Shown: in pieces, positions 1 to 64,000 of the stretch
How the letters are laid out: the number at the start of each line of letters is the position of its first letter
Numbering within the stretch: position 1 is the first letter of the stretch
Source: Faecalibacterium prausnitzii
Lineage (GTDB): Bacteria; Bacillota; Clostridia; Oscillospirales; Ruminococcaceae
Assembly (NCBI RefSeq): GCF_003324185.1
Contig: NZ_PXUP01000003.1
Location: 186,001 to 250,000, forward strand
DNA length: 64,000 bases
Direction of reading: 5' to 3'
The notes under the pieces: model-generated
Told to the model about the DNA's origin: nothing
The model's input: only the letters and a program-made list of their open reading frames with translations
Database searches by the model: none
Translations under genes and position numbers: made by a program

Positions 1-387
1 TTCGCCTGCAACGGGATGCTGAGCGTGCTGACGACCCTGTTCCTTTCCAACAGTGTGGATTACGGCCAGCTCAAGACTGGACGCCGGGAGGAGAGCGTTA
101 TTTTCTCCATGCAGACCTTTGTGGTCAAGGCAGCCTCCGGCGTGGCGGTATTCCTGACCGGTATCGGGCTGGACCTCATCGGTCTTGTGGGCAACACAGA
201 GGAGACCGGCCCGGTGGCAGTACAAAGCGCCGGCACCCTGCTGGGTCTGCGCCTGATGATGACCGTTCTGCCCATGCTGGTGCTGGCAGGTGTGCTGGTG
301 CTGTTCCGCCGCAAGTTTGTTTTGACGGATGAGCGTGCTGCCGAGATCAGCGCACAGCTCCATGGGGAGGAAACGCACCATGACTGA
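1..387 (+). CDS. GPH-family sugar transporter, C-terminal part (5' end outside window)
   Basis: The reading frame is open from base 1, so the gene starts upstream and only about 128 C-terminal residues are visible. It shows hydrophobic segments separated by a short loop (VDYGQLKTGRREESVIF) typical of the glycoside-pentoside-hexuronide:cation symporters related to MelB, followed by two more membrane segments and a short polar tail. These proteins import sugars with Na+ or H+ across the cytoplasmic membrane. The stop overlaps the start of the alpha-galactosidase gene by several bases, so the two are co-translated. That suggests the substrate is an alpha-galactoside such as melibiose or raffinose, which is inference from context. 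The family call rests on a fragment. Confidence 0.75.
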   Translation, partial: FACNGMLSVLTTLFLSNSVDYGQLKTGRREESVIFSMQTFVVKAASGVAVFLTGIGLDLIGLVGNTEETGPVAVQSAGTLLGLRLMMTVLPMLVLAGVLVLFRRKFVLTDERAAEISAQLHGEETHHD

Positions 388-1990
388 AACGCTGCACTGG
401 TACGCGGAAACCTCCGGCGGCACGCGAAAGGGCAGCTGCGCGGTCACGGAGAATGGCAGTGTGCTGCATCTTTCCGCTGACCTGCCCGCCGGGACGCTGA
501 AAACGGTGCGTGCCGCGCTGCCGTGGACGATGGAAGCAGACGAGCGTCTGTTCATGAACGGCTACCAGACATGGACCTACAGCCCGGAGCTGGACCGGAA
601 CGGCAAGCTGCGCGGCACCGACCACATTCCGGGATTTCTACTGAAGAAATATGCCTTTGATCGCTACGGTGATTATCATTTTGTGCCCTATGGGCATCAT
701 AACGGTCAGAGTCACGGCTTTTCCTACTGCTATTTCCGCAAGGGCAAGCAGTTCCGGTTGGTGGCATCGCTGGACGAGACCCCGGGCTACACCATCCTCC
801 GCTACGACAGCGGCAAAGCCCTGCTGACATTGGAGCGGGACTGCGCCGGGGTGGAGCATCCCGGCGGCAGTTTCCCACTCTTCGACCTGTTTTTTGCCGA
901 GGGCAGCGAGGTCGAGGTGTTCGACGGCTGGTTTCAGGCGATGGGCATACGCCCTCGGACGGAGAAAAAGCTGGCAGGCTATTCCAGTTGGTACAACCGT
1001 TATCAAAACATCACCGAGGACACCATCCGGGAGGACATGACCGGCTGCCGCAGCCTGCTTTGCCCGGGAGACCTGTTCCAGATCGATGATGGCTGGGAGC
1101 CGAAGGTGGGGGATTGGCTGGAAACGGATACGCAGAAATTCCCCCACGGGCTGAAAGGCATGGTGCAGGAAATTCACGCCTCTGGCTTTCAGGCTGGGCT
1201 ATGGCTTGCACCCTTTGTGTGCGAAAAGGACTCTGTCCTTTTCCGGCAGCACCCGGACTGGCTGCTGAAAGTGGACGGCAAACCGTGGTGCTGCGGCAGC
1301 AACTGGAGCAGTTTCTATGCGCTGGATATCGACAACCCGGCCGTGCTGGACTATCTGCGCCGGGTGTTTGACCGGGTGCTGAACGATTGGGGCTTCGACC
1401 TTGTCAAGCTGGATTTTCTGTACGGCGCTGCTCCCTTTGGCAACACCCGCGAGAGCCGGGCAGCCAGGATGTACCGTGCCATGGAGCTTTTGCGCACATG
1501 GTGCGGGCAAAAGCAGATTCTCGGCTGCGGCGTACCGGTGATGCCGGCTTTCGGGCTGGTGGATTACTGCCGTGTCAGCTGTGACGTAGGGCTGGACTGG
1601 GACGATGTGTGGTATATGCGCCTGTTCCATCGGGAGCGGGTATCCACAAAGCAGGCCATCAACAACACTGTATTCCGGCGGCAACTCAATGACCGCGCCT
1701 ACGGAAGCGACCCGGATGTGTTCTTCCTCCGGGAGGAAAACTGCAAGCTGACGGCAGAGCAAAAGCGCACCCTTGCCACAGTCAATGCCCTGTTGGGCAA
1801 TGTGTTCCTTACCTCGGATATGCCTTCCCACTACACGGATGCGCAGCGGGACGAGTACCGCCGCCTGCGCAGGTTGTTTGAACATGCAAAACAGGTAGAA
1901 GTAGAGACAGAAAATGGTGTGATTACGATCCGGTATTCTCTGGATGAGAAACGTCAAGAGTTGCGGTGCAGTGCTATTTATAGAGAATAA
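380..1990 (+). CDS. alpha-galactosidase (GH36-like)
   Basis: A cytoplasmic enzyme of 536 residues with no signal peptide, expected to release galactose from alpha-galactosides. The central barrel carries GH36/clan D signatures: YSSWYNRY near residue 200, FQIDDGWE near 235, the nucleophile motif VKLDFLYG near 345 and the acid/base region CRVSCDVGLDW near 400. It is shorter than the classic ~730-residue GH36 enzymes. The ATG at 380 was chosen because GGGGAGG lies nine bases upstream and it overlaps the transporter stop; a longer open frame upstream lacks a better start. It pairs with the transporter and with galK at 4.9 kb. A hairpin terminator follows at 2114. Confidence 0.88.
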   Translation: MTETLHWYAETSGGTRKGSCAVTENGSVLHLSADLPAGTLKTVRAALPWTMEADERLFMNGYQTWTYSPELDRNGKLRGTDHIPGFLLKKYAFDRYGDYHFVPYGHHNGQSHGFSYCYFRKGKQFRLVASLDETPGYTILRYDSGKALLTLERDCAGVEHPGGSFPLFDLFFAEGSEVEVFDGWFQAMGIRPRTEKKLAGYSSWYNRYQNITEDTIREDMTGCRSLLCPGDLFQIDDGWEPKVGDWLETDTQKFPHGLKGMVQEIHASGFQAGLWLAPFVCEKDSVLFRQHPDWLLKVDGKPWCCGSNWSSFYALDIDNPAVLDYLRRVFDRVLNDWGFDLVKLDFLYGAAPFGNTRESRAARMYRAMELLRTWCGQKQILGCGVPVMPAFGLVDYCRVSCDVGLDWDDVWYMRLFHRERVSTKQAINNTVFRRQLNDRAYGSDPDVFFLREENCKLTAEQKRTLATVNALLGNVFLTSDMPSHYTDAQRDEYRRLRRLFEHAKQVEVETENGVITIRYSLDEKRQELRCSAIYRE

Positions 1991-2113
1991 TGAGGGCATA
2001 AAAATCAGCTTTATTCTTTTTTGTTAGCCAGATGTTTCTTTATGTGAAACGCAACGGACGTCTTCCTTAGAAAAGTGGCTCACGCCGAAAGCTGTATAAA
2101 CAATAAAAGCATA

Positions 2114-2165
2114 GCCGCCAGCGTACCGTGTGATGATTTCACATGCTACGCTGGCGGCGTTTTTG
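2114..2165 (+). terminator. Rho-independent terminator after alpha-galactosidase
   Basis: A perfect 12-base inverted repeat (GCCGCCAGCGTA and its complement) with a ~21-base loop is followed by GTTTTT. It lies about 120 bases after the alpha-galactosidase stop. Confidence 0.75.
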
Positions 2166-2401
2166 CGTTATAGGGGGATGACATCTAAATCCTACACTGG
2201 ATACCCTCAGATACCTGAGTTAGTGGATTCGCTGTTAGCCCAAACATCTAATCCAGAAACTCAATTATCCACTACCCCTGTGGCTACGATTTAGATATTG
2301 CTCAAATTCTCGAAAACCGCCCTCGACCTGTTTCCAAGGACGAGAACGGCTCAGACTGTGAAATGATGTCCAAACGATATTAAACGAATCACCGCACTAT
2401 A
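2166..2401. other. Non-coding gap, nothing recognised
   Basis: This AT-rich stretch between the alpha-galactosidase terminator and the 3' end of rlmD has no credible ORF with a ribosome binding site. A short palindrome (CTCAG-ATAC-CTGAG, near 2208) is the only structure I see. It may be a decayed remnant but I cannot name it. Confidence 0.4.
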
Positions 2402-3775
2402 TTACTGGGCTTTTGACATCAAGAGCACGCATTCGCAATGTTTCGTCCTCGGGAACAGATCCACCGGCTGCACCTTTTCTGCGTGATACCCATTCTGCTC
2501 CAGCCATGCGGCGTCTCGGGCGGCGGTGGCGGGGTTGCAGCTGACATATACCACTCGGCGGGGGGCCATGCGCACCACGGCGGAGAGGGTGGCTTCATCG
2601 CAGCCCTTGCGGGGCGGGTCCAGCATTACGATGTCCGGGTGCAGACCCTCGGCAGCCAGCTGGGTGGCAGCCTGTCCGGCATCGGCACAGAAAAAGCGGC
2701 TCTTGGCAGCCACGGCTTCGCCCATGCGGGCAGCGTTGGCCTTGGCGCTCTCGATGGCCTCCGGCACGATCTCTACGCCAATCAGCTCCCTGCATTGCTC
2801 GGCCATGGAAAGGCCGATGGTGCCCATGCCGCAGTAGAGATCCAGCAGCGCATCGTCCGGGGTCAGCTGCGCGTACTGCGCAGCAACGCCGTACAGCCGC
2901 TCAGCGGCAAGCGTGTTGACCTGATAGAAGGACAGTGGTCCCAGACGCACCGGTACGCCGCAAAGCGTGTCCTCAATGTAGCCCGGGCCGTACAGGATGT
3001 GATTTTCACTGCCCAAAATGACGTTGGTGTTTTTGGCGTTGACGTTGAGCAGAATAGTGCTGATGGCCGGGAACTGCCCCCGCAGCGCGGTGCAAAGCTG
3101 CTCTGCGTGGGGCAGCTTTGCCCGGGTGCATACCAGACACACCATGATCTGCCCGCTGTGCGCGCCGCGCCGCAGGAAGATATGTCGCACCAGCCCCTTG
3201 CCGCTCTGCTCGTCGTAGGGGCGGATGCCCTGCTGTGCAAAAAAGGCGCACAGCGCGTTGCCAATCTCGTTCAGCACGCTGGGCTGCAGCTTGCAGTCCG
3301 GGCAGGGGACGATGCGGTGGGTGCGCCCTGCGTAAAAGCCGATGCAGGGCACGCCGTTCTTGTCTATGCCCACAGGGAACTGCACCTTGTTGCGGTAGCG
3401 GTCTACGTCTGGAGAAGGCAGAATATCCAGCACCGGAACCTCCAGCCCGCCGATGCGGCGGAAGGCATCCAGCACGCTTTCCTGTTTGGCGCGCAGCTCA
3501 GCGGCATAATCCAGATGCCGCAGGCTGCACCCGCCGCAGGGGCCTGCCACCGGGCAGTCCACCGGAATGCGGTCCGGCGAGGGGGTGAGCAGCTCGTCCA
3601 AAATGCCAAAGGCGTACCGGCCGCAGTCCTTCACGATGCGCACCCGTGCTTCGTCCCCGGGGGCGGTGCCGGGGACAAATACGGCCTCGCCATCGGCACT
3701 GTGGGCCACACCGCTGCCGTCGCTGGAAAGGCGTTCGATGCGCAGGGTCAGGATCTGGTTTTTCTGTAAAGGCAT
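2402..3775 (-). CDS. rlmD: 23S rRNA (uracil-C5)-methyltransferase, RlmD/RlmCD (TrmA) family
   Basis: 457 residues. An N-terminal TRAM RNA-binding domain (about residues 5-60) is followed by a [4Fe-4S] cluster pattern (C74, C80, C83 and C161) and a C-terminal SAM-dependent methyltransferase domain. In that domain LDLYCGMGTIGL binds SAM, DPPRKGC is the conserved acidic motif, and the cysteine in YVSCNPAT (about 413) is the catalytic nucleophile. Family members methylate C5 of 23S rRNA uridines (E. coli U1939; in Firmicutes also U747). It lies 27 bases downstream of the AraC regulator on the same strand, so read-through is likely although the functions look unrelated. Firmicutes often carry several paralogues, so the exact target base is uncertain. 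Confidence 0.9.
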   Translation of the reverse strand: MPLQKNQILTLRIERLSSDGSGVAHSADGEAVFVPGTAPGDEARVRIVKDCGRYAFGILDELLTPSPDRIPVDCPVAGPCGGCSLRHLDYAAELRAKQESVLDAFRRIGGLEVPVLDILPSPDVDRYRNKVQFPVGIDKNGVPCIGFYAGRTHRIVPCPDCKLQPSVLNEIGNALCAFFAQQGIRPYDEQSGKGLVRHIFLRRGAHSGQIMVCLVCTRAKLPHAEQLCTALRGQFPAISTILLNVNAKNTNVILGSENHILYGPGYIEDTLCGVPVRLGPLSFYQVNTLAAERLYGVAAQYAQLTPDDALLDLYCGMGTIGLSMAEQCRELIGVEIVPEAIESAKANAARMGEAVAAKSRFFCADAGQAATQLAAEGLHPDIVMLDPPRKGCDEATLSAVVRMAPRRVVYVSCNPATAARDAAWLEQNGYHAEKVQPVDLFPRTKHCECVLLMSKAQ

Positions 3776-3802
3776 GGTTTCTCCTTGTGTGATGGGCTCA
3801 GG

Positions 3803-4663
3803 TTACAGTTGGGCAGGGCTTGCCGGGTCGGCGTCCTGCTGGGCGGCAAAATACTTGCTGGGCGGCACGCCCTTGGCGCGCTTGAACACCCGTGAGAAGT
3901 AGAACTGGTCAAAGAAGCCTACCGACACCGCAACCTCTGCAATGGAAAGGTTGCCGGCGCGCAGCAGCTTGCAGGCCTCGTTGATGCGGTACTCGGTCAG
4001 GTAGTCGATGGGGCTTTTGCCCACGTTCAACATGAACACCCGGTACAGATGGCTGCGGGAAACCCCTACACTCTTGGCTACATCGTCAATGGAGATGTCG
4101 TGGGAGTAGTTGAACTGGATGTACTTGATGGCGTTCAGCACATACTGGCTGGAGGAGGAGGCCGTGTGGGGCTTGCCTGCGCTGGTCTCCCGCATCAAAG
4201 CAGCGATAAACAGGTACAGATACCCCACCATGGCGGCCTCGTCCTGGGGCTGCAGCCCGCGGGAGGAATAGATGTTGGTCAGCGCTGCCCGCATCCCGTC
4301 CGGGTCGCTGGTGTGGTGCACGGGGGCATCGTCCGTAAAGGGCAGCTGCGCGGCCAGCTTGTGGGCACAGGCACCGTTAAAGCCCACCCAGCTGTACTCC
4401 CACGGCTGCTGCTCGTCGGCGGTGTAGCGGATCAGCTGGCTGGGGCGGGCAAAGAACAGGTCGCCCTCGCTTACCTCCCAAGTGCGGCCGCCCACCTCAA
4501 AGATGCCCTTGCCGGATACCACCAGATGGATCAGGTAGTGGTCACGGATGCCGGGTCCCCATGTTTGACCCGGAGCGCAGCGCTCCAAGCCGCAGTTGAA
4601 GATGGACAATTCGATATTGTTGGTGTAATTCTGCTTAAAGGATTGCTTATAAACGTCTGGCAT
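3803..4663 (-). CDS. AraC-family transcriptional regulator
   Basis: 286 residues. The N-terminal half (about 20-150) is a cupin-type sugar-sensing domain (YLIHLVVSGKGIFEVGG, GDLFFARPSQLIRY). The C-terminal ~100 residues hold two helix-turn-helix units (SIDDVAKSVGVSRSHLYRVF and SIAEVAVSVGFFDQFYFSRVF) ending in KGVPPSKYF. It is divergent from galK with a 200-base shared promoter region and adjoins the alpha-galactosidase operon, so it probably activates alpha-galactoside/galactose genes in response to a sugar; this is inferred from context. The start at 4663 is the first Met of a well-conserved N-terminus and has a GGAGG-like sequence upstream. Confidence 0.9.
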   Translation of the reverse strand: MPDVYKQSFKQNYTNNIELSIFNCGLERCAPGQTWGPGIRDHYLIHLVVSGKGIFEVGGRTWEVSEGDLFFARPSQLIRYTADEQQPWEYSWVGFNGACAHKLAAQLPFTDDAPVHHTSDPDGMRAALTNIYSSRGLQPQDEAAMVGYLYLFIAALMRETSAGKPHTASSSSQYVLNAIKYIQFNYSHDISIDDVAKSVGVSRSHLYRVFMLNVGKSPIDYLTEYRINEACKLLRAGNLSIAEVAVSVGFFDQFYFSRVFKRAKGVPPSKYFAAQQDADPASPAQL

Positions 4664-4699
4664 GGCAGCTTTACCTCCGTCCTGTCACATTCTGCACCC

Positions 4700-4729
4700 A
4701 GTATACCATAGAATGCCCTGCAAATTCAA
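4700..4729 (-). promoter_or_regulatory. Promoter of the AraC regulator gene
   Basis: Read on the minus strand: TTGAAT (4724-4729), an 18-base spacer, then TATACT (4700-4705), about 40 bases upstream of the start codon. Confidence 0.65.
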
Positions 4730-4789
4730 CAAAAGTACATCTTATTCTTTGCACCTGACGCCAAATTTTGGATTTTTAGGTCAAATAAA

Positions 4790-4818
4790 TTGAAAAAACG
4801 CCCGAAATGCTTTACAAT
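4790..4818 (+). promoter_or_regulatory. Promoter of galK
   Basis: TTGAAA (4790-4795), a 17-base spacer, then TACAAT (4813-4818). It sits about 45 bases before the galK start. The region between this and the divergent araC promoter is the probable AraC binding zone. Confidence 0.7.
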
Positions 4819-4863
4819 AGGCAAAAAGAGCAGAATCGTTTATTCCGGAGGGGAGGAGCTGTC

Positions 4864-6156
4864 ATGGCCACCAGTGCACAACTCAGAAAACAGATCCTGC
4901 AGGGCAGCTGGGACGCCGCACTTGCTGCACTTTACGGGGCGGATCCGGCGGTTTTGCAGCGGCAGCGCGGGCGCTATGCGGCTGCGCTGGAGCAGTTTGA
5001 ACTGTATTTCGGCCCCGGGCGGCAGGTGCAGGTGTACTCTGCACCCGGGCGGGCAGAGCTGGGCGGCAACCACACGGATCATCAGGGGGGCTACGGCCTT
5101 GCGGCGGCGGTCACGCTGGATCTGGTGGCGGTGGCGGCCCGCAACACGGATGGCTATGTGCGGGTCAAGTCCCGGGGATTCAATAAGCTGGATGTCATTG
5201 ATCTGGCCACTGCAGAGCCGCAGGCAGGGGAGAGCACCCACTCGGCAAGTTTGATCCGCGGCATTGCTGAGGGTTTCCGCGCGGTGGGCAAGCAGATCGG
5301 AGGCTTTGATGCCTACACCGCCAGCGATGTGCTGCGGGGCTCCGGTCTGTCCAGCTCGGCGGCCTTTGAGATGGGCATGGCCTCTATCTGGAACGAGGAA
5401 TACAGCACCGGGCTGACCCCGGCAGAGCTGGCGGGCATCTGCCAGTATGCGGAAAACACCTATTTCGGCAAGCCCAGCGGTCTTTTGGATCAGCTGACCA
5501 GTGCGGTGGGCGGCATTATCTTTGCGGATTTTGCCGATCCGCGCACCCCAAAGATCGAAAAGCTCCATGCAGACGGTCTGCTGCCGGAAGGAATGTTCCT
5601 CTGCGTCACCGATACCCGGGGCAGCCACAGCGAACTGACTAGCGAGTTTGCGGCGATTCGGCAGGAGATGGAGCAGGTGGCCGCCTGCTTCGGAAAGCCG
5701 CTGCTGGGTCAGGTGAAAGAGAACGCGTTCTGGATGGCACTGCCTGTCCTGCGCAGCTGCTGCGGAGACCGTGCAGTGCTGCGGGCGATCCATTATTTTG
5801 AGGAGAATGCCCGCACGCTGGCGCAGCGGGATGCGCTTTATGCAAAGCAGTTCCCGGTGTTTGCAGGTCTGGTGAAGCAGAGCGGACAGGCTTCCTTTGC
5901 GCTGTGTCAGAATGTGTACTGCACAGCGGATGTGCGGCATCAGGGACTGTCCATAGCGCTGGCTCTGAGCCAGAGCATTCTGCAGGGCAGTGAGGGCGCA
6001 TGGCGGATGCAGGGCGGCGGCTTTGCAGGCACCATTCAGGCTTATGTGCCCGGGCAGCTGCTGGAGCGGTACCATACAGCCATCGAGCAGGTATTCGGGC
6101 AGGGCAGCTGCTATGTGCTGCGCCTGCGGGAGCAGGGTGCAGTCCGGGTGATCTGA
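4864..6156 (+). CDS. galK: Galactokinase (GHMP kinase)
   Basis: 430 residues. It phosphorylates galactose at C1 with ATP, the entry to the Leloir pathway, and fits the alpha-galactosidase upstream. The three GHMP motifs are present: the sugar-binding signature GRAELGGNHTDHQGG near residue 63, the ATP loop GLSSSAAFEMG near 160, and the glycine-rich GGGFAGTIQAY near 383. It has about 40 more N-terminal residues than E. coli GalK, and the sugar signature reads GGNHTDH rather than the common GEHTDYN. The ATG at 4864 was chosen because GGAGGGGAGGAG immediately precedes it; the longer upstream frame overlaps the promoter. A different sugar substrate cannot be excluded. No galT or galE is in the window. 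Confidence 0.87.
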   Translation: MATSAQLRKQILQGSWDAALAALYGADPAVLQRQRGRYAAALEQFELYFGPGRQVQVYSAPGRAELGGNHTDHQGGYGLAAAVTLDLVAVAARNTDGYVRVKSRGFNKLDVIDLATAEPQAGESTHSASLIRGIAEGFRAVGKQIGGFDAYTASDVLRGSGLSSSAAFEMGMASIWNEEYSTGLTPAELAGICQYAENTYFGKPSGLLDQLTSAVGGIIFADFADPRTPKIEKLHADGLLPEGMFLCVTDTRGSHSELTSEFAAIRQEMEQVAACFGKPLLGQVKENAFWMALPVLRSCCGDRAVLRAIHYFEENARTLAQRDALYAKQFPVFAGLVKQSGQASFALCQNVYCTADVRHQGLSIALALSQSILQGSEGAWRMQGGGFAGTIQAYVPGQLLERYHTAIEQVFGQGSCYVLRLREQGAVRVI

Positions 6157-6165
6157 ACAAAACAA

Positions 6166-6206
6166 AAAGCCGTGCATAGCCGGAATGCTCCGGGATGCAC
6201 GGCTTT
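6166..6206. terminator. Bidirectional terminator after galK
   Basis: AAAGCCGTGCAT pairs perfectly with ATGCACGGCTTT. A-runs on the left and a T-run on the right let it serve galK on the plus strand and the small-protein operon on the minus strand. Confidence 0.8.
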
Positions 6207-6217
6207 CTTATAGCTTA

Positions 6218-6577
6218 TTACTGAAGAGAAAAAAGCTGGGGGAGAGAATTTTCGACCGGCTGGTCATTTCGCTGCTGCGTATTATCCAAGTACTGGACGG
6301 CAGTGACGGTAGCCTCGCGGGTGATGCCAAGCAGGCGGCCGATCTGCTGAGAGAGCTTGATCCCGGTCTGCACACCTGTCTTGATCACGCGGAAAAGTAG
6401 CATGGGCACAAAGGTGAAGGAAAACGAGATCAGCCCACCGTTCCATAAGAAATCATTGAAGTGCAGATTGTCAAAAAAGCTGCCGACAGCATCGCCGAAT
6501 TCGCTGCCGCCAAAGGCAGCGCACTGCTCCTCGGGGGAGAGGGCTGCGTAGGAAGAGGGCAGCTGAAGCTTTTTCAT
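6218..6577 (-). CDS. Small protein with leader-like LS.EE..GG N-terminus (second gene of pair)
   Basis: 119 residues; I do not recognise a named family. The N-terminus runs LQLP..Y.ALSPEEQCAAFGG, which resembles a double-glycine secretion leader, with GG at residues 23-24. A hydrophobic stretch follows around residues 48-65 (GLISFSFTFVPMLLFRVI), then an amphipathic region, and the chain ends NSLPQLFSLQ. The upstream neighbour shares both the leader and the NSLP tail. The ATG at 6577 has AAAGGAG upstream; a GTG four codons earlier overlaps that site and was rejected. It lies 34 bases after its neighbour, so they share a promoter. No C39-peptidase exporter or immunity gene is visible nearby. 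A bacteriocin-like or membrane-active peptide is possible but unproven. Confidence 0.7.
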   Translation of the reverse strand: MKKLQLPSSYAALSPEEQCAAFGGSEFGDAVGSFFDNLHFNDFLWNGGLISFSFTFVPMLLFRVIKTGVQTGIKLSQQIGRLLGITREATVTAVQYLDNTQQRNDQPVENSLPQLFSLQ

Positions 6578-6611
6578 AAATAAAAACACTCCTTTCCGGG
6601 TCGATGAAAGA

Positions 6612-7082
6612 TCAGCACAGAGCTACCAGAGTAGGCAGACTATTCTGCTGCTCGGCGGCCTCCTGTTCTGCCTTCTTTTTGGCCTGAATTTCGTTGTACG
6701 TATTCTTAAAGGCGTCCACAAGATTTTTGATGGAGAGATAGATGCTGCGTGCCTGACAATAGGCATAATAACCGCCCAGACCAGCCATACCGATCGTGGC
6801 AACCTTGCTCCATGTGTTCAGCTTGCCCCAGTAGTGCCCAATTGCATCACCAACACCCAAACCATCGTTCAGGGCATTCTGCATACCGGAAACTGCAGCC
6901 TGGAACGCATAGCGGCCCATCATGCCCAGCAGGTTTACCGTGGCATTGATGCCAAAGGCCATCACCTGCTCCGGAGTGATGTTGATAGAAAGGGCACCGC
7001 CCTCGGTATAGGTCATCTCCTCGGCAGAGAGCACAGAGCAGCAGGCGGGCAGCTGCAGCGGGCGCTGATATGTATGATCCAT
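6612..7082 (-). CDS. Small protein with leader-like LS.EE..GG N-terminus (first gene of pair)
   Basis: 156 residues, function not recognised. The N-terminus contains LQLP.C..VLSAEEMTYTEGG with GG at residues 28-29, resembling a double-glycine leader. Two Gly/Ala-rich hydrophobic segments follow (about 39-66 and 92-115), then a charged helix rich in Lys, Glu and Gln and the tail NSLPTLVALC. The ATG at 7082 follows AAAGGAG at good spacing. The longer frame to 7259 would run through the promoter and was rejected. Segment composition (Gly-rich amphipathic helices after a GG site) recalls class II bacteriocins, but the mature part of ~127 residues is long for that class. Confidence 0.7.
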   Translation of the reverse strand: MDHTYQRPLQLPACCSVLSAEEMTYTEGGALSINITPEQVMAFGINATVNLLGMMGRYAFQAAVSGMQNALNDGLGVGDAIGHYWGKLNTWSKVATIGMAGLGGYYAYCQARSIYLSIKNLVDAFKNTYNEIQAKKKAEQEAAEQQNSLPTLVALC

Positions 7083-7140
7083 GATGGAAAACTCCTTTCG
7101 CACACAGAACTCCCCAAGGGGCAGTTCATCTAGTAACTGA

Positions 7141-7169
7141 ATTGTAGCATATCTGCACAAAAATGACAA
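7141..7169 (-). promoter_or_regulatory. Promoter of the small-protein pair
   Basis: On the minus strand TTGTCA (7164-7169), a 17-base spacer, then TACAAT (7141-7146). Transcription should start near 7134, giving a leader of about 50 bases before the first gene. The rest of the gap from 7170 to 7325 shows nothing else. Confidence 0.75.
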
Positions 7170-7325
7170 GAGAGCGCGGGTTTGAAAATCATGATACATT
7201 TGTGAATATATTGTGACGATGCGTTGTAAAACTGACCTGAATACGCCATAAACGCGCAAAACTCCTGCTTTTTTACGGCGAAAAAATGTTGTAGCAAAAA
7301 TGTGCTGAAAAAGCCGATCAACAAC

Positions 7326-7383
7326 AAAGGCATCTGCCAGTACCCGTTGCGCAGAACGCAGCAGCGGGCAAAGCAGATGCCTT
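7326..7383 (-). terminator. Terminator after malQ
   Basis: The arms AAGGCATCTGC and GCAGATGCCTT pair across a ~35-base loop. On the minus strand the stem is followed by TGTTGTTG, so the U-run is poor and the call is moderate. Confidence 0.5.
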
Positions 7384-7421
7384 GTGTGTTTTACAGGTTG
7401 CCAAACGAAAGGAAAACGAGG

Positions 7422-8894
7422 TCAAAGTGCTTTCGGCACGCGCTCATACAGCGTGGTCAGCGCGGCGATGTGCCCGGCCAATGCAGCGGGCAGGGACTGC
7501 GCCAGCCGCCAGCGCCAGTTTGCGCCCTGCGTGCTGGGGGTGTTGATGCGGGCCTCGCTGCCCAGATGCAGCCAGTCTGCCAGCGGGATGATGGCAGTAT
7601 CCGAAACGCTGGCAAGGCAGGCACAGATCATGCCTTCGGTCAACTCCTCCGGCGTGCAGCGCAGATACCGGCAGGCGTAGGCTACGTCCTCGGCGCTGGC
7701 GTTGCTGCGCCAACCCTCGGTGGTCACGTTATCGTGGGTGCCTGTATACACCACACTGTTGCGGGGGTAGGTGTGGGGCAGGTAGTTGCCCGACTCCCGG
7801 CTGTCGAAGGCAAACTGCATGATCTTCATGCCCGGGTAGCCGCTTTCGGCCAGCATCGCCTTCACCTCCGGGGTCAAGTAGCCCAGATCCTCGGCGATGA
7901 TATTGCCGCCGCCCAGCGCCTGCTGCATGGCGTGGATAAAGTCCCGGTCGGGGCCTTTTTCCCAGTGACCGCCTGCAGCCGTTGTGTTTTCGGCAGGGAT
8001 AGAGTAGTAACTCTCGAAACCGCGGAAGTGGTCAATGCGCACCACATCGTAGATAGAGGTAGCGTGCTTCATGCGCCGCTTCCACCAGCCAAAGCAGGTG
8101 GCCTTGTGGGCGGGCCAATCATACAGCGGGTTGCCCCACAACTGTCCGTCTGCCGCAAAGGCATCCGGCGGGCAGCCGGCTACATGGGTCAGGTGCATCT
8201 GTCCATCAGTCTGGAACAGCTCCGGGTGGGTCCACAGGTCACTGGAATCCGGGCTGACGTAGATGGGAATATCGCCCACCAGCAGGACACCTTTGCGGTT
8301 GGCATAGGCCTTCAGCGCGTTCCACTGGGTGTAGAAGAAGAACTGCACCGCCTTGTGGTAGCTGATCTGGTCAGCCAGCCGTGCCTTTGCGGCGGCAATG
8401 ACCTCCGGCTCCCGGCAGCGCAGGGCGTCCGGCCAGTCGGCAAGGCCTGCCTGCCCCTGCTCTGCCTTTACGGCCATGAACAGGGCGTAGTCCTCCAGCC
8501 AGAAGCTCTGCGCGGTGCAGAAGGCCTCGTAAGCAGGGGAGGGGGCTGCCAGCAGCCGGTCGGCAGCTTTTTTCAGCAGCACCGGGCGCTGGTTGTACAG
8601 CGCACCGTAGTCAACGGTGCTCACCGGCTGCGCGGCGGGAATCTCTTCGGCGGTCAGATAGCCATCTGCCGCCAGCAGACGGAAATCGATAAAGTAGGGG
8701 TTTCCGGCAAAGGCGGAAAAGCTCTGGTAGGGACTGTCGCCATAACCGGTAGGGCCGATGGGCAGGATCTGCCAATAAGTCTGCTTTGCCTCGGCCAGAA
8801 AATCAACGAATGCGGTCGCTTCACTGCCCAGCGTACCGATGCCAAAAGGCCCCGGCAGACTGAACACCGGCATCAGAATGCCGCTTGCACGCAT
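7422..8894 (-). CDS. malQ: 4-alpha-glucanotransferase (amylomaltase, GH77)
   Basis: 490 residues, cytoplasmic. It transfers alpha-1,4-glucan segments between maltodextrins and releases glucose. GH77 landmarks: N-terminal GILMPVFSLPGPFGIGTLG, the nucleophile region VVRIDHFRGFE near residue 287, acid/base IAEDLG near 333, and the third carboxylate motif GTHDN near 385. Length matches the ~500-residue bacterial type. The ATG at 8894 follows AGGAGG by eight bases; a GTG three codons earlier abuts that site and cannot be the start. It is the last gene of the binding protein-permease operon, so imported maltodextrins are its likely substrate. Confidence 0.95.
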   Translation of the reverse strand: MRASGILMPVFSLPGPFGIGTLGSEATAFVDFLAEAKQTYWQILPIGPTGYGDSPYQSFSAFAGNPYFIDFRLLAADGYLTAEEIPAAQPVSTVDYGALYNQRPVLLKKAADRLLAAPSPAYEAFCTAQSFWLEDYALFMAVKAEQGQAGLADWPDALRCREPEVIAAAKARLADQISYHKAVQFFFYTQWNALKAYANRKGVLLVGDIPIYVSPDSSDLWTHPELFQTDGQMHLTHVAGCPPDAFAADGQLWGNPLYDWPAHKATCFGWWKRRMKHATSIYDVVRIDHFRGFESYYSIPAENTTAAGGHWEKGPDRDFIHAMQQALGGGNIIAEDLGYLTPEVKAMLAESGYPGMKIMQFAFDSRESGNYLPHTYPRNSVVYTGTHDNVTTEGWRSNASAEDVAYACRYLRCTPEELTEGMICACLASVSDTAIIPLADWLHLGSEARINTPSTQGANWRWRLAQSLPAALAGHIAALTTLYERVPKAL

Positions 8895-8907
8895 AACGTG
8901 CACCTCC

Positions 8908-9750
8908 TTAGCCCTTTACAGCACCGGCCACGACACCCTCGATGATGTACTTCTGGCAGGTCATGTAGAGGATAATAATGGGGATGATAGCAATGATGAT
9001 GCAGGCCATCATGGGAGCCAGTTCCACACGGCCGTAGCCGCCGCGGAAATACTGGATCGCCATGGGGATGGTGCGGTACTTCTTGATATCCAGCACCAGC
9101 GTGGGCAGCAGGTAGTCGTTCCACACCCACATGGTCTCCAGAATAGCAGTGGAGATCATGGTAGGCTTCAGGATGGGGAACACGACCTTGAAGAAGATCT
9201 GGATGGGGTTGCAGCCGTCGATCATGGCTGCTTCCTCGATCTCCATGGGCACGCTCTTCATAAAGCCGGTAAACATGAACACGGCCAGACCGGCGCCGAA
9301 GCCCAGATAGATGATGCAGATGTTCCAAGGGTTGTTCAGGTTCAGACGGTCAGCGGTCTTGGACAGGGTGAACATGACCATCTGGAAGGGAACGACCATG
9401 GAGAACACGATCAGCAGGTTCATGAACTTGCTCAGCTTGTTGTTTACGCGGGTCAGGTACCAACCGGTCATGGAGCAGCACAGCAGGATCAGCACCACGC
9501 TGGTAACGGTAATCAAAAGGCTGTAACCCATGCTGGAGAGGAAGTTCATCTTGGTCACGCCGTAAACGTAGTTGCGCAGTCCGGCAAAGGTCTCGGCGGT
9601 GGGCAGACGGAACACCGTGGAGGTAGTAAAGCTGCCCTCGGTTTTCAAACTGTTCAGCAGGATCAGCACGATGGGGTAGATCCACAGCAGGCAGAGAAGC
9701 ACCATTACAACAACAAGGATGACATCCCAGGTTCTTTTCTGTTTCGACAT
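8908..9750 (-). CDS. Carbohydrate ABC transporter permease (MalG type)
   Basis: 280 residues with six predicted membrane segments. The ABC-contact EAA loop is present (EEAAMIDGCNPIQIFF near residue 180). It should pair with the MalF-type permease and the binding protein encoded upstream to form a CUT1 importer in the cytoplasmic membrane. Its ATG overlaps the stop of the upstream permease by one base (TAATG), which implies translational coupling. No ATPase gene lies in the operon, as is common in Firmicutes where a shared MsmX-type ATPase serves several CUT1 importers. With malQ downstream, maltodextrin or maltose is the probable substrate (inference). Confidence 0.92.
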   Translation of the reverse strand: MSKQKRTWDVILVVVMVLLCLLWIYPIVLILLNSLKTEGSFTTSTVFRLPTAETFAGLRNYVYGVTKMNFLSSMGYSLLITVTSVVLILLCCSMTGWYLTRVNNKLSKFMNLLIVFSMVVPFQMVMFTLSKTADRLNLNNPWNICIIYLGFGAGLAVFMFTGFMKSVPMEIEEAAMIDGCNPIQIFFKVVFPILKPTMISTAILETMWVWNDYLLPTLVLDIKKYRTIPMAIQYFRGGYGRVELAPMMACIIIAIIPIIILYMTCQKYIIEGVVAGAVKG

Positions 9751-10601
9751 TACTGCTGCACCTCCTTAGAGCGGGTAAAGTGGAGCTGGATCAGCGAGAT
9801 GACCACCACGATCAGGAAGAACACAACAGCCTTTGCCTGACCAATGCCCTTCCACTGCGCACCGGAGCGGCCGTAGAAGGTGTTGTAGATGTTCAGTGCC
9901 AGCATTTCACTGGCGTTGGCGGGTTCGCCTGCGGTCAGAGCCACGTTCTGGTCGAACAGCTTGAAGCTGTTGGTCAGGGTCAGGAAGGTGCAGATGGTCA
10001 CGCTGGGCATGACCATGGGAATCTTGATCTTGAACAGGATCTCGCGGTCGTTGGCACCGTCGATCTTAGCGGCCTCGATCAGGTCGCCGGGCACGCTTTG
10101 CAGGCCGGCCACATAGATGATCATCATGTAGCCGATCTGCTGCCAGCACATCAGGATGACCAGACCGACAAAACCGGCCTTGGCATCCAGAGCCAGCAGA
10201 GGCTTCTGCAGGTTCGCCAGCACGCCGTTGAGCAGGATCTGCCAGATATAGCCCAGCAGAATGCCGCCGATCAGGTTGGGCATAAAGAACACGGTACGGA
10301 AGATGTTGGTGCCCTTGATGCCGCGGGTCAGCACCAGCGCAATGGCAAAGGCGCACACGTTGATGAGCACAGTGCTCACCACGGTAAAGGCTGCCGTAAA
10401 GCCGAAGGCGTGCAGGAAGGTGGAATCCTGAAATACCGAGAGGTAGTTCTGGATGCCCACAAATGTAGTCTTGGACACGGTGGTGAACCGCTGGAAGGAC
10501 AGATAAACGCCCCAGATAAAGGGCCAGATGAAGCCGATAATAAAGGCGACCAGAGTAGGCAGCACAAATATCGGCCAGTATTTACTAATGGCTTTTTGCA
10601 T
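9750..10601 (-). CDS. Carbohydrate ABC transporter permease (MalF type)
   Basis: 283 residues, six membrane segments starting with a long N-terminal helix (WPIFVLPTLVAFIIGFIWPF). The EAA loop reads IEAAKIDGANDREILFKIKIP near residue 190. It lacks the large periplasmic insert of E. coli MalF, like most Gram-positive homologues. The 3' end overlaps the next permease start by one base. It is separated from the binding-protein gene by 103 bases holding a strong stem-loop at 10641, which probably lowers permease expression relative to the binding protein. Confidence 0.92.
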   Translation of the reverse strand: MQKAISKYWPIFVLPTLVAFIIGFIWPFIWGVYLSFQRFTTVSKTTFVGIQNYLSVFQDSTFLHAFGFTAAFTVVSTVLINVCAFAIALVLTRGIKGTNIFRTVFFMPNLIGGILLGYIWQILLNGVLANLQKPLLALDAKAGFVGLVILMCWQQIGYMMIIYVAGLQSVPGDLIEAAKIDGANDREILFKIKIPMVMPSVTICTFLTLTNSFKLFDQNVALTAGEPANASEMLALNIYNTFYGRSGAQWKGIGQAKAVVFFLIVVVISLIQLHFTRSKEVQQ

Positions 10602-10640
10602 GATATACCTCCTGAGGGAGCTGTCTGATAAAAAAGGAAA

Positions 10641-10669
10641 GGAGGCGGGCGAACTTTTCGCCCGCCTCC
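10641..10669 (-). terminator. Intercistronic stem-loop between binding protein and permease genes
   Basis: A perfect 13-base stem (GGAGGCGGGCGAA and complement) with a three-base loop. On the minus strand it is followed by TTTCCTTTTTTAT. It lies inside an operon, so it probably acts as a partial terminator or as a 3' stabiliser of the binding-protein message. Confidence 0.75.
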
Positions 10670-10704
10670 CTTTTTAATTCCTAGGGAGATCTCCAGTCAA
10701 AGGC

Positions 10705-12045
10705 TTAGCCGTTGGCCAGCTTGTACTCCTTGGCCCAGCCATCCACAAATGCGGTGACAACGTCGTCCCACTTGCCGGTGCCTGCTGCGTATGCAGTCAG
10801 AGCGCTGCCCACGCCGTTCTTCCACTCCTCGGAAGGCATGGTGGAGAAGCACCAGTCAACACTGGTCTTGCCGTCGGCCACATACTGGTTTGCAATGGTG
10901 ATCAGGGGGTTGGTGGAGTCCTTAGCCTTCTTGAAGGGGATGACGAAGCCCATCTTGTCAGCCATTGCGCTGGTGCCGGTCTCAGAGGTGACACACCAGT
11001 ACAGGAAGTCCAGAGTAGCCTGAATGTCGGCCTCGGAAGCGGTGTTGTTGACACACCAGAAGTTCTCGGAACCGGTGCACAGGCCCTGATTCTCCTCGCC
11101 GTCCACGCCGATGTAGATGGGCAGCATACCCAGATTGTCATCGCCCAGATCCTTCACGTCATTGTAAGCCCAGGTGCCGTTCTGGTAGAACACGGCCTTC
11201 TTGCCCACAAACTCAGCAACAGCATCATTGCCGGTCTTGGAAGCCAGCAGCTTGGGGTCGCAGGTGGAATCGGTGATGTACAGATCCCAGATCTGCTTGT
11301 AGTTGTCCAGATAGGTGCCCTTGATGGCGTCGGTGGAGCCGATGCCGTCTGCCTTGTACTCGTAGTAGATGGGCAGGTTTGCCAGATGGGTCTTGAAGCG
11401 CCAGTCAGAAGAACCGTCCATGCCAGCGGAGGTGAAAGCACCGTCCACACCCAGCTCAGCCTTACGGGCCTGAATGTCATCAGCGACCTTCTTCAGGTCG
11501 GCAAAGCCCTTGATGTCCTCCTGCTTGTAACCGGCAGCGGTCAGCAGTTCCTTGTTGTAGATAATGCCGTAGGTCTCAATGACGTATGCAATGCTGGTAA
11601 CAGCATCGCCGTCCTTCAGTGCAAAGGAATCGCTGGTCAGCTCGCCGTACAGCTGGCTGCCGGACAGGTCGTAGCAGTAATCCTTCCAGTTTGCCAGACC
11701 AACAGGGCCGTTCACCTGGAACAGGGTGGGAGCCTCGCTCTTCTCCATCTCGCTCATCAGGGTGGTCTCGTACTGGCCGGAAGCAGCGGTGACAACGGTC
11801 ACAGGCACGCCGGTCTCCTTGGTGTACTCAGCGGCCAGATCCTGCCAATCCTGATCCTGCTCGGGCTTGAAGTTCAGGTAGTAGACCTTGCCGTCTGCCT
11901 TTGCAGCGGTGCTGGAAGCAGCGGTAGAACTGGCAGCAGAGGAAGCGGTGCTGCTGGAAGAGCCGCCGCAGGCAGCCAGACCCAGAGCAGCGGCAGAAAC
12001 GCCAGCGGCCTTCAGGAAGTTACGACGAGTGATCATCTTTTTCAT
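10705..12045 (-). CDS. Extracellular sugar-binding lipoprotein of an ABC importer (CUT1)
   Basis: 446 residues. The N-terminus has a lysine-rich start, a twin-arginine-like TRRNFLK, a hydrophobic core and the lipobox LAAC with the lipidated cysteine at 26. A Ser/Ala/Thr-rich linker (about 29-48) tethers the mature domain to the membrane. The body matches family 1 solute-binding proteins, with GVPVTVVTAASGQYETTLMSEM early on and the C-terminal GVGSALTAYAAGTGKWDDVVTAF. It delivers sugar, likely maltodextrins given malQ, to the two permeases downstream. The ATG at 12045 follows AAGGAG. It is the first gene of the operon and lies just downstream of the LacI regulator gene. Confidence 0.93.
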   Translation of the reverse strand: MKKMITRRNFLKAAGVSAAALGLAACGGSSSSTASSAASSTAASSTAAKADGKVYYLNFKPEQDQDWQDLAAEYTKETGVPVTVVTAASGQYETTLMSEMEKSEAPTLFQVNGPVGLANWKDYCYDLSGSQLYGELTSDSFALKDGDAVTSIAYVIETYGIIYNKELLTAAGYKQEDIKGFADLKKVADDIQARKAELGVDGAFTSAGMDGSSDWRFKTHLANLPIYYEYKADGIGSTDAIKGTYLDNYKQIWDLYITDSTCDPKLLASKTGNDAVAEFVGKKAVFYQNGTWAYNDVKDLGDDNLGMLPIYIGVDGEENQGLCTGSENFWCVNNTASEADIQATLDFLYWCVTSETGTSAMADKMGFVIPFKKAKDSTNPLITIANQYVADGKTSVDWCFSTMPSEEWKNGVGSALTAYAAGTGKWDDVVTAFVDGWAKEYKLANG

Positions 12046-12089
12046 AATAAGTTCTCCTTCTTATTAAAATTACAGATCAACTATATACT

Positions 12090-12107
12090 CTCCGTCCTTC
12101 GACGGAG
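12090..12107 (-). terminator. Small hairpin between lacI-type gene and binding-protein gene
   Basis: CTCCGTC-CTTC-GACGGAG forms a seven-base stem in the 74-base gap. There is no U-run, so it may be a weak attenuator or a regulator site rather than a full terminator. I see no convincing separate promoter for the binding-protein gene. Confidence 0.4.
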
Positions 12108-12119
12108 GGAATACAAAAT

Positions 12120-13127
12120 TTAAATTGCCCTTACGCTTTCGCCTTGTTGCAACTCCGGCTGCAGGGTCACGGTCTGGGCGGGGGAGCCATGCTCGATCTG
12201 CCGCACCAGCAGTTCGATGCTTTGCAGCGCGATCTGCTCGCTGGGCTGGACGATGGTGGTCATCACCGGCACGCAGTAGCGGGACATCGTGATGCCGTCA
12301 AAGCCAATCACCGAAACATCCTCCGGTACTCGCAGCCCGGCGCTCACCAGCGCCCGGATGGCGCCAAAGGCGATGACATCGCTCATGGCAAAGAGGACGG
12401 TGAACTCTGCCCGTCGGGCCAGCAGACTGTTCATGGCGTGGTAGGCGGATTCGAAATCGTAGTTGGACAGGCCGTACAGCTTGTCGTTGAACACAATGCC
12501 CGCATCCTCCATGGCCTGCTGCGCGCCCTGACGGCGCATCAGACTAGGGTAGCTGGTCACCGGACCACCCAGAACGGCGATCTTGCGGTGCCCTTGCCGA
12601 ATGAGGTAGTCCACAGCGGTATAGGCCGCTGCCCGATCATCTACGCCCACCATGGAAAGGTTGGGGAAGTCCAACTCATCCGTGACCAGCGTGGTGAGCA
12701 CCGAGGGAACATTGATACGGTCGAAGCCCCGCTGGAAGTTGGCTACGCTGCCGCCCAAGAAGATGATGCCTTTGGGCTTGATCTCCCGCAGGATCTTTTC
12801 GGCGGCGTCGATCTCGTTGGCGTTCTCGTCCAAGTAAGAGACGATGCCGTTGTACCCGTACAGGGTGGCGGCACGCTGAAGCTGCACCAGAAAATCCGAG
12901 AAGAAAATATTCCGGGTGCCTTTTACTACGAACACCAGACTGCGGGACTGCTGGATCTTCAGCTGTCGGGCGTTGGTGTTGGGCACGAACCCGGCCTCCC
13001 GCATCACCTTCAGAACGTGCTCCTTGGTCTCCGGGCGGACATCCGGCCTGTCGTTGATCACACGGGAGATGGTGCTGACAGAGCAACCGCTGATCCGTGC
13101 GATGTCCTTGATGGTCAGGTTTGCCAT
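12120..13127 (-). CDS. LacI-family transcriptional regulator
   Basis: 335 residues. The N-terminal DNA-binding domain reads TIKDIARISGCSVSTISRVIN, with the hinge helix region around residues 45-60 (NTNARQLKIQQS). The rest is a periplasmic-binding-protein-like sensor domain (AVLGGPVTSYPSLMRRQG, DVSVIGFDGITMSRYCVP). It sits upstream of the maltodextrin-type transporter and malQ on the same strand and probably represses them without sugar. The ATG at 13127 was chosen because LacI proteins begin just before the HTH; the frame extends to 13292 but crosses the promoter. Palindromic operators overlap its own promoter, suggesting autoregulation. Confidence 0.92.
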   Translation of the reverse strand: MANLTIKDIARISGCSVSTISRVINDRPDVRPETKEHVLKVMREAGFVPNTNARQLKIQQSRSLVFVVKGTRNIFFSDFLVQLQRAATLYGYNGIVSYLDENANEIDAAEKILREIKPKGIIFLGGSVANFQRGFDRINVPSVLTTLVTDELDFPNLSMVGVDDRAAAYTAVDYLIRQGHRKIAVLGGPVTSYPSLMRRQGAQQAMEDAGIVFNDKLYGLSNYDFESAYHAMNSLLARRAEFTVLFAMSDVIAFGAIRALVSAGLRVPEDVSVIGFDGITMSRYCVPVMTTIVQPSEQIALQSIELLVRQIEHGSPAQTVTLQPELQQGESVRAI

Positions 13128-13158
13128 GTCGGCGGGCCTCGCTTTCTGAAAGTGTTTC

Positions 13159-13220
13159 GGGAACGTTGTCGGGAACGTTCCCAGCGACATTAGTATGGCA
13201 CATTCTGCACAAAAAATCAA
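13159..13220 (-). promoter_or_regulatory. Promoter and twin operators of the lacI-type gene
   Basis: On the minus strand TTGATT (13215-13220), a 17-base spacer and CATACT (13192-13197). Just downstream, over the start site, lies the perfect palindrome GGGAACGTTCCC (13171-13182) and a second GGGAACGTT (13159-13167). Central-CG palindromes of this kind are typical LacI-family operators, which supports autorepression. The remaining upstream gap to 13400 shows nothing further. Confidence 0.65.
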
Positions 13221-13446
13221 TAAGGTGAATGCAACTTTGTACAAGGTGTGCAATGCCGCCCCTCGCATTTGTGCAGTTTGATTTGCGTGCAAAGCAGCAA
13301 ATCTGAAAATACCGAAAATTCCCGGTACAAGTCAAAAAAGACCGGAAATTATCGTACCGGTTTGTAACTTTTTGCGCGAAAAACGCTTCCCGGTACACAG
13401 CTGAATGTGCTATACTATGTGAAAAAAGGAGAGGGGGCAAAATGTT

Positions 13447-14040
13447 ATGATCTTATCCTTACAGGGTTGCATGGCAGTGGGAAAGACCACGGCAGCCCGC
13501 TATCTGGAACAGCACTGCCAACAGGTACAGGTTTGTTTTGAGGACAACGCTGCCGTCCTTGCAGAGATAAAGCAGCGTGGGTTGAATAAGAACAGCTATG
13601 CGGACTATCTGGAGATCCAACGGCTTTTTTTGCGCAATGAGCTATGCCGCGGGCAGGAAGCAAAAAAATACCCCCACGCAGTGATGGATTTCGGCGCGGA
13701 GGAGATCGAATTCTACACCTTGAACTACCCCAAGAGCAGGGGGCTGGAGTGGGAGATGGAAGCGATCCGGCAGGCTTTGGCCCCGGAGCTTGCAGCAGTG
13801 CAGGCTTGTATGCCGGAGCACATTCTGTTTCTGGACGCTTCCGAAGCCGTCCTGCGTGCCCGTAAAGCGGGAGATGCCACCCGTTCCCGGGAATTCTTTG
13901 CGTATTACCTGAACCATCTTCTGTCGCTGAAACGGGAATGGTTCCGGGAAAAGAAAAACGTAACATTTCTTTCTACCGACGGGCTGACCGCTCGGCAGGT
14001 GGGGGAGAAGGTAAAACATTGGTGTGAACAGTATATCTAA
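13447..14040 (+). CDS. P-loop kinase-like protein of unknown substrate
   Basis: 197 residues. A Walker A motif GCMAVGKTTAA occupies residues 7-17 right after the first strand (MILSLQ), as in small nucleoside, nucleotide or shikimate-type kinases. Later features fit that fold: a strand ending in a hydrophobic-Asp motif (EHILFLDAS near 128) and a lid-like segment RARKAGDATRSREFF with several arginines. I cannot assign the substrate; deoxynucleoside, small molecule or toxin-type kinases remain possible. ATG at 13447 follows GGAGAGGGGG; an ATG five bases earlier hits a stop at once. A TATACT -10 box at 13411 suggests its own promoter. It ends in a terminator shared with the rpsR operon. Confidence 0.75.
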   Translation: MILSLQGCMAVGKTTAARYLEQHCQQVQVCFEDNAAVLAEIKQRGLNKNSYADYLEIQRLFLRNELCRGQEAKKYPHAVMDFGAEEIEFYTLNYPKSRGLEWEMEAIRQALAPELAAVQACMPEHILFLDASEAVLRARKAGDATRSREFFAYYLNHLLSLKREWFREKKNVTFLSTDGLTARQVGEKVKHWCEQYI

Positions 14041-14050
14041 CGCAAGCAAA

Positions 14051-14086
14051 AAAGCGCTCTCACCTTGTCATCGGTGAGAGCGCTTT
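14051..14086. terminator. Bidirectional terminator between the kinase gene and rpsR
   Basis: AAAGCGCTCTCACC pairs perfectly with GGTGAGAGCGCTTT. On the minus strand it is followed by TTGCTTGCG after a T-run and ends the rpsF-ssb-rpsR operon; on the plus strand the tail is short. Confidence 0.8.
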
Positions 14087-14127
14087 GCTGATTGCTGATT
14101 ATTTTGATCGGGTTGGTTCTTTAAAGA

Positions 14128-14385
14128 TTAGTCGCTGACGTAGGGCATCAGAGCAACGTGACGAGCACGCTTGATGGCGATGGTCAGTGCGCGCTGATGG
14201 TAAGCGCAGGTGCCGGTCACACGGCGGGGAATGATCTTAGCACGCTCAGAGACGTACTTACGCAGACGGGGCACGTCCTTGTAATCGATGGTGTCGATGC
14301 GATCGACACAGAAGCTGCAAACCTTCTTGCGGCCGCGACGCATGGGGCGTGCGGGGCGAGAGCCTTCGGTTCTTTCAAAAGCCAT
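14128..14385 (-). CDS. rpsR: 30S ribosomal protein S18
   Basis: 85 residues, strongly basic, with the S18 core [31 protein letters not shown] and [19 protein letters not shown]. It binds the small-subunit platform with S6. The CxxC near residue 23 together with a later Cys and His resembles the zinc-binding form of S18 (inference). It is the third gene of rpsF-ssb-rpsR, the standard order in Firmicutes. Confidence 0.98.
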
Positions 14386-14431
14386 TGCTTATTACCTCCT
14401 ATTGGATTTTTAACGGATGGACCGTTTCGTG

Positions 14432-14911
14432 TCAGAACGGCAGGTCATCGCTGTCATCAATGACGGCGAAGTCGTCGGCATTGCCGGCAGAGTAGCTGGG
14501 AGCTGCCTCCACAGCAGCCGGACGGGCAGGCGCTGCGTTCTGGTAGGACGGAGCGGCATTCTGATAGCCGTTTCCGTCACCTGCATTGCTGCTCTTGGGG
14601 CCTGCAAAGTTGATGTTGCTGGCAACCACTTCAACGGCAGTGCGGTTTGCGCCGGTCTTATCCTGATACTGACGGGACTGCAAACGGCCGTCCACAACGA
14701 TCAGGGAACCTTTCTGGAAATAGCGGCAGACAAACTCGGCCTGCCGATCCCATGCAACCACATCGATCCAGTCCGCCACGCTCTGCCCATTGGCATCGCG
14801 GCGCCCGCGGTCGCAGGCAATGCGGAACGAAGCGACATTCTTGCCGGTAGTGGTCTGACGCATTTCAGGGTCACGCGCAAGGCGACCCATGATAGCAACA
14901 ACATTCAACAT
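14432..14911 (-). CDS. ssb: Single-stranded DNA-binding protein
   Basis: 159 residues. An OB-fold domain covers residues 1-105 (MLNVVAIMGRLARDPEMR, SFRIACDRGRRDANGQ, DWIDVVAWDRQAEF). A Gly/Asn/Ala/Pro-rich linker leads to the acidic tip DDSDDLPF, which recruits replication and repair partners. It lies between rpsF and rpsR in one operon, so its expression is tied to ribosomal protein control. Spacing to rpsF is 30 bases. Confidence 0.97.
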   Translation of the reverse strand: MLNVVAIMGRLARDPEMRQTTTGKNVASFRIACDRGRRDANGQSVADWIDVVAWDRQAEFVCRYFQKGSLIVVDGRLQSRQYQDKTGANRTAVEVVASNINFAGPKSSNAGDGNGYQNAAPSYQNAAPARPAAVEAAPSYSAGNADDFAVIDDSDDLPF

Positions 14912-14941
14912 AGTACGGTTTCCCTTTCTGTCACGGAAGAA

Positions 14942-15226
14942 TTACTCCTCGTGAGCAATGATCAGGCTGCGCATAACGCCTTCAGTGATCTTGTACACAC
15001 GGTCCAGCTCAGCGGGGAAGCTGGGCTCGCTGGTGAAGTTGATCACGGTGTAGACGCCCTCTTCCTCGTCGTTGATGGGGTAGGCCAGACGGCGCTTGCC
15101 CCACTCGTCGATAGAATCGATCGTACCGTTAGCCTCGATCAGGGACTTGAACTTACCCACCAGAGCGGCGGAAGCCTCCTCATCGAGAGCGGCGCTGGTA
15201 ATCAGCATGGTTTCGTACTTTGCCAT
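14942..15226 (-). CDS. rpsF: 30S ribosomal protein S6
   Basis: 94 residues starting MAKYETMLITSAALDEEA. The S6 fold is clear (GKRRLAYPINDEEEGVYTVINF and the C-terminal YKITEGVMRSLII). The frame is open much further upstream, but the ATG at 15226 follows AAAGGAGG and matches the conserved S6 N-terminus. First gene of rpsF-ssb-rpsR, transcribed from a consensus promoter through a ~100-base structured leader that may mediate feedback by S6:S18. Confidence 0.97.
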   Translation of the reverse strand: MAKYETMLITSAALDEEASAALVGKFKSLIEANGTIDSIDEWGKRRLAYPINDEEEGVYTVINFTSEPSFPAELDRVYKITEGVMRSLIIAHEE

Positions 15227-15329
15227 TTTTGTAGCACCTCCTTTTGGACTTGAGGGCCCTGCGGATCTGCAAGGCCAAGGGTACACAGGCTGCGGTATCG
15301 CGGCCTGTGTGGTGTGTCTGTTCAGACAG
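15227..15329 (-). promoter_or_regulatory. Structured leader of the rpsF operon (candidate S6:S18 control element)
   Basis: The leader folds into two hairpins on the minus strand. One has arms ACACAGGC and GCCTGTGT closing a loop with ATACCGC. The other has a CTTG-GGCC-TGC stem just before the ribosome binding site. Bacterial rpsF leaders are known to bind S6:S18 through a CCG-containing hairpin. The location and the CCG are suggestive, but I could not compare it with the family model. Confidence 0.4.
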
Positions 15330-15335
15330 CAATTT

Positions 15336-15364
15336 ATTATAGCAAGCTTCTTTGCTTCTGTCAA
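15336..15364 (-). promoter_or_regulatory. Promoter of the rpsF-ssb-rpsR operon
   Basis: Perfect consensus on the minus strand: TTGACA (15359-15364), a 17-base spacer, TATAAT (15336-15341). Confidence 0.92.
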
Positions 15365-15506
15365 GCTTTTTTGACAAAAAGAACGATAAAAAATGTTTTG
15401 CATTTTTTGGTAAAAAGGACTATAATGTAAACGCTTTCCTGCAGTATGGCAGGGCCGGGGCTCCGGCAGTGGCAGGGAAGTGGGAAAAATTAAAGGAGGA
15501 TAATCC

Positions 15507-16700
15507 ATGTATTCGTTGTTTCGAGATCTGGCGATCATAATCCTGAGCGCGAAATTCTTCGGACTGGTGGCGCGTAAGTGCAAGGCTCCGCAGGTGGTGG
15601 GTGAGATCATCGCCGGCCTGCTCATCGGCCCCTGTTTGCTGAACCTGGTGCAGATCAGCGACTCCATCTCCATCTTTGCAGAGATCGGCGTTGTGATGCT
15701 CATGTTCACCACCGGCCTCGGCACCAACCTGAAAGAGCTGATCAAGGCAGGCCCCATCGCCACCCTGATCGCCACCGTTGGTGTGGCTGTGCCTTTGGTG
15801 GGCGGCACCTTATTATATGGTGCGTTCTACGGCTTTGCCGCAGTGGGCAGCCCGGAGTTCTACCGTGCGCTGTTCATCGGCACTATCATGACCGCCACCA
15901 GCGTGTCCATCACGGTGGCTACCCTGCAGGAGCTTGGACACCTGAAGAGCTTTCTGGGCACCACCATCGTCAGCGCCGCTGTCATTGATGATGTCATCGG
16001 CATCGTGGTGCTCACCTGCGTGCTGGGTGCCAGCAGCGGTACCGGTACGGGTCTGGGCAAGGTGCTGTTCAACACCCTGCTGTTCTTTGCCACCGCATTG
16101 GGCGTGGGTCTTGTAGTGCACTACGCCATGAAGTGGCTGGATCAGCGCAATCCCCATACCCAGCGCATCACCATCGTGAGTATGGCGTTCTGTTTTGCTA
16201 TGGCTTACATTGCAGAGGAATACTTCGGCATCGCCGATATCACCGGCGCTTACATTGCAGGCATCGTGCTGTGCACCATGGATGACGCACCCTATGTGGA
16301 GCGCCGGGTGGATATCAGCAACTACGTTATCTTTGCGCCGATCTTCTTTGCCTCCATCGGTCTCAAGACCGATATCAGCGGCCTGACTCCGGAGATCTTA
16401 CTGTTCTGCGTCTGCTTCGTGGTGGTGGCACTGATCACCAAGATCATCGGCTGCGGTCTGGCGGCAAAGATCTGCCGCTTCAACTGGGACGATTCCCTGA
16501 AGGTTGGCGTTGGTATGATGACCCGCGGCGAGGTGGCACTGATCGTGGCACAAAAGGGCTTAGCCATCGGCGTGGTAGACCCGGTCTACTTCACAGCTGT
16601 GATCCTGCTGATCGTGGTGTCCAGCGTGGCCACCCCGCTGGCACTCAAGGCCATGTTCACCAAGCGCCCGCCCGTGCCGCATCCCAGTCAGGCAAAATAA
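15507..16700 (+). CDS. Kef-type cation:proton antiporter (CPA2 family)
   Basis: 397 residues, nearly all membrane spanning (about 12 segments). The sequence shows CPA2/Na_H_exchanger features: APQVVGEIIAGLLIGP near residue 28, a glycine-rich region GVVMLMFTTGLGTNLKEL near 70, and TSVSITVATLQELG and VIDDVIGIVVL near 130-160, the latter containing the DD pair expected to carry the ion. It should exchange Na+ or K+ for H+ at the cytoplasmic membrane. It lacks the C-terminal TrkA-N domain of true KefB/C. AAAGGAGG precedes the ATG. It is transcribed alone and ends in a strong terminator. Confidence 0.88.
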   Translation: MYSLFRDLAIIILSAKFFGLVARKCKAPQVVGEIIAGLLIGPCLLNLVQISDSISIFAEIGVVMLMFTTGLGTNLKELIKAGPIATLIATVGVAVPLVGGTLLYGAFYGFAAVGSPEFYRALFIGTIMTATSVSITVATLQELGHLKSFLGTTIVSAAVIDDVIGIVVLTCVLGASSGTGTGLGKVLFNTLLFFATALGVGLVVHYAMKWLDQRNPHTQRITIVSMAFCFAMAYIAEEYFGIADITGAYIAGIVLCTMDDAPYVERRVDISNYVIFAPIFFASIGLKTDISGLTPEILLFCVCFVVVALITKIIGCGLAAKICRFNWDDSLKVGVGMMTRGEVALIVAQKGLAIGVVDPVYFTAVILLIVVSSVATPLALKAMFTKRPPVPHPSQAK

Positions 16701-16715
16701 ATCAGATTTGTATTT

Positions 16716-16756
16716 GGGGTTCAGAAACGTCTGCGGGCGTTTCGGAACCCCTTTTT
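16716..16756 (+). terminator. Terminator after the antiporter gene
   Basis: GGGGTTC.GAAACG pairs with CGTTTC.GAACCCC and is followed by TTTTT. Confidence 0.9.
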
Positions 16757-16771
16757 CATCTGAGTATATGC

Positions 16772-16817
16772 AAAAACGGGGCTGCTGCACATGGTTTCGT
16801 GCGGCAGCCCCGTTTTT
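16772..16817 (-). terminator. Terminator after galU
   Basis: Long inverted repeat AAAAACGGGGCTGC.GCAC / GTGC.GCAGCCCCGTTTTT. T-runs on both sides; on the minus strand it lies just after the galU stop. Confidence 0.88.
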
Positions 16818-16835
16818 ATCATTTGCGCAGCATAT

Positions 16836-17711
16836 TTACAGCGTTTTGCAGAACTCCTTCAGGTAGGCGCGGAACTCCTCGCCGATCTCGGGATGCTGCA
16901 GTGCCAGTTCCACCTGAGCCTCCACGACCTTGAGCTTGTTGCCCATATCGTAGTGCTTGCCGGTAAACTCCACAGCGGTCATGCCGCCGCGGGTGCGGGC
17001 ATACTCTGCCATAGCATCGGTCAGCTGAATCTCGCCGCCGGCACCGGGCTTGGTGTGGGCAAGGATCTCGTAGATCTCCGGGGTCAGCAGCACGCGGCCC
17101 AGAATGGAATAGTTGCTGAACTCCTGCCCCTTCTTGGGCTTCTCGATCATATCGTCCACAAAGAAGTAGTTGTCGTGGATAGGGGTGGTCTTTAAGCTGC
17201 AATAGCGGCTCACGTCCTCCCAAGGCACAGCGGACACGCCGGCAACCGGGCGGCCGAACTCCTCGTAGGCGCGGATCAGCTGGGCGCAGACCGGATCCTC
17301 GCCCCAGATCACGTCATCGCCATAAATGACCACAAAGGGATCATCGCCGGTAAAGGCCTTGGCGGTGTTTACCGCGTGACCCAGACCCAGCGTCTCCTTC
17401 TGGCGCACAAACAGGATGTTGGCCATATTGGCGATGCCCAGACACTCCTCCAGCATCTTTTCCTTGCCGGGCTTTGCCAGCTTTTCCTCCAGCTCGGGGC
17501 TGCGGTCAAAATGATCCTCAATAATGCTCTGGTTGCGGCCCAGAATGATCAGGATATCTGTAATACCGGAGCGGACGGCCTCCTCCACCAGATACTGGAT
17601 GGCGGGCTTATCCACGATGGGCAGCATTCCCTTGGGCATTGCCTTGGTAGCGGGCAGTACGCGGGTGCCAAGACCTGCAGCCGGAATAACGGCTTTGGTG
17701 ACTTTTTTCAT
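16836..17711 (-). CDS. galU: UTP-glucose-1-phosphate uridylyltransferase
   Basis: 291 residues. It forms UDP-glucose from UTP and glucose 1-phosphate, supplying envelope polysaccharides and galactose interconversion. Diagnostic stretches: AVIPAAGLGTRVLPATKAMP at residues 8-27 (nucleotide binding), LPIVDKPAIQYLVEEA, IYGDDVIWGEDP near 130, IEKPKKGQEFSN near 188, and the C-terminal FTGKHYDMGNKLKVVEAQ. Length matches the bacterial GalU family. It is a single gene between two convergent terminators and the zinc-ribbon gene 78 bases upstream. Confidence 0.96.
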   Translation of the reverse strand: MKKVTKAVIPAAGLGTRVLPATKAMPKGMLPIVDKPAIQYLVEEAVRSGITDILIILGRNQSIIEDHFDRSPELEEKLAKPGKEKMLEECLGIANMANILFVRQKETLGLGHAVNTAKAFTGDDPFVVIYGDDVIWGEDPVCAQLIRAYEEFGRPVAGVSAVPWEDVSRYCSLKTTPIHDNYFFVDDMIEKPKKGQEFSNYSILGRVLLTPEIYEILAHTKPGAGGEIQLTDAMAEYARTRGGMTAVEFTGKHYDMGNKLKVVEAQVELALQHPEIGEEFRAYLKEFCKTL

Positions 17712-17789
17712 AATGATTCTCCCATGTTCTCATTTTATGCACGGTGAACCGCGCTTTTCAGCAGGATCCCCATCCTGCATGAACCGTTA

Positions 17790-18779
17790 TCAGATAAAGG
17801 TGCCTACCAGTGCGTTCAGATCCGGCCCCAACAGCATGGAGCAAAGGCTGCCTACTAGCATCAGCAGGATGAACGCTCCGATGCAGGCTGCAAAGCTGAC
17901 ACCGCCCTGTGCGTTCAGCACGGCGCGGCGCTGCTCCGGGTCCGGGAACTCGGCACGGATGCGGCGGATGCGTGCCGCTGCACTGCGGCGGTAGAGCCAC
18001 TTGCCATACAGCCCCCGCACCAGCATCAGTGCAAAGCTGAGAAGGGACATGATGCGGCTCAACACTACCAGCGTAGAGGCGCTGATCCCGGCGGCCAGGG
18101 GGCTGCCGGTGGTCTGCATCATACTGATTAAGGTGGGGATGAACAGCAGCAGTTCTGCGGCCAGAAAGCCGAAGGCGGGCTTCCACGCCTTGCGGTAGAA
18201 AAAGTAGAACGGACCGAACAGCAGCGCTGAAAAACTCATGGAGATCTTGGAGTGACGCAGCTGCATCTGGCTGTAATCGTTCAGGTAGACCGGCGCGGCT
18301 GTGCCGATAAAATCCACCCAGTCCTGATAGGGGACGCCGTCGATCAGTTCATCCTTGCCAAAAGCGGCGCGCACGTTGCGGTGCACCGGGTCAACGACCT
18401 TCTCGGTAAAATTGCGGTACATTTCGTCCCGGTACATCCTGCTGTAATCAAAATCCTGGTTCTGCTCGGCGCTGGCGGCAGCACGGTCGTTGGGCTGTTC
18501 TGCGCTCTCAGGGGGCAGGGCAGCGCCGCAGCAGCGGCAGACATTCTCGCTGCGCAGGGTGCGCTCCCCGCAGGTGGGACAGGTGCGCAGCTGCGCATCC
18601 TGATAAGGAAACTTCCATTCATAGCCTGCGCCATGGGCAGGGGCGTGGATGCACAGACCCATCTTCTCGTAACAGGTGCGGTGATAGGGTGCACCGCAGT
18701 CCGGGCAGACCACGATGTCGTCCTGAAGGGTCAGCGGCTTGCCGCAGCCCTCACAGGGACAGCCATAATATTTCGGCAT
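17790..18779 (-). CDS. Zinc-ribbon/RING-like membrane protein (DUF2628-like)
   Basis: 329 residues, function unknown. The N-terminus carries a cysteine-rich RING/zinc-ribbon domain (CPCEGCGKPL, CPDCGAPYHRTCYEKMG near residues 8-40) and a second ribbon (CPTCGERTL, CRCCG near 69-86). After a polar linker comes a region with three to four hydrophobic segments (FSALLFGPFYFFYRKAWKPA near 180, then 198-275) like the DUF2628 family, and a final membrane segment. Similar proteins occur in many Clostridia next to unrelated genes. A membrane-anchored zinc-binding scaffold is all that can be inferred. ATG at 18779 follows AGGAGG. Confidence 0.8.
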   Translation of the reverse strand: MPKYYGCPCEGCGKPLTLQDDIVVCPDCGAPYHRTCYEKMGLCIHAPAHGAGYEWKFPYQDAQLRTCPTCGERTLRSENVCRCCGAALPPESAEQPNDRAAASAEQNQDFDYSRMYRDEMYRNFTEKVVDPVHRNVRAAFGKDELIDGVPYQDWVDFIGTAAPVYLNDYSQMQLRHSKISMSFSALLFGPFYFFYRKAWKPAFGFLAAELLLFIPTLISMMQTTGSPLAAGISASTLVVLSRIMSLLSFALMLVRGLYGKWLYRRSAAARIRRIRAEFPDPEQRRAVLNAQGGVSFAACIGAFILLMLVGSLCSMLLGPDLNALVGTFI

Positions 18780-18881
18780 GATATCCTCCTGTGAAATCGA
18801 TCATACTGGTATTATACTCCCCCGGGTATGAAAAGAAAAGGTGAAAATCTTTAAAAATCCGGCAAGATAGTATTTTTCCTC

Positions 18882-18910
18882 TTTACTTTATCACAGATTC
18901 TCGGTATACT
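18882..18910 (+). promoter_or_regulatory. Promoter of prfB
   Basis: TTTACT (18882-18887), a 17-base spacer, TATACT (18905-18910). It leaves a leader of about 120 bases before the prfB start, in which I see no clear structure. Confidence 0.6.
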
Positions 18911-19037
18911 AATGAAGTATCTGTGTATAAACTGTGTCTTTTGGCGGAGCAGAAAATGCGCGCTGCGCGTGCGTTTTGCACCCTGCCGGGGACATTATTG
19001 TTATGATGTAAACCCTTGAACGAGAGGAACTTAGAGA

Positions 19038-20159
19038 ATGATCACGACTGATGAACTGAAAGTGCAGTTGGCCGAGCACGCCAAGGCCGTTAAGGACCTG
19101 GAGGAAGCACTGGCCATTGAAGCAAGCCGCAAGCGCGTGCAGGAGCTGGAGCACACTATGTCCCGCCCCGGATTTTACGATGATGCAGAGCTGAGCAAGA
19201 AGGTCTTTGACGAGGTCGGCGACCTGAAGGGCAAGCTGAACCGCTTTGAAAAGCTGCAGGGTCTGTACGATGACGCTGAGACCATGCTGGAGATGCTGGA
19301 CGAGGAGTACGACCCCGCCATGATCCCCGAGGCCGAGGAGGCCGTGAACACCGTGGGCAAGGCTGTGGAGGAACTGCAGCTGATGACCATGCTGAACGGC
19401 GAGTACGACCACAGCAACGCCATCCTTACCTTCCACGCAGGCACCGGCGGCACCGAGGCACAGGACTGGGCCGAGATGCTGTATCGTATGTATAATAAGT
19501 GGGCACAGGCACATGGCATGACCGTGGAGGTGCTGGATTATCAGGACGGCGACGAAGCCGGTCTGAAGAGCGCCTCTATGATGGTCAAGGGTGCCAACGC
19601 CTACGGTCTGCTTAAGAGCGAGAACGGCGTGCACCGTCTGGTGCGTGTCTCTCCCTTTGACGCCAACGCCCGCCGCCAGACCAGCTTTGCTTCTCTGGAG
19701 GTTATGCCCGAGCTGGACAACACCATTCAGGTAAACATCCGCCCCGAGGATATCGAGATGCAGGTGTACCGCTCCTCTGGTGCCGGCGGCCAGCACATCA
19801 ATAAGACCTCCTCTGCTGTCCGTCTGATCCACAAGCCCACCGGCATCGTGGTCAACTGCCAGACCCAGCGCAGCCAGTTCCAGAACCGCGACTACGCTAT
19901 GGAAATGCTGAAGGCTAAGCTCTACCAGATCGCCAAGCAGCAGCACATGGATAAGATCGACGACATCAAGGGCGTACAGAACGAGATCGCATGGGGTCAC
20001 CAGATCCGCAGCTATGTGTTCATGCCCTACACCATGGTCAAAGATCACCGCACCAACTACGAGACCGGCAACGTCGATGCCGTGATGGATGGCGATATCG
20101 ATGAGTTCATCTTCGCCTACCTCAAGGCCGCCAGCCGCGGCGAGCTGCAGGACGCATAA
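19038..20159 (+). CDS. prfB: Peptide chain release factor 2
   Basis: 373 residues. It reads UAA and UGA stop codons: the tripeptide anticodon SPF lies near residue 204 (RVSPFDANARRQTSF), and the catalytic GGQ near residue 249 (SSGAGGQHINKTSSAVR). SPF rather than PAT identifies RF2. The frame is continuous from ATG to stop. Many bacteria need a +1 programmed frameshift at an in-frame UGA near codon 25, but here that region reads EEALAIEAS without a stop, so autoregulation by frameshifting is absent. The gene stands alone with its own terminator. Confidence 0.97.
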   Translation: MITTDELKVQLAEHAKAVKDLEEALAIEASRKRVQELEHTMSRPGFYDDAELSKKVFDEVGDLKGKLNRFEKLQGLYDDAETMLEMLDEEYDPAMIPEAEEAVNTVGKAVEELQLMTMLNGEYDHSNAILTFHAGTGGTEAQDWAEMLYRMYNKWAQAHGMTVEVLDYQDGDEAGLKSASMMVKGANAYGLLKSENGVHRLVRVSPFDANARRQTSFASLEVMPELDNTIQVNIRPEDIEMQVYRSSGAGGQHINKTSSAVRLIHKPTGIVVNCQTQRSQFQNRDYAMEMLKAKLYQIAKQQHMDKIDDIKGVQNEIAWGHQIRSYVFMPYTMVKDHRTNYETGNVDAVMDGDIDEFIFAYLKAASRGELQDA

Positions 20160-20181
20160 GCGCCTGTCCCTGTAAAACCAT

Positions 20182-20225
20182 AACCGCACCTGTGTCCATT
20201 TTTGGATGCGGGTGCGGTTTTTTCG
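20182..20225 (+). terminator. Terminator after prfB
   Basis: AACCGCACC...GGTGCGGTT stem followed by a run of six T. Confidence 0.9.
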
Positions 20226-20274
20226 TGCTTGTCTGCGCATACTAACCCCGAAAAATGCGCAGGGAGGCCGTAAA

Positions 20275-21498
20275 ATGTCCAAGCACAGCATCGTCAGGTG
20301 GATAAAGATAATAGGGGTTTATCTGCTGGTGGCCGCGGTGGCGGCGCTGGGCTGGCTGTGGTGCGCCCTGCCGGAGGAGGTCTATCTGGAACCGGAACAG
20401 ACGCTCACGCTGCCGCGCTTTGGCTGGGTGGAGCCGCTGCGCGGGCACGGCAGCCGCAATGTGGCCAGCACCCGGGCAGCGGGCAGCTACCAGACCACGC
20501 TGGCACTGGGCGGCTGGCTGCCGGTCAAGACCATCCGCGCCACCGTGATGCAGCGCCCCACGGTCACGGTGTGCGGCACGCCCTTTGGGGTGAAGATGTT
20601 TTCAGAGGGAGCGCTTGTGGTGGGCTTTTCCGAGGTACACACCGCCGCCGGTACGGTAAACCCCGCAAAGCAGGCGGGGCTGCGGCTGGGCGACCGGGTG
20701 ATCCGCATGGGGAACACCGTTACCGAGACCAACGAGCAGGTCCATGCCGCGCTGGAGGCCGCTGCCGGTGCGGCGGTGGAGGTGGTCTACGTCCGCAAGG
20801 GGGAGCAGCGGCAGACCACCCTTTTGCCGGTGTGGGATACGCAGAACGCCCAGTGGCGGGCAGGGATGTGGGTGCGGGATTCCTCCGCCGGGGTGGGCAC
20901 TCTGACCTTTGTGGATGCGCAGGCCGGGGTATTCGCCGGGCTGGGTCACCCCATCAGCGACAGTGACACCGGCGAGCAGGTCGCCCTGCGCAGCGGTGAG
21001 ATCGTGGCCTGCCAGATCGTGGGCTGCACCGGCGGTACCGCCGGCAGCCCTGGAGAGCTGAAGGGCAAATTTATCAGCGACCATGCCCTTGGAAGAATCT
21101 GCATCAACGGCGAAAACGGCGTCTACGGAACGGTAAGCACTGCGATTGCGGGGCAGCAGACAGAAATCGCTTTTGCGCAGGAGGTGCTGCCCGGCGCGGC
21201 AGAGATTCTGACCACCACCAGCGGCGAAACGCCCCGCAGCTACCGTGTCTATATAGAAAAGGTGAACGACGCCGACCCGCACCGCAACATGGTGCTGCGC
21301 GTCACCGACCCGGCACTGCTGGCGCAGACCGGCGGCATCGTGCAGGGGATGAGCGGCAGCCCCATCCTGCAAAACGGACGGCTGGTGGGTGCAGTGACCC
21401 ATGTGCTGGTCAATGACCCGACACGAGGCTACGGTATTTTTGCACAAACCATGCTGGAACAGGCACATTCCGTGCCCGGAACGGACGCAGCAGCATAA
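20275..21498 (+). CDS. spoIVB: SpoIVB-family serine peptidase
   Basis: 407 residues. One N-terminal membrane segment (about 9-30), a PDZ domain around residues 105-185 (GVKMFSEGALVVGF, NPAKQAGLRLGDRVIRMG), then the S55 peptidase domain with the catalytic histidine in GLGHPISD near 224 and serine in GMSGSPIL near 358. In Bacillus it is secreted into the space around the forespore and triggers sigma-K processing. The ATG at 20275 follows GGGAGG; the upstream in-frame extension overlaps the prfB terminator. It precedes spo0A, the usual order in sporulating Firmicutes. Confidence 0.95.
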   Translation: MSKHSIVRWIKIIGVYLLVAAVAALGWLWCALPEEVYLEPEQTLTLPRFGWVEPLRGHGSRNVASTRAAGSYQTTLALGGWLPVKTIRATVMQRPTVTVCGTPFGVKMFSEGALVVGFSEVHTAAGTVNPAKQAGLRLGDRVIRMGNTVTETNEQVHAALEAAAGAAVEVVYVRKGEQRQTTLLPVWDTQNAQWRAGMWVRDSSAGVGTLTFVDAQAGVFAGLGHPISDSDTGEQVALRSGEIVACQIVGCTGGTAGSPGELKGKFISDHALGRICINGENGVYGTVSTAIAGQQTEIAFAQEVLPGAAEILTTTSGETPRSYRVYIEKVNDADPHRNMVLRVTDPALLAQTGGIVQGMSGSPILQNGRLVGAVTHVLVNDPTRGYGIFAQTMLEQAHSVPGTDAAA

Positions 21499-21547
21499 AA
21501 AAGTATGACATTCGAGCGGAATTTCCATAATTTCCCAAAATAAACCG

Positions 21548-21576
21548 TTGAACTATCTGGAAAATTATGGTAAAAT
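21548..21576 (+). promoter_or_regulatory. Promoter of spo0A
   Basis: TTGAAC (21548-21553), a 17-base spacer, TAAAAT (21571-21576), about 40 bases before the start codon. I see no good 0A box (TGTCGAA) here. Confidence 0.7.
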
Positions 21577-21617
21577 CCATGGTGTTAAGGGAACTGCACA
21601 CATTGGAGGAAACAACC

Positions 21618-22376
21618 ATGGATAAAGTGAGATTCTTGATGTCGGATACCGGTGCTCAGATTACAGAAGCCTGTCGTGAGGCGCTTGAGCAAAAGGGCGT
21701 GGAAGTGACCGTTGTGGAAAAGGATGGAAACAAGGTTTTACAGAAGATGCTGGCCGTTCGCCCGCAGGTAGTGCTGTTGGATGCCTTTATGCCCGGGCTG
21801 GACGCGCTGGCGGTCAAGCAGCGCTACAACGCCGCAGGCGAGCGCCACACCTCGTTTTTCGTTACCGGCGCGTTCCAGAGTGAGGAGATGGTACAGGAGC
21901 TGCTGGACGAGGGCTTTGCCTACTATTTTGTCAAGCCCTTTGACGAAAGTGTCCTTGCCGCCCGGGTGCTCAAAGCAGCCAGCGGACAGGAAAAGCACCT
22001 GCTCCACACCAGCGTGGACAGTGACGAACTGACCGTCACCGAAATACTGCACCAAATTGGCGTGCCTGCGCACATCAAGGGCTACCAGTTCCTGCGGGAT
22101 GCCATCCTGCTCACCATGAACGAGCCGGAGTACATCAACGCCGTGACCAAGCGCCTGTACCCGGAAATCGCCAAGAAAAACGGTACCACCGCCAGCCGTG
22201 TGGAGCGCGCTATCCGCCACGCCATCGAGGTGGCATGGGACAGGGGAGACGTGGATACCCTCAATAGCTACTTCGGCTATACCATCCATAACCTGCGGGG
22301 TAAGCCTACCAACAGCGAGTTCATCGCGATGATAGCTGATAAGATGCGGCTGGATAAGCGGCAGAGGGTGGGGTAA
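21618..22376 (+). CDS. spo0A: Spo0A response regulator
   Basis: 252 residues. The receiver domain (1-~125) keeps the phospho-acceptor Asp in [14 protein letters not shown] near 54, the Thr in FFVTGAF and the Lys in FVKPFDES, but the N-terminal acidic pocket reads MSD with a single acidic residue. The C-terminal DNA-binding domain is highly conserved: [35 protein letters not shown] and [17 protein letters not shown]. It is the master regulator of sporulation and stationary-phase programmes. ATG at 21618 follows GGAGGAA; an ATG 17 codons upstream overlaps the promoter. Ends in a hairpin terminator. Confidence 0.97.
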
Positions 22377-22429
22377 AAAGCCGAAATAAACGGAAGCGGA
22401 CATACAATTATAAAAACATGGGATAACCC

Positions 22430-22464
22430 AAAGGCTTCATCTGAAAAGGTGGAGCCTTTTCTCT
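22430..22464 (+). terminator. Terminator after spo0A
   Basis: AAAGGCTTCA pairs with TGGAGCCTTT over a ten-base loop, followed by TCTCTTT. Confidence 0.7.
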
Positions 22465-22514
22465 TTGCATTTTCCTTCCCATCTGGTACAATGGTGCAGA
22501 AGGGAAGTGACAAA

Positions 22515-23234
22515 ATGCCGGAAGTAGATGCGATCCGTGCGCAGCTGTTTGCGCTGCAGGATAAGGAATATCAGGTCTTTTACAGCCGCCTGATGCCCAC
22601 CCTGCCGCCGGAAACGGTGATCGGGGTGCGGGTGCCGCTGCTGCGTAAGCTGGCAAAACAGATGGCAGATACCCCGGAAGCGGAGGCATTTCTGCAAGAA
22701 CTACCGCATTTTTATTGTGAAGAAAACGCCCTCCACGCCTTTCTGCTGGAGTCTGTCCGGGATTACGACACAGCGCTGGCGGCAACGGAGCGCTTTTTGC
22801 CCTATGTGGATAACTGGGCAGTCTGCGATTGCTTCAGCCCCAAGGTGTTTGCGCAGCATAAGCCGGAGCTGCTGGCCGCTATCCGGCGCTGGCTGGGCTC
22901 TGACCAAGTGTATACCGTGCGCTACGGGATCGGGATGCTGATGCGGTATTATCTGGACGATGCCTTCCGGCCGGAATATCTGGCTTGGGTGGCGGCGGTG
23001 CACAGCGAGGAATACTATGTCAATATGATGCGAGCGTGGTATTTTGCCACTGCACTGGCGAAGCAGCCCGCAGCGGCACTGCCGTGGCTGACCGAAAAGC
23101 GGCTGGACGTGTGGACGCACAACAAGACCATCCAGAAAGCAGTAGAAAGCCGCCGCATCCCCCCGGAGCAAAAGCAGGCTTTGCGGGCGCTGCGCATTCG
23201 TTCACAAAAGCTTTGCGAAGAACGACGCGTTTGA
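22515..23234 (+). CDS. AlkD-like DNA alkylation repair protein
   Basis: 239 residues, mostly alpha-helical HEAT-like repeats. Hallmarks of the DNA alkylation repair family are IGVRVPLLRKLAKQM near residue 38, a central VDNWAVCDCFSPKVF near 100 and RYGIGMLMRYYLDD near 137. AlkD-type enzymes excise N3- and N7-alkylpurines without base flipping. The conserved Trp and Asp of VDNWAVCD align with AlkD active-site positions as I recall them. ATG at 22515 follows GGGAAG; the earlier in-frame ATG at 22449 lies in the spo0A terminator. Some clostridial homologues are annotated without proven activity. Confidence 0.82.
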   Translation: MPEVDAIRAQLFALQDKEYQVFYSRLMPTLPPETVIGVRVPLLRKLAKQMADTPEAEAFLQELPHFYCEENALHAFLLESVRDYDTALAATERFLPYVDNWAVCDCFSPKVFAQHKPELLAAIRRWLGSDQVYTVRYGIGMLMRYYLDDAFRPEYLAWVAAVHSEEYYVNMMRAWYFATALAKQPAAALPWLTEKRLDVWTHNKTIQKAVESRRIPPEQKQALRALRIRSQKLCEERRV

Positions 23235-23237
23235 CTG

Positions 23238-23266
23238 TTTACAATGTGGCGAATTTATTGTAAAAT
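23238..23266 (+). promoter_or_regulatory. Promoter of the pyrH-polC gene run
   Basis: TTTACA (23238-23243), a 17-base spacer, TAAAAT (23261-23266). Its -35 box begins a few bases after the alkylation repair gene stop. Confidence 0.7.
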
Positions 23267-23326
23267 AGAGTATAGCAAAAATGTCGGGTCTGTCCGGCGA
23301 AAGATAAAATAGGTGGTGTTTGGATT

Positions 23327-24037
23327 ATGGCATTGAAATATAAGCGTATCCTTTTGAAGATCAGCGGCGAGGCGCTGGGCGGCGAAAAGGGCATGGGCTT
23401 TGATGAGCCCACCATGGACGCTATTTGCGGCGGCGTGAAAAAGGCTCACGAACTGGGCGTGCAGATCGGCATCGTTGTGGGCGGCGGCAACTTCTGGCGC
23501 GGCCGCTCCAGCGGTAAGATGGAGCGCACGCTGGCCGATAAGATCGGTATGCTGGCTACGGTGATGAACGCACTGGCTGTCTCCGATAAGCTGGAGCAGC
23601 TGGGCGTGCCCACCGAGGTGTTCACCTCGATCACCATGCCGCAGGTGGCTCCTGCCTTTACCCGCAAGGACGCTCTGCGCGCCATGGATGAGGGCAAGAT
23701 CGCTGTGTTCGGCGGCGGCACTGGCAACCCCTTCTTCTCTACCGATACGGCTACTGCCCTGCGCGCCGTGGAGGTGAGCGCCGACGTGATGTTCAAGGCA
23801 ACCATGGTGGACGGCGTTTACGATAAGGATCCCCACAAGTACCCGGATGCCAAAAAGTACGATACCCTTACCTTTACCAAGGTGCTGGAGGATCAGCTGG
23901 CCGTTATGGACGGTACCGCAGCTACCCTGTGCCGCGACAACAAGCTGCCCATTCTGGTGTTTGATCTGGCCGACCCGGACAACATCGCACGGGCTGTGCA
24001 GGGCGAGAACGTGGGCACGCTGGTCTACGAGGGCTGA
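23327..24037 (+). CDS. pyrH: UMP kinase
   Basis: 236 residues, amino-acid-kinase fold. It makes UDP from UMP and ATP as a hexamer. Signatures: LLKISGEALGG near residue 10, IGIVVGGGNFWRGR near 48 and VFGGGTGNPFFSTDTATALRA near 128. First gene of the run pyrH-frr-uppS-cdsA-dxr-rseP-ispG-polC. In most Firmicutes rpsB and tsf precede it; here an unrelated repair gene does, and a local promoter lies just upstream. Confidence 0.98.
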   Translation: MALKYKRILLKISGEALGGEKGMGFDEPTMDAICGGVKKAHELGVQIGIVVGGGNFWRGRSSGKMERTLADKIGMLATVMNALAVSDKLEQLGVPTEVFTSITMPQVAPAFTRKDALRAMDEGKIAVFGGGTGNPFFSTDTATALRAVEVSADVMFKATMVDGVYDKDPHKYPDAKKYDTLTFTKVLEDQLAVMDGTAATLCRDNKLPILVFDLADPDNIARAVQGENVGTLVYEG

Positions 24038-24141
24038 GCATAGCGCCCCGGTGCAACTGCATACGATTGGATAGAGCAGCAGCGGCGCAGTGCGCTGCCT
24101 GCATGGATCAATAGAATAAAAGAAACAGGAGAACAACGACA

Positions 24142-24696
24142 ATGAGCAGCAACACCAAGGTTTTCGAAGATAAGATGAAGAGCTCTGTGGAGCACCTGAG
24201 CCGCGAGCTGGCCGCTGTGCGCGCAGGCCGTGCAAACCCCGCCGTGCTGGATAAGGTGGTCGTGGACTACTATGGTGCTCCCACCCCCATCCAGCAGTTG
24301 GCCGCTGTGGCCGTCTCTGAGGCACGCACCCTCACCATCACCCCTTGGGACCGCACCCTGCTGCGCCCCATCAGCAAGGCGATCATGGCCAGCGATGTGG
24401 GCATCACCCCCATTGATGACGGCGTTACCATCCGCCTGAACTTCCCCGCACCCAACGAGGAGCGCCGCAAGCAGCTGGCTAAGGAAGTCTCCAAGCTGGG
24501 CGAGGACGCCAAGGTTGCCGTGCGTAACGTGCGCCGCGACGCCATGGATAAGGCCAAGGCCATGAAGAAGGCTGGCGAACTGACCGAGGACACCCAGAAG
24601 ACCATGGAAGAGGATGTCCAGAAGCTGACCGATAAGTATATCAAGAACATTGATGCTGCCGTGGAAGAAAAGCAGAAGGAGATCATGGCCGTCTGA
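24142..24696 (+). CDS. frr: Ribosome recycling factor
   Basis: 184 residues, the usual length. It splits post-termination ribosomes with EF-G. Family features: ELAAVRAGRANPAVLDKV near residue 23, YYGAPTPIQQLA near 44, and the C-terminal helix KLTDKYIKNIDAAVEEKQKEI. It starts 104 bases after pyrH; the gap shows no terminator. Confidence 0.98.
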   Translation: MSSNTKVFEDKMKSSVEHLSRELAAVRAGRANPAVLDKVVVDYYGAPTPIQQLAAVAVSEARTLTITPWDRTLLRPISKAIMASDVGITPIDDGVTIRLNFPAPNEERRKQLAKEVSKLGEDAKVAVRNVRRDAMDKAKAMKKAGELTEDTQKTMEEDVQKLTDKYIKNIDAAVEEKQKEIMAV

Positions 24697-24789
24697 TCCG
24701 CAGCACACAATAACAACTGGGAGGTGCCGTGCGCTGGTGAAAGGTGCGCGGCACTTTTTGCAGGGCAGCCCTGCTGCCGGGAGGTATAA

Positions 24790-25503
24790 ATGGCACACCC
24801 CAAAGAATTTGCCGAGGGGCTTTCCATCGGCATCATCATGGACGGCAATGGCCGCTGGGCGAAAAACCGCGGCCTGCCCCGCACCGCAGGACACAAGAAG
24901 GGTGCAGCGGTGTTCAAGGATATTGCCAACTACTGCGATGAACTTGGCGTAGCATCGGTGTATTTCTATGCTTTCTCTACCGAGAACTGGAAGCGCCCGC
25001 TGGAAGAGGTGGGAGCCATCATGAAGCTGTTCGCCCAGTACCTCATCGAGGGCTTTGACTACAAGAACCGCAATATCCGCATTAAGTTTTTGGGCGACCG
25101 CACCGCGTTGGATCCCAAACTGCAAAAGATGATGAATGAACTGGAAGGGGACTCTGCCTGCAAGACCGGCATGACCCTGAACATCGCCATCAACTACGGC
25201 GGCCGCCCGGAGATCGTGCGGGCAGCGCAGCAGCTGGCAGCAAAGGCAGCAGCAGGCGAGATCCGCCCCGAGGACATCAGCGAGCAGATGATGAGCGATG
25301 CCATGTACACCGCCGGACAGAAGGACCCGGACTTTATCCTGCGTCCCAGCGGAGAAAAGCGGCTGTCCAACTTTATGCTCTGGCAGGCCGCCTATTCGGA
25401 ACTGGTGGAGATGGATGTGCTCTGGCCGGACTTTACCCGCGCCGATCTGGACACCGCCATTGAGGAGTTCAACCACCGCAGCCGCCGGTTCGGCGGCATC
25501 TGA
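24790..25503 (+). CDS. uppS: Isoprenyl transferase (undecaprenyl diphosphate synthase)
   Basis: 237 residues. It elongates farnesyl diphosphate with IPP units to the C55 carrier for peptidoglycan. The cis-prenyltransferase motifs are GIIMDGNGRWAKNRG near residue 15, FSTENWKRP near 65 and the C-terminal DFILRPSGEKRLSNFMLWQ near 182. The usual RTSGE reads RPSGE here. ATG preceded by GGGAGG. It belongs with cdsA, dxr and ispG downstream as lipid and isoprenoid genes. Confidence 0.97.
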   Translation: MAHPKEFAEGLSIGIIMDGNGRWAKNRGLPRTAGHKKGAAVFKDIANYCDELGVASVYFYAFSTENWKRPLEEVGAIMKLFAQYLIEGFDYKNRNIRIKFLGDRTALDPKLQKMMNELEGDSACKTGMTLNIAINYGGRPEIVRAAQQLAAKAAAGEIRPEDISEQMMSDAMYTAGQKDPDFILRPSGEKRLSNFMLWQAAYSELVEMDVLWPDFTRADLDTAIEEFNHRSRRFGGI

Positions 25504-25630
25504 GCGGCAATCTGTCCGTATTGCAAACCCTGCACCTATGGTGCAGACCCGACAGACCCGGTAATTCCTCGGGTCGGAATGCGTTGCCCTGCAAGGGGCT
25601 GCTGCCGGAAGAACAAAGGAGATCAAACCT

Positions 25631-26491
25631 ATGAAAACACGCATTATTACTGCGATCGTGGGCATTCTGGTGCTCATTGGCGTGATGTTTACCTTCAACA
25701 CCATGGTGTTCAATCTGGTGATCGCAGCCATCACCCTGATCGCCATCCACGAGATTTACAGCGCCCTCGGTTTTGAAAAAAAGGACTGGCTCATGTACGC
25801 AGTGCTGGTACCCTACACATTGCTGGTCATGCTTTCCAGTTACAGCGCCATGCGCAAGCTGGTCATGCCCATGTCTTTTGTGCTGGTCACCTTTTTTGCT
25901 ATCTATCTGGTGGTGCGCAACGGTACCATCAGCTACCAGAAGGCCAGCGGTCTTTTGGTGTTTTCGGGCATCGTGATCTTCTGCTTCTACTCTTTTATCC
26001 TGCTCAAGGAGCGTCTGCCGGTAGAAAAATTCGGCTATGATGCGGTTTTCTTCATCCTGCTCATCCTCTGCTTTGCATGGGGCGGCGATACCTGTGCCTA
26101 TTTTGCAGGCCGCGCCTTTGGCAAGCATAAGCTGTGCCCGGTGGTCAGCCCCAAAAAGACGGTGGAGGGTGCCATCGGCGGCGTGCTGGGCACCATGGTG
26201 TTCGGCGTGGTCGCTACCCTCATCTACTCCATAGCGGCAAACCGCATGGAAGCCTTTACCCGCTCCAATATCGGCGTTTCTATGTATGTGATCATTGCGC
26301 TGCTGGGCTGCATCGCTGCGGTGCTGGGCATCTACGGCGACCTGTTTGCCAGTGTGGTCAAGCGCCAGTGCGGCATCAAGGACTATGGCACCATCTTCCC
26401 GGGGCACGGCGGCATTCTGGATCGCTTCGACAGTGTGATGTTCATCGCGCCTTTCGTGACCATGGTCATTACCGCCGTGTTCTACGCCTGA
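25631..26491 (+). CDS. cdsA: Phosphatidate cytidylyltransferase
   Basis: 286 residues with about eight membrane segments. It converts phosphatidic acid and CTP to CDP-diacylglycerol. The CDP-DAG synthase signature is near the C-terminus: SVVKRQCGIKDYGTIFPGHG followed by GGILDRFDS, with the metal-binding KD and D residues. ATG follows AAAGGAG. A 127-base gap separates it from uppS and contains no terminator. Confidence 0.95.
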   Translation: MKTRIITAIVGILVLIGVMFTFNTMVFNLVIAAITLIAIHEIYSALGFEKKDWLMYAVLVPYTLLVMLSSYSAMRKLVMPMSFVLVTFFAIYLVVRNGTISYQKASGLLVFSGIVIFCFYSFILLKERLPVEKFGYDAVFFILLILCFAWGGDTCAYFAGRAFGKHKLCPVVSPKKTVEGAIGGVLGTMVFGVVATLIYSIAANRMEAFTRSNIGVSMYVIIALLGCIAAVLGIYGDLFASVVKRQCGIKDYGTIFPGHGGILDRFDSVMFIAPFVTMVITAVFYA

Positions 26492-26510
26492 TACAGGGGA
26501 GGAAACTGTT

Positions 26511-27662
26511 ATGTCTAAAAAAATTACGCTGCTGGGTTCTACCGGTTCTATCGGTACCCAAAGTCTGGATGTCATCCGCGCTCAAGGGTACGAGGTCTAC
26601 GGCCTTTCTGCCCATAGCCATGTGGAAAAGCTCTTACAGCAGATCGAAGAGTTCCACCCGAAATACGTCTGCATGACCGACCCGGACGCCGCCGCAAAGC
26701 TGGACGCTGCGCTGGCAGGCCGGGCAAATGCGCCCAAGCTGCTCACCGGCCCGGAGGGGCTGAAGGAGCTGGCTGCGCTGGACGGCCCGGATGTGGTGCT
26801 GAACAGTGTGGTGGGCATTGCCGGCCTTGGTGCCAGCCTGTGCGCCATCGAAAGCGGCCACGATCTGGCACTGGCCAACAAGGAAAGCCTTGTTACCGGC
26901 GGTCATCTGGTCACGCAGGCTGTGGAAAAGCACGGCGTGCAGCTGCTGCCCGTGGACAGCGAGCACTCCGCCATCTTCCAGTGCCTGCAGGATAAGGAAA
27001 GCGCTCCCAGCCTGACCAAAATTCTGCTCACAGCCTCCGGCGGCCCCTTTTTCGGCATGACCACCGAGCAGCTGCGCGGCAAGACCCGTGCAGACGCCCT
27101 CAAGCACCCCAACTGGAATATGGGCGCAAAGATCACCATCGACTCCGCCACCCTGATGAACAAGGGTCTGGAACTCATCGAGGCCGTGTGGCTCTTTGGC
27201 CTGCCCCCGGAAAAAATCCAAATCGTGGTGCAGCGCCAGAGCATCGTCCACTCTGCGGTGCAGTTCAGCGATAATTCGATCATCGCGCAGCTGGGTGTGC
27301 CGGATATGCGCATCCCTATCCAGTACGCCCTGACCTACCCCAAGCGTGTGCCGGGCGTAGTGCCGGAGCTGGACTTTACCACCCTGAAGCTGCTCACCTT
27401 CGATGTAGCCGATGAAGAGACCTTCCGTTGCCTTGCCGCCTGCAAAAAGGCCATTCGCAAGGGCGGTCTTGGCCCCTGCGCCGCCAACGGTGCCAACGAG
27501 GAAGCCGTTAAGCTGTTCCTTGAGGACAAGATCGGCTTTTTGGATATCGGCCGCTTGGTGGAGGCTGTTGTGGATAGCGACAGCTTTGGCGGCGACTATA
27601 CGCTGGCAGACGTGTACGAGTGCGACCGCATGGCGCGCGCATTCGTGCGGGCACACCTGTAA
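26511..27662 (+). CDS. dxr: 1-deoxy-D-xylulose 5-phosphate reductoisomerase
   Basis: 383 residues. First committed step of the MEP isoprenoid pathway, using NADPH and a divalent metal. Seen: the Rossmann loop LLGSTGSIGTQSLDVI at residues 7-22, the ALANKESLVTGG motif near 123, the metal-binding VDSEHSAIFQCL near 149, the SGGPFF flexible loop near 179 and NMGAKITIDSATLMNKGLE near 203. It pairs functionally with ispG two genes downstream. Confidence 0.98.
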   Translation: MSKKITLLGSTGSIGTQSLDVIRAQGYEVYGLSAHSHVEKLLQQIEEFHPKYVCMTDPDAAAKLDAALAGRANAPKLLTGPEGLKELAALDGPDVVLNSVVGIAGLGASLCAIESGHDLALANKESLVTGGHLVTQAVEKHGVQLLPVDSEHSAIFQCLQDKESAPSLTKILLTASGGPFFGMTTEQLRGKTRADALKHPNWNMGAKITIDSATLMNKGLELIEAVWLFGLPPEKIQIVVQRQSIVHSAVQFSDNSIIAQLGVPDMRIPIQYALTYPKRVPGVVPELDFTTLKLLTFDVADEETFRCLAACKKAIRKGGLGPCAANGANEEAVKLFLEDKIGFLDIGRLVEAVVDSDSFGGDYTLADVYECDRMARAFVRAHL

Positions 27663-27729
27663 CGCTTTATCAGCAATATACGCCTCGGCACTGTTTTTGT
27701 AACAGTTCCGGGGCGGTATAGGAGAACGA

Positions 27730-28842
27730 ATGTCATTTATTATCACCATCCTTGCCGCGCTGCTCGTGTTCAGTGCGGTGATCGCCATCCACGAATTCGG
27801 GCATTTTATTGTGGCAAAGCTCTGCGGCATTCAGGTCAACGAGTTTTCCATCGGCATGGGGCCGGTGCTCTGGAAAAAGAACCATAAGGGCACCCAGTAC
27901 AGCCTACGTGCCCTGCCTGTGGGTGGCTTTGTAGCGCTGGAAGGGGAGGAAAGCCCTGAAAGCCAGCAGGCAGAAGCTGTCCATACTGTGCAGGAGCAGC
28001 CCGCCCCGGAGACGGAAGCGTCTGTGCAGCCCACCGGCATCCCTCTGAACGAGGCGCCGGTTTGGCAGCGGGCACTGGTCATGGTAGCCGGTGCTGTCAT
28101 GAATTTCGTGCTGGGCTTTGTGGTGCTGGTGTTTTTGATCTCCGCCCAGAATGAGCCTATCACCAGCAAGACCATCTACGCCATTCAGGACGGTGCCCTC
28201 TGCGGGCAGACCGGCCTGCAGGCGGGGGACAAGGTTCTGGCGGTGAACGGCCGCCGCTGCTTTGTGGCCAATGATATCCTGTACGAGCTGGTGCGCACCC
28301 GGTCTTACAGCGCAGATTTTACCGTCCTGCGGGATGGCCAAAAGGTGCAGCTGCCGGGGGTGCAGTTCGACACATGGCAGGACGAAGAGGGCGAGACCCA
28401 CATGAGCATCGGTTTTTCCGTCTATGGACTGGAAAAGACCCCCGGTAACGTGCTGCGGGAGGCGAGCAACAGCGTGCTGTATTATGGGCGCATCGTGTTC
28501 ACCTCCCTTGTGGACTTAGTGCGTGGGCGGGAGAGCATCAACAACCTCTCCGGCCCGGTGGGCATCGTATCGGCCATCGGGCAGGCCGCCAGCTATGGTT
28601 GGCAGGATCTGCTGGAGCTGCTGGCGCTCATCACCGTCAACCTTGGCATCCTCAACCTGCTGCCCTTCCCGGCGCTGGACGGCGGCAAGGTGGTATTTTT
28701 GGTCATTGAAGGCGTCACCGGCCATGCTGTGCCGGAAAAGCTGCAAAGCGTGCTCACCCTTGCAACCTTCGGGCTGCTGTTCGGGCTGATGCTCTTTGCA
28801 ACCTACAACGATATTCTCCGGCTCATCACCGGGACAGTATAA
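27730..28842 (+). CDS. rseP: Site-2 intramembrane metalloprotease RseP
   Basis: 370 residues. The zinc motif HEFGH sits in the first membrane segment (IAIHEFGHFIVAKL near residue 20), and the third ligand in NLLPFPALDGGKVV near 312. A single PDZ domain (about 150-200) follows a variable loop rich in Glu, Gln and Pro (residues 75-105) that is an unusual insertion. The family cleaves membrane-bound anti-sigma factors and leader remnants. The position between dxr and ispG is typical for Firmicutes. Confidence 0.95.
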   Translation: MSFIITILAALLVFSAVIAIHEFGHFIVAKLCGIQVNEFSIGMGPVLWKKNHKGTQYSLRALPVGGFVALEGEESPESQQAEAVHTVQEQPAPETEASVQPTGIPLNEAPVWQRALVMVAGAVMNFVLGFVVLVFLISAQNEPITSKTIYAIQDGALCGQTGLQAGDKVLAVNGRRCFVANDILYELVRTRSYSADFTVLRDGQKVQLPGVQFDTWQDEEGETHMSIGFSVYGLEKTPGNVLREASNSVLYYGRIVFTSLVDLVRGRESINNLSGPVGIVSAIGQAASYGWQDLLELLALITVNLGILNLLPFPALDGGKVVFLVIEGVTGHAVPEKLQSVLTLATFGLLFGLMLFATYNDILRLITGTV

Positions 28843-28857
28843 GAAAGGGGAACCCTT

Positions 28858-29904
28858 ATGCGGCAGAAAAAACGCGAAGTGAAGATCGGCAATGTGACCA
28901 TTGGCGGCAGCAACCCCATTGCGGTGCAGACCATGCTCAATGTGCCGGTGGAGGACATCGAGGGCAATGTGGCGCAGGCCAAGCGGTGCGAAGCCGCTGG
29001 CTGTCAGATTTTGCGGGTCACCTGCCCCAGCCCGGCAGATGCAAAGTGCATCGAGGCCGTCAAAAACGCAGTGAACATCCCCATCGTGGCAGATATCCAC
29101 TTTGACTATAAGGCTGCGCTGGCCTGCGCGGACGTAGGCGTAGATAAGATCCGTATCAACCCGGGCAACATCGGCGATGACGACCGGGTAAAGGCGGTGG
29201 TGGATGCCTGCCAGCAGAAGAATATCCCTATCCGCATCGGCGTCAACGGCGGCAGCCTGGAAAAGCACATTCTGGCCCGCTACGGCGCACCCACCCCGGA
29301 AGCTATGGTGGAAAGCGCTTTGTACCATGTGCGGCTGCTGGAAAAGTTCGATTTCAATAACATCGTCATTTCCATTAAAAACTCCAACGTGCCCCGCATG
29401 ATGGAGGCTTACCGTCAGCTCAGCGCCGTTACCGACTACCCGCTCCATGTGGGCGTCACCGAGGCCGGTACCTACCAGATGGGCCTGCTGAAAAGCGGCA
29501 TGGGTATCGGCGGCATGCTGCTGGAGGGCATCGGCGACACCATCCGCGTGTCGCTGGCTGCCGAGCCGGAAAAAGAGGTAGAGGCAGGCTTCAACATCCT
29601 GCGCGCCGTGGGCTTCCCGGTCACCGGGCCGGAGGTCATCACCTGTCCCACCTGCGGACGCACTCAGTACCCCTGCACCGAGATCGCCAACGAGGTGGAA
29701 AAGCGGCTGCAGGGCTACAAAAAGTCCATCAAGGTGGCCGTGATGGGCTGCGTTGTCAACGGCCCCGGCGAGGCGCGCGAAGCCGATATCGGTATTGCAG
29801 GCGGCAAGGGCGAGGCTGTGCTGTTCATCCATGGCAAGCCCATCAAAAAGCTGACCGGCGATAACATTCTGGATCAGTTCATGGACGAAATCTATAAATT
29901 GTAA
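28858..29904 (+). CDS. ispG: 4-hydroxy-3-methylbut-2-enyl diphosphate synthase
   Basis: 348 residues. An [4Fe-4S] enzyme that converts MEcPP to HMBPP, the penultimate MEP step. The N-terminal TIM barrel shows VGNVTIGGSNPIAVQTM-like sequence and VADIHFDYKAALA; the C-terminal cluster ligands lie in CPTCGRTQYPC near 262 and MGCVVNGPGEAREADIG near 298. It lacks the plant-type insert. It starts 16 bases after rseP. A weak hairpin separates it from polC. Confidence 0.98.
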   Translation: MRQKKREVKIGNVTIGGSNPIAVQTMLNVPVEDIEGNVAQAKRCEAAGCQILRVTCPSPADAKCIEAVKNAVNIPIVADIHFDYKAALACADVGVDKIRINPGNIGDDDRVKAVVDACQQKNIPIRIGVNGGSLEKHILARYGAPTPEAMVESALYHVRLLEKFDFNNIVISIKNSNVPRMMEAYRQLSAVTDYPLHVGVTEAGTYQMGLLKSGMGIGGMLLEGIGDTIRVSLAAEPEKEVEAGFNILRAVGFPVTGPEVITCPTCGRTQYPCTEIANEVEKRLQGYKKSIKVAVMGCVVNGPGEAREADIGIAGGKGEAVLFIHGKPIKKLTGDNILDQFMDEIYKL

Positions 29905-29918
29905 GTATTCTTTTCCCT

Positions 29919-29950
29919 ACTGCCACACCTGCAAAAACGGGTGCGGCAGT
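29919..29950 (+). terminator. Weak hairpin between ispG and polC
   Basis: ACTGCC.CACC pairs with GGTG.GGCAGT with one mismatch, followed by TTGTG. With no real U-run it is probably an attenuator or partial terminator at most. Confidence 0.4.
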
Positions 29951-29988
29951 TTGTGCTGTAAAGAACCCACCAAAAAGGAGTACCATTT

Positions 29989-32900
29989 GTGAAACCACTT
30001 GTTTCCCAGCTGTGGCCGCAGTTTATGGCGGACCCGGATTTTGCGGCCTGCTTCGGGCAGGTGATCGTGGAGCACGCCCGGATGCTGCGGCAGGACCGGC
30101 AGGTCGAGTTTACTCTGCGCAGCGCCGCCCCGCTGGACCAGAATCTCTGCGCCCGGCTGCTGGCTTCCCTGCAGCCGGACTACGAGGGCTTTGAACTGAA
30201 GATCAAAAACCTGTTCGGCTATGCCATGCTGGACGAGCACGCTTTGCGCATCCTGCTGGAGGACATGAAGCGGGACGGTGTGCCCATCAACGGCTTTCTG
30301 GACAGGAGCAGCATTACCATCACCGGGCAGAATATCACGGTGGGGGTGTGCCACGGCACAAAGTTTTTGCAGGAGATGGGCTTTGAGGAACTGCTTGCAA
30401 AGCGTATTGCCGAGCATACCGGCGTTACCCCCAAGGTGACGCTGCAAAGCGCAGTGACTGCGGCGGAGCAGCAGCAGATGGAGGAAAAGCTGGAACGCAA
30501 GATTGCACCGCCGGTGGTCAAATTTGAGAAAAAGAACACCGCACCGTCTATCAAGGTGGAGGGGCTCAACCTTACCGACAAGCCGGTTATCATCTTCCAC
30601 GGCAAAATGTTCACCCCCAAAAACCTTACCCCCCTCAAGGATCTGGGCGGCGAGGGCGGCAAGTGCATGATCTGGGGCGATGTGTTCTTTACCGAGGTCA
30701 AGGGCAACTACCGCAAGATCTACACCGTGTCCATCACCGACTATACCGGCTCAATCAACCTGAAAGTCCGCGCACAGGAAGGGGAGGACTGCTCCAAGTG
30801 GGAGGGCATTGGCAAGGGCAGCACGGTCATTGTGCGTGGCGACTGCTCCTACGATAAATACGAGCATGACTACATCGTGTACCCCTACGATGTGCTGATC
30901 GTGGAGCGCAAAAAGCGGGAGGATACCGCCCCGGAAAAGCGGGTGGAGCTGCATCTGCATACCAAGCTTTCCAGCATGGACGGCTTCTGCGACCCCGGCG
31001 GCATCGTCAAGCTGGCGCACCGCATGGGACACCCCGCCATTGCCATCACCGACCACGGCGTGTGTCAGGGCTATCCGGAAGCCATGCTGGCAGCCGATGA
31101 CATCCACAAAAAGGACCCGGATTTTAAGCTCATCTACGGGTGCGAAGCCTATTTTGTGGACGACATGGTGCCCTGCGTCTATGGCGTAAAGGATCAGCCG
31201 CTGGACGGCGAGTTCTGCGTGTTTGACACCGAGACCACCGGTCTTGACCCCGGGGTAGAGTACCTTACCGAGATTGGCGCGGTCATCATCCGCAACGGCG
31301 AGGTGGTGGAGGAGTTCGATACCTTCGTCAAGCCCGGTAAGCCTATCACCCCCAAGATCACCGAGCTGACCGGCATCACCAACGAGATGGTAGCGGACGC
31401 CCCCGGCGAAAAGGAAGCGCTGGAAGCCTTCCTTGCCTTTGCAGGTGACCGCATTCTGGTGGGGCACAATGTCCACGCTTTTGATATGCGCTTTCTGCGG
31501 GCAGCTGCCAAGCGCAGCGGCATCAAGCTGGAGCCTACCTATATTGACACCCTGACCATGGCGCAGACCATGTACCCCGGCCTGCACAATTATAAGCAGG
31601 GCACCATCAATAAGCATCTGGAACTGCCCGCCTACGAGGCGCACCGCGCCTGCGAGGACTCCGCTGCACTGGGACGCATCTTCTGCGTGATGCTGAACGA
31701 CTTAGCGGAAAAAGAGGTGACGAAGGTCAGCGAAATCAACACCGGTCTTGGCGGCAACCGTGAGGTGCTGAAAAAGAAATACTACCACCTGATCATTCTG
31801 GTCAAAAACCAGATGGGTCTGAAGAACCTGTACAAAATCGTCAGCGAGGCACACGTCAACTACTTTTTCAAAAAGCCTCGCGTGCCCCGCAGCCTGCTGA
31901 ACAAGTACCGGGATGGCCTACTGCTCACCAGCGCCTGTGAGGCAGGCGAGTTGTACCGCGCCATCGTGGACGGCACCAGCTACGAGGAACTGAAAAAAAT
32001 CGCCGCCTACTACGATATCCTTGAGATCCAGCCGCTGGGCAACAACGCCTATATGGTGCGGGACGGCAAGGTGGACAGCGAGGAGCGGATCAAGGAGTTC
32101 AACCGCACCGTTATCAAGCTGGGTGAGGATCTGCATAAACCGGTCATCGCCACCGGCGACGTGCACTTTACCGAGCCGGAGGATGCGATCTACCGCGCTG
32201 TATTGCAGGCGGGCAACGGCTTTAAGGATGCCGATAACCAGCCGCCGCTGTTCTTCCGCACCACGCAGGATATGCTGGCGCAGTTCTACTATCTGCCCAA
32301 GGAAAAGGCCTACGAGGTGGTGGTAAAGAACCCCCGCAAGATCGCCGCCATGATCGACAACAATGTGCGCGCCATCCCCCGGGGCACCTACCCGCCCAGC
32401 ATCGAGGGCGCAGAGCAGCAGCTGCGCGATGCCACGTGGGAGCACGCCAAGCGGGATTACGGTGACCCCTTGCCCGAGATCGTGGAAAAGCGGCTGCAAA
32501 AAGAGCTGGACTCCATCTGCGGCCACGGCTACGCGGTTCTGTACGTCATTGCGGTCAAGCTGGTGGCCTACTCCAATGCGGGCGGCTATCAGGTGGGCAG
32601 CCGTGGCTCTGTCGGCTCCTCCGCCGTGGCGCACTTCTCCGGTATCTCGGAGGTAAACAGCCTGCCGCCCCACTACCGCTGCCCCAAGTGCAAGCACAGC
32701 GAGTTCATCACCGACGGCAGCGTGGACGACGGCTTTGACCTGCCGGATAAAAACTGCCCTCATTGCGGCACCCGCATGCTGGTGGACGGCCACGACATCC
32801 CCTTCGAGACCTTCCTCGGCTTCTACGGTGATAAGGAACCGGATATTGACCTGAACTTCTCCGGTGAGTACCAGTCCAACGTGCACCGCTACACCGAGGA

Positions 32901-34278
32901 ACTGTTCGGCAAGGCCAACGTGTTCAAGGCCGGTACGGTGTCCGGTATTCAGGATAAAACGGCCTACGGCTACGTTAAAAAATATCTGGACGAGCGGCAG
33001 CGCACCGTGAACCACGCCGAGGAAAACCGCCTGACGCTGGGCTGCACCGGCGTCAAGCGCACCACCGGTCAGCACCCCGGCGGCATGGTCGTTGTGCCGG
33101 ACACCTACGAGATCTACGATTTCTGTCCCATCCAGCACCCGGCAGATGACGTGGCGGGCGGTCTGCTGACCACCCACTTCGAGTTCAAGTATCTGCACGA
33201 CACCCTGCTCAAGTTGGACGAACTGGGCCACGATATGCCCACTTTCTACAAGTATTTTGAGGAATACACCGGCATCCCGGTAGACAGCATCCCCATGAAC
33301 GACCCCAAGGTGTACAGCCTGCTGACCAGCCCGGAGGCGCTGGGCGTAACCCCGGAACAGATCGACAGCCAGACCGGCACCTTCGGCATCCCGGAGATGG
33401 GCACGAACTTTGTGCGCGGAATGCTGGTAGAAGCACGGCCTAAGAATTTCTCAGAGTTGATCCAGATCTCCGGTTTGTCTCACGGTACGGACGTGTGGAC
33501 GGGCAACGCGGACGAGCTGATCCGCAGCGGCACCTGCACCATTGCAGAGGTCATCGGCTGCCGTGACAGCATCATGCTGTACCTGCTGCGCAAGGGGCTG
33601 GAACCTAAGATGGCCTTTGATATCATGGAAGCCGTGCGTAAGGGTAAGGTGGCTAAGGGCGGCTTCCAGCCGGGCTGGGAGGAAGCCATGCGGGAGCATG
33701 AGGTACCGGACTGGTACATCGAGAGCTGCCGCAAGATCAAGTATATGTTCCCCAAGGCCCATGCTGTGGCCTATCTGATGAGTGCCATCCGCCTGATGTG
33801 GTACAAGATCTACAAGCCGCAGGCATTCTATGCGGTGTACTTTACCGTGCGCGGCGACGATATCGACTACGAAGCCGCCATTGGCGGTGCTGCCGTGGCG
33901 CGCGCCCACATGGAGGCGGTCAAGCGCCGTTTGAAAGAGGAAAAGAACGCCAAGGATGAGGACGTGCTGGTCAGCTTGCAGCTGGTCAACGAGATGCTGA
34001 GCCGTGGGTACGAGTTTTTGCCCATCGAACTGGGCAAGAGCCTTGGTTCCAAGTATGTGGTGGAGGACGACAAGGTGCGTCTGCCCTTCAGCGCACTGAA
34101 AGGATTGGGCGGTGCCGCCGCCGATGCACTGGAGCGGGTGACCATCCACGGAGAGGAATATATCTCGGTGGAGGAGCTGCAGCAGGCTTCTGGCGTGGGC
34201 AGCAGCATTCTTGACCGTCTGCGTCAGGTGGGTGCACTGGGCGACCTGCCCGAGAGCAGTCAGGTGAGCTTTTTCTGA
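29989..34278 (+). CDS. polC: DNA polymerase III alpha subunit, Gram-positive PolC type
   Basis: 1429 residues, GTG start after AAAAAGGAG. It is the main replicative polymerase of low-GC Gram-positives. Order of domains: N-terminal region; OB-fold near 200-310; PHP domain beginning LHLHTKLSSMDG near 321; an inserted DEDD 3'-5' proofreading exonuclease starting VFDTETTGLDPG near 410; PHP remainder; the polymerase core with a zinc finger (CPKCKHSEF and CPHCGTRM near 898-925) and PDIDLNFSGEYQ near 950. Exonuclease insertion into PHP is diagnostic of PolC versus DnaE. proS, often between ispG/rseP and polC, is not present here. Confidence 0.98.
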   Translation: MKPLVSQLWPQFMADPDFAACFGQVIVEHARMLRQDRQVEFTLRSAAPLDQNLCARLLASLQPDYEGFELKIKNLFGYAMLDEHALRILLEDMKRDGVPINGFLDRSSITITGQNITVGVCHGTKFLQEMGFEELLAKRIAEHTGVTPKVTLQSAVTAAEQQQMEEKLERKIAPPVVKFEKKNTAPSIKVEGLNLTDKPVIIFHGKMFTPKNLTPLKDLGGEGGKCMIWGDVFFTEVKGNYRKIYTVSITDYTGSINLKVRAQEGEDCSKWEGIGKGSTVIVRGDCSYDKYEHDYIVYPYDVLIVERKKREDTAPEKRVELHLHTKLSSMDGFCDPGGIVKLAHRMGHPAIAITDHGVCQGYPEAMLAADDIHKKDPDFKLIYGCEAYFVDDMVPCVYGVKDQPLDGEFCVFDTETTGLDPGVEYLTEIGAVIIRNGEVVEEFDTFVKPGKPITPKITELTGITNEMVADAPGEKEALEAFLAFAGDRILVGHNVHAFDMRFLRAAAKRSGIKLEPTYIDTLTMAQTMYPGLHNYKQGTINKHLELPAYEAHRACEDSAALGRIFCVMLNDLAEKEVTKVSEINTGLGGNREVLKKKYYHLIILVKNQMGLKNLYKIVSEAHVNYFFKKPRVPRSLLNKYRDGLLLTSACEAGELYRAIVDGTSYEELKKIAAYYDILEIQPLGNNAYMVRDGKVDSEERIKEFNRTVIKLGEDLHKPVIATGDVHFTEPEDAIYRAVLQAGNGFKDADNQPPLFFRTTQDMLAQFYYLPKEKAYEVVVKNPRKIAAMIDNNVRAIPRGTYPPSIEGAEQQLRDATWEHAKRDYGDPLPEIVEKRLQKELDSICGHGYAVLYVIAVKLVAYSNAGGYQVGSRGSVGSSAVAHFSGISEVNSLPPHYRCPKCKHSEFITDGSVDDGFDLPDKNCPHCGTRMLVDGHDIPFETFLGFYGDKEPDIDLNFSGEYQSNVHRYTEELFGKANVFKAGTVSGIQDKTAYGYVKKYLDERQRTVNHAEENRLTLGCTGVKRTTGQHPGGMVVVPDTYEIYDFCPIQHPADDVAGGLLTTHFEFKYLHDTLLKLDELGHDMPTFYKYFEEYTGIPVDSIPMNDPKVYSLLTSPEALGVTPEQIDSQTGTFGIPEMGTNFVRGMLVEARPKNFSELIQISGLSHGTDVWTGNADELIRSGTCTIAEVIGCRDSIMLYLLRKGLEPKMAFDIMEAVRKGKVAKGGFQPGWEEAMREHEVPDWYIESCRKIKYMFPKAHAVAYLMSAIRLMWYKIYKPQAFYAVYFTVRGDDIDYEAAIGGAAVARAHMEAVKRRLKEEKNAKDEDVLVSLQLVNEMLSRGYEFLPIELGKSLGSKYVVEDDKVRLPFSALKGLGGAAADALERVTIHGEEYISVEELQQASGVGSSILDRLRQVGALGDLPESSQVSFF

Positions 34279-34293
34279 AATATTCATAAAGCA

Positions 34294-34336
34294 AAAAATC
34301 TCCGCGCTGGGTGCGATACCCAATGCGGAGATTTTT
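34294..34336. terminator. Bidirectional terminator between polC and fakA
   Basis: AAAATCTCCGC pairs with GCGGAGATTTT; T-runs on either side serve the convergent genes. Confidence 0.88.
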
Positions 34337-34370
34337 GTTTGCAGTGATACAGATCAGGGCAGGGGAGTGC

Positions 34371-36065
34371 TTACTCCACGCTGATCATATAGTAGTAAAC
34401 GGGTTGGCCACCGCGGATGTGGCTTACTTCCACATGGTTGGGGCACTTTGCCTTGACGATTTCAGTAACCTTTTCGGCGTCCTCGTCGCTCACGTCACAG
34501 CCAGAGATGATGGTGACAAAGCTGGAATCCTTCTTGCACATATTGCGTGCCAGACGGTAGGTGGCCTTGGTGATATCGGTGGAGGTGGAAACGATCTTGC
34601 CGTTCTCCAGCGCCATGATCTCGCCCTTGCGGATGCGCTTGCCGTCGTACTCGCTGTCGCGGGCGGCGTAGGTAATCAGACCGGTGGATACCTTGTCGGC
34701 AGCAGCCATCATGTTGATGGTGTTGGTCTCGGCATTCACAGAGGGGTCAAAGTTCAGCAGTGCGGTAATGCCCATGGGCACAGTGCGGGTGGGCAGCACC
34801 ACCACCTGACGGTCCGCCAGCTTCTGTGCCTGCTCGGCAGCCATAATGATGTTCTTGTTGTTGGGCAGCACGAACACGGTCTTGGCGGGAACACTCTGGA
34901 TGGCTGCCAGAATGTCCTCGGTGGAGGGGTTCATGGTCTGACCGCCAGATACCACAGCGTCTGCTGCCAGATCGGTGAACACAGCCTTCAGACCCTCACC
35001 GGCGGCAACGGCCACAAAGCCGTAGTCACGGCTGGGGTCCACGGCAGCATAGATGAACTCACTGGCCTGAGAGGGAGCCTTCTCGGCAGAAGCCTGCTTT
35101 TCAAGGCTCTTGCCCTGCTTCTGGCGGGCGAGGAACTGCTCGTGCATATTCTCGATCTTGAAGTTGGTCAGGTAGCCGTACTTGATGGCCTCGCTCAGGA
35201 TCTTGCCGGGGTCGGCGGTGTGAACGTGCAGGTTGATAACATCGTCATCCTCAATGCAGACCACGCTGTCGCCGTTGGACTCTGCAAAGGCGCGCATCTT
35301 GGCGGCGCTGGCACCCTCGTACTTATTGATGAGGAACTGGGTGCAGTAGCCGTTGGTAATGTCCTCCACCTTCATCAGGTCGTCAGTAAACACGCCCTTA
35401 CCGGCATTTTCAGTGGACAGCTTTGCCTTGTTGGGGGCAGCCTCACCACCGGCAATAATGGCCTCCCCGTGGAACACCTTGCCCATGCCCTCAAAGATGA
35501 CCATAATGCCCTGACCGCCTGCGTCCACAACACCGGCCTTCTTCAGCACGGGCAGCAGGTTGGGGGTATCGTCCAGTGCCTTCTGGCCGGCAGTCAGCAC
35601 CACGTCCCACAGGGCGGGCACATCGGCGGCATCACTGGCAGCGGCTTCCTCAGAAGCAACGCGGGCAACGGTCAGAATGGTGCCCTCGGTGGGCTTCATC
35701 ACGGCCTTGTAAGCGCCCTCAACACCCTTCTGCAGGGCAGCCACGATATCGGCAACGTCAGCCTCTTTTTTGCCCTCCAAAGCCTTGGAGAAGCCGCGGA
35801 ACAGCAGGCTGGTGATAACGCCGGAGTTGCCGCGCGCACCGCGCAGCATGGCAGAAGCGGCAGTCTTGGCAGCTTCGCCCACGGTGCAGCTGTCGTCCAG
35901 AGCCTCCAGCTCACGCACGGCAGAGCCCACGGTCATGCCCATGTTGGTGCCGGTGTCGCCATCCGGCACGGGGAAAACGTTCAGCTCGTCCACGCGGGAA
36001 CGCTGGTTGTTGATGTTGTTGGCGCCGGAAATGATGGCGTCGCGCAGGATCTTACCAGAAATCAT
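34371..36065 (-). CDS. fakA: DAK2-domain kinase, FakA/YloV type
   Basis: 564 residues. The N-terminal DAK2/DhaL domain (to ~210) binds ATP and Mg2+ with NVFPVPDGDTGTNM near residue 30 and RGARGNSGVITS near 75. A middle domain and a C-terminal DegV-like region follow. In Gram-positives FakA phosphorylates fatty acids presented by FakB proteins. No FakB (DegV) gene is in the window. It is preceded on the same strand by an Asp23 family gene, the conserved YloU-YloV pairing. Confidence 0.92.
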   Translation of the reverse strand: MISGKILRDAIISGANNINNQRSRVDELNVFPVPDGDTGTNMGMTVGSAVRELEALDDSCTVGEAAKTAASAMLRGARGNSGVITSLLFRGFSKALEGKKEADVADIVAALQKGVEGAYKAVMKPTEGTILTVARVASEEAAASDAADVPALWDVVLTAGQKALDDTPNLLPVLKKAGVVDAGGQGIMVIFEGMGKVFHGEAIIAGGEAAPNKAKLSTENAGKGVFTDDLMKVEDITNGYCTQFLINKYEGASAAKMRAFAESNGDSVVCIEDDDVINLHVHTADPGKILSEAIKYGYLTNFKIENMHEQFLARQKQGKSLEKQASAEKAPSQASEFIYAAVDPSRDYGFVAVAAGEGLKAVFTDLAADAVVSGGQTMNPSTEDILAAIQSVPAKTVFVLPNNKNIIMAAEQAQKLADRQVVVLPTRTVPMGITALLNFDPSVNAETNTINMMAAADKVSTGLITYAARDSEYDGKRIRKGEIMALENGKIVSTSTDITKATYRLARNMCKKDSSFVTIISGCDVSDEDAEKVTEIVKAKCPNHVEVSHIRGGQPVYYYMISVE

Positions 36066-36120
36066 TGTTCTTACTCCTTAGTAACTGGCCGGAAAATCCC
36101 GGCTCGGGTTTGCAGACAAA

Positions 36121-36471
36121 TCAGGCGATGACGTCATCCACGGACACCACCACGCGGGCGACCTTCAGCCCGGTGGCCTGTTCTACCTCGTCCTTGACAC
36201 GGTGGGAGATGCTGCGGGCGGCGGTGGAAATGTTCAGACCGTAGCTGACGGCAATGTGCAGCTCGATCACCAGACGCCCATTCTGCTGGGTCACGCGCAC
36301 ACCCTTTTCCGGGTAATCGGAACCGTATACCATGCTTTTCACAGCGTCAGTCATATCACGGGGAGCCATGGCAGCAACGCCGTAGCACTGTTTGGTGGCT
36401 TCACCCACCAGGGTGGAAAAATACCCATCAGTAAAGCTGACATTCCCAAGCGGGAAACGGGAAGTGATCAT
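36121..36471 (-). CDS. Asp23/Gls24 (YloU) family envelope stress protein
   Basis: 116 residues. It shows the Asp23 core: LGNVSFTDGYFSTLVGEATKQCYGV, GVRVTQQNGRLVIELHIAV and ISHRVKDEVEQATGLKVARV. Members are cytoplasmic, often membrane-associated, and linked to envelope stress. It lies 55 bases upstream of fakA in one operon, as YloU-YloV do in Bacillus. Precise function is unknown. Confidence 0.93.
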   Translation of the reverse strand: MITSRFPLGNVSFTDGYFSTLVGEATKQCYGVAAMAPRDMTDAVKSMVYGSDYPEKGVRVTQQNGRLVIELHIAVSYGLNISTAARSISHRVKDEVEQATGLKVARVVVSVDDVIA

Positions 36472-36572
36472 AGTCGCTCTGCTCCTTTATGTTATTTTTT
36501 ATAAAAATACACGCAAGGGTCGGGGGCATTGGCTGTGCAAAACGAAACTTGCCTCAGATAAACACCCACCCT

Positions 36573-36601
36573 ATTATACAACTTTGCACCGTGGTTGTAC
36601 A
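36573..36601 (-). promoter_or_regulatory. Promoter of the Asp23-fakA operon
   Basis: On the minus strand TGTACA (36596-36601), a 17-base spacer, TATAAT (36573-36578). Confidence 0.65.
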
Positions 36602-36982
36602 GTTCAAATTGTTGGATTTACTGCTTTTTGCGCTCTTTTTGCATGGTTTTTGTAAAGAAAAAAGAGCAAATTCCTTCGACAGCCCTCGCGCCGCTTTGCG
36701 CAGCGGGCGTGGTATGCTGAAGGCAGGCTGTGCGGAACCCATCAAAACGGGAAGTATGACAAATAAAGAAAAACAATCTGTGAATAAATTATAAAAGCTT
36801 CCTTGTCTGGCTTTCTTTGCCTATGGAAAAGTGCTAAAATATAAATGAAAAGGAAAAGGGGCGGTCAGCCCCCTTTTTCCATGATACTTCCCGGAATACG
36901 CCGGACGCACGGCACATTACATAGCGTGGGCAGACCCTTCCAACAGGTATTGCTTGCAAAAAATGCGATAGGAGTTGTTGGC
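36602..36982. other. Non-coding gap upstream of the CBS gene
   Basis: No gene is supported. It contains a short GC-rich hairpin (CCGCT-TTGCGC-AGCGG near 36695), an AT-rich block and a TAAAAT -10 candidate at 36835-36840 with a poor -35 (TTTCTT) for the CBS gene. The frame from 36845 is open but lacks a ribosome binding site until 36983. Confidence 0.4.
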
Positions 36983-37438
36983 ATGAACATTCTCTTTTTT
37001 CTTTCCCCAAAGCAGGATCTGATGTACGTTTACGATGACTTCACCCTCCGGCAGACGCTGGAAAAGTGGGAAAATAACCGCTACGCCTCCATTCCGGTGC
37101 TGAATCGCAAGGGCGAATATGTGGGCACCCTGACCGAGGGCGATATCCTGTGGGGACTGAAAAAATACCATGGTCTGGATCTGGAAGCCGCCGAAGACAT
37201 TCCCATCTCAGAGTTTGCGCATAAGCGGGACTACAAGGCCGTCACGGTGACCACCAGCATGGATGAACTGGTAGAAGCTGCCATGAGCCAGAACTTCGTC
37301 CCGGTGGTGGATGACCGGGGCATTTTCATCGGCATTGTGCGGCGGCAGGCCATCATCCGCTACTGTTACGATAAGTCCCGCAAGATCGAGATGACCCGCA
37401 CCGGCCGCCCCGTAAAGGAGCTGGCTGGCGTACATTAA
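36983..37438 (+). CDS. CBS domain pair protein
   Basis: 151 residues made of two CBS domains: the first around residues 12-55 (NRYASIPVLNRKGEYVGTLTEGDI), the second around 80-130 (FVPVVDDRGIFIGIVRRQAII). CBS pairs bind adenosine nucleotides and usually regulate a partner; no enzymatic domain is present. ATG at 36983 has AGGAG upstream; an earlier in-frame ATG at 36845 lacks one. It is monocistronic with a strong terminator. Target unknown. Confidence 0.88.
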   Translation: MNILFFLSPKQDLMYVYDDFTLRQTLEKWENNRYASIPVLNRKGEYVGTLTEGDILWGLKKYHGLDLEAAEDIPISEFAHKRDYKAVTVTTSMDELVEAAMSQNFVPVVDDRGIFIGIVRRQAIIRYCYDKSRKIEMTRTGRPVKELAGVH

Positions 37439-37449
37439 AAACACAAAAT

Positions 37450-37486
37450 GAGGGCGCTGCACAGTAAAAGTGCAGCGCCCTCGTTT
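37450..37486. terminator. Terminator shared by the CBS gene and nfnB
   Basis: GAGGGCGCTGCAC pairs perfectly with GTGCAGCGCCCTC, followed by GTTTTG on the plus strand and ATTTTG on the minus strand. Confidence 0.88.
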
Positions 37487-37497
37487 TGTATTTATTA

Positions 37498-38892
37498 TTA
37501 CTTATTACGGATGTACTCGTCCATGGCCTTTGCAGCTGCCTTACCGGCACCCATGGCCTTGATGACGGTAGCAGCGCCGGTCACAGCGTCACCACCGGCG
37601 TACACGCCGTCACGGCTGGTCTTGCCCTCGTCGCCCTCGGTCACGATGCAGCCGTGCTTATTGGTCTCCAAACCCGGAGTGGTAGAGCGGATCAGCGGGT
37701 TGGGGCTGGTGCCCAGGCTCATGATCACGGTATCCACTTCCAGCTCAAACTCGCTGCCCTGCTTTTCAATGGGACGGCGGCGGCCGGAAGCGTCCGGCTC
37801 ACCCAGTTCCATCTCGATGCAGGTCATGGAGTGTACAAAGCCGTCCTCGTCCGGGTGGATGGCAACAGGGTTGCACAGGGTCTTGAAGATGATGCCCTCT
37901 TCCTCGGCGTGCTCCACCTCTTCCTTACGGGCGGGCAGCTCAGCCATGCCGCGGCGGTAGACGATGTACACGCTCTCGGCACCCAGACGCAGGGCGCTGC
38001 GGGCGGCGTCCATAGCCACGTTGCCGCCGCCCACAACGGCAACCTTCTTGCCGGTGCGGATGGGGGTCTTGCTGGTGGGCAGGTAAGCTTTCATCAGATT
38101 GGAGCGGGTCAGGAACTCGTTAGCGGAGTACACACCCTTCAGGCTCTCGCCGGGGATGTTCATGAAGCGGGGCAGACCGGCGCCGGAGCCTACGAACACA
38201 GCCTCGTAGCCGTACTCGCCCATCAGCTCGTCAATGGTCAGCACCTTGCCGATGACCATGTTGCACTCAAAATCCACGCCCATCTTCTTCAGGCCGTCGA
38301 TCTCCTGCTGGACGATGGCCTTGGGCAGACGGAACTCGGGGATGCCGTACATCAGCACACCGCCTGCAACGTGCAGAGCCTCGTAAACGGTGACCTTGTA
38401 GCCCAGCTTTGCCAGATCGCCGGCGGCGGTCAGGCCGGCAGGGCCTGCGCCGATGACGGCAACCTTATGGCCGTTCCATTCGGGAACGACGGGTGCAGTG
38501 TGCACGTTCTCGCGGTGCCAGTCGGCTACAAAGCGCTCCAGACGGCCAATAGCCACCGGCTCGTTCTTGATGCCGCGGGTGCACTTGCCCTCGCACTGGC
38601 TCTCCTGCGGGCAGACACGGCCGCAGACGGCAGGCAGGGAAGAGGAGCGGTTGATCACCTGATAGGCGGCTTCAAAGTCGCCCTCTGCAACGTGAGCGAT
38701 AAACTCCGGGATGTCGATACCCACGGGGCAGCCGGACTGGCAGGGCTTGTTCTTGCAGCCGATGCAGCGCTTGGCTTCGTTCACAGCCATCTCGGCGGTG
38801 TAGCCCAGAGCCACTTCCTTAAAGTTCTTGTTGCGGACGTTGGGGTCCTGCGTGGGCATGGGGCACTTTTTAGGGTCCATATTGAAAGCCAT
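37498..38892 (-). CDS. nfnB: NfnB / glutamate synthase small subunit-like FAD and Fe-S oxidoreductase
   Basis: 464 residues. N-terminal cysteine motifs for [4Fe-4S] clusters (CIGCKNKPCQSGCP near 43 and CGRVCPQESQCEGKC near 90) are followed by FAD-binding (VAVIGAGPAGLTAAGDLAKLG near 145) and NAD(P)H-binding (VAVVGGGNVAMDAARSA near 285) domains. Alone it would be called GltD, but with the 2Fe-2S flavoprotein encoded one base upstream it matches NfnB of the NADH-dependent ferredoxin:NADP+ oxidoreductase, an electron-bifurcating complex common in anaerobes. The ATG at 38892 has AGGAGGG; the frame extends upstream into nfnA and was trimmed. Confidence 0.88.
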   Translation of the reverse strand: MAFNMDPKKCPMPTQDPNVRNKNFKEVALGYTAEMAVNEAKRCIGCKNKPCQSGCPVGIDIPEFIAHVAEGDFEAAYQVINRSSSLPAVCGRVCPQESQCEGKCTRGIKNEPVAIGRLERFVADWHRENVHTAPVVPEWNGHKVAVIGAGPAGLTAAGDLAKLGYKVTVYEALHVAGGVLMYGIPEFRLPKAIVQQEIDGLKKMGVDFECNMVIGKVLTIDELMGEYGYEAVFVGSGAGLPRFMNIPGESLKGVYSANEFLTRSNLMKAYLPTSKTPIRTGKKVAVVGGGNVAMDAARSALRLGAESVYIVYRRGMAELPARKEEVEHAEEEGIIFKTLCNPVAIHPDEDGFVHSMTCIEMELGEPDASGRRRPIEKQGSEFELEVDTVIMSLGTSPNPLIRSTTPGLETNKHGCIVTEGDEGKTSRDGVYAGGDAVTGAATVIKAMGAGKAAAKAMDEYIRNK

Positions 38893-38893
38893 T

Positions 38894-39739
38894 TTACATT
38901 CCCTCCTGAGTCTTGAACAGGTTGCAGGCTGCCTCACGGGCGTGTGCCTCAAACGGGCGGTACATGGTGCCGCGTGCCATTGCCTCGTCAAAATCCACCA
39001 GATCGCCGTCAAAGTCCGGGCCATCCACACAGGCAAACTTGGTCTGACCGCCTACGGTCAGGCGGCAGCCGCCGCACATGCCGGTACCGTCGATCATGAT
39101 GGGGTTCATGGAAACGATGCTCTTCAGGCCGTGCTTCTGGCAGGTCTTGACCACAAACTTCATCATGATCAGCGGGCCGATGGTGATGACCAGATCGTAC
39201 TGGTTGCCGGCAGCCACCAGCTCGTCCAGCGCAGCGGTGACCACGCCCTTGGTGCCGTAGCTGCCGTCATCGGTCATGATGCGCAGCTCGTCGCTGCAGG
39301 CGTTGAACTCGTCCTCAAGGATCAGCAGATCCTTATTGCGGAAGCCGACCACGCTGTGCACCACGCAGCCCTGATCGTGCAGTTCCTTGGCAATGGGCAG
39401 TGCAATGGCACAGCCCACGCCGCCGCCCACAACGCACACCTTCTTCAGACCCTCGGTCTCGGTGGCGCGGCCCAGCGGGCCGACAAAATCGTGGACACAA
39501 TCGCCTGCGTTCAGGCTGTTCAGCTCCATGGTGGTACCGCCCACGATCTGGAAAATGATATCCACAGTGCCCTTTTCGCGGTCGTAACCGGCCACAGTCA
39601 GGGGGATGCGCTCGCTGTCCTCAAACGGACGTACAATGATGAACTGACCCGGCTTTGCCTTTTTGGCGATCAGTGGGGCTTCGATGACCATCTTTGTCAC
39701 GGTGGGGTTCAGCGCGACCTTTTCAGTGATCTTATACAT
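38894..39739 (-). CDS. nfnA: NfnA, ferredoxin-NADP reductase subunit alpha
   Basis: 281 residues. FAD-binding FNR-like domain (PGQFIIVRPFEDSERIPLTV near residue 32), NAD-binding region (VCVVGGGVGCAIALPIAKEL near 105) and a C-terminal [2Fe-2S] site (GTGMCGGCRLTVGG and FACVDGPDF near 222-245). With NfnB it couples NADH, ferredoxin and NADP. ATG at 39739 follows AAAAAGGAG; the longer open frame covers the leader and a tandem repeat. It starts the nfnA-nfnB operon. Confidence 0.9.
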   Translation of the reverse strand: MYKITEKVALNPTVTKMVIEAPLIAKKAKPGQFIIVRPFEDSERIPLTVAGYDREKGTVDIIFQIVGGTTMELNSLNAGDCVHDFVGPLGRATETEGLKKVCVVGGGVGCAIALPIAKELHDQGCVVHSVVGFRNKDLLILEDEFNACSDELRIMTDDGSYGTKGVVTAALDELVAAGNQYDLVITIGPLIMMKFVVKTCQKHGLKSIVSMNPIMIDGTGMCGGCRLTVGGQTKFACVDGPDFDGDLVDFDEAMARGTMYRPFEAHAREAACNLFKTQEGM

Positions 39740-39760
39740 TGCGTTAGCTCCTTTTTGCTG

Positions 39761-39798
39761 GCAATTCCTTTTTCTTTTCGCAATTCCTTTTTCTTTTC
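39761..39798 (-). repeat. Perfect 19-base tandem duplication in the nfnA leader
   Basis: Two adjacent identical copies of GCAATTCCTTTTTCTTTTC (plus-strand reading, 39761-39779 and 39780-39798). On the transcript each copy ends in AAAAAGGAATTGC, resembling the true ribosome binding site AAAAAGGAGC found downstream. Confidence 0.9.
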
Positions 39799-39856
39799 TA
39801 TAAATGGAAGCTGCATCCGCGCGGGTGCATTTTCCGTTTGACAAAGCGTCCTCTTT

Positions 39857-39885
39857 ATTATAATAGTTTGTGAAATAGAAAGCAA
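39857..39885 (-). promoter_or_regulatory. Promoter of nfnA-nfnB
   Basis: On the minus strand TTGCTT (39880-39885), a 17-base spacer, TATAAT (39857-39862). Confidence 0.7.
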
Positions 39886-40014
39886 CTGTATTTTGCCCGT
39901 ACACACAGCGGTGTGAAACAGGGTGAAAAGGGCGGAGTCCTCGCCGCACGCAAAATAAAAAAGAACGTATCAGAGCAAAAAGACATTCTTTTTTGAAAAA
40001 ATGTAAATTTGTGG

Positions 40015-40043
40015 TTGACAACTGCCGGAGTGTGCGGTATAAT
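40015..40043 (+). promoter_or_regulatory. Promoter of the tRNA cluster
   Basis: Perfect consensus: TTGACA (40015-40020), a 17-base spacer, TATAAT (40038-40043), about 45 bases before the first tRNA. Confidence 0.92.
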
Positions 40044-40088
40044 AACCAACGTCGCCGGACGAAAGCCCGGTACAAACAAATGGAATGT

Positions 40089-40164
40089 GCGGCCGTAGCT
40101 CATCTGGTAGAGCGCCACCTTGCCAAGGTGGAGGTAGCGAGTTCGAGCCTCGTCGGCCGCTCCA
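40089..40164 (+). tRNA. tRNA-Gly (GCC), copy 1
   Basis: 76 bases including encoded CCA. The acceptor arms GCGGCCG/CGGCCGC pair, the anticodon loop is TTGCCAA with anticodon GCC, and the T-arm GTTCGAGCC is present. An identical copy lies at 40570. Confidence 0.97.
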
Positions 40165-40169
40165 TATGT

Positions 40170-40245
40170 GGAAGTTTAGCTCAGCTGGGAGAGCATCTGC
40201 CTTACAAGCAGAGGGTCAGCGGTTCGAGCCCGTTAACTTCCACCA
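40170..40245 (+). tRNA. tRNA-Val (TAC)
   Basis: 76 bases including CCA. Acceptor GGAAGTT/AACTTCC, anticodon loop CTTACAA (anticodon TAC), T-arm GGTTCGAGCC. Confidence 0.96.
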
Positions 40246-40248
40246 TAT

Positions 40249-40322
40249 GGCCCGGTAGCTCAGTTGGTTAGAGCACCAGCCTGTCACGCTGGGGGTCGTC
40301 GGTTCGAGCCCGATCCGGGTCG
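40249..40322 (+). tRNA. tRNA-Asp (GTC)
   Basis: 74 bases; acceptor GGCCCGG/CCGGGTC (one G-U), anticodon loop CTGTCAC (anticodon GTC). Unlike its neighbours it has no encoded CCA: the discriminator G is followed by TATT. Confidence 0.96.
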
Positions 40323-40327
40323 TATTT

Positions 40328-40403
40328 GCCTCTGTAGCTCAGTCGGTAGAGCAGGGGACTGAAAATCCCCGTGTCATTGGTTCGATTCCGATCGGAGGCA
40401 CCA
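40328..40403 (+). tRNA. tRNA-Phe (GAA)
   Basis: 76 bases including CCA. Acceptor GCCTCTG/CGGAGGC, anticodon loop CTGAAAA (anticodon GAA), T-arm GGTTCGATTCC. Confidence 0.96.
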
Positions 40404-40408
40404 CGTCG

Positions 40409-40470
40409 AAAATCCTGTCATTCATCGGGAAGTCTTGCAAGCAAGACTTCTGTGATGAATACCAGATTTT
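40409..40470 (+). repeat. Long interrupted palindrome between tRNA genes
   Basis: Nested pairing: GAAGTCTTGC/GCAAGACTTC at the centre, ATTCATC/GATGAAT further out and AAAATC/GATTTT-like ends. The tail CTCCTTTTCC is a poor U-run. It may be a processing or pause structure after tRNA-Phe. The rest to 40569 is GC-rich with no gene. Confidence 0.7.
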
Positions 40471-40569
40471 CTCCTTTTCCCCACAAAATCTTGCTCCGCA
40501 AGCTTTCGCGGGGGCCCCGAAATTCGCAAGAATCGCTCGGGAGGGTGCAGGGATAAATGCACCGGATAT

Positions 40570-40645
40570 GCGGCCGTAGCTCATCTGGTAGAGCGCCACC
40601 TTGCCAAGGTGGAGGTAGCGAGTTCGAGCCTCGTCGGCCGCTCCA
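40570..40645 (+). tRNA. tRNA-Gly (GCC), copy 2
   Basis: Base-for-base identical to the copy at 40089, including CCA. It lies 166 bases after tRNA-Phe with no evident promoter of its own, and is followed at once by a terminator. Confidence 0.97.
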
Positions 40646-40650
40646 ATACG

Positions 40651-40693
40651 AAGCCATCGTTGATGCAGAGATGCAAAAACGATGGCTTTTTTG
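40651..40693 (+). terminator. Terminator of the tRNA cluster
   Basis: AAGCCATCGTT pairs with AACGATGGCTT followed by TTTTTTG. Confidence 0.9.
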
Positions 40694-40783
40694 TTTCGTG
40701 CGGCAATGGTCGGGAATGTCCGCAGCGTCGCGCTTCCGTAGGAAGCGGCGCTGCATCTGCCGTTTTCCATCACGACCCCACCT

Positions 40784-40827
40784 GTGAAAAAGGAGTAGCG
40801 GAACGCCCGCAGGCGTTCCGCTACTCC
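40784..40827 (+). repeat. GTGAAAA-hairpin repeat, copy A
   Basis: GTGAAAA, A, arm GGAGTAGCGGAACGC, loop CCGCAG, then the perfect complement of the arm. Preceded by ACGACCCC..CCT and followed by GAAATCTAAAATA. The gap 40694-41047 otherwise holds GC-rich short hairpins and no supported gene. Read on the minus strand it ends in TTTTTCAC and lies downstream of the AEC transporter gene. Confidence 0.85.
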
Positions 40828-41047
40828 GAAATCTAAAATACTATTTCTGCTGGCTATGCCCAGCAACGACGACGACCGCCGCCAGTGGCGGAAACAGGGA
40901 GGAGTTGTTGGGGCAGCGGCCAGCAAGACGCGCGTGCCGTCCAAGGCACGATGCGGATGCTGGGTGCCGCAACCCGTAAGACGCGGAAGGCATTTTAAAT
41001 CGTCCTTCTTACAATATAAATATACTGCTACTGGGCGGCGGCTCTGC

Positions 41048-41974
41048 TTACATCACCATGGTGATGATCAGCGCACACAGCGGCAGGGTGACGATGCTGA
41101 GCAGGGTAGTCAGCACCACGCTTCCGGCGGCAAAGTGCTCATCGTGGCCGAACTGCACCGCAAATACCGAGGTGATGGCGGCGGCCGGGCAGCATTCCAG
41201 CAGCGTGACCACCTGTGCGGCAGTGCCGTGGAAGCCCAGCACCCCGAACAGCGCCAGCGTAGCCACCGGGATCAGCAGCATACGCACGGAGGCAAGCTTC
41301 CAGATGTGCTTGTCGGTTACGATGCTGCGCACGTCACCGGCGGCAATCAGCATACCGGTAATGAGCATGGACAGCGGGGTGTTCACTCCGGCCAACAGTT
41401 CCAGTGGCTGAGTGATCAGGGTGGGAAGCGGGATCTGCAGCAGATAGATGCCCAGCCCCACCACAATGGCATACAGTACCGGGGTGCGCACCAGACTGCG
41501 GGCAACCTCTTTTACACTGGAACCGCCGCTGACAAGGCCATAACCCAGCGTCCACAGCAGAATGTTGAACACGGTAACGTAGGCACTGGCATACAAAAGA
41601 CCTTCGGAGCCGAACAGCGCCGAAATAAGCGGGAAGCCCATGTATGCTGCGTTGGAAAAAATGCAGGCGAACCGGAAAATGGGCATCCTGCTGCCAGTCT
41701 TGCGTGCCGTGAGCAGCAGAGTGATCACAGTGCCCAGCAGCACGGACAGGACGCTCATGCCGAAAGCCGCCAGCAGATTGTGCAAGATCTGGGCGCTGAA
41801 TTCCATGCGGTAAGAGTTTACCACCATGGCCGGCACAATGATGTACACCAGCAGATTGGAAAGCGCCTGCTTGTTTTCCAGCTTGAGCACGCCGGTTTTG
41901 ACCGCCACCATGCCTGTGCCGATCAGCAGGAACAAGACCGCGACCTGCTGCACGGTGATGAGAGCCAGTTCCAT
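41048..41974 (-). CDS. AEC-family transporter (auxin efflux carrier-like)
   Basis: 308 residues with about ten membrane segments in two repeats. N-terminal ALITVQQVAVLFLLIGTGMVA and the middle FACIFSNAAYMGFPLISALFG (with the conserved NxxxMGxP-type motif near 107-113) are typical of the AEC family; bacterial members export or import organic acids such as malate or malonate. Substrate unknown. ATG at 41974 follows GAGGAGGAG; the longer frame was trimmed. It is not in an operon. Confidence 0.88.
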   Translation of the reverse strand: MELALITVQQVAVLFLLIGTGMVAVKTGVLKLENKQALSNLLVYIIVPAMVVNSYRMEFSAQILHNLLAAFGMSVLSVLLGTVITLLLTARKTGSRMPIFRFACIFSNAAYMGFPLISALFGSEGLLYASAYVTVFNILLWTLGYGLVSGGSSVKEVARSLVRTPVLYAIVVGLGIYLLQIPLPTLITQPLELLAGVNTPLSMLITGMLIAAGDVRSIVTDKHIWKLASVRMLLIPVATLALFGVLGFHGTAAQVVTLLECCPAAAITSVFAVQFGHDEHFAAGSVVLTTLLSIVTLPLCALIITMVM

Positions 41975-42094
41975 AAAATTCTCCTCCTCTAGGCCATAAC
42001 GCATATACCACGAAAGATACAACACAGGTATAGTACAAAACCCTGCGGATAGCAAGGCGGAACGCAGGGCTTTGCAAGATTTTGCAGTTAAAGC

Positions 42095-43084
42095 TTACAA
42101 AATGACATTTTTGATCAGCAGGGAAATGCTGCCGTCATCGGCGTGCAGGAACTCTACCTCCGATTCGGCGTTCAACAGTTCGGTGGGGATCTTTACCTCA
42201 ATGCCGTTGGCGGTGCGCAGGCTGCGGCTCTCCATGCGGCGGATGCGGGCGGGGGCCACAGTCACCGGCTGGGCGGCGCTGTCAATGACATCGCTCTTTT
42301 CTACATAATCGTCAAAGGGCACGGCGGCAAGAGGATATTCCTCCTCCAATTGCTGGCGCACCTGCTGGATGGACACCTGATTGTCGTTGTCGGCAGCCTG
42401 ATTGGCAATCATCATGGCCACCTGTGCCTCCACATGGGGCGTTTCAGCGTAGTTCTCCTGCACAGCCTGCACGGCAGCTTCCTGAATGGCCTGCAGCTTT
42501 TTCTTTTCCGGCTGGGCGGTGGTGTACTGGAACACCACGGTGGAAAGGTAAAACTCCTTGTGGCCGTCAATATCATACTTCTTTTCCAGCAGCCGCATGG
42601 AGTAATCGGTCAGGTCTACCAGTGCGCCCTCCTCCACCTTGCCGCTCTGGGTAGGCAGGCAGGCGCGCTGCTGGATGATGGAGTTCACCGGTGCGCCCTC
42701 CACAGTCTCCGTATAGTGGGTGTAGCCGTTTTTGTAGTTCAGCTTCAGGATGCCCAGCCACGGCGCACCGTCCCGGGTAAAATCCACCACGGCAAGGTCT
42801 GCCCCGGGGATGGTGGTGTGGGCGTGCATATAGTCGAACAGCACCCCGGCAATGCGGCAGGAAAGATCCACAAAGTCCTGATTGTGTTCCAGCTCATTTT
42901 TAAAGGCTGAGTCCGGCAGCGGGCGGCACTGGCGGATGTCGTCGCTGGCCAGCAGCTTTTCAATGTGGTTTTGCAGGTAGGCGTTTTTTTCGGCGGTCAG
43001 TTCCATGGGCCCGCCGCTGAGCACCGGCGCATCCATGGTGGTATCCAGAACGTGCAGAATGGCCTGATGAATGATGATCTCCAT
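42095..43084 (-). CDS. Nucleoid-associated protein (NdpA/YejK family)
   Basis: 329 residues. The family is recognised from the N-terminal IIIHQAILHVLD, the central FTRDGAPWLGILKLNYKNGYTHY near 105 and the pattern QQRACLPTQSGKVEEGALVDL near 140. E. coli YejK associates with the nucleoid; the molecular role is unclear. It is divergent from recD2 with a 156-base gap. Confidence 0.85.
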   Translation of the reverse strand: MEIIIHQAILHVLDTTMDAPVLSGGPMELTAEKNAYLQNHIEKLLASDDIRQCRPLPDSAFKNELEHNQDFVDLSCRIAGVLFDYMHAHTTIPGADLAVVDFTRDGAPWLGILKLNYKNGYTHYTETVEGAPVNSIIQQRACLPTQSGKVEEGALVDLTDYSMRLLEKKYDIDGHKEFYLSTVVFQYTTAQPEKKKLQAIQEAAVQAVQENYAETPHVEAQVAMMIANQAADNDNQVSIQQVRQQLEEEYPLAAVPFDDYVEKSDVIDSAAQPVTVAPARIRRMESRSLRTANGIEVKIPTELLNAESEVEFLHADDGSISLLIKNVIL

Positions 43085-43180
43085 TGTTGCTCCTCATTTC
43101 GTGACGTAGTGTTTGCGCCCAGTATAGCACAACCGCCGGAAAAAGGCGAGAGCCGCCCGGGGATTTTGCGGATTCTACAA

Positions 43181-43209
43181 TTTACAAATCCCGCCAAAAG
43201 GGCTATACT
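43181..43209 (+). promoter_or_regulatory. Promoter of recD2
   Basis: TTTACA (43181-43186), a 17-base spacer, TATACT (43204-43209). The predicted start near 43216 lies after the ATG at 43214, which argues for the GTG at 43241 as start codon. Confidence 0.7.
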
Positions 43210-43240
43210 TATAATGTCTGTGCAAAAGGAGGTGGAGCTG

Positions 43241-45475
43241 GTGGACGAGCAGCAGCTGGAACAGATCGAAGGCGTCGTGGAGGATATCATCTACGAGAAC
43301 GAGGATAACGGCTATGTGGTGTTCGAGATCTCCGGCGGCGGGGTGCTCACGGTGGTCTGCGGCATCGTAGGCGAGCTGCACGCAGGCGAAAGCGTCATCT
43401 GCCGCGGCAGGTACGAAAACCACGCCACCTATGGCCGCCAGTTCCACGCGCAGGAATGCGAGACCGATATGCCCAAGGATCTGGAAGCGGTGTATGCCTT
43501 TCTGGCCAGCCGTTCCCTGCCGTATATCGGCGCAAGAACTGCGGATAAGATCATTGATATGTTCGGGGCTGAAGCGCTGGAGGTCATCGCCAACGACCCC
43601 GCCCGGCTGACCAAGATCCCCGGCATCTCGCCGGATAAGGCCGACCGCATCCAGCAGGAGTTCAAGCGGATGTTCGGAATGCGGGAGCTCATCGCCTATC
43701 TGGCGCAGTTTGAGATCAGTCCCCGCAAGGCTATGGAGGTGTTCAAAGCCTTTGGCGTGGGGGCGATGCAGGCCATTGCGTCAAACCCCTATCTGCTGTG
43801 CGGGGAGCCGCTGCAGCTGGACTTCCGCCACGCGGACAGCATCGCCCAGTATTACCACATGGAAGGGGACTGCGCCCAGCGGCTGGAAGCTGCCCTGCTG
43901 CGCACTTTGCGCCACAATGCGGGCAACGGCCACACCTGTCTGCCCCGGGCACAGCTGCTGGCAACTGCCTCCAACTTTATCCACCAGCCGCCGGAAAAGC
44001 TGGCGCGTGCGCTGGATCACTGCATCGAAACGGAAGAACTGTGTGTAAAAATGTTCGATGCCGTGCCCTATATCTACCTGCCAGATCTGCTGGCTGCAGA
44101 GCAGGACATTGCCGACCGGCTGAACCTGCTGGCAAAGCGCGGCAAGAACACGGCCCGGGATCTGGATAAAAACATCCAGATCTTGGAGCTGACACAGGGC
44201 TTTGCCTACGCCCCCCTGCAAAGGGAAGCCATCCGCAAGGCTATGACTGAGAACTGCCTTGTGCTCACCGGCGGCCCCGGCACGGGCAAGACCACCACGG
44301 TCAACGCCATTTTGCAGCTGCTGGAAAATCAGGCCGAGCGGGTAGCCCTGTGCGCGCCCACCGGCCGCGCTGCCAAGCGGCTCAGCGAGCTGACCGGCCG
44401 CAAGGCCAGCACCATCCACCGCCTGCTGGAGGTGGACTATACCGGCGGCGTGGTCAGTTTTATCCATAACGACAAAAACCTGCTCAAGTGTGACGTGGTC
44501 ATTCTGGACGAGATGAGCATGGTGGACGTCAAGCTGTTTCAGGCGCTCATTGCAGCGCTGCGCTACACCTGCCGTATTATTATGGTAGGCGATGCCGACC
44601 AGCTGCCCAGCGTGGGCGCGGGCAACATCCTCAGCGAGGTCATCCGCTCCGGCTGCGTGCCCACCGTCTGCCTGAACGAGATCTTCCGGCAGGCAAAGCG
44701 CAGCCTCATCGTGGAAAACGCCCATCACATCATCTCCGGCGAGCCGCTGCAAAAGGGCAGCAAGACCGATGACTTCTTCTTTTTGGAGTCCGATGGCGAG
44801 GCCGCCCAGCGTCTGGTGTGCGACCTTGTCACCACCCGGCTGCCCCGGAGCTACGGCTTTGACCCCATCCGGGATATTCAGGTGCTGTGCCCCACAAAGC
44901 TTGGCCCCACCGGCACACAGGCACTGAACGTGGAACTGCAAAACCTGCTCAACCCGCCCCAGAAGGGCAAGCCCCAGCTGCAAAGCGCCGCCCGGGTGTT
45001 CCGGGTAGGGGACAAGGTGATGCAGGTGCGCAACAACTACGAGATCGTCTGGAACCGCATCGGCGGTGAGCAGGGCGTGGGTGCCTACAACGGCGATATC
45101 GGCATTGTGGAAAGCATCAACCTGCGGGAGCGCTCCATGGTGGTGCGCATGGACGACCGGCGGCTGCTCTACCCGGCGGAAAACCTGAACGAGCTGGAGA
45201 TCGCCTACGCCATCACGGTGCACAAAAGTCAGGGCAGCGAGTTCCCGGCGGTGATCCTGCCGGTGGCGCAGGTGCCGCCAAGGCTGTGCTACCGCAACCT
45301 GTTCTACACCGGCGTCACTCGCGCGCGCAAATTGTGCGTTGTGGCGGGCCGCAGGGACGTGGTGAACAGCATGATGAGCAACATCCGGCAGAACCTGCGT
45401 TACAGCGGTCTGTGCGCCCTGCTGCAGGCCGGACAGCCGCCGCAGCAGCTCGGTACAGAAGGGGAGAGCTCCTAA
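43241..45475 (+). CDS. recD2: RecD2-type ATP-dependent DNA helicase (SF1B)
   Basis: 744 residues from the GTG, which follows AAGGAGG by eight bases. The N-terminal region (to ~330) includes an OB-like part and helix-hairpin-helix repeats (ARTADKIIDMFGAEALEVI, LTKIPGISPDKADRI). The motor begins with Walker A GGPGTGKTTTVNAIL near 342, then APTGRAAKRLSEL, the DEMSMVD Walker B near 428 and ADQLPSVGAGNILSEV, and ends with AYAITVHKSQGSEFPAVILP and VTRARKLCVVAG. It acts in repair as a 5'-3' helicase without RecBC. An upstream open frame overlaps ndpA and was rejected. Confidence 0.95.
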   Translation: MDEQQLEQIEGVVEDIIYENEDNGYVVFEISGGGVLTVVCGIVGELHAGESVICRGRYENHATYGRQFHAQECETDMPKDLEAVYAFLASRSLPYIGARTADKIIDMFGAEALEVIANDPARLTKIPGISPDKADRIQQEFKRMFGMRELIAYLAQFEISPRKAMEVFKAFGVGAMQAIASNPYLLCGEPLQLDFRHADSIAQYYHMEGDCAQRLEAALLRTLRHNAGNGHTCLPRAQLLATASNFIHQPPEKLARALDHCIETEELCVKMFDAVPYIYLPDLLAAEQDIADRLNLLAKRGKNTARDLDKNIQILELTQGFAYAPLQREAIRKAMTENCLVLTGGPGTGKTTTVNAILQLLENQAERVALCAPTGRAAKRLSELTGRKASTIHRLLEVDYTGGVVSFIHNDKNLLKCDVVILDEMSMVDVKLFQALIAALRYTCRIIMVGDADQLPSVGAGNILSEVIRSGCVPTVCLNEIFRQAKRSLIVENAHHIISGEPLQKGSKTDDFFFLESDGEAAQRLVCDLVTTRLPRSYGFDPIRDIQVLCPTKLGPTGTQALNVELQNLLNPPQKGKPQLQSAARVFRVGDKVMQVRNNYEIVWNRIGGEQGVGAYNGDIGIVESINLRERSMVVRMDDRRLLYPAENLNELEIAYAITVHKSQGSEFPAVILPVAQVPPRLCYRNLFYTGVTRARKLCVVAGRRDVVNSMMSNIRQNLRYSGLCALLQAGQPPQQLGTEGESS

Positions 45476-45614
45476 TAAAACCGCGCAGAACAGCGGCAAA
45501 GCTTGTATACTTTTTGCCGCAACTATGTTATACTAAAGCAGTCTTTGTTTTTTGCCCGCAGCTGCGGGCGTTACATACATGATAGAGGAACGCAGAGAAA
45601 GGATTCAGGCAATT

Positions 45615-46640
45615 ATGGCACAGAATGATATTGGCATCGACCTTGGTACTACTACCATCATCATCGCGCAGGAGGGCAAGGGCGTGGTGCTCAACCAGCC
45701 CAGCGTTGTGGCAATGGATACCCGCAAGAACACCGTGCTGGAAGCCGGCGACAAGGCACTGGCTATGGTGGGACGCACGCCCAACTATATCTCCGCCATC
45801 TTCCCGCTGAAGGACGGCGTCATCAGCGACCACACCATGACCCGGGAGCTGATCTGCCGCTTTGTCAAGCAGGTGTACAGCTCCCACATGGTCAAGCCCC
45901 GGGTGGCAGTGTGCGTGCCCGCCGCTATTACCGGCATTGAGAGCGATGCCGTGGTAGAGGCTGTAGTGGCAGCCGGTGCCCGTCAGGTGTACCTGATCGA
46001 CGAGCCTATCGCCGCAGCCCTCGGCTCCGGCATCGACATCACCCTGCCGGACGGCCGCATGATCATTGATATCGGCGGCGGCACCACGGATATCGCGGTG
46101 CTGAGCCTTGGCGGCAAGGTCAAGGCCACCAGTGTGCGCGTGGCCGGCAACCACTACGATGAGGAGATCCTCAAGCACGTGCGCAACAAATACAGCATTG
46201 CCATTGGCCAGCGCACCGCCGAGGAACTGAAAAAGCACGTTGCCTGCTGCCCCCAAAAGACCGATTTCCACGAGAGCATGGAGATCAAGGGCCGCAGCCT
46301 GCTCACCGGTCTGCCGGTGCGCGTGACCGTTTCCACCGACGATCTGTACGAGCCGGTGATGATGCTCAGCGAGCAGATCGGCACCGCAGCCCATCAGGTG
46401 CTGGAAAAAACCCCGCCGGAGCTGGCAGGCGATATCTACCGCAACGGCGTCATGTTGACCGGCGGCGGTGCCCAGCTGCACGGCCTGACCGAATATCTGA
46501 GCCAGGAACTGAAGGTGGAGGTCACCGTCTCGCCGGATCCCGTAAACTGCGTTGCACTGGGCACGGCACAGAGCCTTTCCATCGGTGATAAGCTGGAAAC
46601 CGGCTTTACGGATGCTACTCCGCGCATCGGCCGCCGCTAA
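45615..46640 (+). CDS. mreB: Rod shape-determining protein, MreB/Mbl family
   Basis: 341 residues of the actin fold. Phosphate loops IGIDLGTTTIIIA near residue 5 and MIIDIGGGTTDIAVLSLGG near 155, plus VMLTGGGAQLHGL near 280, mark MreB. It forms membrane-bound filaments that direct lateral wall synthesis. mreC and mreD, usual partners, are not adjacent, so this is likely a stand-alone Mbl-like paralogue. ATG at 45615 has GAAAGGA upstream; two upstream in-frame ATGs are possible but lack good sites. Preceded by a TATACT -10 box at 45529. Confidence 0.93.
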   Translation: MAQNDIGIDLGTTTIIIAQEGKGVVLNQPSVVAMDTRKNTVLEAGDKALAMVGRTPNYISAIFPLKDGVISDHTMTRELICRFVKQVYSSHMVKPRVAVCVPAAITGIESDAVVEAVVAAGARQVYLIDEPIAAALGSGIDITLPDGRMIIDIGGGTTDIAVLSLGGKVKATSVRVAGNHYDEEILKHVRNKYSIAIGQRTAEELKKHVACCPQKTDFHESMEIKGRSLLTGLPVRVTVSTDDLYEPVMMLSEQIGTAAHQVLEKTPPELAGDIYRNGVMLTGGGAQLHGLTEYLSQELKVEVTVSPDPVNCVALGTAQSLSIGDKLETGFTDATPRIGRR

Positions 46641-46702
46641 GCTTGGTTCGTTTTGTCCATGTCATATCACAAAGCAGCAAAAATAAAATTTGTTAATTTT
46701 TG

Positions 46703-46731
46703 TTGAAATGAATGGCAAAATACGGTATACT
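46703..46731 (+). promoter_or_regulatory. Promoter of the decarboxylase subunit operon
   Basis: TTGAAA (46703-46708), a 17-base spacer, TATACT (46726-46731), about 70 bases before the gamma subunit start. Confidence 0.7.
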
Positions 46732-46800
46732 ATACCCAAATTGATTTTCTGCTAACGATGTTGTATCGCTTGCAGTATCCAACAAACAGGAGGAAAAACC

Positions 46801-47157
46801 ATGGACTTAGGTTTCGATGTGGTCGTTACCATTACTGGTATCGTGCTGGTGTTCCTGATCCTCGTGCTGCTGATGGCTATCATCACGCTGGAGGGCAAGA
46901 TCTTCGACTCGATGAATGCCAAGAAGAAGGCCGCTAAGACTGCTGCGCAGGCACCCGCCGCAAAGCCCGCTGCCGCTCCGGTACAGCAGGCTGCGCCCGC
47001 TCCTCAGGTAGAGGAGGGCATCCCCGGTGACGTGGTGGCCGCCATTATGGCTGCTATCCATGCAATGGGCAACGGCAAGTACACCCTTAAGGCAGTGCGT
47101 CGTGGCAAAAATGGCTGGGGCAAGGCCGGCGTGAACGACACCACGGCCCCGTTTTAA
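46801..47157 (+). CDS. OadG-like gamma/delta subunit of a sodium-pumping decarboxylase
   Basis: 118 residues. One membrane segment (about 8-31: VTITGIVLVFLILVLLMAII), an Ala/Pro/Gln-rich linker (about 44-72) and a soluble C-terminus (DVVAAIMAAIHAMG..YTLKAVRR). It matches small OadG/MmdD-like subunits that anchor the cytoplasmic carboxyltransferase to the membrane beta subunit. The linker recalls biotin carrier proteins, but there is no biotinylation motif (AMKM). It begins the two-gene operon with the beta subunit 15 bases downstream. Confidence 0.85.
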   Translation: MDLGFDVVVTITGIVLVFLILVLLMAIITLEGKIFDSMNAKKKAAKTAAQAPAAKPAAAPVQQAAPAPQVEEGIPGDVVAAIMAAIHAMGNGKYTLKAVRRGKNGWGKAGVNDTTAPF

Positions 47158-47172
47158 CACAGGAGGAAGAGC

Positions 47173-48381
47173 ATGACACAGTTTATTGATACTCTGGTCG
47201 GTATTTTCCAAAGTTCCGGCTTTGCACAGTTTGGCCAGCCCGGCGGCTGGCTGTACGCCGTGATGATCTGCGTGGGCTGCTTTTTGCTGTACCTCGCCAT
47301 CGTCAAGGAGTTCGAACCCCTGATCCTGCTACCCATGGCCTTTGGCATGATCCTTGCCAACCTCCCCGGCAGCGGCATCATCCACATGCAGTACTTCGTC
47401 GGTGACGGTCTGGAGCACCCCATGTGGGTCGAGATCCTGAACAACGGCGGTCTGGCCGATATGCTCTACATGGGCGTTAAGCTGGGCATCTACCCGCCGC
47501 TGATCTTCCTCGGCATCGGCACCATGACCGACTTTGCACCCCTGATCTCCAACCCCAAGAGCCTGCTGCTGGGCGCTGCCGCACAGTTCGGTATCTTCGG
47601 TACTTACATGGGCGCTCGTCTGCTGGCCGCTACCGGTCTGGTGGACTTCACCCAGAAGCAGTCCGCTGCCATCTCCATCATCGGCGGTGCCGACGGCCCC
47701 ACCGCTATCTTCGTTACCTCCCGTCTGGCACCTGAGCTGCTGGGCAGCATCGCTGTGGCAGCGTACAGCTACATGGCACTGGTGCCCGTTATCCAGCCGC
47801 CCATCATGAAGGCATTGACCACCTCCAAGGAGCGCTCTGTGGTCATGAAGCAGCTGCGCACCGTCTCCAAGACCGAGAGGATCATCTTCCCCATCATGGT
47901 CGCTATCATTGTTTCCCTCATCGTGCCGGATGCCGCCGTTCTGGTCGGTATGCTGATGCTGGGCAACCTGATGAAGGAGTGCGGCGTTGTGGATCGTATC
48001 CAGAAGACCGCCGGTAATGAGCTGATGAACATCATCACCATCTTCCTGGCTCTGTCTGTTGGCTGCACCACCAGTGCAAACACCTTCCTGAACACCCGCA
48101 CCCTGTTCATCATCGTGCTGGGTCTGATCGCCTTCTCCTTCGGCACCGCAGCCGGTGTGCTGTGCGGCAAGGTTATGTACAAGCTGACCGGCGGTCAGGT
48201 GAACCCCCTGATCGGTTCCGCCGGCGTTTCCGCCGTGCCTATGGCCGCTCGTGTCTCCCAGAAGGTCGGCCAGAGTGAGAACCCCTCCAACTTCCTGCTG
48301 ATGCACGCCATGGGCCCCAACGTGGCCGGCGTTATCGGTTCTGCCGTTGCTGCTGGTATCCTGATCAACATCTTCGGCTAA
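47173..48381 (+). CDS. Sodium-translocating decarboxylase beta subunit (OadB/GcdB/MmdB)
   Basis: 402 residues with about eleven membrane segments. The signature SIIGGADGPTAIFVTSRLAP near residue 172 carries the Asp used in Na+ and proton movement, and GCTTSANTFLNTRTLFIIVLG near 297 the conserved Asn/Ser region. It decarboxylates carboxybiotin and pumps 2 Na+. The alpha subunit and biotin carrier needed for activity are not in the window, so the acid (oxaloacetate, methylmalonyl-CoA or glutaconyl-CoA) cannot be named; in a butyrate producer glutaconyl-CoA is plausible. A hairpin terminator follows. Confidence 0.95.
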   Translation: MTQFIDTLVGIFQSSGFAQFGQPGGWLYAVMICVGCFLLYLAIVKEFEPLILLPMAFGMILANLPGSGIIHMQYFVGDGLEHPMWVEILNNGGLADMLYMGVKLGIYPPLIFLGIGTMTDFAPLISNPKSLLLGAAAQFGIFGTYMGARLLAATGLVDFTQKQSAAISIIGGADGPTAIFVTSRLAPELLGSIAVAAYSYMALVPVIQPPIMKALTTSKERSVVMKQLRTVSKTERIIFPIMVAIIVSLIVPDAAVLVGMLMLGNLMKECGVVDRIQKTAGNELMNIITIFLALSVGCTTSANTFLNTRTLFIIVLGLIAFSFGTAAGVLCGKVMYKLTGGQVNPLIGSAGVSAVPMAARVSQKVGQSENPSNFLLMHAMGPNVAGVIGSAVAAGILINIFG

Positions 48382-48404
48382 GAAAAACCTAAAGCACTAC
48401 CCCA

Positions 48405-48440
48405 AGAGCCATCGCACAAGTTTGTGCGGTGGCTCTTTTT
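48405..48440 (+). terminator. Terminator after the beta subunit gene
   Basis: AGAGCCATCGCACA pairs with TGTGCGGTGGCTCT (one G-T), followed by TTTTG. Confidence 0.88.
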
Positions 48441-48510
48441 GTGCAGGACGATTTCAAATGGCCTCCGCTGCGCTTTGGCCATATTCAGCGGAATTATGAT
48501 TTATTATTTC

Positions 48511-48554
48511 GGGATAACGGAGCGTCTGCGGACGCTCCGTTATCCCATTTTCAC
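48511..48554 (-). repeat. GTGAAAA-hairpin repeat, copy B
   Basis: On the minus strand: GTGAAAA, T, arm GGGATAACGGAGCGT, loop CCGCAG, then the perfect complement, then GAAATAATAAA. On the plus strand the stem is followed by ATTTTCAC, about 100 bases after the decarboxylase terminator. Confidence 0.85.
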
Positions 48555-48605
48555 GGGAGAGGACGTAAGAGGTAACAGCAGCCGTTTCCAGTTACGACCC
48601 CTTCT

Positions 48606-48649
48606 GTGAAAAAGAGGTTCTGAAACGCACGCAGGCGTTTCAGAACCTC
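48606..48649 (+). repeat. GTGAAAA-hairpin repeat, copy C
   Basis: GTGAAAA, A, arm GAGGTTCTGAAACGC, loop ACGCAG, perfect complement, then AAATATTAAAATA. Upstream GTTACGACCCCTTCT closely matches copy A. Confidence 0.85.
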
Positions 48650-48809
48650 AAATATTAAAATATACTTTCCTTGAACAATGGCCAGAGCGGCAGCGGAGGC
48701 CATTCAAAATTGTGTTAGCATTAGTTTCTTCCTGTTTGTGTTTGGCTGTTGCTTGTGCTATCATAGAGAAAACAGGGCGCAAAACGCCCCAAAACAGGAG
48801 GGAGCCGTT

Positions 48810-49502
48810 ATGGAAAAAATCAAGCTTGAGATCGCAGGCATCCCGGCTGTCCTGTACGGCAAGCGCAGCCGCCGGGTCTATCTCTACGTCCACGGCAAAA
48901 ACGGCAGCGCAGCCGAGGCTGCCCGCTTTGCCCGCACAGCTTGCCCGGCAGGCTGGCAGGTGCTGGCTGTCGATCTGCCGGAGCACGGCACCCGGAAAAA
49001 CAGCCCGGAAAAGCTGGTGCCGTGGGTGGTCACCCGGGAACTGCAAACGGTCTATGCCCGGATGCAGCCGGTGTGGAAACATATTCGGGTGTATGGGGTC
49101 AGCATCGGTGCGTGGTTTGCCATGCAGGCGTTGCAGACGCAAACGCCGGAAAAGGCACTGCTTGTCTCCCCGGTGGTGGATATGGAAAAGCTGATCCTTG
49201 ACCTGATGCAGCAGGCAGGGGTAACGGAGGAGCAGCTGCGCGCGGCAGGGGAGATCCCCACAGACTTTGGGAAGACGCTTTCGTGGCCGTATCTGTGCTG
49301 GGTGCGGGAGCACCCGCTGCACTGGAAAGTGCCTACACAGGTGCTCTATGCTGATACAGACCCCCTTACCGGGCACACCGCCATGGAGCAGTTCCGGCAG
49401 CAGACCGGGGCGCACCTGACCATTTTGGAGGGCGGGGAGCACTGGTTCCATACCGAGACCCAGCTGGCCGCTCTGCAAAGCTGGGAAAACTGTCATTTAT
49501 AA
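48810..49502 (+). CDS. Alpha/beta hydrolase
   Basis: 230 residues. The fold is shown by VYLYVHGKNGSAAEA near 24 (oxyanion region), the nucleophile elbow YGVSIGAW near residue 95 with Ser, an acid candidate in LYADTDPLTGH near 180 and the His of GGEHWFH near 212. No signal peptide. Substrate unknown; small esterase or acyl hydrolase is likely. ATG at 48810 follows AGGAGGGAG; the frame extends to 48678 through the repeat and was trimmed. A short hairpin GGGCG-CAAAA-CGCCC lies in its leader near 48776. It is convergent with cstA. Confidence 0.82.
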   Translation: MEKIKLEIAGIPAVLYGKRSRRVYLYVHGKNGSAAEAARFARTACPAGWQVLAVDLPEHGTRKNSPEKLVPWVVTRELQTVYARMQPVWKHIRVYGVSIGAWFAMQALQTQTPEKALLVSPVVDMEKLILDLMQQAGVTEEQLRAAGEIPTDFGKTLSWPYLCWVREHPLHWKVPTQVLYADTDPLTGHTAMEQFRQQTGAHLTILEGGEHWFHTETQLAALQSWENCHL

Positions 49503-49528
49503 TAAGCAGTTTCTCTTTTCCTCAGTCT

Positions 49529-49572
49529 GTGAAAATGTAAGCCCGGAAAATCCGCGGATTTTCCGGGCTTAC
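49529..49572 (+). repeat. GTGAAAA-hairpin repeat, copy D
   Basis: GTGAAAA, T, arm GTAAGCCCGGAAAAT, loop CCGCGG, perfect complement, then ATATAAAATA. The stem extends one more base pair. Read on the minus strand it ends ATTTTCAC and lies just beyond the cstA terminator. Confidence 0.85.
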
Positions 49573-49593
49573 ATATAAAATACGCTTCCACAA

Positions 49594-49636
49594 CAAAACG
49601 CCGCTGACGGCTTTGTGCATCGTCAGCGGCGTTTTG
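49594..49636 (-). terminator. Terminator after cstA
   Basis: CAAAACGCCGCTGACG and CGTCAGCGGCGTTTTG form a perfect 16-base stem; on the minus strand it ends in TTTTGTTG. Confidence 0.88.
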
Positions 49637-49667
49637 TTTATTGAAAACAGGATTGTGAATGGCAGAA

Positions 49668-51395
49668 TCAGACGTTTGCTTCGCTGTTGTGCTCAGCCTT
49701 CTTGTAAGCGGAGAAGGAGTGGAACACAATGTTCAGGCCCAGCACAATCAGCAGCACGGCAAGGATCAGCTGCAGGCCGTTTGCGATAAACACAGCGCCC
49801 CAGGTGGTCTCACCGGCAGGGATGGTAACAGAAGCGGCGGTGCTGATGGCCTTGACCATAGCGATCAGGCGCTGCACCAGTGCGGTAAAGGTAACGCACA
49901 GCATGATGACCAGAGGGGGGAACAGCATCTTGTTGCTGCGGCCGGTCACCTTCAGGAACACGCACAGGGTAGCCAGCACCAGTGCGCTCAGCAGCTGGTT
50001 GGCAGAACCGAACAGCGGCCAGATGTTGGCGTAGCCGATCTTGGTCAGGATAAAGCCGAACACCAGCGTGATGAAGGTGGAGAAGTACACGTTGCAGAAC
50101 AGCTTGCGCCAGCCCTCAGCGTGCTCCATGTCGTCCACGCTGAACAGCTCCTGGAAGCTCATGCGGCCAATGCGGGCCACGGCATCCAGACTGGTCAGTG
50201 CCAGTGCGGAAACACACATGGTCATGAACACGGTAGCGGCGTAAGCGGGCACGCCGAACATCTCAAAGAAACCGGCAACGCCGCGGCTGAAGATCTGGAA
50301 CGGAGTACCGGCAGCAGGGGTGCCGTCGGCAGCTGCGGCAGCACCGGCAACACACAGAGCCAGAACAGCCAACAGGCTTTCAAGGATCATGGCACCGTAG
50401 CCGACCTTCAGCATATCCTTCTCGTTTTCAACGGTCTTGGAGGAAGTACCGGAGGAAACAAGGCTGTGGAAGCCGGAAACTGCACCGCAAGCCACGGTGA
50501 CGAACAGGATGGGGAACATGGTGCCCAGCTTTTCGTTGGTAAAGCCAGTGAACACGGGCAGGTTCATGGTGGGGTGTGCAACCAGCAGGCCAACCACAGC
50601 GCCCACGATCATGGCCACGAACATAAAGGTGGTCATGTGGTCACGGGGCTGCTTGAGCAGCCACATGGGCAGCACAGCAGCAAAGAAGATATACACAAAG
50701 GTGATGTAGCTCCAAGCGGCCTTACCCAGGATCAGGGGCAGGTTTGCGCCGATGACAAAGGACAGCACGATGAACACGATGCTGATAACGCTTTCCTTCC
50801 AGCCGGAGAAGCTGAACTTTTTCTGCAGCAGGCCAAAGATAACGGCGAACACCATGAACATGATGGACACCATACCGGCAGCGCCGTTGGTCTTGGCAGC
50901 TTCAACCATTGCGCCGTCTGCGCCGAAGGCATTGAAGGTGCCGGCAACCATGTCCGCAAAAGCGGCAATCACGATGCCGCAGAACAGCCAGCAGAACAGC
51001 AGGAACAGCTTGCGGCCGGTCTTGCCGATGTACTTTTCAATCAGCATACCCATGCTCTTGCCGTCGTTCTTAACGGAAGCATACAAAGCGCCAAAGTCGG
51101 TAACGGCGCCAAAGAAGATGCCGCCCAGCAGCACCCACAGCAGCACCGGCAGCCAGCCGAAAGCAGCGGCCTGAATGGCACCGGTAACAGGGCCTGCACC
51201 GGCAATGGAGCTGAACTGGTGGGCAAACACCGTCCAGCCGTTGGTGGGCACATAGTCCCGGCCATCTTCGTGGACGACTGCCGGGGTCTTGGCAGCAGGG
51301 TCGATGCCCCATTTGTTAGCCAGCCAGCGGCCGTAAAGCACATAAGCGCCAAACAGGCACACCGCTGCGATCAATACGATGACCAGCGTATTCAT
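49668..51395 (-). CDS. cstA: CstA family carbon starvation protein (peptide/pyruvate transporter)
   Basis: 575 residues with about sixteen membrane segments. Conserved CstA stretches: FAHQFSSIAGAGPVTGA near residue 57, GGIFFGAVTDFGALYASVKN near 91, and VACGAVSGFHSLVSSGTSSK near 300. E. coli CstA and BtsT transport peptides or pyruvate under starvation. The gene is single and its message begins with a T-box leader, so its expression answers to an uncharged tRNA, which supports a role in peptide or amino acid supply (inference). It is shorter than E. coli CstA (~700). Confidence 0.95.
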   Translation of the reverse strand: MNTLVIVLIAAVCLFGAYVLYGRWLANKWGIDPAAKTPAVVHEDGRDYVPTNGWTVFAHQFSSIAGAGPVTGAIQAAAFGWLPVLLWVLLGGIFFGAVTDFGALYASVKNDGKSMGMLIEKYIGKTGRKLFLLFCWLFCGIVIAAFADMVAGTFNAFGADGAMVEAAKTNGAAGMVSIMFMVFAVIFGLLQKKFSFSGWKESVISIVFIVLSFVIGANLPLILGKAAWSYITFVYIFFAAVLPMWLLKQPRDHMTTFMFVAMIVGAVVGLLVAHPTMNLPVFTGFTNEKLGTMFPILFVTVACGAVSGFHSLVSSGTSSKTVENEKDMLKVGYGAMILESLLAVLALCVAGAAAAADGTPAAGTPFQIFSRGVAGFFEMFGVPAYAATVFMTMCVSALALTSLDAVARIGRMSFQELFSVDDMEHAEGWRKLFCNVYFSTFITLVFGFILTKIGYANIWPLFGSANQLLSALVLATLCVFLKVTGRSNKMLFPPLVIMLCVTFTALVQRLIAMVKAISTAASVTIPAGETTWGAVFIANGLQLILAVLLIVLGLNIVFHSFSAYKKAEHNSEANV

Positions 51396-51479
51396 AGTTT
51401 TCTACCTCTTTCCTTTTTTCACTCCGCAACAGGTTCGGAACGATAGGCTACCGTCCGGCAAAGTGCTTCCCCGGAGCGT

Positions 51480-51821
51480 AAAAAACCTTCGTCCTCAGCA
51501 CATGACCGGGCTTTCCGGCCACACTCCGAAGACGAAGGCTTCTGCTCCCGCCTGCCAGGGCAGGGGCATTACTCCGCGGTACCACTTCGCTTGCTGTGTT
51601 AAAACAGCCACTCTCCCACGCATGGTACACTGACCATGCTGCCCGATAACGTGGGCTGGACGGCACCATGCTACTTGGGGGCGCAAAACCCGGTTCACAC
51701 AGGCTGCTCGCAGGCGAGGGTCCTCTGCTCCTGACTGCCGCTTTTTCACCCGAGAAGCGGCTCGCTGAAAGAGGGTGATGCAGAAGATCATGTCCTGTTC
51801 CTTGCATTTGCTGAATGATTG
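51480..51821 (-). ncRNA. T-box leader upstream of cstA
   Basis: The core T-box AAGTGGTACCGCGG lies at 51574-51587 (minus strand). It is followed by a terminator with arms CCTTCGTC and GACGAAGG and a T-run (51480-51541). The antiterminator can form by pairing CGAAG before the T-box with CTTCG in the terminator's 5' arm. The upstream ~200 bases contain long stems, including CTTCTGC/GCAGAGG. TGGT in the T-box predicts a tRNA with discriminator A, which excludes Gly, Asp and others with a different base. I could not assign the specifier codon. Confidence 0.9.
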
Positions 51822-51827
51822 TGTCCT

Positions 51828-51856
51828 ACTTTATTCCCGTTTTCATCAATTGTCAA
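51828..51856 (-). promoter_or_regulatory. Promoter of the T-box-cstA transcript
   Basis: On the minus strand TTGACA (51851-51856), a 17-base spacer, TAAAGT (51828-51833). The start should be near 51821. The AT-rich sequence from 51857 to 51990 shows nothing else. Confidence 0.75.
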
Positions 51857-51990
51857 TATTTCTGTAACAAGTTCAGAGGATACGCCAATTCAAGCCATTT
51901 TCTGGGAATAATTTTTAGATGATTTTCTTTCATGTGTGAAGAGAATAAAACTGAATACGCTCTTAATTGAAAACCATTCACCCACAGGTC

Positions 51991-52019
51991 TTGACTTTCG
52001 CACTTTGAAGTGCTAAAGT
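51991..52019 (+). promoter_or_regulatory. Promoter of the YerC-type gene with a palindrome in the spacer
   Basis: TTGACT (51991-51996), a 17-base spacer, TAAAGT (52014-52019). The spacer contains GCACTT-TG-AAGTGC (52000-52013), a two-fold symmetric site well placed for repressor binding. Confidence 0.65.
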
Positions 52020-52098
52020 AATAGCGTGCAGAATATTCCGCGCGGCAGCACTGTCGGCTTTGCCTGCTGCCGCCGCTGTTATAATAAGGAGAAAAACA

Positions 52099-52407
52099 AT
52101 GGCTGAAAAAAATTCCAGAAGAAACGAGACGACGGATGCACTGTTTGACGCTATCCTCAGTCTGGAGAGCCGGGAAGAGTGCTACGCCTTTTTTGAGGAT
52201 CTATGCACTGTAAAGGAGATCTCGGATATGGCGCAGCGCCTGCAGGCCGCAAAGCTGCTGCTGGACGGTGCCACCTATGAGCAGATCGTCAAGGCGGTGG
52301 AGATCAGCACTGCCACCATCAGCCGCATCAACCGCTGCATCCAGTACGGCTCCGGCGGCTACCGCGACACCATTGAGAAGGTGCGCGCGCAGGCTGAAAA
52401 GCAGTAA
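52099..52407 (+). CDS. TrpR-like regulator of the YerC/YecD family
   Basis: 102 residues, all helical. The TrpR-fold HTH is seen in CYAFFEDLCTVKEISDMAQRL, TYEQIVKAVEISTATISRINR and a Gly-rich end CIQYGSGGYRD. The family is widespread in Firmicutes; the ligand, if any, and targets are unknown. ATG at 52099 has AAGGAG upstream; the earlier ATG is in the leader. A symmetric site in its promoter suggests self-control. Confidence 0.92.
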   Translation: MAEKNSRRNETTDALFDAILSLESREECYAFFEDLCTVKEISDMAQRLQAAKLLLDGATYEQIVKAVEISTATISRINRCIQYGSGGYRDTIEKVRAQAEKQ

Positions 52408-52466
52408 CAGCCGCACCCGCCGTAGCATAGGATAGGGCACACGACCGGAAAGGAAGGTTTTGCCCT

Positions 52467-52793
52467 ATGATGATCGATACCCCCTGTGCCCGTTCTCAGT
52501 GCCCGGAGATGCCCAAGGTCAGCTTGGATCAGGCTGTTGTGGACCTGATGGAAAGCATTGCCTTGCAGGAAACGGCGCTCAGCCACATTTTGTGTGCCGA
52601 AAGCCGGAAGATGCAGAAGGCCATGGATCTGGATGGCCTGGATCTTTGCAAGCTGCTGGAGGTGAACGACTCCGCCACCAATATGGTGCACGCCGTCGCA
52701 AACCTTGAACTGGTGCTCAAGGATAAGCTGGAGTTCGTTTCCAACAACCTGTATGTCCCGGGGGACAGCGGCTGCCCATCACCTGCGCAGTAA
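52467..52793 (+). CDS. Small helical protein of unknown function
   Basis: 108 residues. The central part (VVDLMESIALQETALSHILCAESRKMQKAM split here: LMESIALQETALSHIL then AESRKMQKAM, about 28-55) resembles a short clostridial family with the pattern IA.EE..L.HI.NAE..K.Q, seen in proteins of spore or surface context as far as I recall. No signal peptide. Two Cys near the N-terminus and two later. AGGAAGG precedes the ATG. It sits 60 bases after the YerC-type gene and is probably co-transcribed. Function unassigned. Confidence 0.7.
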   Translation: MMIDTPCARSQCPEMPKVSLDQAVVDLMESIALQETALSHILCAESRKMQKAMDLDGLDLCKLLEVNDSATNMVHAVANLELVLKDKLEFVSNNLYVPGDSGCPSPAQ

Positions 52794-52831
52794 TGTTTTT
52801 GCGTGGGACGATCTTTACTGCAATCTAACCT

Positions 52832-52875
52832 GTGAAAATGCAATGTCGGGCAGCCCACAGGCTGCCCGACATTGC
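52832..52875 (+). repeat. GTGAAAA-hairpin repeat, copy E
   Basis: GTGAAAA, T, arm GCAATGTCGGGCAGC, loop CCACAG, then the perfect complement. It lies between the small helical protein and a conventional terminator. Confidence 0.85.
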
Positions 52876-52895
52876 TCTGAATCGTTCTGCCGCAA

Positions 52896-52938
52896 GGGAG
52901 GCTGCTGCACAAAACAGGGTGCAGCAGCCTCCCTTTTT
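52896..52938 (+). terminator. Terminator after the YerC-type gene pair
   Basis: GGGAGGCTGCTGCAC pairs with GTGCAGCAGCCTCCC, followed by TTTTTA. Confidence 0.9.
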
Positions 52939-52980
52939 ATGAAAATCCTGCATAAGAGACAGAAAAATCTTTTGTTGGAA

Positions 52981-53009
52981 TTGCTGATGTATCAAATCTG
53001 TGCTATACT
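52981..53009 (+). promoter_or_regulatory. Promoter of the HAD phosphatase gene
   Basis: TTGCTG (52981-52986), a 17-base spacer, TATACT (53004-53009). Confidence 0.6.
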
Positions 53010-53024
53010 ATTGGATGTATCACC

Positions 53025-53699
53025 ATGAAAGCGAGGAATATAACATTGCTGCATTATGATGCGATCCTATTTGATGTGGACGGGACGCTGATCGATTCGG
53101 CTCCCGGTATCATTCATACATTGCAAGAGGTTTTCTGCACCATGGGTGTGGATGTATCCGGCGTAAACCTGCGCCGGTATCTGGGCCCGCCGCTGCGCAA
53201 AAGCTTCGGTGAGCACTTCACCGACCCGGCGCTGATCGAAAAGGCCACCGACCTTTACCGCACGAGCTACGCGGTGAAGGGCAGCCACGAGTGTGCCGTG
53301 TTCCCGGGTGTTCCGCAGATGCTGCAAACCCTGAAGCAGGCTGGTTTTATTTTGTGCACCGCCACCTCCAAGCCCACCAAGGTGGTCACCCCTATTTTGG
53401 AGGAGCAGGGTCTGGCGCAGTATTTTGATTTTATCGGCGGTGCCTCCATGGACGAGAGCCGGGACACCAAGACCGAGGTCGTGCGTTATGTGCTCAGCCA
53501 GCCCGCCTTGCAGGGCAAGCGGGTGCTGATGGTGGGCGACCGCAACGATGATATGCGGGGCGCTGCCGACTGTGGTCTGGATGCTGCCGGTGTGCTGTAC
53601 GGCTACGGCAGCCGGGAAGAGCTGGAAGCTTTCCATCCGGTGCTGCTGGCCGAAAGCTGCGCCGACCTTACCGACCGGCTGCTGGCAGCCCGGGTATGA
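53025..53699 (+). CDS. HAD-family phosphatase (Gph/PGP-like)
   Basis: 224 residues. HAD motifs: ILFDVDGTLIDS near 13 (nucleophile DxD), CTATSKPTK near 110 and VLMVGDRNDDMRGA near 167. A helical cap follows motif I, as in phosphoglycolate phosphatases and related nucleotide phosphatases. The ATG at 53025 is only ~9 bases after the predicted transcript start and has no clear Shine-Dalgarno; a TTG at 53046 preceded by GAGGAA is a realistic alternative start. Substrate uncertain. The next gene begins 39 bases later. Confidence 0.88.
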   Translation: MKARNITLLHYDAILFDVDGTLIDSAPGIIHTLQEVFCTMGVDVSGVNLRRYLGPPLRKSFGEHFTDPALIEKATDLYRTSYAVKGSHECAVFPGVPQMLQTLKQAGFILCTATSKPTKVVTPILEEQGLAQYFDFIGGASMDESRDTKTEVVRYVLSQPALQGKRVLMVGDRNDDMRGAADCGLDAAGVLYGYGSREELEAFHPVLLAESCADLTDRLLAARV

Positions 53700-53738
53700 C
53701 AGGAAGTTTCATTCCTTCGGAAGGAGAATGGATAGAAT

Positions 53739-55577
53739 ATGAGAAGCAATAATCAACAGGAGAACAAGGCGCTGACCCCGATGCAGAAGCAGGCGGTGCT
53801 GGTGTGCATCGTGTGCGCACTGGCGGCGCTACTGACCATCGGCATCACCCTTACCATGCTCAAGCGGGGCAAGGACCCGGCGGAGCAGCCGGGGGATTCT
53901 TCCATTATTACCCCCGCGCCCGCCCCGGAAGGGGAGGAGGATATCTCTGACCACTACCAGATCAACGAGACTTCCAGTGCACTGCTCACCGGGACTGCTG
54001 ATGCTGGTGACGCCTATCAGGAGCAGACCCTTTTTATCGGCGATTCCAACACGGTGCGTTTGTACGCCAACGGTCTGATCTCGTTGCAGCAGTTCTGCGC
54101 CAAGGAAGGCATTGGCACCAGTGCCGCCCTGAACGAGGGCATCGTTACCTTTAAGCGGGACGATAACCGCTACACCATCGCGCAGGCGGTGGCCAAAATG
54201 AAGCCCCGCCGGGTGGTCATTATGCTGGGCACCAACGACAACGGCATGAATACCGAGGACTTTATCAGCAACTACACCGCGCTGGTACAGGCCATTCAGG
54301 CCAGCTATCCCTATACCGATATCATCGTCAACACGGTGCCGCCGGTCCCGTCCAACCACTCCAACTACCCCAATATGGATCAGACCCGCATTGATGATTT
54401 CAACATGGCGCTGCTGACCATGTGCGAGCAGCTGGGCGTCAAGTTCCTCAACTCTGCCGAGGCACTGAAGGACGCCAACGGCTACGGCAATGTCGATTAC
54501 TACCAGAGCGGGGATATCCACCTCAAGCCCGCAGGCCTGAAGGTGCTGCTGAAGTATCTGCGCACCCACGCCTACGAGACCGAGGATCGCCGCCCGGATA
54601 CCAATAATATCCCCACCCGCGCCGAGTATACCGCCAACCCCAGCTCTGCGGTGGAGGCATCCAGCAGCTCGGAGACGGTCTCCTCCTCTGTTGTTGAGGA
54701 AAAAACGGAGTATCAGGCGGACTATCGCGTGGACAAAACCGGCGGCGGCTCCCTGACCTGCGGCGACGAGAGCGGCAAGTCTCTTACCGTCAAGGTGACC
54801 AGCGCCGCCCAGAGCGTTACGGTGACCGCTGTGCCGGAGGACGGCTATGTGTTCGTCAAGTGGAGCGATGGCGTGACCAAGCGCACCCGCACCGATACCA
54901 ATTTTGACCAGAACGTGGATGTGACCGCTGTGTTTGCAGCGGCCTCTATCCAGGTCAGCAGCAGCGGTAAGGCTGGGCTGGGGGATTCCTATACCTTTAA
55001 GGCAACCCTCAAGGGCAAGTATCTGGATGCTTCCAGCATCCGCTGGTATGTCAACGGCAGCGAGGTAACACAAGCTGCCGGTAAGACCACCGTAAAGGGC
55101 GAGGTAGACCCCTCTATGGTGGGCGGCACCTTCCGGGTGTACGCCACCGCCAGCTATAACGACTGCACCGTCACCAGCAACAAGCTGGAACTTACGGTCA
55201 GCGGTGGAACGTCCGGCAGCACCAGCAGCTCCAGCAGCTCCAGCGCTTCCTCTAAGGAGGATAAGCCTGCATCCTCCAAGGAAGAAACGTCCTCCTCTAA
55301 GGAAGAAAAACCGGCCTCTTCCAAGGAAGAGAAACCCGCTTCCTCCAAGGAGGAGAAGCCCGCTTCTTCCTCCTCGAACGGTACTTCTGAAAGCACTGGC
55401 AGCTCCTCCAAGGTGGAGAAGCCTGCCTCTTCTGCGGCATCTTCTAAGGAAGAAAAGCCCGTCTCTTCTTCGCAGAGCAGTTCCTCTTCCAAGGAGGAAA
55501 AACCAGCCTCTTCTAAAGAGGAAAAGCCCGCTTCCTCCAAAACCGAGGTAAGCGCCAGCAAGGAAGCTGCCAACTAA
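53739..55577 (+). CDS. Membrane-anchored SGNH/GDSL hydrolase with repetitive Ser/Lys/Glu/Pro tail
   Basis: 612 residues. A membrane segment at about 18-40 anchors an extracellular SGNH domain: block I FIGDSN near 102, block III VIMLGTNDN near 161 and block V SGDIHLKPAG near 258. After about 290 a Ser-rich linker leads to a domain like the InlB/listeria repeat type (VPEDGYVFVKWSDG, VTAVFAAA near 365-405) and an Ig-like part. The last ~120 residues are serine runs and about nine imperfect KEEKPASS units. No LPxTG motif is seen. Likely acts on cell-wall or glycan acyl groups; target unknown. Confidence 0.85.
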   Translation: MRSNNQQENKALTPMQKQAVLVCIVCALAALLTIGITLTMLKRGKDPAEQPGDSSIITPAPAPEGEEDISDHYQINETSSALLTGTADAGDAYQEQTLFIGDSNTVRLYANGLISLQQFCAKEGIGTSAALNEGIVTFKRDDNRYTIAQAVAKMKPRRVVIMLGTNDNGMNTEDFISNYTALVQAIQASYPYTDIIVNTVPPVPSNHSNYPNMDQTRIDDFNMALLTMCEQLGVKFLNSAEALKDANGYGNVDYYQSGDIHLKPAGLKVLLKYLRTHAYETEDRRPDTNNIPTRAEYTANPSSAVEASSSSETVSSSVVEEKTEYQADYRVDKTGGGSLTCGDESGKSLTVKVTSAAQSVTVTAVPEDGYVFVKWSDGVTKRTRTDTNFDQNVDVTAVFAAASIQVSSSGKAGLGDSYTFKATLKGKYLDASSIRWYVNGSEVTQAAGKTTVKGEVDPSMVGGTFRVYATASYNDCTVTSNKLELTVSGGTSGSTSSSSSSSASSKEDKPASSKEETSSSKEEKPASSKEEKPASSKEEKPASSSSNGTSESTGSSSKVEKPASSAASSKEEKPVSSSQSSSSSKEEKPASSKEEKPASSKTEVSASKEAAN

Positions 55578-55632
55578 GGGCACATTTCCTCCTTGCGCCG
55601 CATAGGCTGGCGGGAGAGGAAGGTGGAGCCTT

Positions 55633-55854
55633 ATGTACTGGGAAGCGATGCGCACGCCCGCCCTGCCCGGCGAGTATGACGTGACCGACGGCAGCGTGGA
55701 TTACTACGATACCGACTGGGAAAACGTGGATAACAGCGCACTGGAGGAAGAAATGCAGAAATGTGGTCTGACGCCCTGCGAGGGTAAAACAATGTGTCCG
55801 GACAACACCCCGGCACAAACAGACCTGTCTGCGTATGAGATCGTTTCTGAATAA
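55633..55854 (+). CDS. Small acidic protein of unknown function
   Basis: 73 residues, acidic, rich in Asp, Tyr and Glu with two cysteines (CGLTPC near 44-49). No membrane segment or known motif. The ATG follows GGTGGAG and the frame ends in a clear stop. It is 55 bases after the SGNH gene and on the same strand. Coding is supported by its ribosome binding site and composition only. Confidence 0.55.
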   Translation: MYWEAMRTPALPGEYDVTDGSVDYYDTDWENVDNSALEEEMQKCGLTPCEGKTMCPDNTPAQTDLSAYEIVSE

Positions 55855-55940
55855 TGGGAAGCCAGCTCTGCCGGGGGTGGGGCTGGCTTCTCCCTGTTGA
55901 TACACCAAAGTGGGAAATGCTGAAAAGAAAGTGAGATACT

Positions 55941-56681
55941 ATGGCAAAATATTATTGCATCCTGTTCGATGCAGACAATACGCTGCTCAACTTTGACGCA
56001 GCGGAAAACAAGGCGCTGGCCGAAACGCTGGTGAACTACGGCATCGAGCCGGACGCCGAGACCGTGCAGACCTACCGCACCATCAACGAGGAACTGTGGC
56101 GGCAGCTGGAAAAAGGCCAGATCCGCCGCGAGAAGCTGTTCGGCGAGCGGTTCAGTCGCTTCTTAAAGACCATCGATGCCGCCGGTGACGGCGTGGAGAT
56201 GAACCGTTTTTATCTGGAGCAGCTGTCCACCCACCCGGATCTGATGAGCCCGGAGGTGCTGGACGTGCTGCGGGAGCTTTCCGAGGTGGCAACGCTGGCC
56301 ATCGTCAGCAACGGTGCCCAGAAAGTGCAGACCCGCCGTCTGGCAGAAAGCGGCGTGATGAATTTTATGGAGGATGTGTTCATCTCTGAGAAAATGGGCT
56401 GCGAAAAGCCCAATGCCCGCATCTTTGATGCCGCCTTGCGCGCACTGGGCGTGGAGAACCGGGAGCACGTTCTGATGGTGGGCGACAGCTTGGCCAGCGA
56501 TGTTCAGGGCGGCAGCAACGCCGGGCTGGATACCTGTTGGTATAACCCCAACCACGCTGAGAACCCCGGTAAGGTGATCCCCACCTACGAGATCGCCAGT
56601 CTGGAGGAACTGTATCCGCTGGTGATGGAGCAGGAGGAACTGGCCAACGTTGGCCTGAAGAACCGCCGCCACCAGTGCTGA
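55941..56681 (+). CDS. YjjG-family pyrimidine nucleotidase (HAD)
   Basis: 246 residues. HAD motif I reads LFDADNTLLNFDAAE near residue 9, which with ADNTL is typical of YjjG/YfnB, motif II IVSNGAQKVQTRRL near 116, and the last motif VLMVGDSLASDVQGG near 176. YjjG removes phosphate from non-canonical dUMP-type nucleotides, protecting the pool. Ends 30 bases before the ABC-F gene. Confidence 0.88.
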   Translation: MAKYYCILFDADNTLLNFDAAENKALAETLVNYGIEPDAETVQTYRTINEELWRQLEKGQIRREKLFGERFSRFLKTIDAAGDGVEMNRFYLEQLSTHPDLMSPEVLDVLRELSEVATLAIVSNGAQKVQTRRLAESGVMNFMEDVFISEKMGCEKPNARIFDAALRALGVENREHVLMVGDSLASDVQGGSNAGLDTCWYNPNHAENPGKVIPTYEIASLEELYPLVMEQEELANVGLKNRRHQC

Positions 56682-56711
56682 AACTTAAAAAACGGATAAC
56701 GGAACAAAACT

Positions 56712-58607
56712 ATGCTGATACATTTGGAAAAACTGGGTAAGACCTTTGGCGAAAAGGTGGTGTTGCACGATGTGACCGCCAGTGTCGAGCGGGAAGATCG
56801 CATCGGCATTGTGGGACAGAACGGTGCAGGCAAGACCACTCTGCTCAAGATCCTTACCGGCGAATATCAGGACTACGAGGGCGAGTTCAGTGTGACCCAC
56901 GGGGTAACACTGGGCTATCTGGAGCAGAACGCAAAGCTGGACGCCACGCTGGATATCTACGGCGAGATGCGCGCCACTTTTGCCCCGGTGCTGGATGCCA
57001 TGGCGCAGATGCAGATCTTGGAGCGCCGTATGGCTGCCCAGCCCGATAACGCCGACCTGCTGGCACAGCACGATGCCCTGCAAAACATCGTGGATGCCGC
57101 CGACGGCTACAACATGGACGTGAACATCAAAAAGGTGCTGTCCGGCATGGGTTTTGCACAGGATACATGGCAAAAGAACATTGCAGTGCTCTCCGGCGGT
57201 GAGCTGACGCGGCTGCGCCTGGCAAAGCTGCTGCTGGAAAAGCCCGATGTCCTCATTCTGGACGAGCCCACCAACCACTTGGACTTTGCCACTATGGAAT
57301 GGCTGGAAAACTACCTCAAGGGCTACTCCGGCGCAGTGCTGGTGGTCAGCCACGACCGCTATTTTCTTGATAACGTCTGTACAAAGATCTGGGAGGTGTC
57401 CTTCCAGACCATGACCACCTACAAGGGCAACTTCTCGGCCTATCTGCCCCAGAAGGAAGCCGCCGATGTCCTGCGCCAGAAGCAGCACGATGCCGACGTG
57501 GCACTGGCTGAAAAGCTGCAGGACTATGTGGACCGCAACCTTGTGCGCGCCTCCACCACCAAAATGGCACAGAGCCGCCGCAAGCAGCTGGAAAAGCTGG
57601 AGATCACCGAGGCGCCCAAGGACGAGACCAACCAGCTGAAGTTCCGCTTTGAATATGACGTAGAACCGTGGAATGAGCTGGTGATGCTGAAAAACCTCAG
57701 CATCAAGATCGGGGAGCGCACCCTGCTGGAACCCTTTACCTATACGGTCTGCCGCGGGCAGCGGCTTATCATTGCCGGCCCCAACGGTGCGGGCAAATCC
57801 ACCCTGATGCAGGTGCTGGACGGCAAGCGCCGCCCCTCCGGCGGCATGGTGCGGCTGGGCACCGGGGCGCGTCCCAGCATTTTTGCCCAGCAGCAGAACC
57901 GTCTGGGACAGGGCAGGGTCATTGATGTCATCTGGAACAAGTACCCCCGCATGACCGAGCTGGAAGTGCGCAGCCACCTTGCAAAGCTGGGCTTCCGGGG
58001 CGATACCGTGTTCAAGCCCTGTGAGGCATTGTCCGGCGGCGAGTTGGCGCGTCTGCGCTTTGCGGAGATCGTGCTGGAACGGCCGAACCTGCTGTTTTTG
58101 GACGAGCCTACCAACCACTTGGACATCTATACCCGCGAGAACCTGACTGAAGCACTGATGGCCTATACCGGCACCCTGCTGCTGGTCACCCACGACCGTC
58201 ACCTGATGAACAGTCTGGCCTGTCCCATCCTCTACCTTGAGGACGGCAAGGCGGTGCTTTACCCCAGCTACGATGCCCTGATGGGTCGTGCCGCCCCGGC
58301 GCAGGCCGCCCAGAAAGCTGCCGAGCCTGCCAAGACCGGCTACGGCAAGGAACAGCGCCGCCGCCGCGCCGAGCTGCGCGCCAAGATCAAGGCCTGCGAG
58401 GACGAGATGGAGGCCTGCGGTGCACGCGAGGTGGAGCTGGACAACGAGATCAACTCCCCGGAGGTGTACAACGACCCTGACCTGCTGCGCCAGAAAAGCG
58501 ATGAGCTGAGCGACCTGCGCTTCCATCAGGAGGAGCTTTTTGCCGCATGGGAAGCCGCCATGGAAGAGCAGGAAGCCTACGAGCAGACGCAGCAGCCCGA
58601 AGAATAA
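56712..58607 (+). CDS. ABC-F family ATPase
   Basis: 631 residues with two ABC domains and no membrane segment. First: Walker A GQNGAGKTTLL near 37, LSGGELTRLRLAKLL near 160, LDEPTNHLDF near 182. Second: GPNGAGKSTLM near 358, LSGGELARLRFAEI near 442, LDEPTNHLDI. A charged linker (about 255-305) joins them and a coiled-coil C-terminus follows (about 555-615). ABC-F proteins act on the ribosome E site to rescue stalled or drug-bound ribosomes; the linker length resembles housekeeping EttA/Uup-YfmR types more than resistance proteins. Subfamily not certain. Confidence 0.92.
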   Translation: MLIHLEKLGKTFGEKVVLHDVTASVEREDRIGIVGQNGAGKTTLLKILTGEYQDYEGEFSVTHGVTLGYLEQNAKLDATLDIYGEMRATFAPVLDAMAQMQILERRMAAQPDNADLLAQHDALQNIVDAADGYNMDVNIKKVLSGMGFAQDTWQKNIAVLSGGELTRLRLAKLLLEKPDVLILDEPTNHLDFATMEWLENYLKGYSGAVLVVSHDRYFLDNVCTKIWEVSFQTMTTYKGNFSAYLPQKEAADVLRQKQHDADVALAEKLQDYVDRNLVRASTTKMAQSRRKQLEKLEITEAPKDETNQLKFRFEYDVEPWNELVMLKNLSIKIGERTLLEPFTYTVCRGQRLIIAGPNGAGKSTLMQVLDGKRRPSGGMVRLGTGARPSIFAQQQNRLGQGRVIDVIWNKYPRMTELEVRSHLAKLGFRGDTVFKPCEALSGGELARLRFAEIVLERPNLLFLDEPTNHLDIYTRENLTEALMAYTGTLLLVTHDRHLMNSLACPILYLEDGKAVLYPSYDALMGRAAPAQAAQKAAEPAKTGYGKEQRRRRAELRAKIKACEDEMEACGAREVELDNEINSPEVYNDPDLLRQKSDELSDLRFHQEELFAAWEAAMEEQEAYEQTQQPEE

Positions 58608-58622
58608 AGGAGCGTATCCTCT

Positions 58623-59168
58623 ATGCCTAAAAATCACCGCAACTATCAAAAAACACGGCACATCGCCCTGTCCGGTCTGTTGTTTGCGCTGGCAATGGCG
58701 CTTTCCTTCATTGAAGGCACGCTGGTCATCCCGGGGCTTTTGCCGGGCATGAAGCTGGGGCTTGCCAACATCGTGGTCATGTACGCGTTGTTCTTCATGG
58801 GTCCCCGGCAGGCGCTGGTGCTGGATATACTCAAGGCATTGTTCGTCTTTCTGGTGTCCGGCTTCACGGCGGGCTTTCTCTCGCTGTGCGGCGGGCTTTT
58901 GTCCCTTGCGGTGATGTGGGTGCTGTACTATCTTCTGCCGGTGCGGCCCACATGGTTCATCCTGTCGGTCTGCGGCGCACTGGCGCATAACGTGGGGCAG
59001 CTGCTGGGCGCAGGGGTCATCATCTCCTCGTCCTTGTCGCTGTACTACGCGCCGGTCATGTTGGTGCTGGGGCTTGTCATGGGTGCGCTCACCTCGGTCA
59101 CGCTGCGGGCGCTGCTGCCCGCGCTGGGCAAAATGGGCTTCAACACCCACGAAAACCGCCCCGAATGA
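58623..59168 (+). CDS. Gx transporter / heptaprenyl diphosphate synthase component I-like membrane protein
   Basis: 181 residues, about five membrane segments. It matches the Hpre_diP_synt_I family: ALSGLLFALAMALSFIEG, LLPGMKLGLANIVVMYALF near 40 and LSVCGALAHNVGQLLGA near 118. The family name is historical; several members look like ECF-type S components for small molecules. It lies 15 bases after the ABC-F gene. Function uncertain. Confidence 0.8.
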   Translation: MPKNHRNYQKTRHIALSGLLFALAMALSFIEGTLVIPGLLPGMKLGLANIVVMYALFFMGPRQALVLDILKALFVFLVSGFTAGFLSLCGGLLSLAVMWVLYYLLPVRPTWFILSVCGALAHNVGQLLGAGVIISSSLSLYYAPVMLVLGLVMGALTSVTLRALLPALGKMGFNTHENRPE

Positions 59169-59189
59169 CCGACCATTTCGGCAGGGCAG

Positions 59190-59217
59190 TTGCATTTTGG
59201 CCGGAAATCTGTATAAT
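59190..59217 (+). promoter_or_regulatory. Promoter of lon
   Basis: TTGCAT (59190-59195), a 16-base spacer, TATAAT (59212-59217). Confidence 0.75.
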
Positions 59218-59262
59218 AAGGAAACAACTGTATTTTTATCAAAAAGACCCCAAAGGATAGAG

Positions 59263-59291
59263 CTGCCGCAGCATGGGAACTTGAGCGGCAG
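59263..59291 (+). promoter_or_regulatory. Hairpin just upstream of the lon ribosome binding site
   Basis: CTGCCGC pairs with GCGGCAG around a 15-base loop, ending three bases before GGGAGG. It could modulate initiation; no CIRCE or CtsR box is seen. Confidence 0.45.
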
Positions 59292-59308
59292 TCGGGAGGT
59301 GTTTGTAT

Positions 59309-61762
59309 ATGTCTGAAAAAGTTACCATCAAGGTCGAGCGGAAGGAGCTCCATCTGCCCACCATCGCACTGCGCGGGCTGGTGGTGTTCCCTAACAACCT
59401 TGTTCATTTTGAAGTCGGGCGGGAAAAGAGCATTGCCGCTGTGGAGTGGGCTATGGCCAACAACTCTAACGTATTTCTGGTAGCCCAGAAGGAGATGGAG
59501 ACCAGCGAGCCTACCCAGCAGGACCTGTACACCTACGGCGTAGTGGCCGAGGTCAAGCAGGTTCTGCGCGTGTCGGACGAGCTGGTCAAGGTGCTGGTGG
59601 AGGGCAAGTACCGCGCCAAGCTGACCGAGCTGGATACCACCGGCGATTTTCTGCTGTCTGCCGTGCGCTCCGCTCCGGTGCGCGCCGCAAAGCCCGAAGA
59701 GGCTGTGGAGACCGAAGCACTGCTCCGCGCCCTCAAGACCGGCTTTGACGAGTATCTGGGCATGAACCCGCGCCTTGCCAAGGACGTGGTGTTCACCATC
59801 GTTTCCAGCGATGACCCCATGTTCCTCACCGAGTATATGCCGGCAAACCTCTTGTTCCGCTATGAGGACAAGCAGGCTGTGATGAACGAAAACACCCTCA
59901 ACGGCCGCCTGCAGCGCCTTGTGGAGATGCTGCGCCGTGAATGTCAGGTGATGAAGATCGAAAAGGAGATCGCGGAAAAGGTCAACGAGTCCATGGACAA
60001 GAACCAGCGCGATTACTACCTGCACGAGCAGCTGCACATCATCAACGACGAACTGGGCGAAGGGGATGATACCCACGCCGAGGCCGATGATTACCGCCGC
60101 AAGATCCTGGAGCTCCACCTTGCCGAGGACAGCGAGAAAAAGCTGCTCAAGGAGGTAGACCGCCTGTCCCGGATGCAGAGCAGCAATCAGGAAGCCACGG
60201 TCATCCGCACCTATCTGGATACCTGTCTGGATCTGCCGTGGAACACCATGACCGTGGATGATCTGGATATCCACCGCGCCCAGCAGATTTTGGATCGGGA
60301 CCACTACGGCCTGAAAAAGGTCAAGGACCGCATTCTGGAAACGCTGGCCGTGCGCAAGCTGGCACCGGACGTGAAGGCACAGATCATCTGTCTGGTCGGC
60401 CCTCCGGGCGTTGGCAAGACCAGTATTGCGCGCTCCATCGCCGAAAGCCTTGGCCGCAAGTATGTGCGCATCAGTCTGGGCGGCGTGCGGGATGAAGCTG
60501 AGATCCGCGGCCACCGCCGCACCTACATCGGTGCCATGCCCGGCAAGATCATCAGCGCCATGATCACCGCCAAGTCCTCCAACCCCCTGATGCTTCTGGA
60601 CGAGATCGACAAGCTGGCAGGGGACTTCCGGGGCGACCCGGCGGCAGCTCTGCTGGAGGCGCTGGACCCGGAGCAGAACAGCACCTTCAACGATCATTTC
60701 ATTGATATCCCGTTTGATTTGAGCCATGTGCTCTTTATTACCACCGCGAACGACTTGGGCAGCATTCCCGGCCCGCTGCGGGACCGCATGGACGTCATCG
60801 AGCTGCCCAGCTATACCCGCGTGGAAAAATACAATATTGCCCGCAAGCACCTGCTGCCCAAGCAGCTCAAAGCCTGTGGCCTGACCGGTAAGGTCACCAT
60901 GAACCAGAGCGCACTCTACGGCATCATCGACGGCTACACCCGCGAGGCCGGTGTGCGTAATCTGGAGCGTACCATCACCAGCGTGCTGCGCAAGTGCGCC
61001 CGCAAGATCGCCGCCGGCGAGGTGGAAAGCGTGGCGGTGACCGCCACCATGCTGGAGGAACTGCTGGGCCCCCGCATCGTCAAGCCGGACTTCCTCAACC
61101 GCACCAACGCCGTGGGCATCGCCAACGGTCTGGCATGGACCAGCGTAGGCGGCGAGACCCTGCCCATCGAGGTGCAGGTCATGGACAACGGCACCGGCAA
61201 GATCACGGTCACCGGCTCTCTGGGCGATGTGATGAAGGAGAGCGCACAGCTGGCAGTCACTTGGGTGCGCGTCCACGCCGAGGAATACGGCATCGACCCC
61301 GAGCGGCTGAAGAAGTGCGACCTGCACATCCACGCCCCGGAGGGTGCTGTGCCCAAGGACGGCCCTTCTGCCGGCGTCACCCTGACCACGGCACTGGTAT
61401 CCTGCCTGTCCGGCGTACCGGTGCGCGGCGATGTGGCCATGACCGGCGAGATCACCCTGCACGGCAATGTGCTGCCCATCGGCGGTCTGCGGGAAAAGAG
61501 CATGGCTGCCTACCGTGAGGGTATGAAGACCGTGCTCATCCCCAAGGATAACGAGCCTGATCTGTATGACGTGGACGAGGAGGTCAAGAAGAATCTGACC
61601 TTCCTGCCCATGCAGAACCTTTCGCAGGTGCTGGCTGCCGCCCTGCTCAAGCCGAAGGCAGCAAAGAGCACCGCAGGCCGCCCTCGCACCAAAAAGTCCA
61701 AAACAGGGGAAAGCCGCATTCCCGCCGCGCCTGAGAAGAACCAGCCGGGCGCTGTCTGCTGA
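59309..61762 (+). CDS. lon: Lon ATP-dependent protease
   Basis: 817 residues. N-terminal substrate domain ([24 protein letters not shown] split: LRGLVVFPN near 22), coiled region (200-300), AAA+ ATPase with Walker [17 protein letters not shown] near 366 and Walker B LLDEIDKL near 432, then the protease domain with the catalytic Ser in [10 protein letters not shown] near 688 and a Lys about 43 residues later in REKSMAA. The ATG at 59309 follows GGGAGG; a TTG two codons earlier is less likely. A Lys/Ser-rich extension of ~40 residues ends the chain. Starts a run lon-engB-methyltransferase-hslO. Confidence 0.98.
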
Positions 61763-61782
61763 AAAACAGAAAGGAACACGCC

Positions 61783-62385
61783 ATGATCTTCAATAAAGCC
61801 GATTTTATTGCCAGCTATGGCATTTCCAGCCAGCTGCCCGAAAGTGACCGCCCGGAACTGAGCTTTTCGGGGCGCTCCAACGTGGGCAAATCCAGCCTGA
61901 TCAACAAGCTGTGCAGCCGCAAAAATCTGGCGCGCGTGTCCAGTACGCCGGGCAAAACGGCTACCATCAACTTCTATTCGGTGGACGACTGCTACTTTGT
62001 GGACCTGCCGGGCTACGGCTATGCCAAGGTGAGCAATGCCGACCGCGAGCGCTGGGATGACCTCATCAACAGCTACTTCGAGGCGCCCCGCCACCACACC
62101 CTGCTGGTGCAGCTGCTGGACTGCCGCCATGCCCCCAGCGCAGACGACTTACAGATGCTGCGCTACCTGCACTACCACCGCATCCCCTATGTGGTGGCAC
62201 TGACCAAGGCGGATAAACTTAAAAAGAGCCAGCTTGCCAAAACGCAGGAGGACTTTGAAAACATCTGCCGCCCCTACGGCTGCCAGAAAGTGGTGCTGAC
62301 CAGCGGCGAAAACGGCTACGGCATCCCGGAGCTGCAAGCAGTACTCAACGCCGCAGTGGCTGCGGAAAACGAGGAAGCGGAGTAA
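61783..62385 (+). CDS. engB: Ribosome biogenesis GTPase EngB (YsxC/YihA)
   Basis: 200 residues. G motifs: G1 GRSNVGKSSLIN near 31, G3 VDLPGYGYAKV near 74, G4 TKADK near 143. EngB is needed for 50S subunit assembly. It follows lon by 20 bases, the common lon-engB order in Firmicutes. Confidence 0.97.
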   Translation: MIFNKADFIASYGISSQLPESDRPELSFSGRSNVGKSSLINKLCSRKNLARVSSTPGKTATINFYSVDDCYFVDLPGYGYAKVSNADRERWDDLINSYFEAPRHHTLLVQLLDCRHAPSADDLQMLRYLHYHRIPYVVALTKADKLKKSQLAKTQEDFENICRPYGCQKVVLTSGENGYGIPELQAVLNAAVAAENEEAE

Positions 62386-62389
62386 CGCC

Positions 62390-63139
62390 ATGGCTTACAA
62401 CGAATTTGCCTATTTTTACGATGAATTCAACGGCGAAGCGGACTACGATGCCCTGTATAGCCAGATCCATACAAAGCTGGAAGCCCACGGCATCCACGAC
62501 GGCATTGTGGCCGACCTTGGCTGCGGCACCGGGGAACTGACCCTGATGCTGACGCAGGCGGGCTACGATATGATCGGCATCGACCAGTCGGAGGAGATGC
62601 TCTGCGTGGTGCGGGATAAGGCCGAGCAGCTGGGACTTTCCGGTCGCTTGCTGCTGCTCCGGCAGGACCTGCTCAAGCTGGATCTCTACGGCACCATCCG
62701 GGCGGCGGTATCCACCTTTGATACCTTCAACCACATCCCGGATCTGGATACCGCCATTGCCAACGCGGGCTTTTTCATGGAAAAGGGCGGGGTGTTCCTG
62801 TTTGATATGAACACCCCCTATAAGCACCGGAAGGTTCTGGGCGATAACGAATTCACCTTTGAGGAAGAGGATGCTGCCTGCGTGTGGCGCAACCACTATA
62901 ACGCCGCCGACCGCAAGGTGGAGATCACGGTGGACATTGATTATCACGAGACCGGCGAGCATTTCCACGAGGAATTCTGCGAGTATACCTATGATCTGGC
63001 TACCATCCGTGCGGCGCTGGAAAAGCACGGTTTTGCACTGGAAAGCGTCTGCGATGGCGAGACTTTCGGCCCGCTGACCGAGGAAAGCCAGCGCTACTTC
63101 TTCTGCGCAACAAAACAGTATACACAACTGGAGGAATAA
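62390..63139 (+). CDS. Class I SAM-dependent methyltransferase
   Basis: 249 residues. Motif I is VADLGCGTGELTLML near residue 38, the acidic strand end IGIDQSEEML near 63 and VSTFDTFNHIPD near 105. The N-terminus (YNEFAYFYDEF) and architecture fit clostridial YjiC/UbiE-like small-molecule methyltransferases; substrate unknown. It starts four bases after engB and ends three bases before hslO, so it is translationally linked. Confidence 0.88.
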   Translation: MAYNEFAYFYDEFNGEADYDALYSQIHTKLEAHGIHDGIVADLGCGTGELTLMLTQAGYDMIGIDQSEEMLCVVRDKAEQLGLSGRLLLLRQDLLKLDLYGTIRAAVSTFDTFNHIPDLDTAIANAGFFMEKGGVFLFDMNTPYKHRKVLGDNEFTFEEEDAACVWRNHYNAADRKVEITVDIDYHETGEHFHEEFCEYTYDLATIRAALEKHGFALESVCDGETFGPLTEESQRYFFCATKQYTQLEE

Positions 63140-63142
63140 CCT

Positions 63143-64000
63143 ATGGCAAACCTGATCCGCGGCCTGTCCGAAAACGGCGGTGTCGTGTTCTGCGGTGTGG
63201 ATTCCACCGATATTGTCCGTAAAGCAGAAAAGCTTCACACCACAAGCGCCACCTGCAGCGCGGCACTGGGCCGTCTGCTCACGGGTGCTACCCTGATGGG
63301 CTCCATGCTCAAGGATGACCGCGACCGCATCACCCTGCGTGTGGCAGGCGGCGGCCCTGCGGGCGTGCTCATTGCCTGCACCGACGGCACCGGCAACGTG
63401 AAGGGCTGCATTGACAACCCGCTGGTGGAGCTGCCCGCCAAAGCCAACGGCCACTTGGACGTGGGCACTGCCGTGGGCAAGGACGGCGTGCTGACCGTCA
63501 TCCGGGATAACCGCCTGCAAAAGGAGCCCACGGTCGGGCAGGTGCCGCTGGTATCCGGCGAGATTGCTGAGGATCTGACCAGCTACTATGCCTACAGCGA
63601 GCAGGTGCCCACCGTGATGGCACTGGGCGTGCTGGTGGACAAAGACCTGTCCATTCTCTGCGCCGGTGGTTTTATGGTACAGCTGCTGCCCGGCGCTACC
63701 GATGCTGTAATCGACCAGCTGGAAAAGAACATCAGCGCCATGCCCTCTGTCACCGAGCTGCTCCATGCCGGCAAAACCCCCGAGGACATGATGCAGATGG
63801 CGCTGGCAGGCTTTGTCCCCAATGTGCTGGACGAGCGCACGGTGCAGTACCAGTGCGATTGCAGCGCCGAGCGCACCAAGGAGATGCTGCTCAGCCTTGG
63901 CCGTGCAGAGCTTGTGCGTATGCGGGACGAGGACCCCAACTGTGAGGTGGTGTGCCACTTCTGCCACAGCAAGTACCAGTACGACCTGAACGCCCTGCTT
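63143..64000 (+). CDS. hslO: Hsp33 redox-regulated chaperone (3' end outside window)
   Basis: 286 codons are visible with no stop, close to the family's ~290 residues, so only the extreme C-terminus is missing. N-terminal LIRGLSENGGVVFCGVDSTD and the central GGGPAGVLIACTDGTG are typical. The zinc switch is CDCS near 247 and CHFC near 273. Under oxidation zinc is released and the chaperone is activated. ATG at 63143 follows GGAGGAA. Confidence 0.96.
   Translation, partial: MANLIRGLSENGGVVFCGVDSTDIVRKAEKLHTTSATCSAALGRLLTGATLMGSMLKDDRDRITLRVAGGGPAGVLIACTDGTGNVKGCIDNPLVELPAKANGHLDVGTAVGKDGVLTVIRDNRLQKEPTVGQVPLVSGEIAEDLTSYYAYSEQVPTVMALGVLVDKDLSILCAGGFMVQLLPGATDAVIDQLEKNISAMPSVTELLHAGKTPEDMMQMALAGFVPNVLDERTVQYQCDCSAERTKEMLLSLGRAELVRMRDEDPNCEVVCHFCHSKYQYDLNALL

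Follow-up and report, generated by a model that had tools for sequence, protein, structure and literature searches.

Introduction

The EFAR repeats of Enterococcus faecalis are modular elements of about 170 bp, which carry two stem-loops and replace stem-loops already present at their target sites. REP/BIME elements are palindromes tagged with GTAG or CGTC (PMC3733652, PMC12306157), and Rho-independent terminators are also formed by paired DNA-uptake words (PMC2267715).

The hairpins considered here lie in a 64,000-nucleotide stretch of Faecalibacterium prausnitzii DNA (contig NZ_PXUP01000003.1, positions 186,001 to 250,000; hereafter the window) and they are copies of a longer interspersed Faecalibacterium repeat with a full unit of about 200 nt. 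The repeat is similar to EFAR in being modular, in carrying two stem-loops and in stem-loop replacement, a likeness by description only to elements of a different genus. With REP/BIME elements it shares short, many-copy, extragenic palindromes with a one-sided tag and inverted pairs; it differs from them in that the tag is GTGAAAAW, and not GTAG or CGTC, the arms vary while the flanks are constant, a U-run lies on one side and no RAYT tracks the repeat. It also resembles Rho-independent terminators in its stem, short loop and U-run behind stop codons and uptake-word terminators in being a genome-wide repeat that doubles as a terminator hairpin, although in the latter the arms are a constant word, whereas here variable arms lie between constant flanks and the unit, which is mobile, includes a second helix.

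The best reading is of a lineage-restricted, mobile and modular DNA repeat of Faecalibacterium. It is best described as a REP/BIME-like mobile element, and its central hairpin is probably a portable intrinsic terminator. If so, many genes of a commensal abundant in the human gut owe their transcription ends to a transposable repeat, and the variable yet paired stems would constitute a natural library for relating stem sequence, stem length and U-run to the strength of termination.

Copies in the Window and Architecture of the Unit

The original prediction described five hairpins, each with GTGAAAA, a single A or T, perfect 15-base arms and a 6-base loop. All five are present at the positions given, with the head, arms and loops claimed, and four of them are preceded by CTGTGAAAA, as had been stated. 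The larger element surrounding the hairpin, and a sixth copy at 16716-16759, had been overlooked.

Copy 1, on the plus strand (40721..41004, 87.0 bits), is a full unit with hairpin I at 40722-40754, GTGAAAAA at 40784-40791, stem-loop II at 40792-40827, the arms of helix III at 40856-40861 and about 40989-40993, and the end AAATCGTC at 40997-41004; a nested repeat of about 125 nt occupies the loop of helix III on the same strand (40862..40987, ends approximate). Copies 2 and 3 are arranged head to head, the former on the minus strand (48439..48584, 155.0 bits; head 48554-48547, stem-loop II 48546-48511, helix III 48482-48458) and the latter on the plus strand (48576..48722, 131.0 bits; GTGAAAAA at 48606-48613, stem-loop II at 48614-48649, helix III at 48678-48703). 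Copies 4 (49529..49574, 55.4 bits) and 5 (52832..52875, 56.1 bits), both on the plus strand, consist of head and hairpin II, helix III being unrecognisable in the former and lost in the latter. Copy 6, on the minus strand (16716..16759, 45.5 bits), is degenerate and truncated to hairpin II at 16716-16751 and a TTTTTCAT tail; read on the plus strand it follows the stop codon TAA at 16698-16700 at a distance of 15 nt, in a frame assigned by eye.

The unit is ordered as hairpin I, spacer, GTGAAAAW, hairpin II, AT-rich spacer, helix III and AAATCGTC, and the head is GTGAAAAN in most copies. Helix III is absent from many copies. Hairpin II is a 16 bp stem with a CGCA-type tetraloop which, read against the GTGAAAA direction, becomes a stem with a C(UGCG)G loop followed by a short U-run; the UNCG tetraloop rule provides the background for loops of this kind. 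A constant geometry had been correctly predicted but not its figure, because the C and G at the two ends of the loop form a pair, so that the usual stem is 16 bp long and encloses a loop of 4 nt. Instead of the preference for 15-base arms and 6-base loops that had been put forward as a check, the 16/4 form is commonest among the 96 copies scoring at least 80 bits (n=64), followed by 15/4 (n=15), 17/4 (n=10) and other or unresolved forms (n=7), as counted with a hairpin finder that maximises pairing; the loop is CGCA in 89 of these copies. Of the five predicted hairpins, only that at 48606 is a true 15/6/15 form (A opposite G), and the stem at 49529 is lengthened by flanking A-T pairs.

Occurrence among Genomes and the Question of a Transposase

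The pattern GTGAAAAW-N12-16-CGCAG, with no complementarity required, is present 53 times in the genome but never when read backwards, an excess of the kind that the original prediction had proposed to look for. Of the GTGAAAAW sites in 400-kb segments from three element-bearing species, 17 of 63, 14 of 53 and 10 of 59 have a hairpin, as compared with none of 42 in the segment from genome G026, and eight control motifs yielded 0-2 hairpins each in 400-kb segments. The reversed pattern and the control motifs rule out a chance origin of the hairpins.

A model built from 24 of 35 copies (the 11 left out mostly lack helix III or carry the nested repeat) was matched against 31 Faecalibacterium genomes, and the matches form a family confined to part of the genus: eight bearers carry 79-150 each, the high counts being lower bounds because no more than 150 or, in a second scan, 109 candidates were scored in any one genome, and the remaining 23 carry 0-3. 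In all genomes, matches that score under roughly 40 bits could represent ordinary terminators. The tabulated matches number 115, all of at least 52 bits, and comprise 100 of 142 from G023 and G006 together and 15 of 16 from G029. Plasmid-borne spread was rejected since no match lies on plasmids. One 18-base pattern gave no exact match in viral contigs; matches of 70-84% were obtained with 16 short, unannotated records labelled 'Bacteriophage sp.' and derived from human faeces, which we take to be probable bacterial fragments. Among the titles listed on Faecalibacterium repeats and terminators none describes the repeat, in a search whose limited coverage of subscription journals leaves that absence unproven.

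The many extragenic copies, some of them in inverted pairs, are as expected of REP/BIME elements and raise the question of whether the repeat is a family moved in trans by a RAYT or other Y1 (TnpA) transposase. High-copy extragenic palindromes in head-to-head pairs are in keeping with such an origin, as is the occurrence of Y1_Tnp in 6 of the 8 bearers (in G028 as a fragment only) against 5 of the 23 non-bearers. However, neither a GTAG nor a CGTC tag was found at the palindrome end, no Y1 transposase flanked by the repeat was found and, although an element hairpin lies within 1.5 kb of one of the 10 Y1 loci (in G023), the other nine have none nearby. Moreover, G006 (at least 150 matches) and G030 (at least 94), both single-contig genomes, have no Y1_Tnp match. 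The enzyme is commoner in bearers but absent from two of them. Y1/RAYT was rejected as a sufficient, tracking enzyme, and we consider it quite improbable that the repeat belongs to a family mobilised in this way.

Covariation and Pairing

That structure and geometry are kept over sequence, as originally proposed, is borne out by covariation in both stem II and helix III. In stem II, 13 of the 16 base pairs have changed on both sides, as have 4 of the 6 in helix III; these changes are Watson-Crick double substitutions, wobble pairs are scarce, and the covariation score was reached by none of 500 shuffles. A further measure among the five used, the number of further pair types, was not above shuffles. 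In helix III, 99.3% of cells are paired; the alignment covered 24 of 35 copies, the other 11 mostly lacking helix III or carrying the nested insert.

One interpretation of this second helix places it in a structured 3' UTR RNA with a regulatory role, such as a switch using alternative III helices, the terminator being only the last part of that RNA. The covariation and the high degree of pairing in the aligned copies are compatible with this, and a crossing helix TCCGC/GCGGA can form; yet that helix shows no double change in the alignment and is absent from 25 of 75 elements, so that a strict H-type pseudoknot in III is unsupported, and helix III itself is lacking in many copies. Nor did any Rfam family exceed its threshold, Pistol reaching 18.4 bits (E 0.44) against 34.5 required. 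A regulatory RNA of this type is, in our judgement, very improbable. Rfam searches of the whole window yielded only five tRNAs, and at a relaxed threshold nothing exceeded the gathering score in window positions 40640-41060 and 8 loci; a known RNA family was accordingly rejected. A match to the Mn riboswitch adjoins an element in L021 (23.9 bits, gathering score 45).

Of the 1151 pairs in the stems as many as 1128 are Watson-Crick, and the G-T or A-C type accounts for only 8. Six of the latter would be G-U and two A-C in RNA of the gene direction, too few to infer a strand preference. The near-absence of G-U pairs would be unusual if selection acted on RNA alone. It is also in accord with a selfish DNA element whose single-stranded hairpin or cruciform is recognised by a nuclease or recombinase, the perfect arms arising from needs at the DNA level or from template switching in replication and the position at gene ends reflecting tolerated or targeted insertion. 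We regard this alternative as unlikely, in view of the placement described below.

Placement Relative to Genes and Probable Terminator Function

Gene context was examined for the 96 matches that score 80 bits or more. Fifty of these have a III-side gene directed towards the element, and in 37 of the 50 the distance between its stop codon and the III end is -30 to +15 nt, against 11.2 expected and a maximum of 23 in 2000 uniform placements, counts in which orthologues enter twice and genes derive from our own ORF caller; for the head end the figure is 7 of 63. The placement behind stop codons is thus tight in one orientation. Only 3 of the 96 elements overlap coding sequence, the remainder being intergenic, and divergent gene pairs host few of them (11 of 96 compared with 197 of 697 gaps). 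Close pairs are head to head in all 11 cases among 132 of the 147 G023 positions, the 15 left out being low-scoring and including 891868, which overlaps 891757 in the same orientation.

Stems behind stop codons are also stronger, with a median energy of -30.5 kcal/mol (n=39) versus -26.8 for the others (n=54; p 0.0013), and are less often mismatched (3 of 39 versus 14 of 54, p 0.03), orthologues again being counted twice; T5 tails occur in 14 of 39 and 9 of 54, respectively (p 0.051). A selfish DNA element leaves unexplained both these stronger stems and the abutment of stop codons by the III end only. It would, however, account for the half of the copies that have no obvious gene end to serve: for 46 of the 96 the III-side gene points away, which leaves no adjacent gene to use the hairpin as a terminator. 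Within the window, copies 2 and 4 are separated from the gene by ordinary terminator hairpins, and there is no gene end opposite copies 3 and 5 on the III side.

Two traits of an intrinsic terminator are present, a stable stem and, in 37 of the 50 cases with a III-side gene pointing at the element, a correctly oriented location at a gene end. The U-run comprises 4-5 T, and of the 40 copies that follow a stop codon 18 pass a strict T-tail rule of our own with hairpin II read in reverse. A terminator scan of the window flagged copies 1 and 3 only, of the five covered, and found no overall excess (15 against 13.1 in shuffles); its two longest terminator-like stems are copies 1 and 3 in the minus-strand reading. 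A terminator with a conserved tail, which had been named as a rival explanation, is now the better supported function, although short of proof. The accompanying claim that ordinary terminators lack the geometry holds only in part: two related genomes contain free-standing hairpins with a T-tail and a UGCG or CGCG loop.

For the portable terminator, we envisage that transcription entering from the III end would produce an RNA with, in order, the stop codon, helix III', an AU-rich linker, a 16-bp stem with the C(UGCG)G loop and (A/U)UUUUCAC, and that RNA polymerase would end at the short U-run. Head-to-head pairs could terminate two converging transcripts. Selection would probably act on the pairing strength and length of the stem and not on its sequence, and the arms would therefore drift by compensated changes; they may also be replaced wholesale by recombination with other copies, homology being provided by GTGAAAA and the AT-rich flanks.

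Turnover at Orthologous Sites

Orthologous sites were found in filled and empty states, with compensated swaps and with entire hairpins replaced, the hairpins being classed by eye. The filled and empty states show turnover or mobility; mobilisation by a transposase, as had been suggested, may underlie them. At site 40784 the unit is present in G003 and the site is empty in G023 and G006, and no target-site duplication beyond about 2 nt was seen by eye, at one of few clean empty sites; nor, by eye, do single copies carry the terminal inverted repeat of a MITE. The pair formed by copies 2 and 3 is present as the same pair in G006 and G023 and as a remnant only in G003, where the site orthologous to copy 5 has helix III. 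Fifteen of 41 G023 sites are without an element in G006, in the sense of having no tabulated match.

The exchange of entire hairpins, and the two compensated swaps at a single site among four close species, would also be consistent with the selfish DNA element discussed above. Alternatively, variable hairpins might be exchanged whole, as cassettes, at conserved joints (GTGAAAAW at one end, the AT-rich spacer with helix III at the other) among about 150 loci and the stand-alone terminators, by a dedicated process drawing on a shared, reshuffled pool of terminators and not by ordinary mutation; taken jointly, these propositions seem to us distinctly unlikely. The swapped hairpins make it possible to test compensatory evolution base by base against the copying of whole arms in bacterial hairpins.

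At two gene pairs G026 has no element and carries ordinary T-tailed hairpins instead, and G029 does likewise at one of them. At site 275631, G023 and G006 also retain an ordinary terminator beside the other gene, and at site 252744 G006 retains a bare hairpin with a T-tail.

Architecture of the repeat unit

The five hairpins of the original prediction were confirmed in the window at 40784-40827, 48511-48554 (minus strand), 48606-48649, 49529-49572 and 52832-52875, and each constitutes the centre, or a remnant of the centre, of a longer interspersed repeat of about 200 nt. The corresponding copies 1 to 5 extend over 40721-41004 (+), 48439-48584 (-), 48576-48722 (+), 49529-49574 (+) and 52832-52875 (+). 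A sixth copy, at 16716-16759, had been overlooked because its stem is imperfect. The unit was delineated by aligning 24 copies and by setting a filled orthologous site against an empty one. On the GTGAAAA strand the unit starts with hairpin I (GCAGCG...CGCTGC), often absent from copies, and a spacer ending near TTACGACCCCTCCC, followed by the head GTGAAAAW, the 16 bp stem II, an AT-rich spacer (GAAATTATAAATAATT), TTCCGCTGAA, helix III, in which ATGSSC pairs with GSSCAT, and the end AAATCGTC. The sequence CCGCAG described earlier as a 6-base loop is present, but its outer bases form a C-G pair and the true loop is CGCA. Helix III is missing from copies 4 and 5, and that of copy 1 contains a nested repeat.

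This nested repeat of about 125 nt (GGAGTTGTTGGGGCAGCGGCCAGCAAGAC..., at about 40862-40987) occupies the helix III loop of some copies and was also seen in genomes G005, G012, G021 and others. The core of this repeat is present in 11 of the 31 Faecalibacterium genomes compared, at 1-11 occurrences in each, and three of these 11 are not among the eight genomes rich in the main element (bearers). On their head side many copies are linked in series to hairpin I and to a second abundant modular repeat (CTCAGTCGCTGCGCGACAGCTCCCCC...), for example at loci L003 and L015 and at 177673 in a segment of genome G023 (G023a), such that the intergenic regions resemble mosaics of several repeat families. One stem type, with arm GCAATTCTGGAAAATC and head GTGAAAAG, is letter-identical at several sites in genomes G006 and G023, a recurrence that looks like a recent copying burst.

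Covariation of the stems

In the 24-row alignment, for which pattern-found rows were chosen without a pairing condition on stem II and from which copies lacking helix III were mostly left out, both-sided changes occur at 13 of the 16 pairs of stem II and at four of the six pairs of helix III. The covariation score of 0.404, compared with 0.146 for shuffled alignments, was reached by none of 500 shuffles, and the earlier proposal that structure is kept while sequence is free is thereby upheld. Further pair types did not exceed the shuffles in this alignment (33 versus 32.4), and no double change was found there in a possible crossing helix TCCGC/GCGGA. A set of 73 different stems comprises 1151 pairs, of which 1128 are Watson-Crick; the remaining 23 include 13 G.A cells, mostly from a tandem mismatch found in one subfamily, as well as eight G-T or A-C. 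Given this scarcity of wobbles, a DNA-level process or fast correction of the arms fits as well as selection on RNA.

Distribution and possible mobilisation

A genome-wide scan with a pairing-free pattern yielded 53 places, and none when the pattern was reversed, which rules out a chance origin of the hairpins. The covariance model R1, applied at E limits of 0.01 and 0.001, gave at least 143 matches in the source genome and from 79 to at least 150 in seven other Faecalibacterium species, 0-3 in each of the remaining 23 Faecalibacterium genomes and none in ten genomes outside the genus. Scoring covered up to 150 or 109 candidates in each genome, which makes the high counts minimum values. Named matches to one exact 21-base pattern were Faecalibacterium prausnitzii APC923/51-1 and Faecalibacterium sp. 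I4-1-79. In a 20-genome oadB tree, two changes are needed to account for the eight bearers.

Mobilisation by a transposase was one option raised originally. Y1 transposases, as candidate enzymes, show some association with the element, occurring in six of the eight bearers (one as a fragment only) versus five of the 23 other genomes, but G006 and G030, two copy-rich genomes each in a single contig, yielded none.

On the G023 chromosome 84 of 132 matches are directed from position 1 towards mid-chromosome, that is, with the replication fork if the origin is assumed to lie at 1 and the terminus half-way, and parts of mid-chromosome are poor in copies.

Orthologous sites

Fifty G023 copies were compared with G006 segments and, after exclusion of nine without usable flanks, 41 were scored, with flanks mostly 93-98% identical. 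The element was present in the same orientation at 23 sites, only in the opposite orientation at three, and 15 carried no tabulated element. In genome G026, 22 of the 50 were absent and 28 lacked flanks. Window site 40784 carries a full-length unit in the source genome and in G003, where there is a one-sided change, and is empty in G006 and G023. These filled and empty sites, together with the patchy species distribution, show gain or loss of the element.

The 23 shared sites, classed by eye, comprised nine with the same stem (one differing at the foot), three with one-sided changes, two with a compensated pair swap, one with an internal deletion, six with a wholly different yet equally paired stem and two undecided. 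Sites 175174/335046 and 177673/332527 share an identical helix III but differ in hairpin II and over much of the upstream sequence, a pattern that suggests they have exchanged sequence with other copies. Across four species, window site 52832 shows two compensated swaps, one foot-pair change and loop changes, and its G003 orthologue still has helix III. At G023 site 43000 the same arms are kept in genome G029 despite flanks of 81-85% identity. At oadB, the head-to-head pair of the source genome is retained in G006 and G023 and only a remnant persists in G003; in G010, G029 and G030 a pair with other arms lies at the same gene end.

Gene context and a putative terminator

Using our own ORF calls, only three of the 96 strong copies (80 bits or more) overlap coding sequence. 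Their flanking genes are tandem in 57 cases, convergent in 28 and divergent in 11, compared with 388, 112 and 197 for all gaps of at least 150 nt. The gene on the helix III side points at the element in 50 copies, and in 37 of these the III end lies -30 to +15 nt from the stop codon, compared with 11.2 expected for uniform placement and a maximum of 23 in 2000 draws; for the head end the figure is seven of 63. At the 40 inspected junctions with the III end within 40 nt of a stop codon, the typical order is stop codon, GACGATTT, helix III', AT-rich linker, stem II' with a TGCG loop and TTTTCAC. Close pairs in G023 are all head to head (11 of 11, from 132 positions), and a single such pair can fill a convergent gap, placing one III end at either stop codon (G006 segment a, 41852/41970). 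A sub-threshold match to the Mn2+ riboswitch (yybP-ykoY; 23.9 bits, 45 required) lies directly downstream of a copy, at 1772-1904 of locus L021.

Read in gene direction, hairpin II would have the make-up of an intrinsic terminator: its 16-bp stem is closed by a UNCG-type C(UGCG)G loop and followed by (A/U)UUUUCAC. We propose, from sequence, a mobile element carrying a terminator. Relative to the other copies, those lying behind a stop codon carry stems that are stronger (p 0.0013) and less mismatched (p 0.03) and, at borderline significance, more often have T5 tails (p 0.051); orthologues were counted twice in these comparisons. Element-free gene pairs have ordinary T-tailed hairpins at two sites in G026, one of them also in G029, but at one of the two the other gene keeps an ordinary terminator of its own in G023 and G006. 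Several observations speak against a terminator. Forty-six of the strong copies do not face a gene end, the U-run is short, with 18 of the 40 gene-end copies passing our T-tail rule, and the window terminator scan flags only copies 1 and 3 with no overall excess; moreover, ordinary terminators precede window copies 2 and 4.

In its working the proposed terminator-carrying element is akin to the REP/BIME family, as if REP/BIME were crossed with an intrinsic terminator, although it differs from REPs in both GTAG and RAYT, which are criteria for these. It passed no Rfam threshold. It resembles EFAR of Enterococcus.

Outside elements, the segments of G023 and G006 contain T-tailed hairpins that stand alone and carry UGCG, CGCG or CGCA loops, and none was seen in the G029 and G026 segments; this distribution is suggestive of plain terminators exchanging with elements. 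A bare terminator hairpin at 183018 of G006 segment b has element-type arms and a CGCA loop where the gene direction predicts TGCG, resembling the outcome of a loop flip between the arms.
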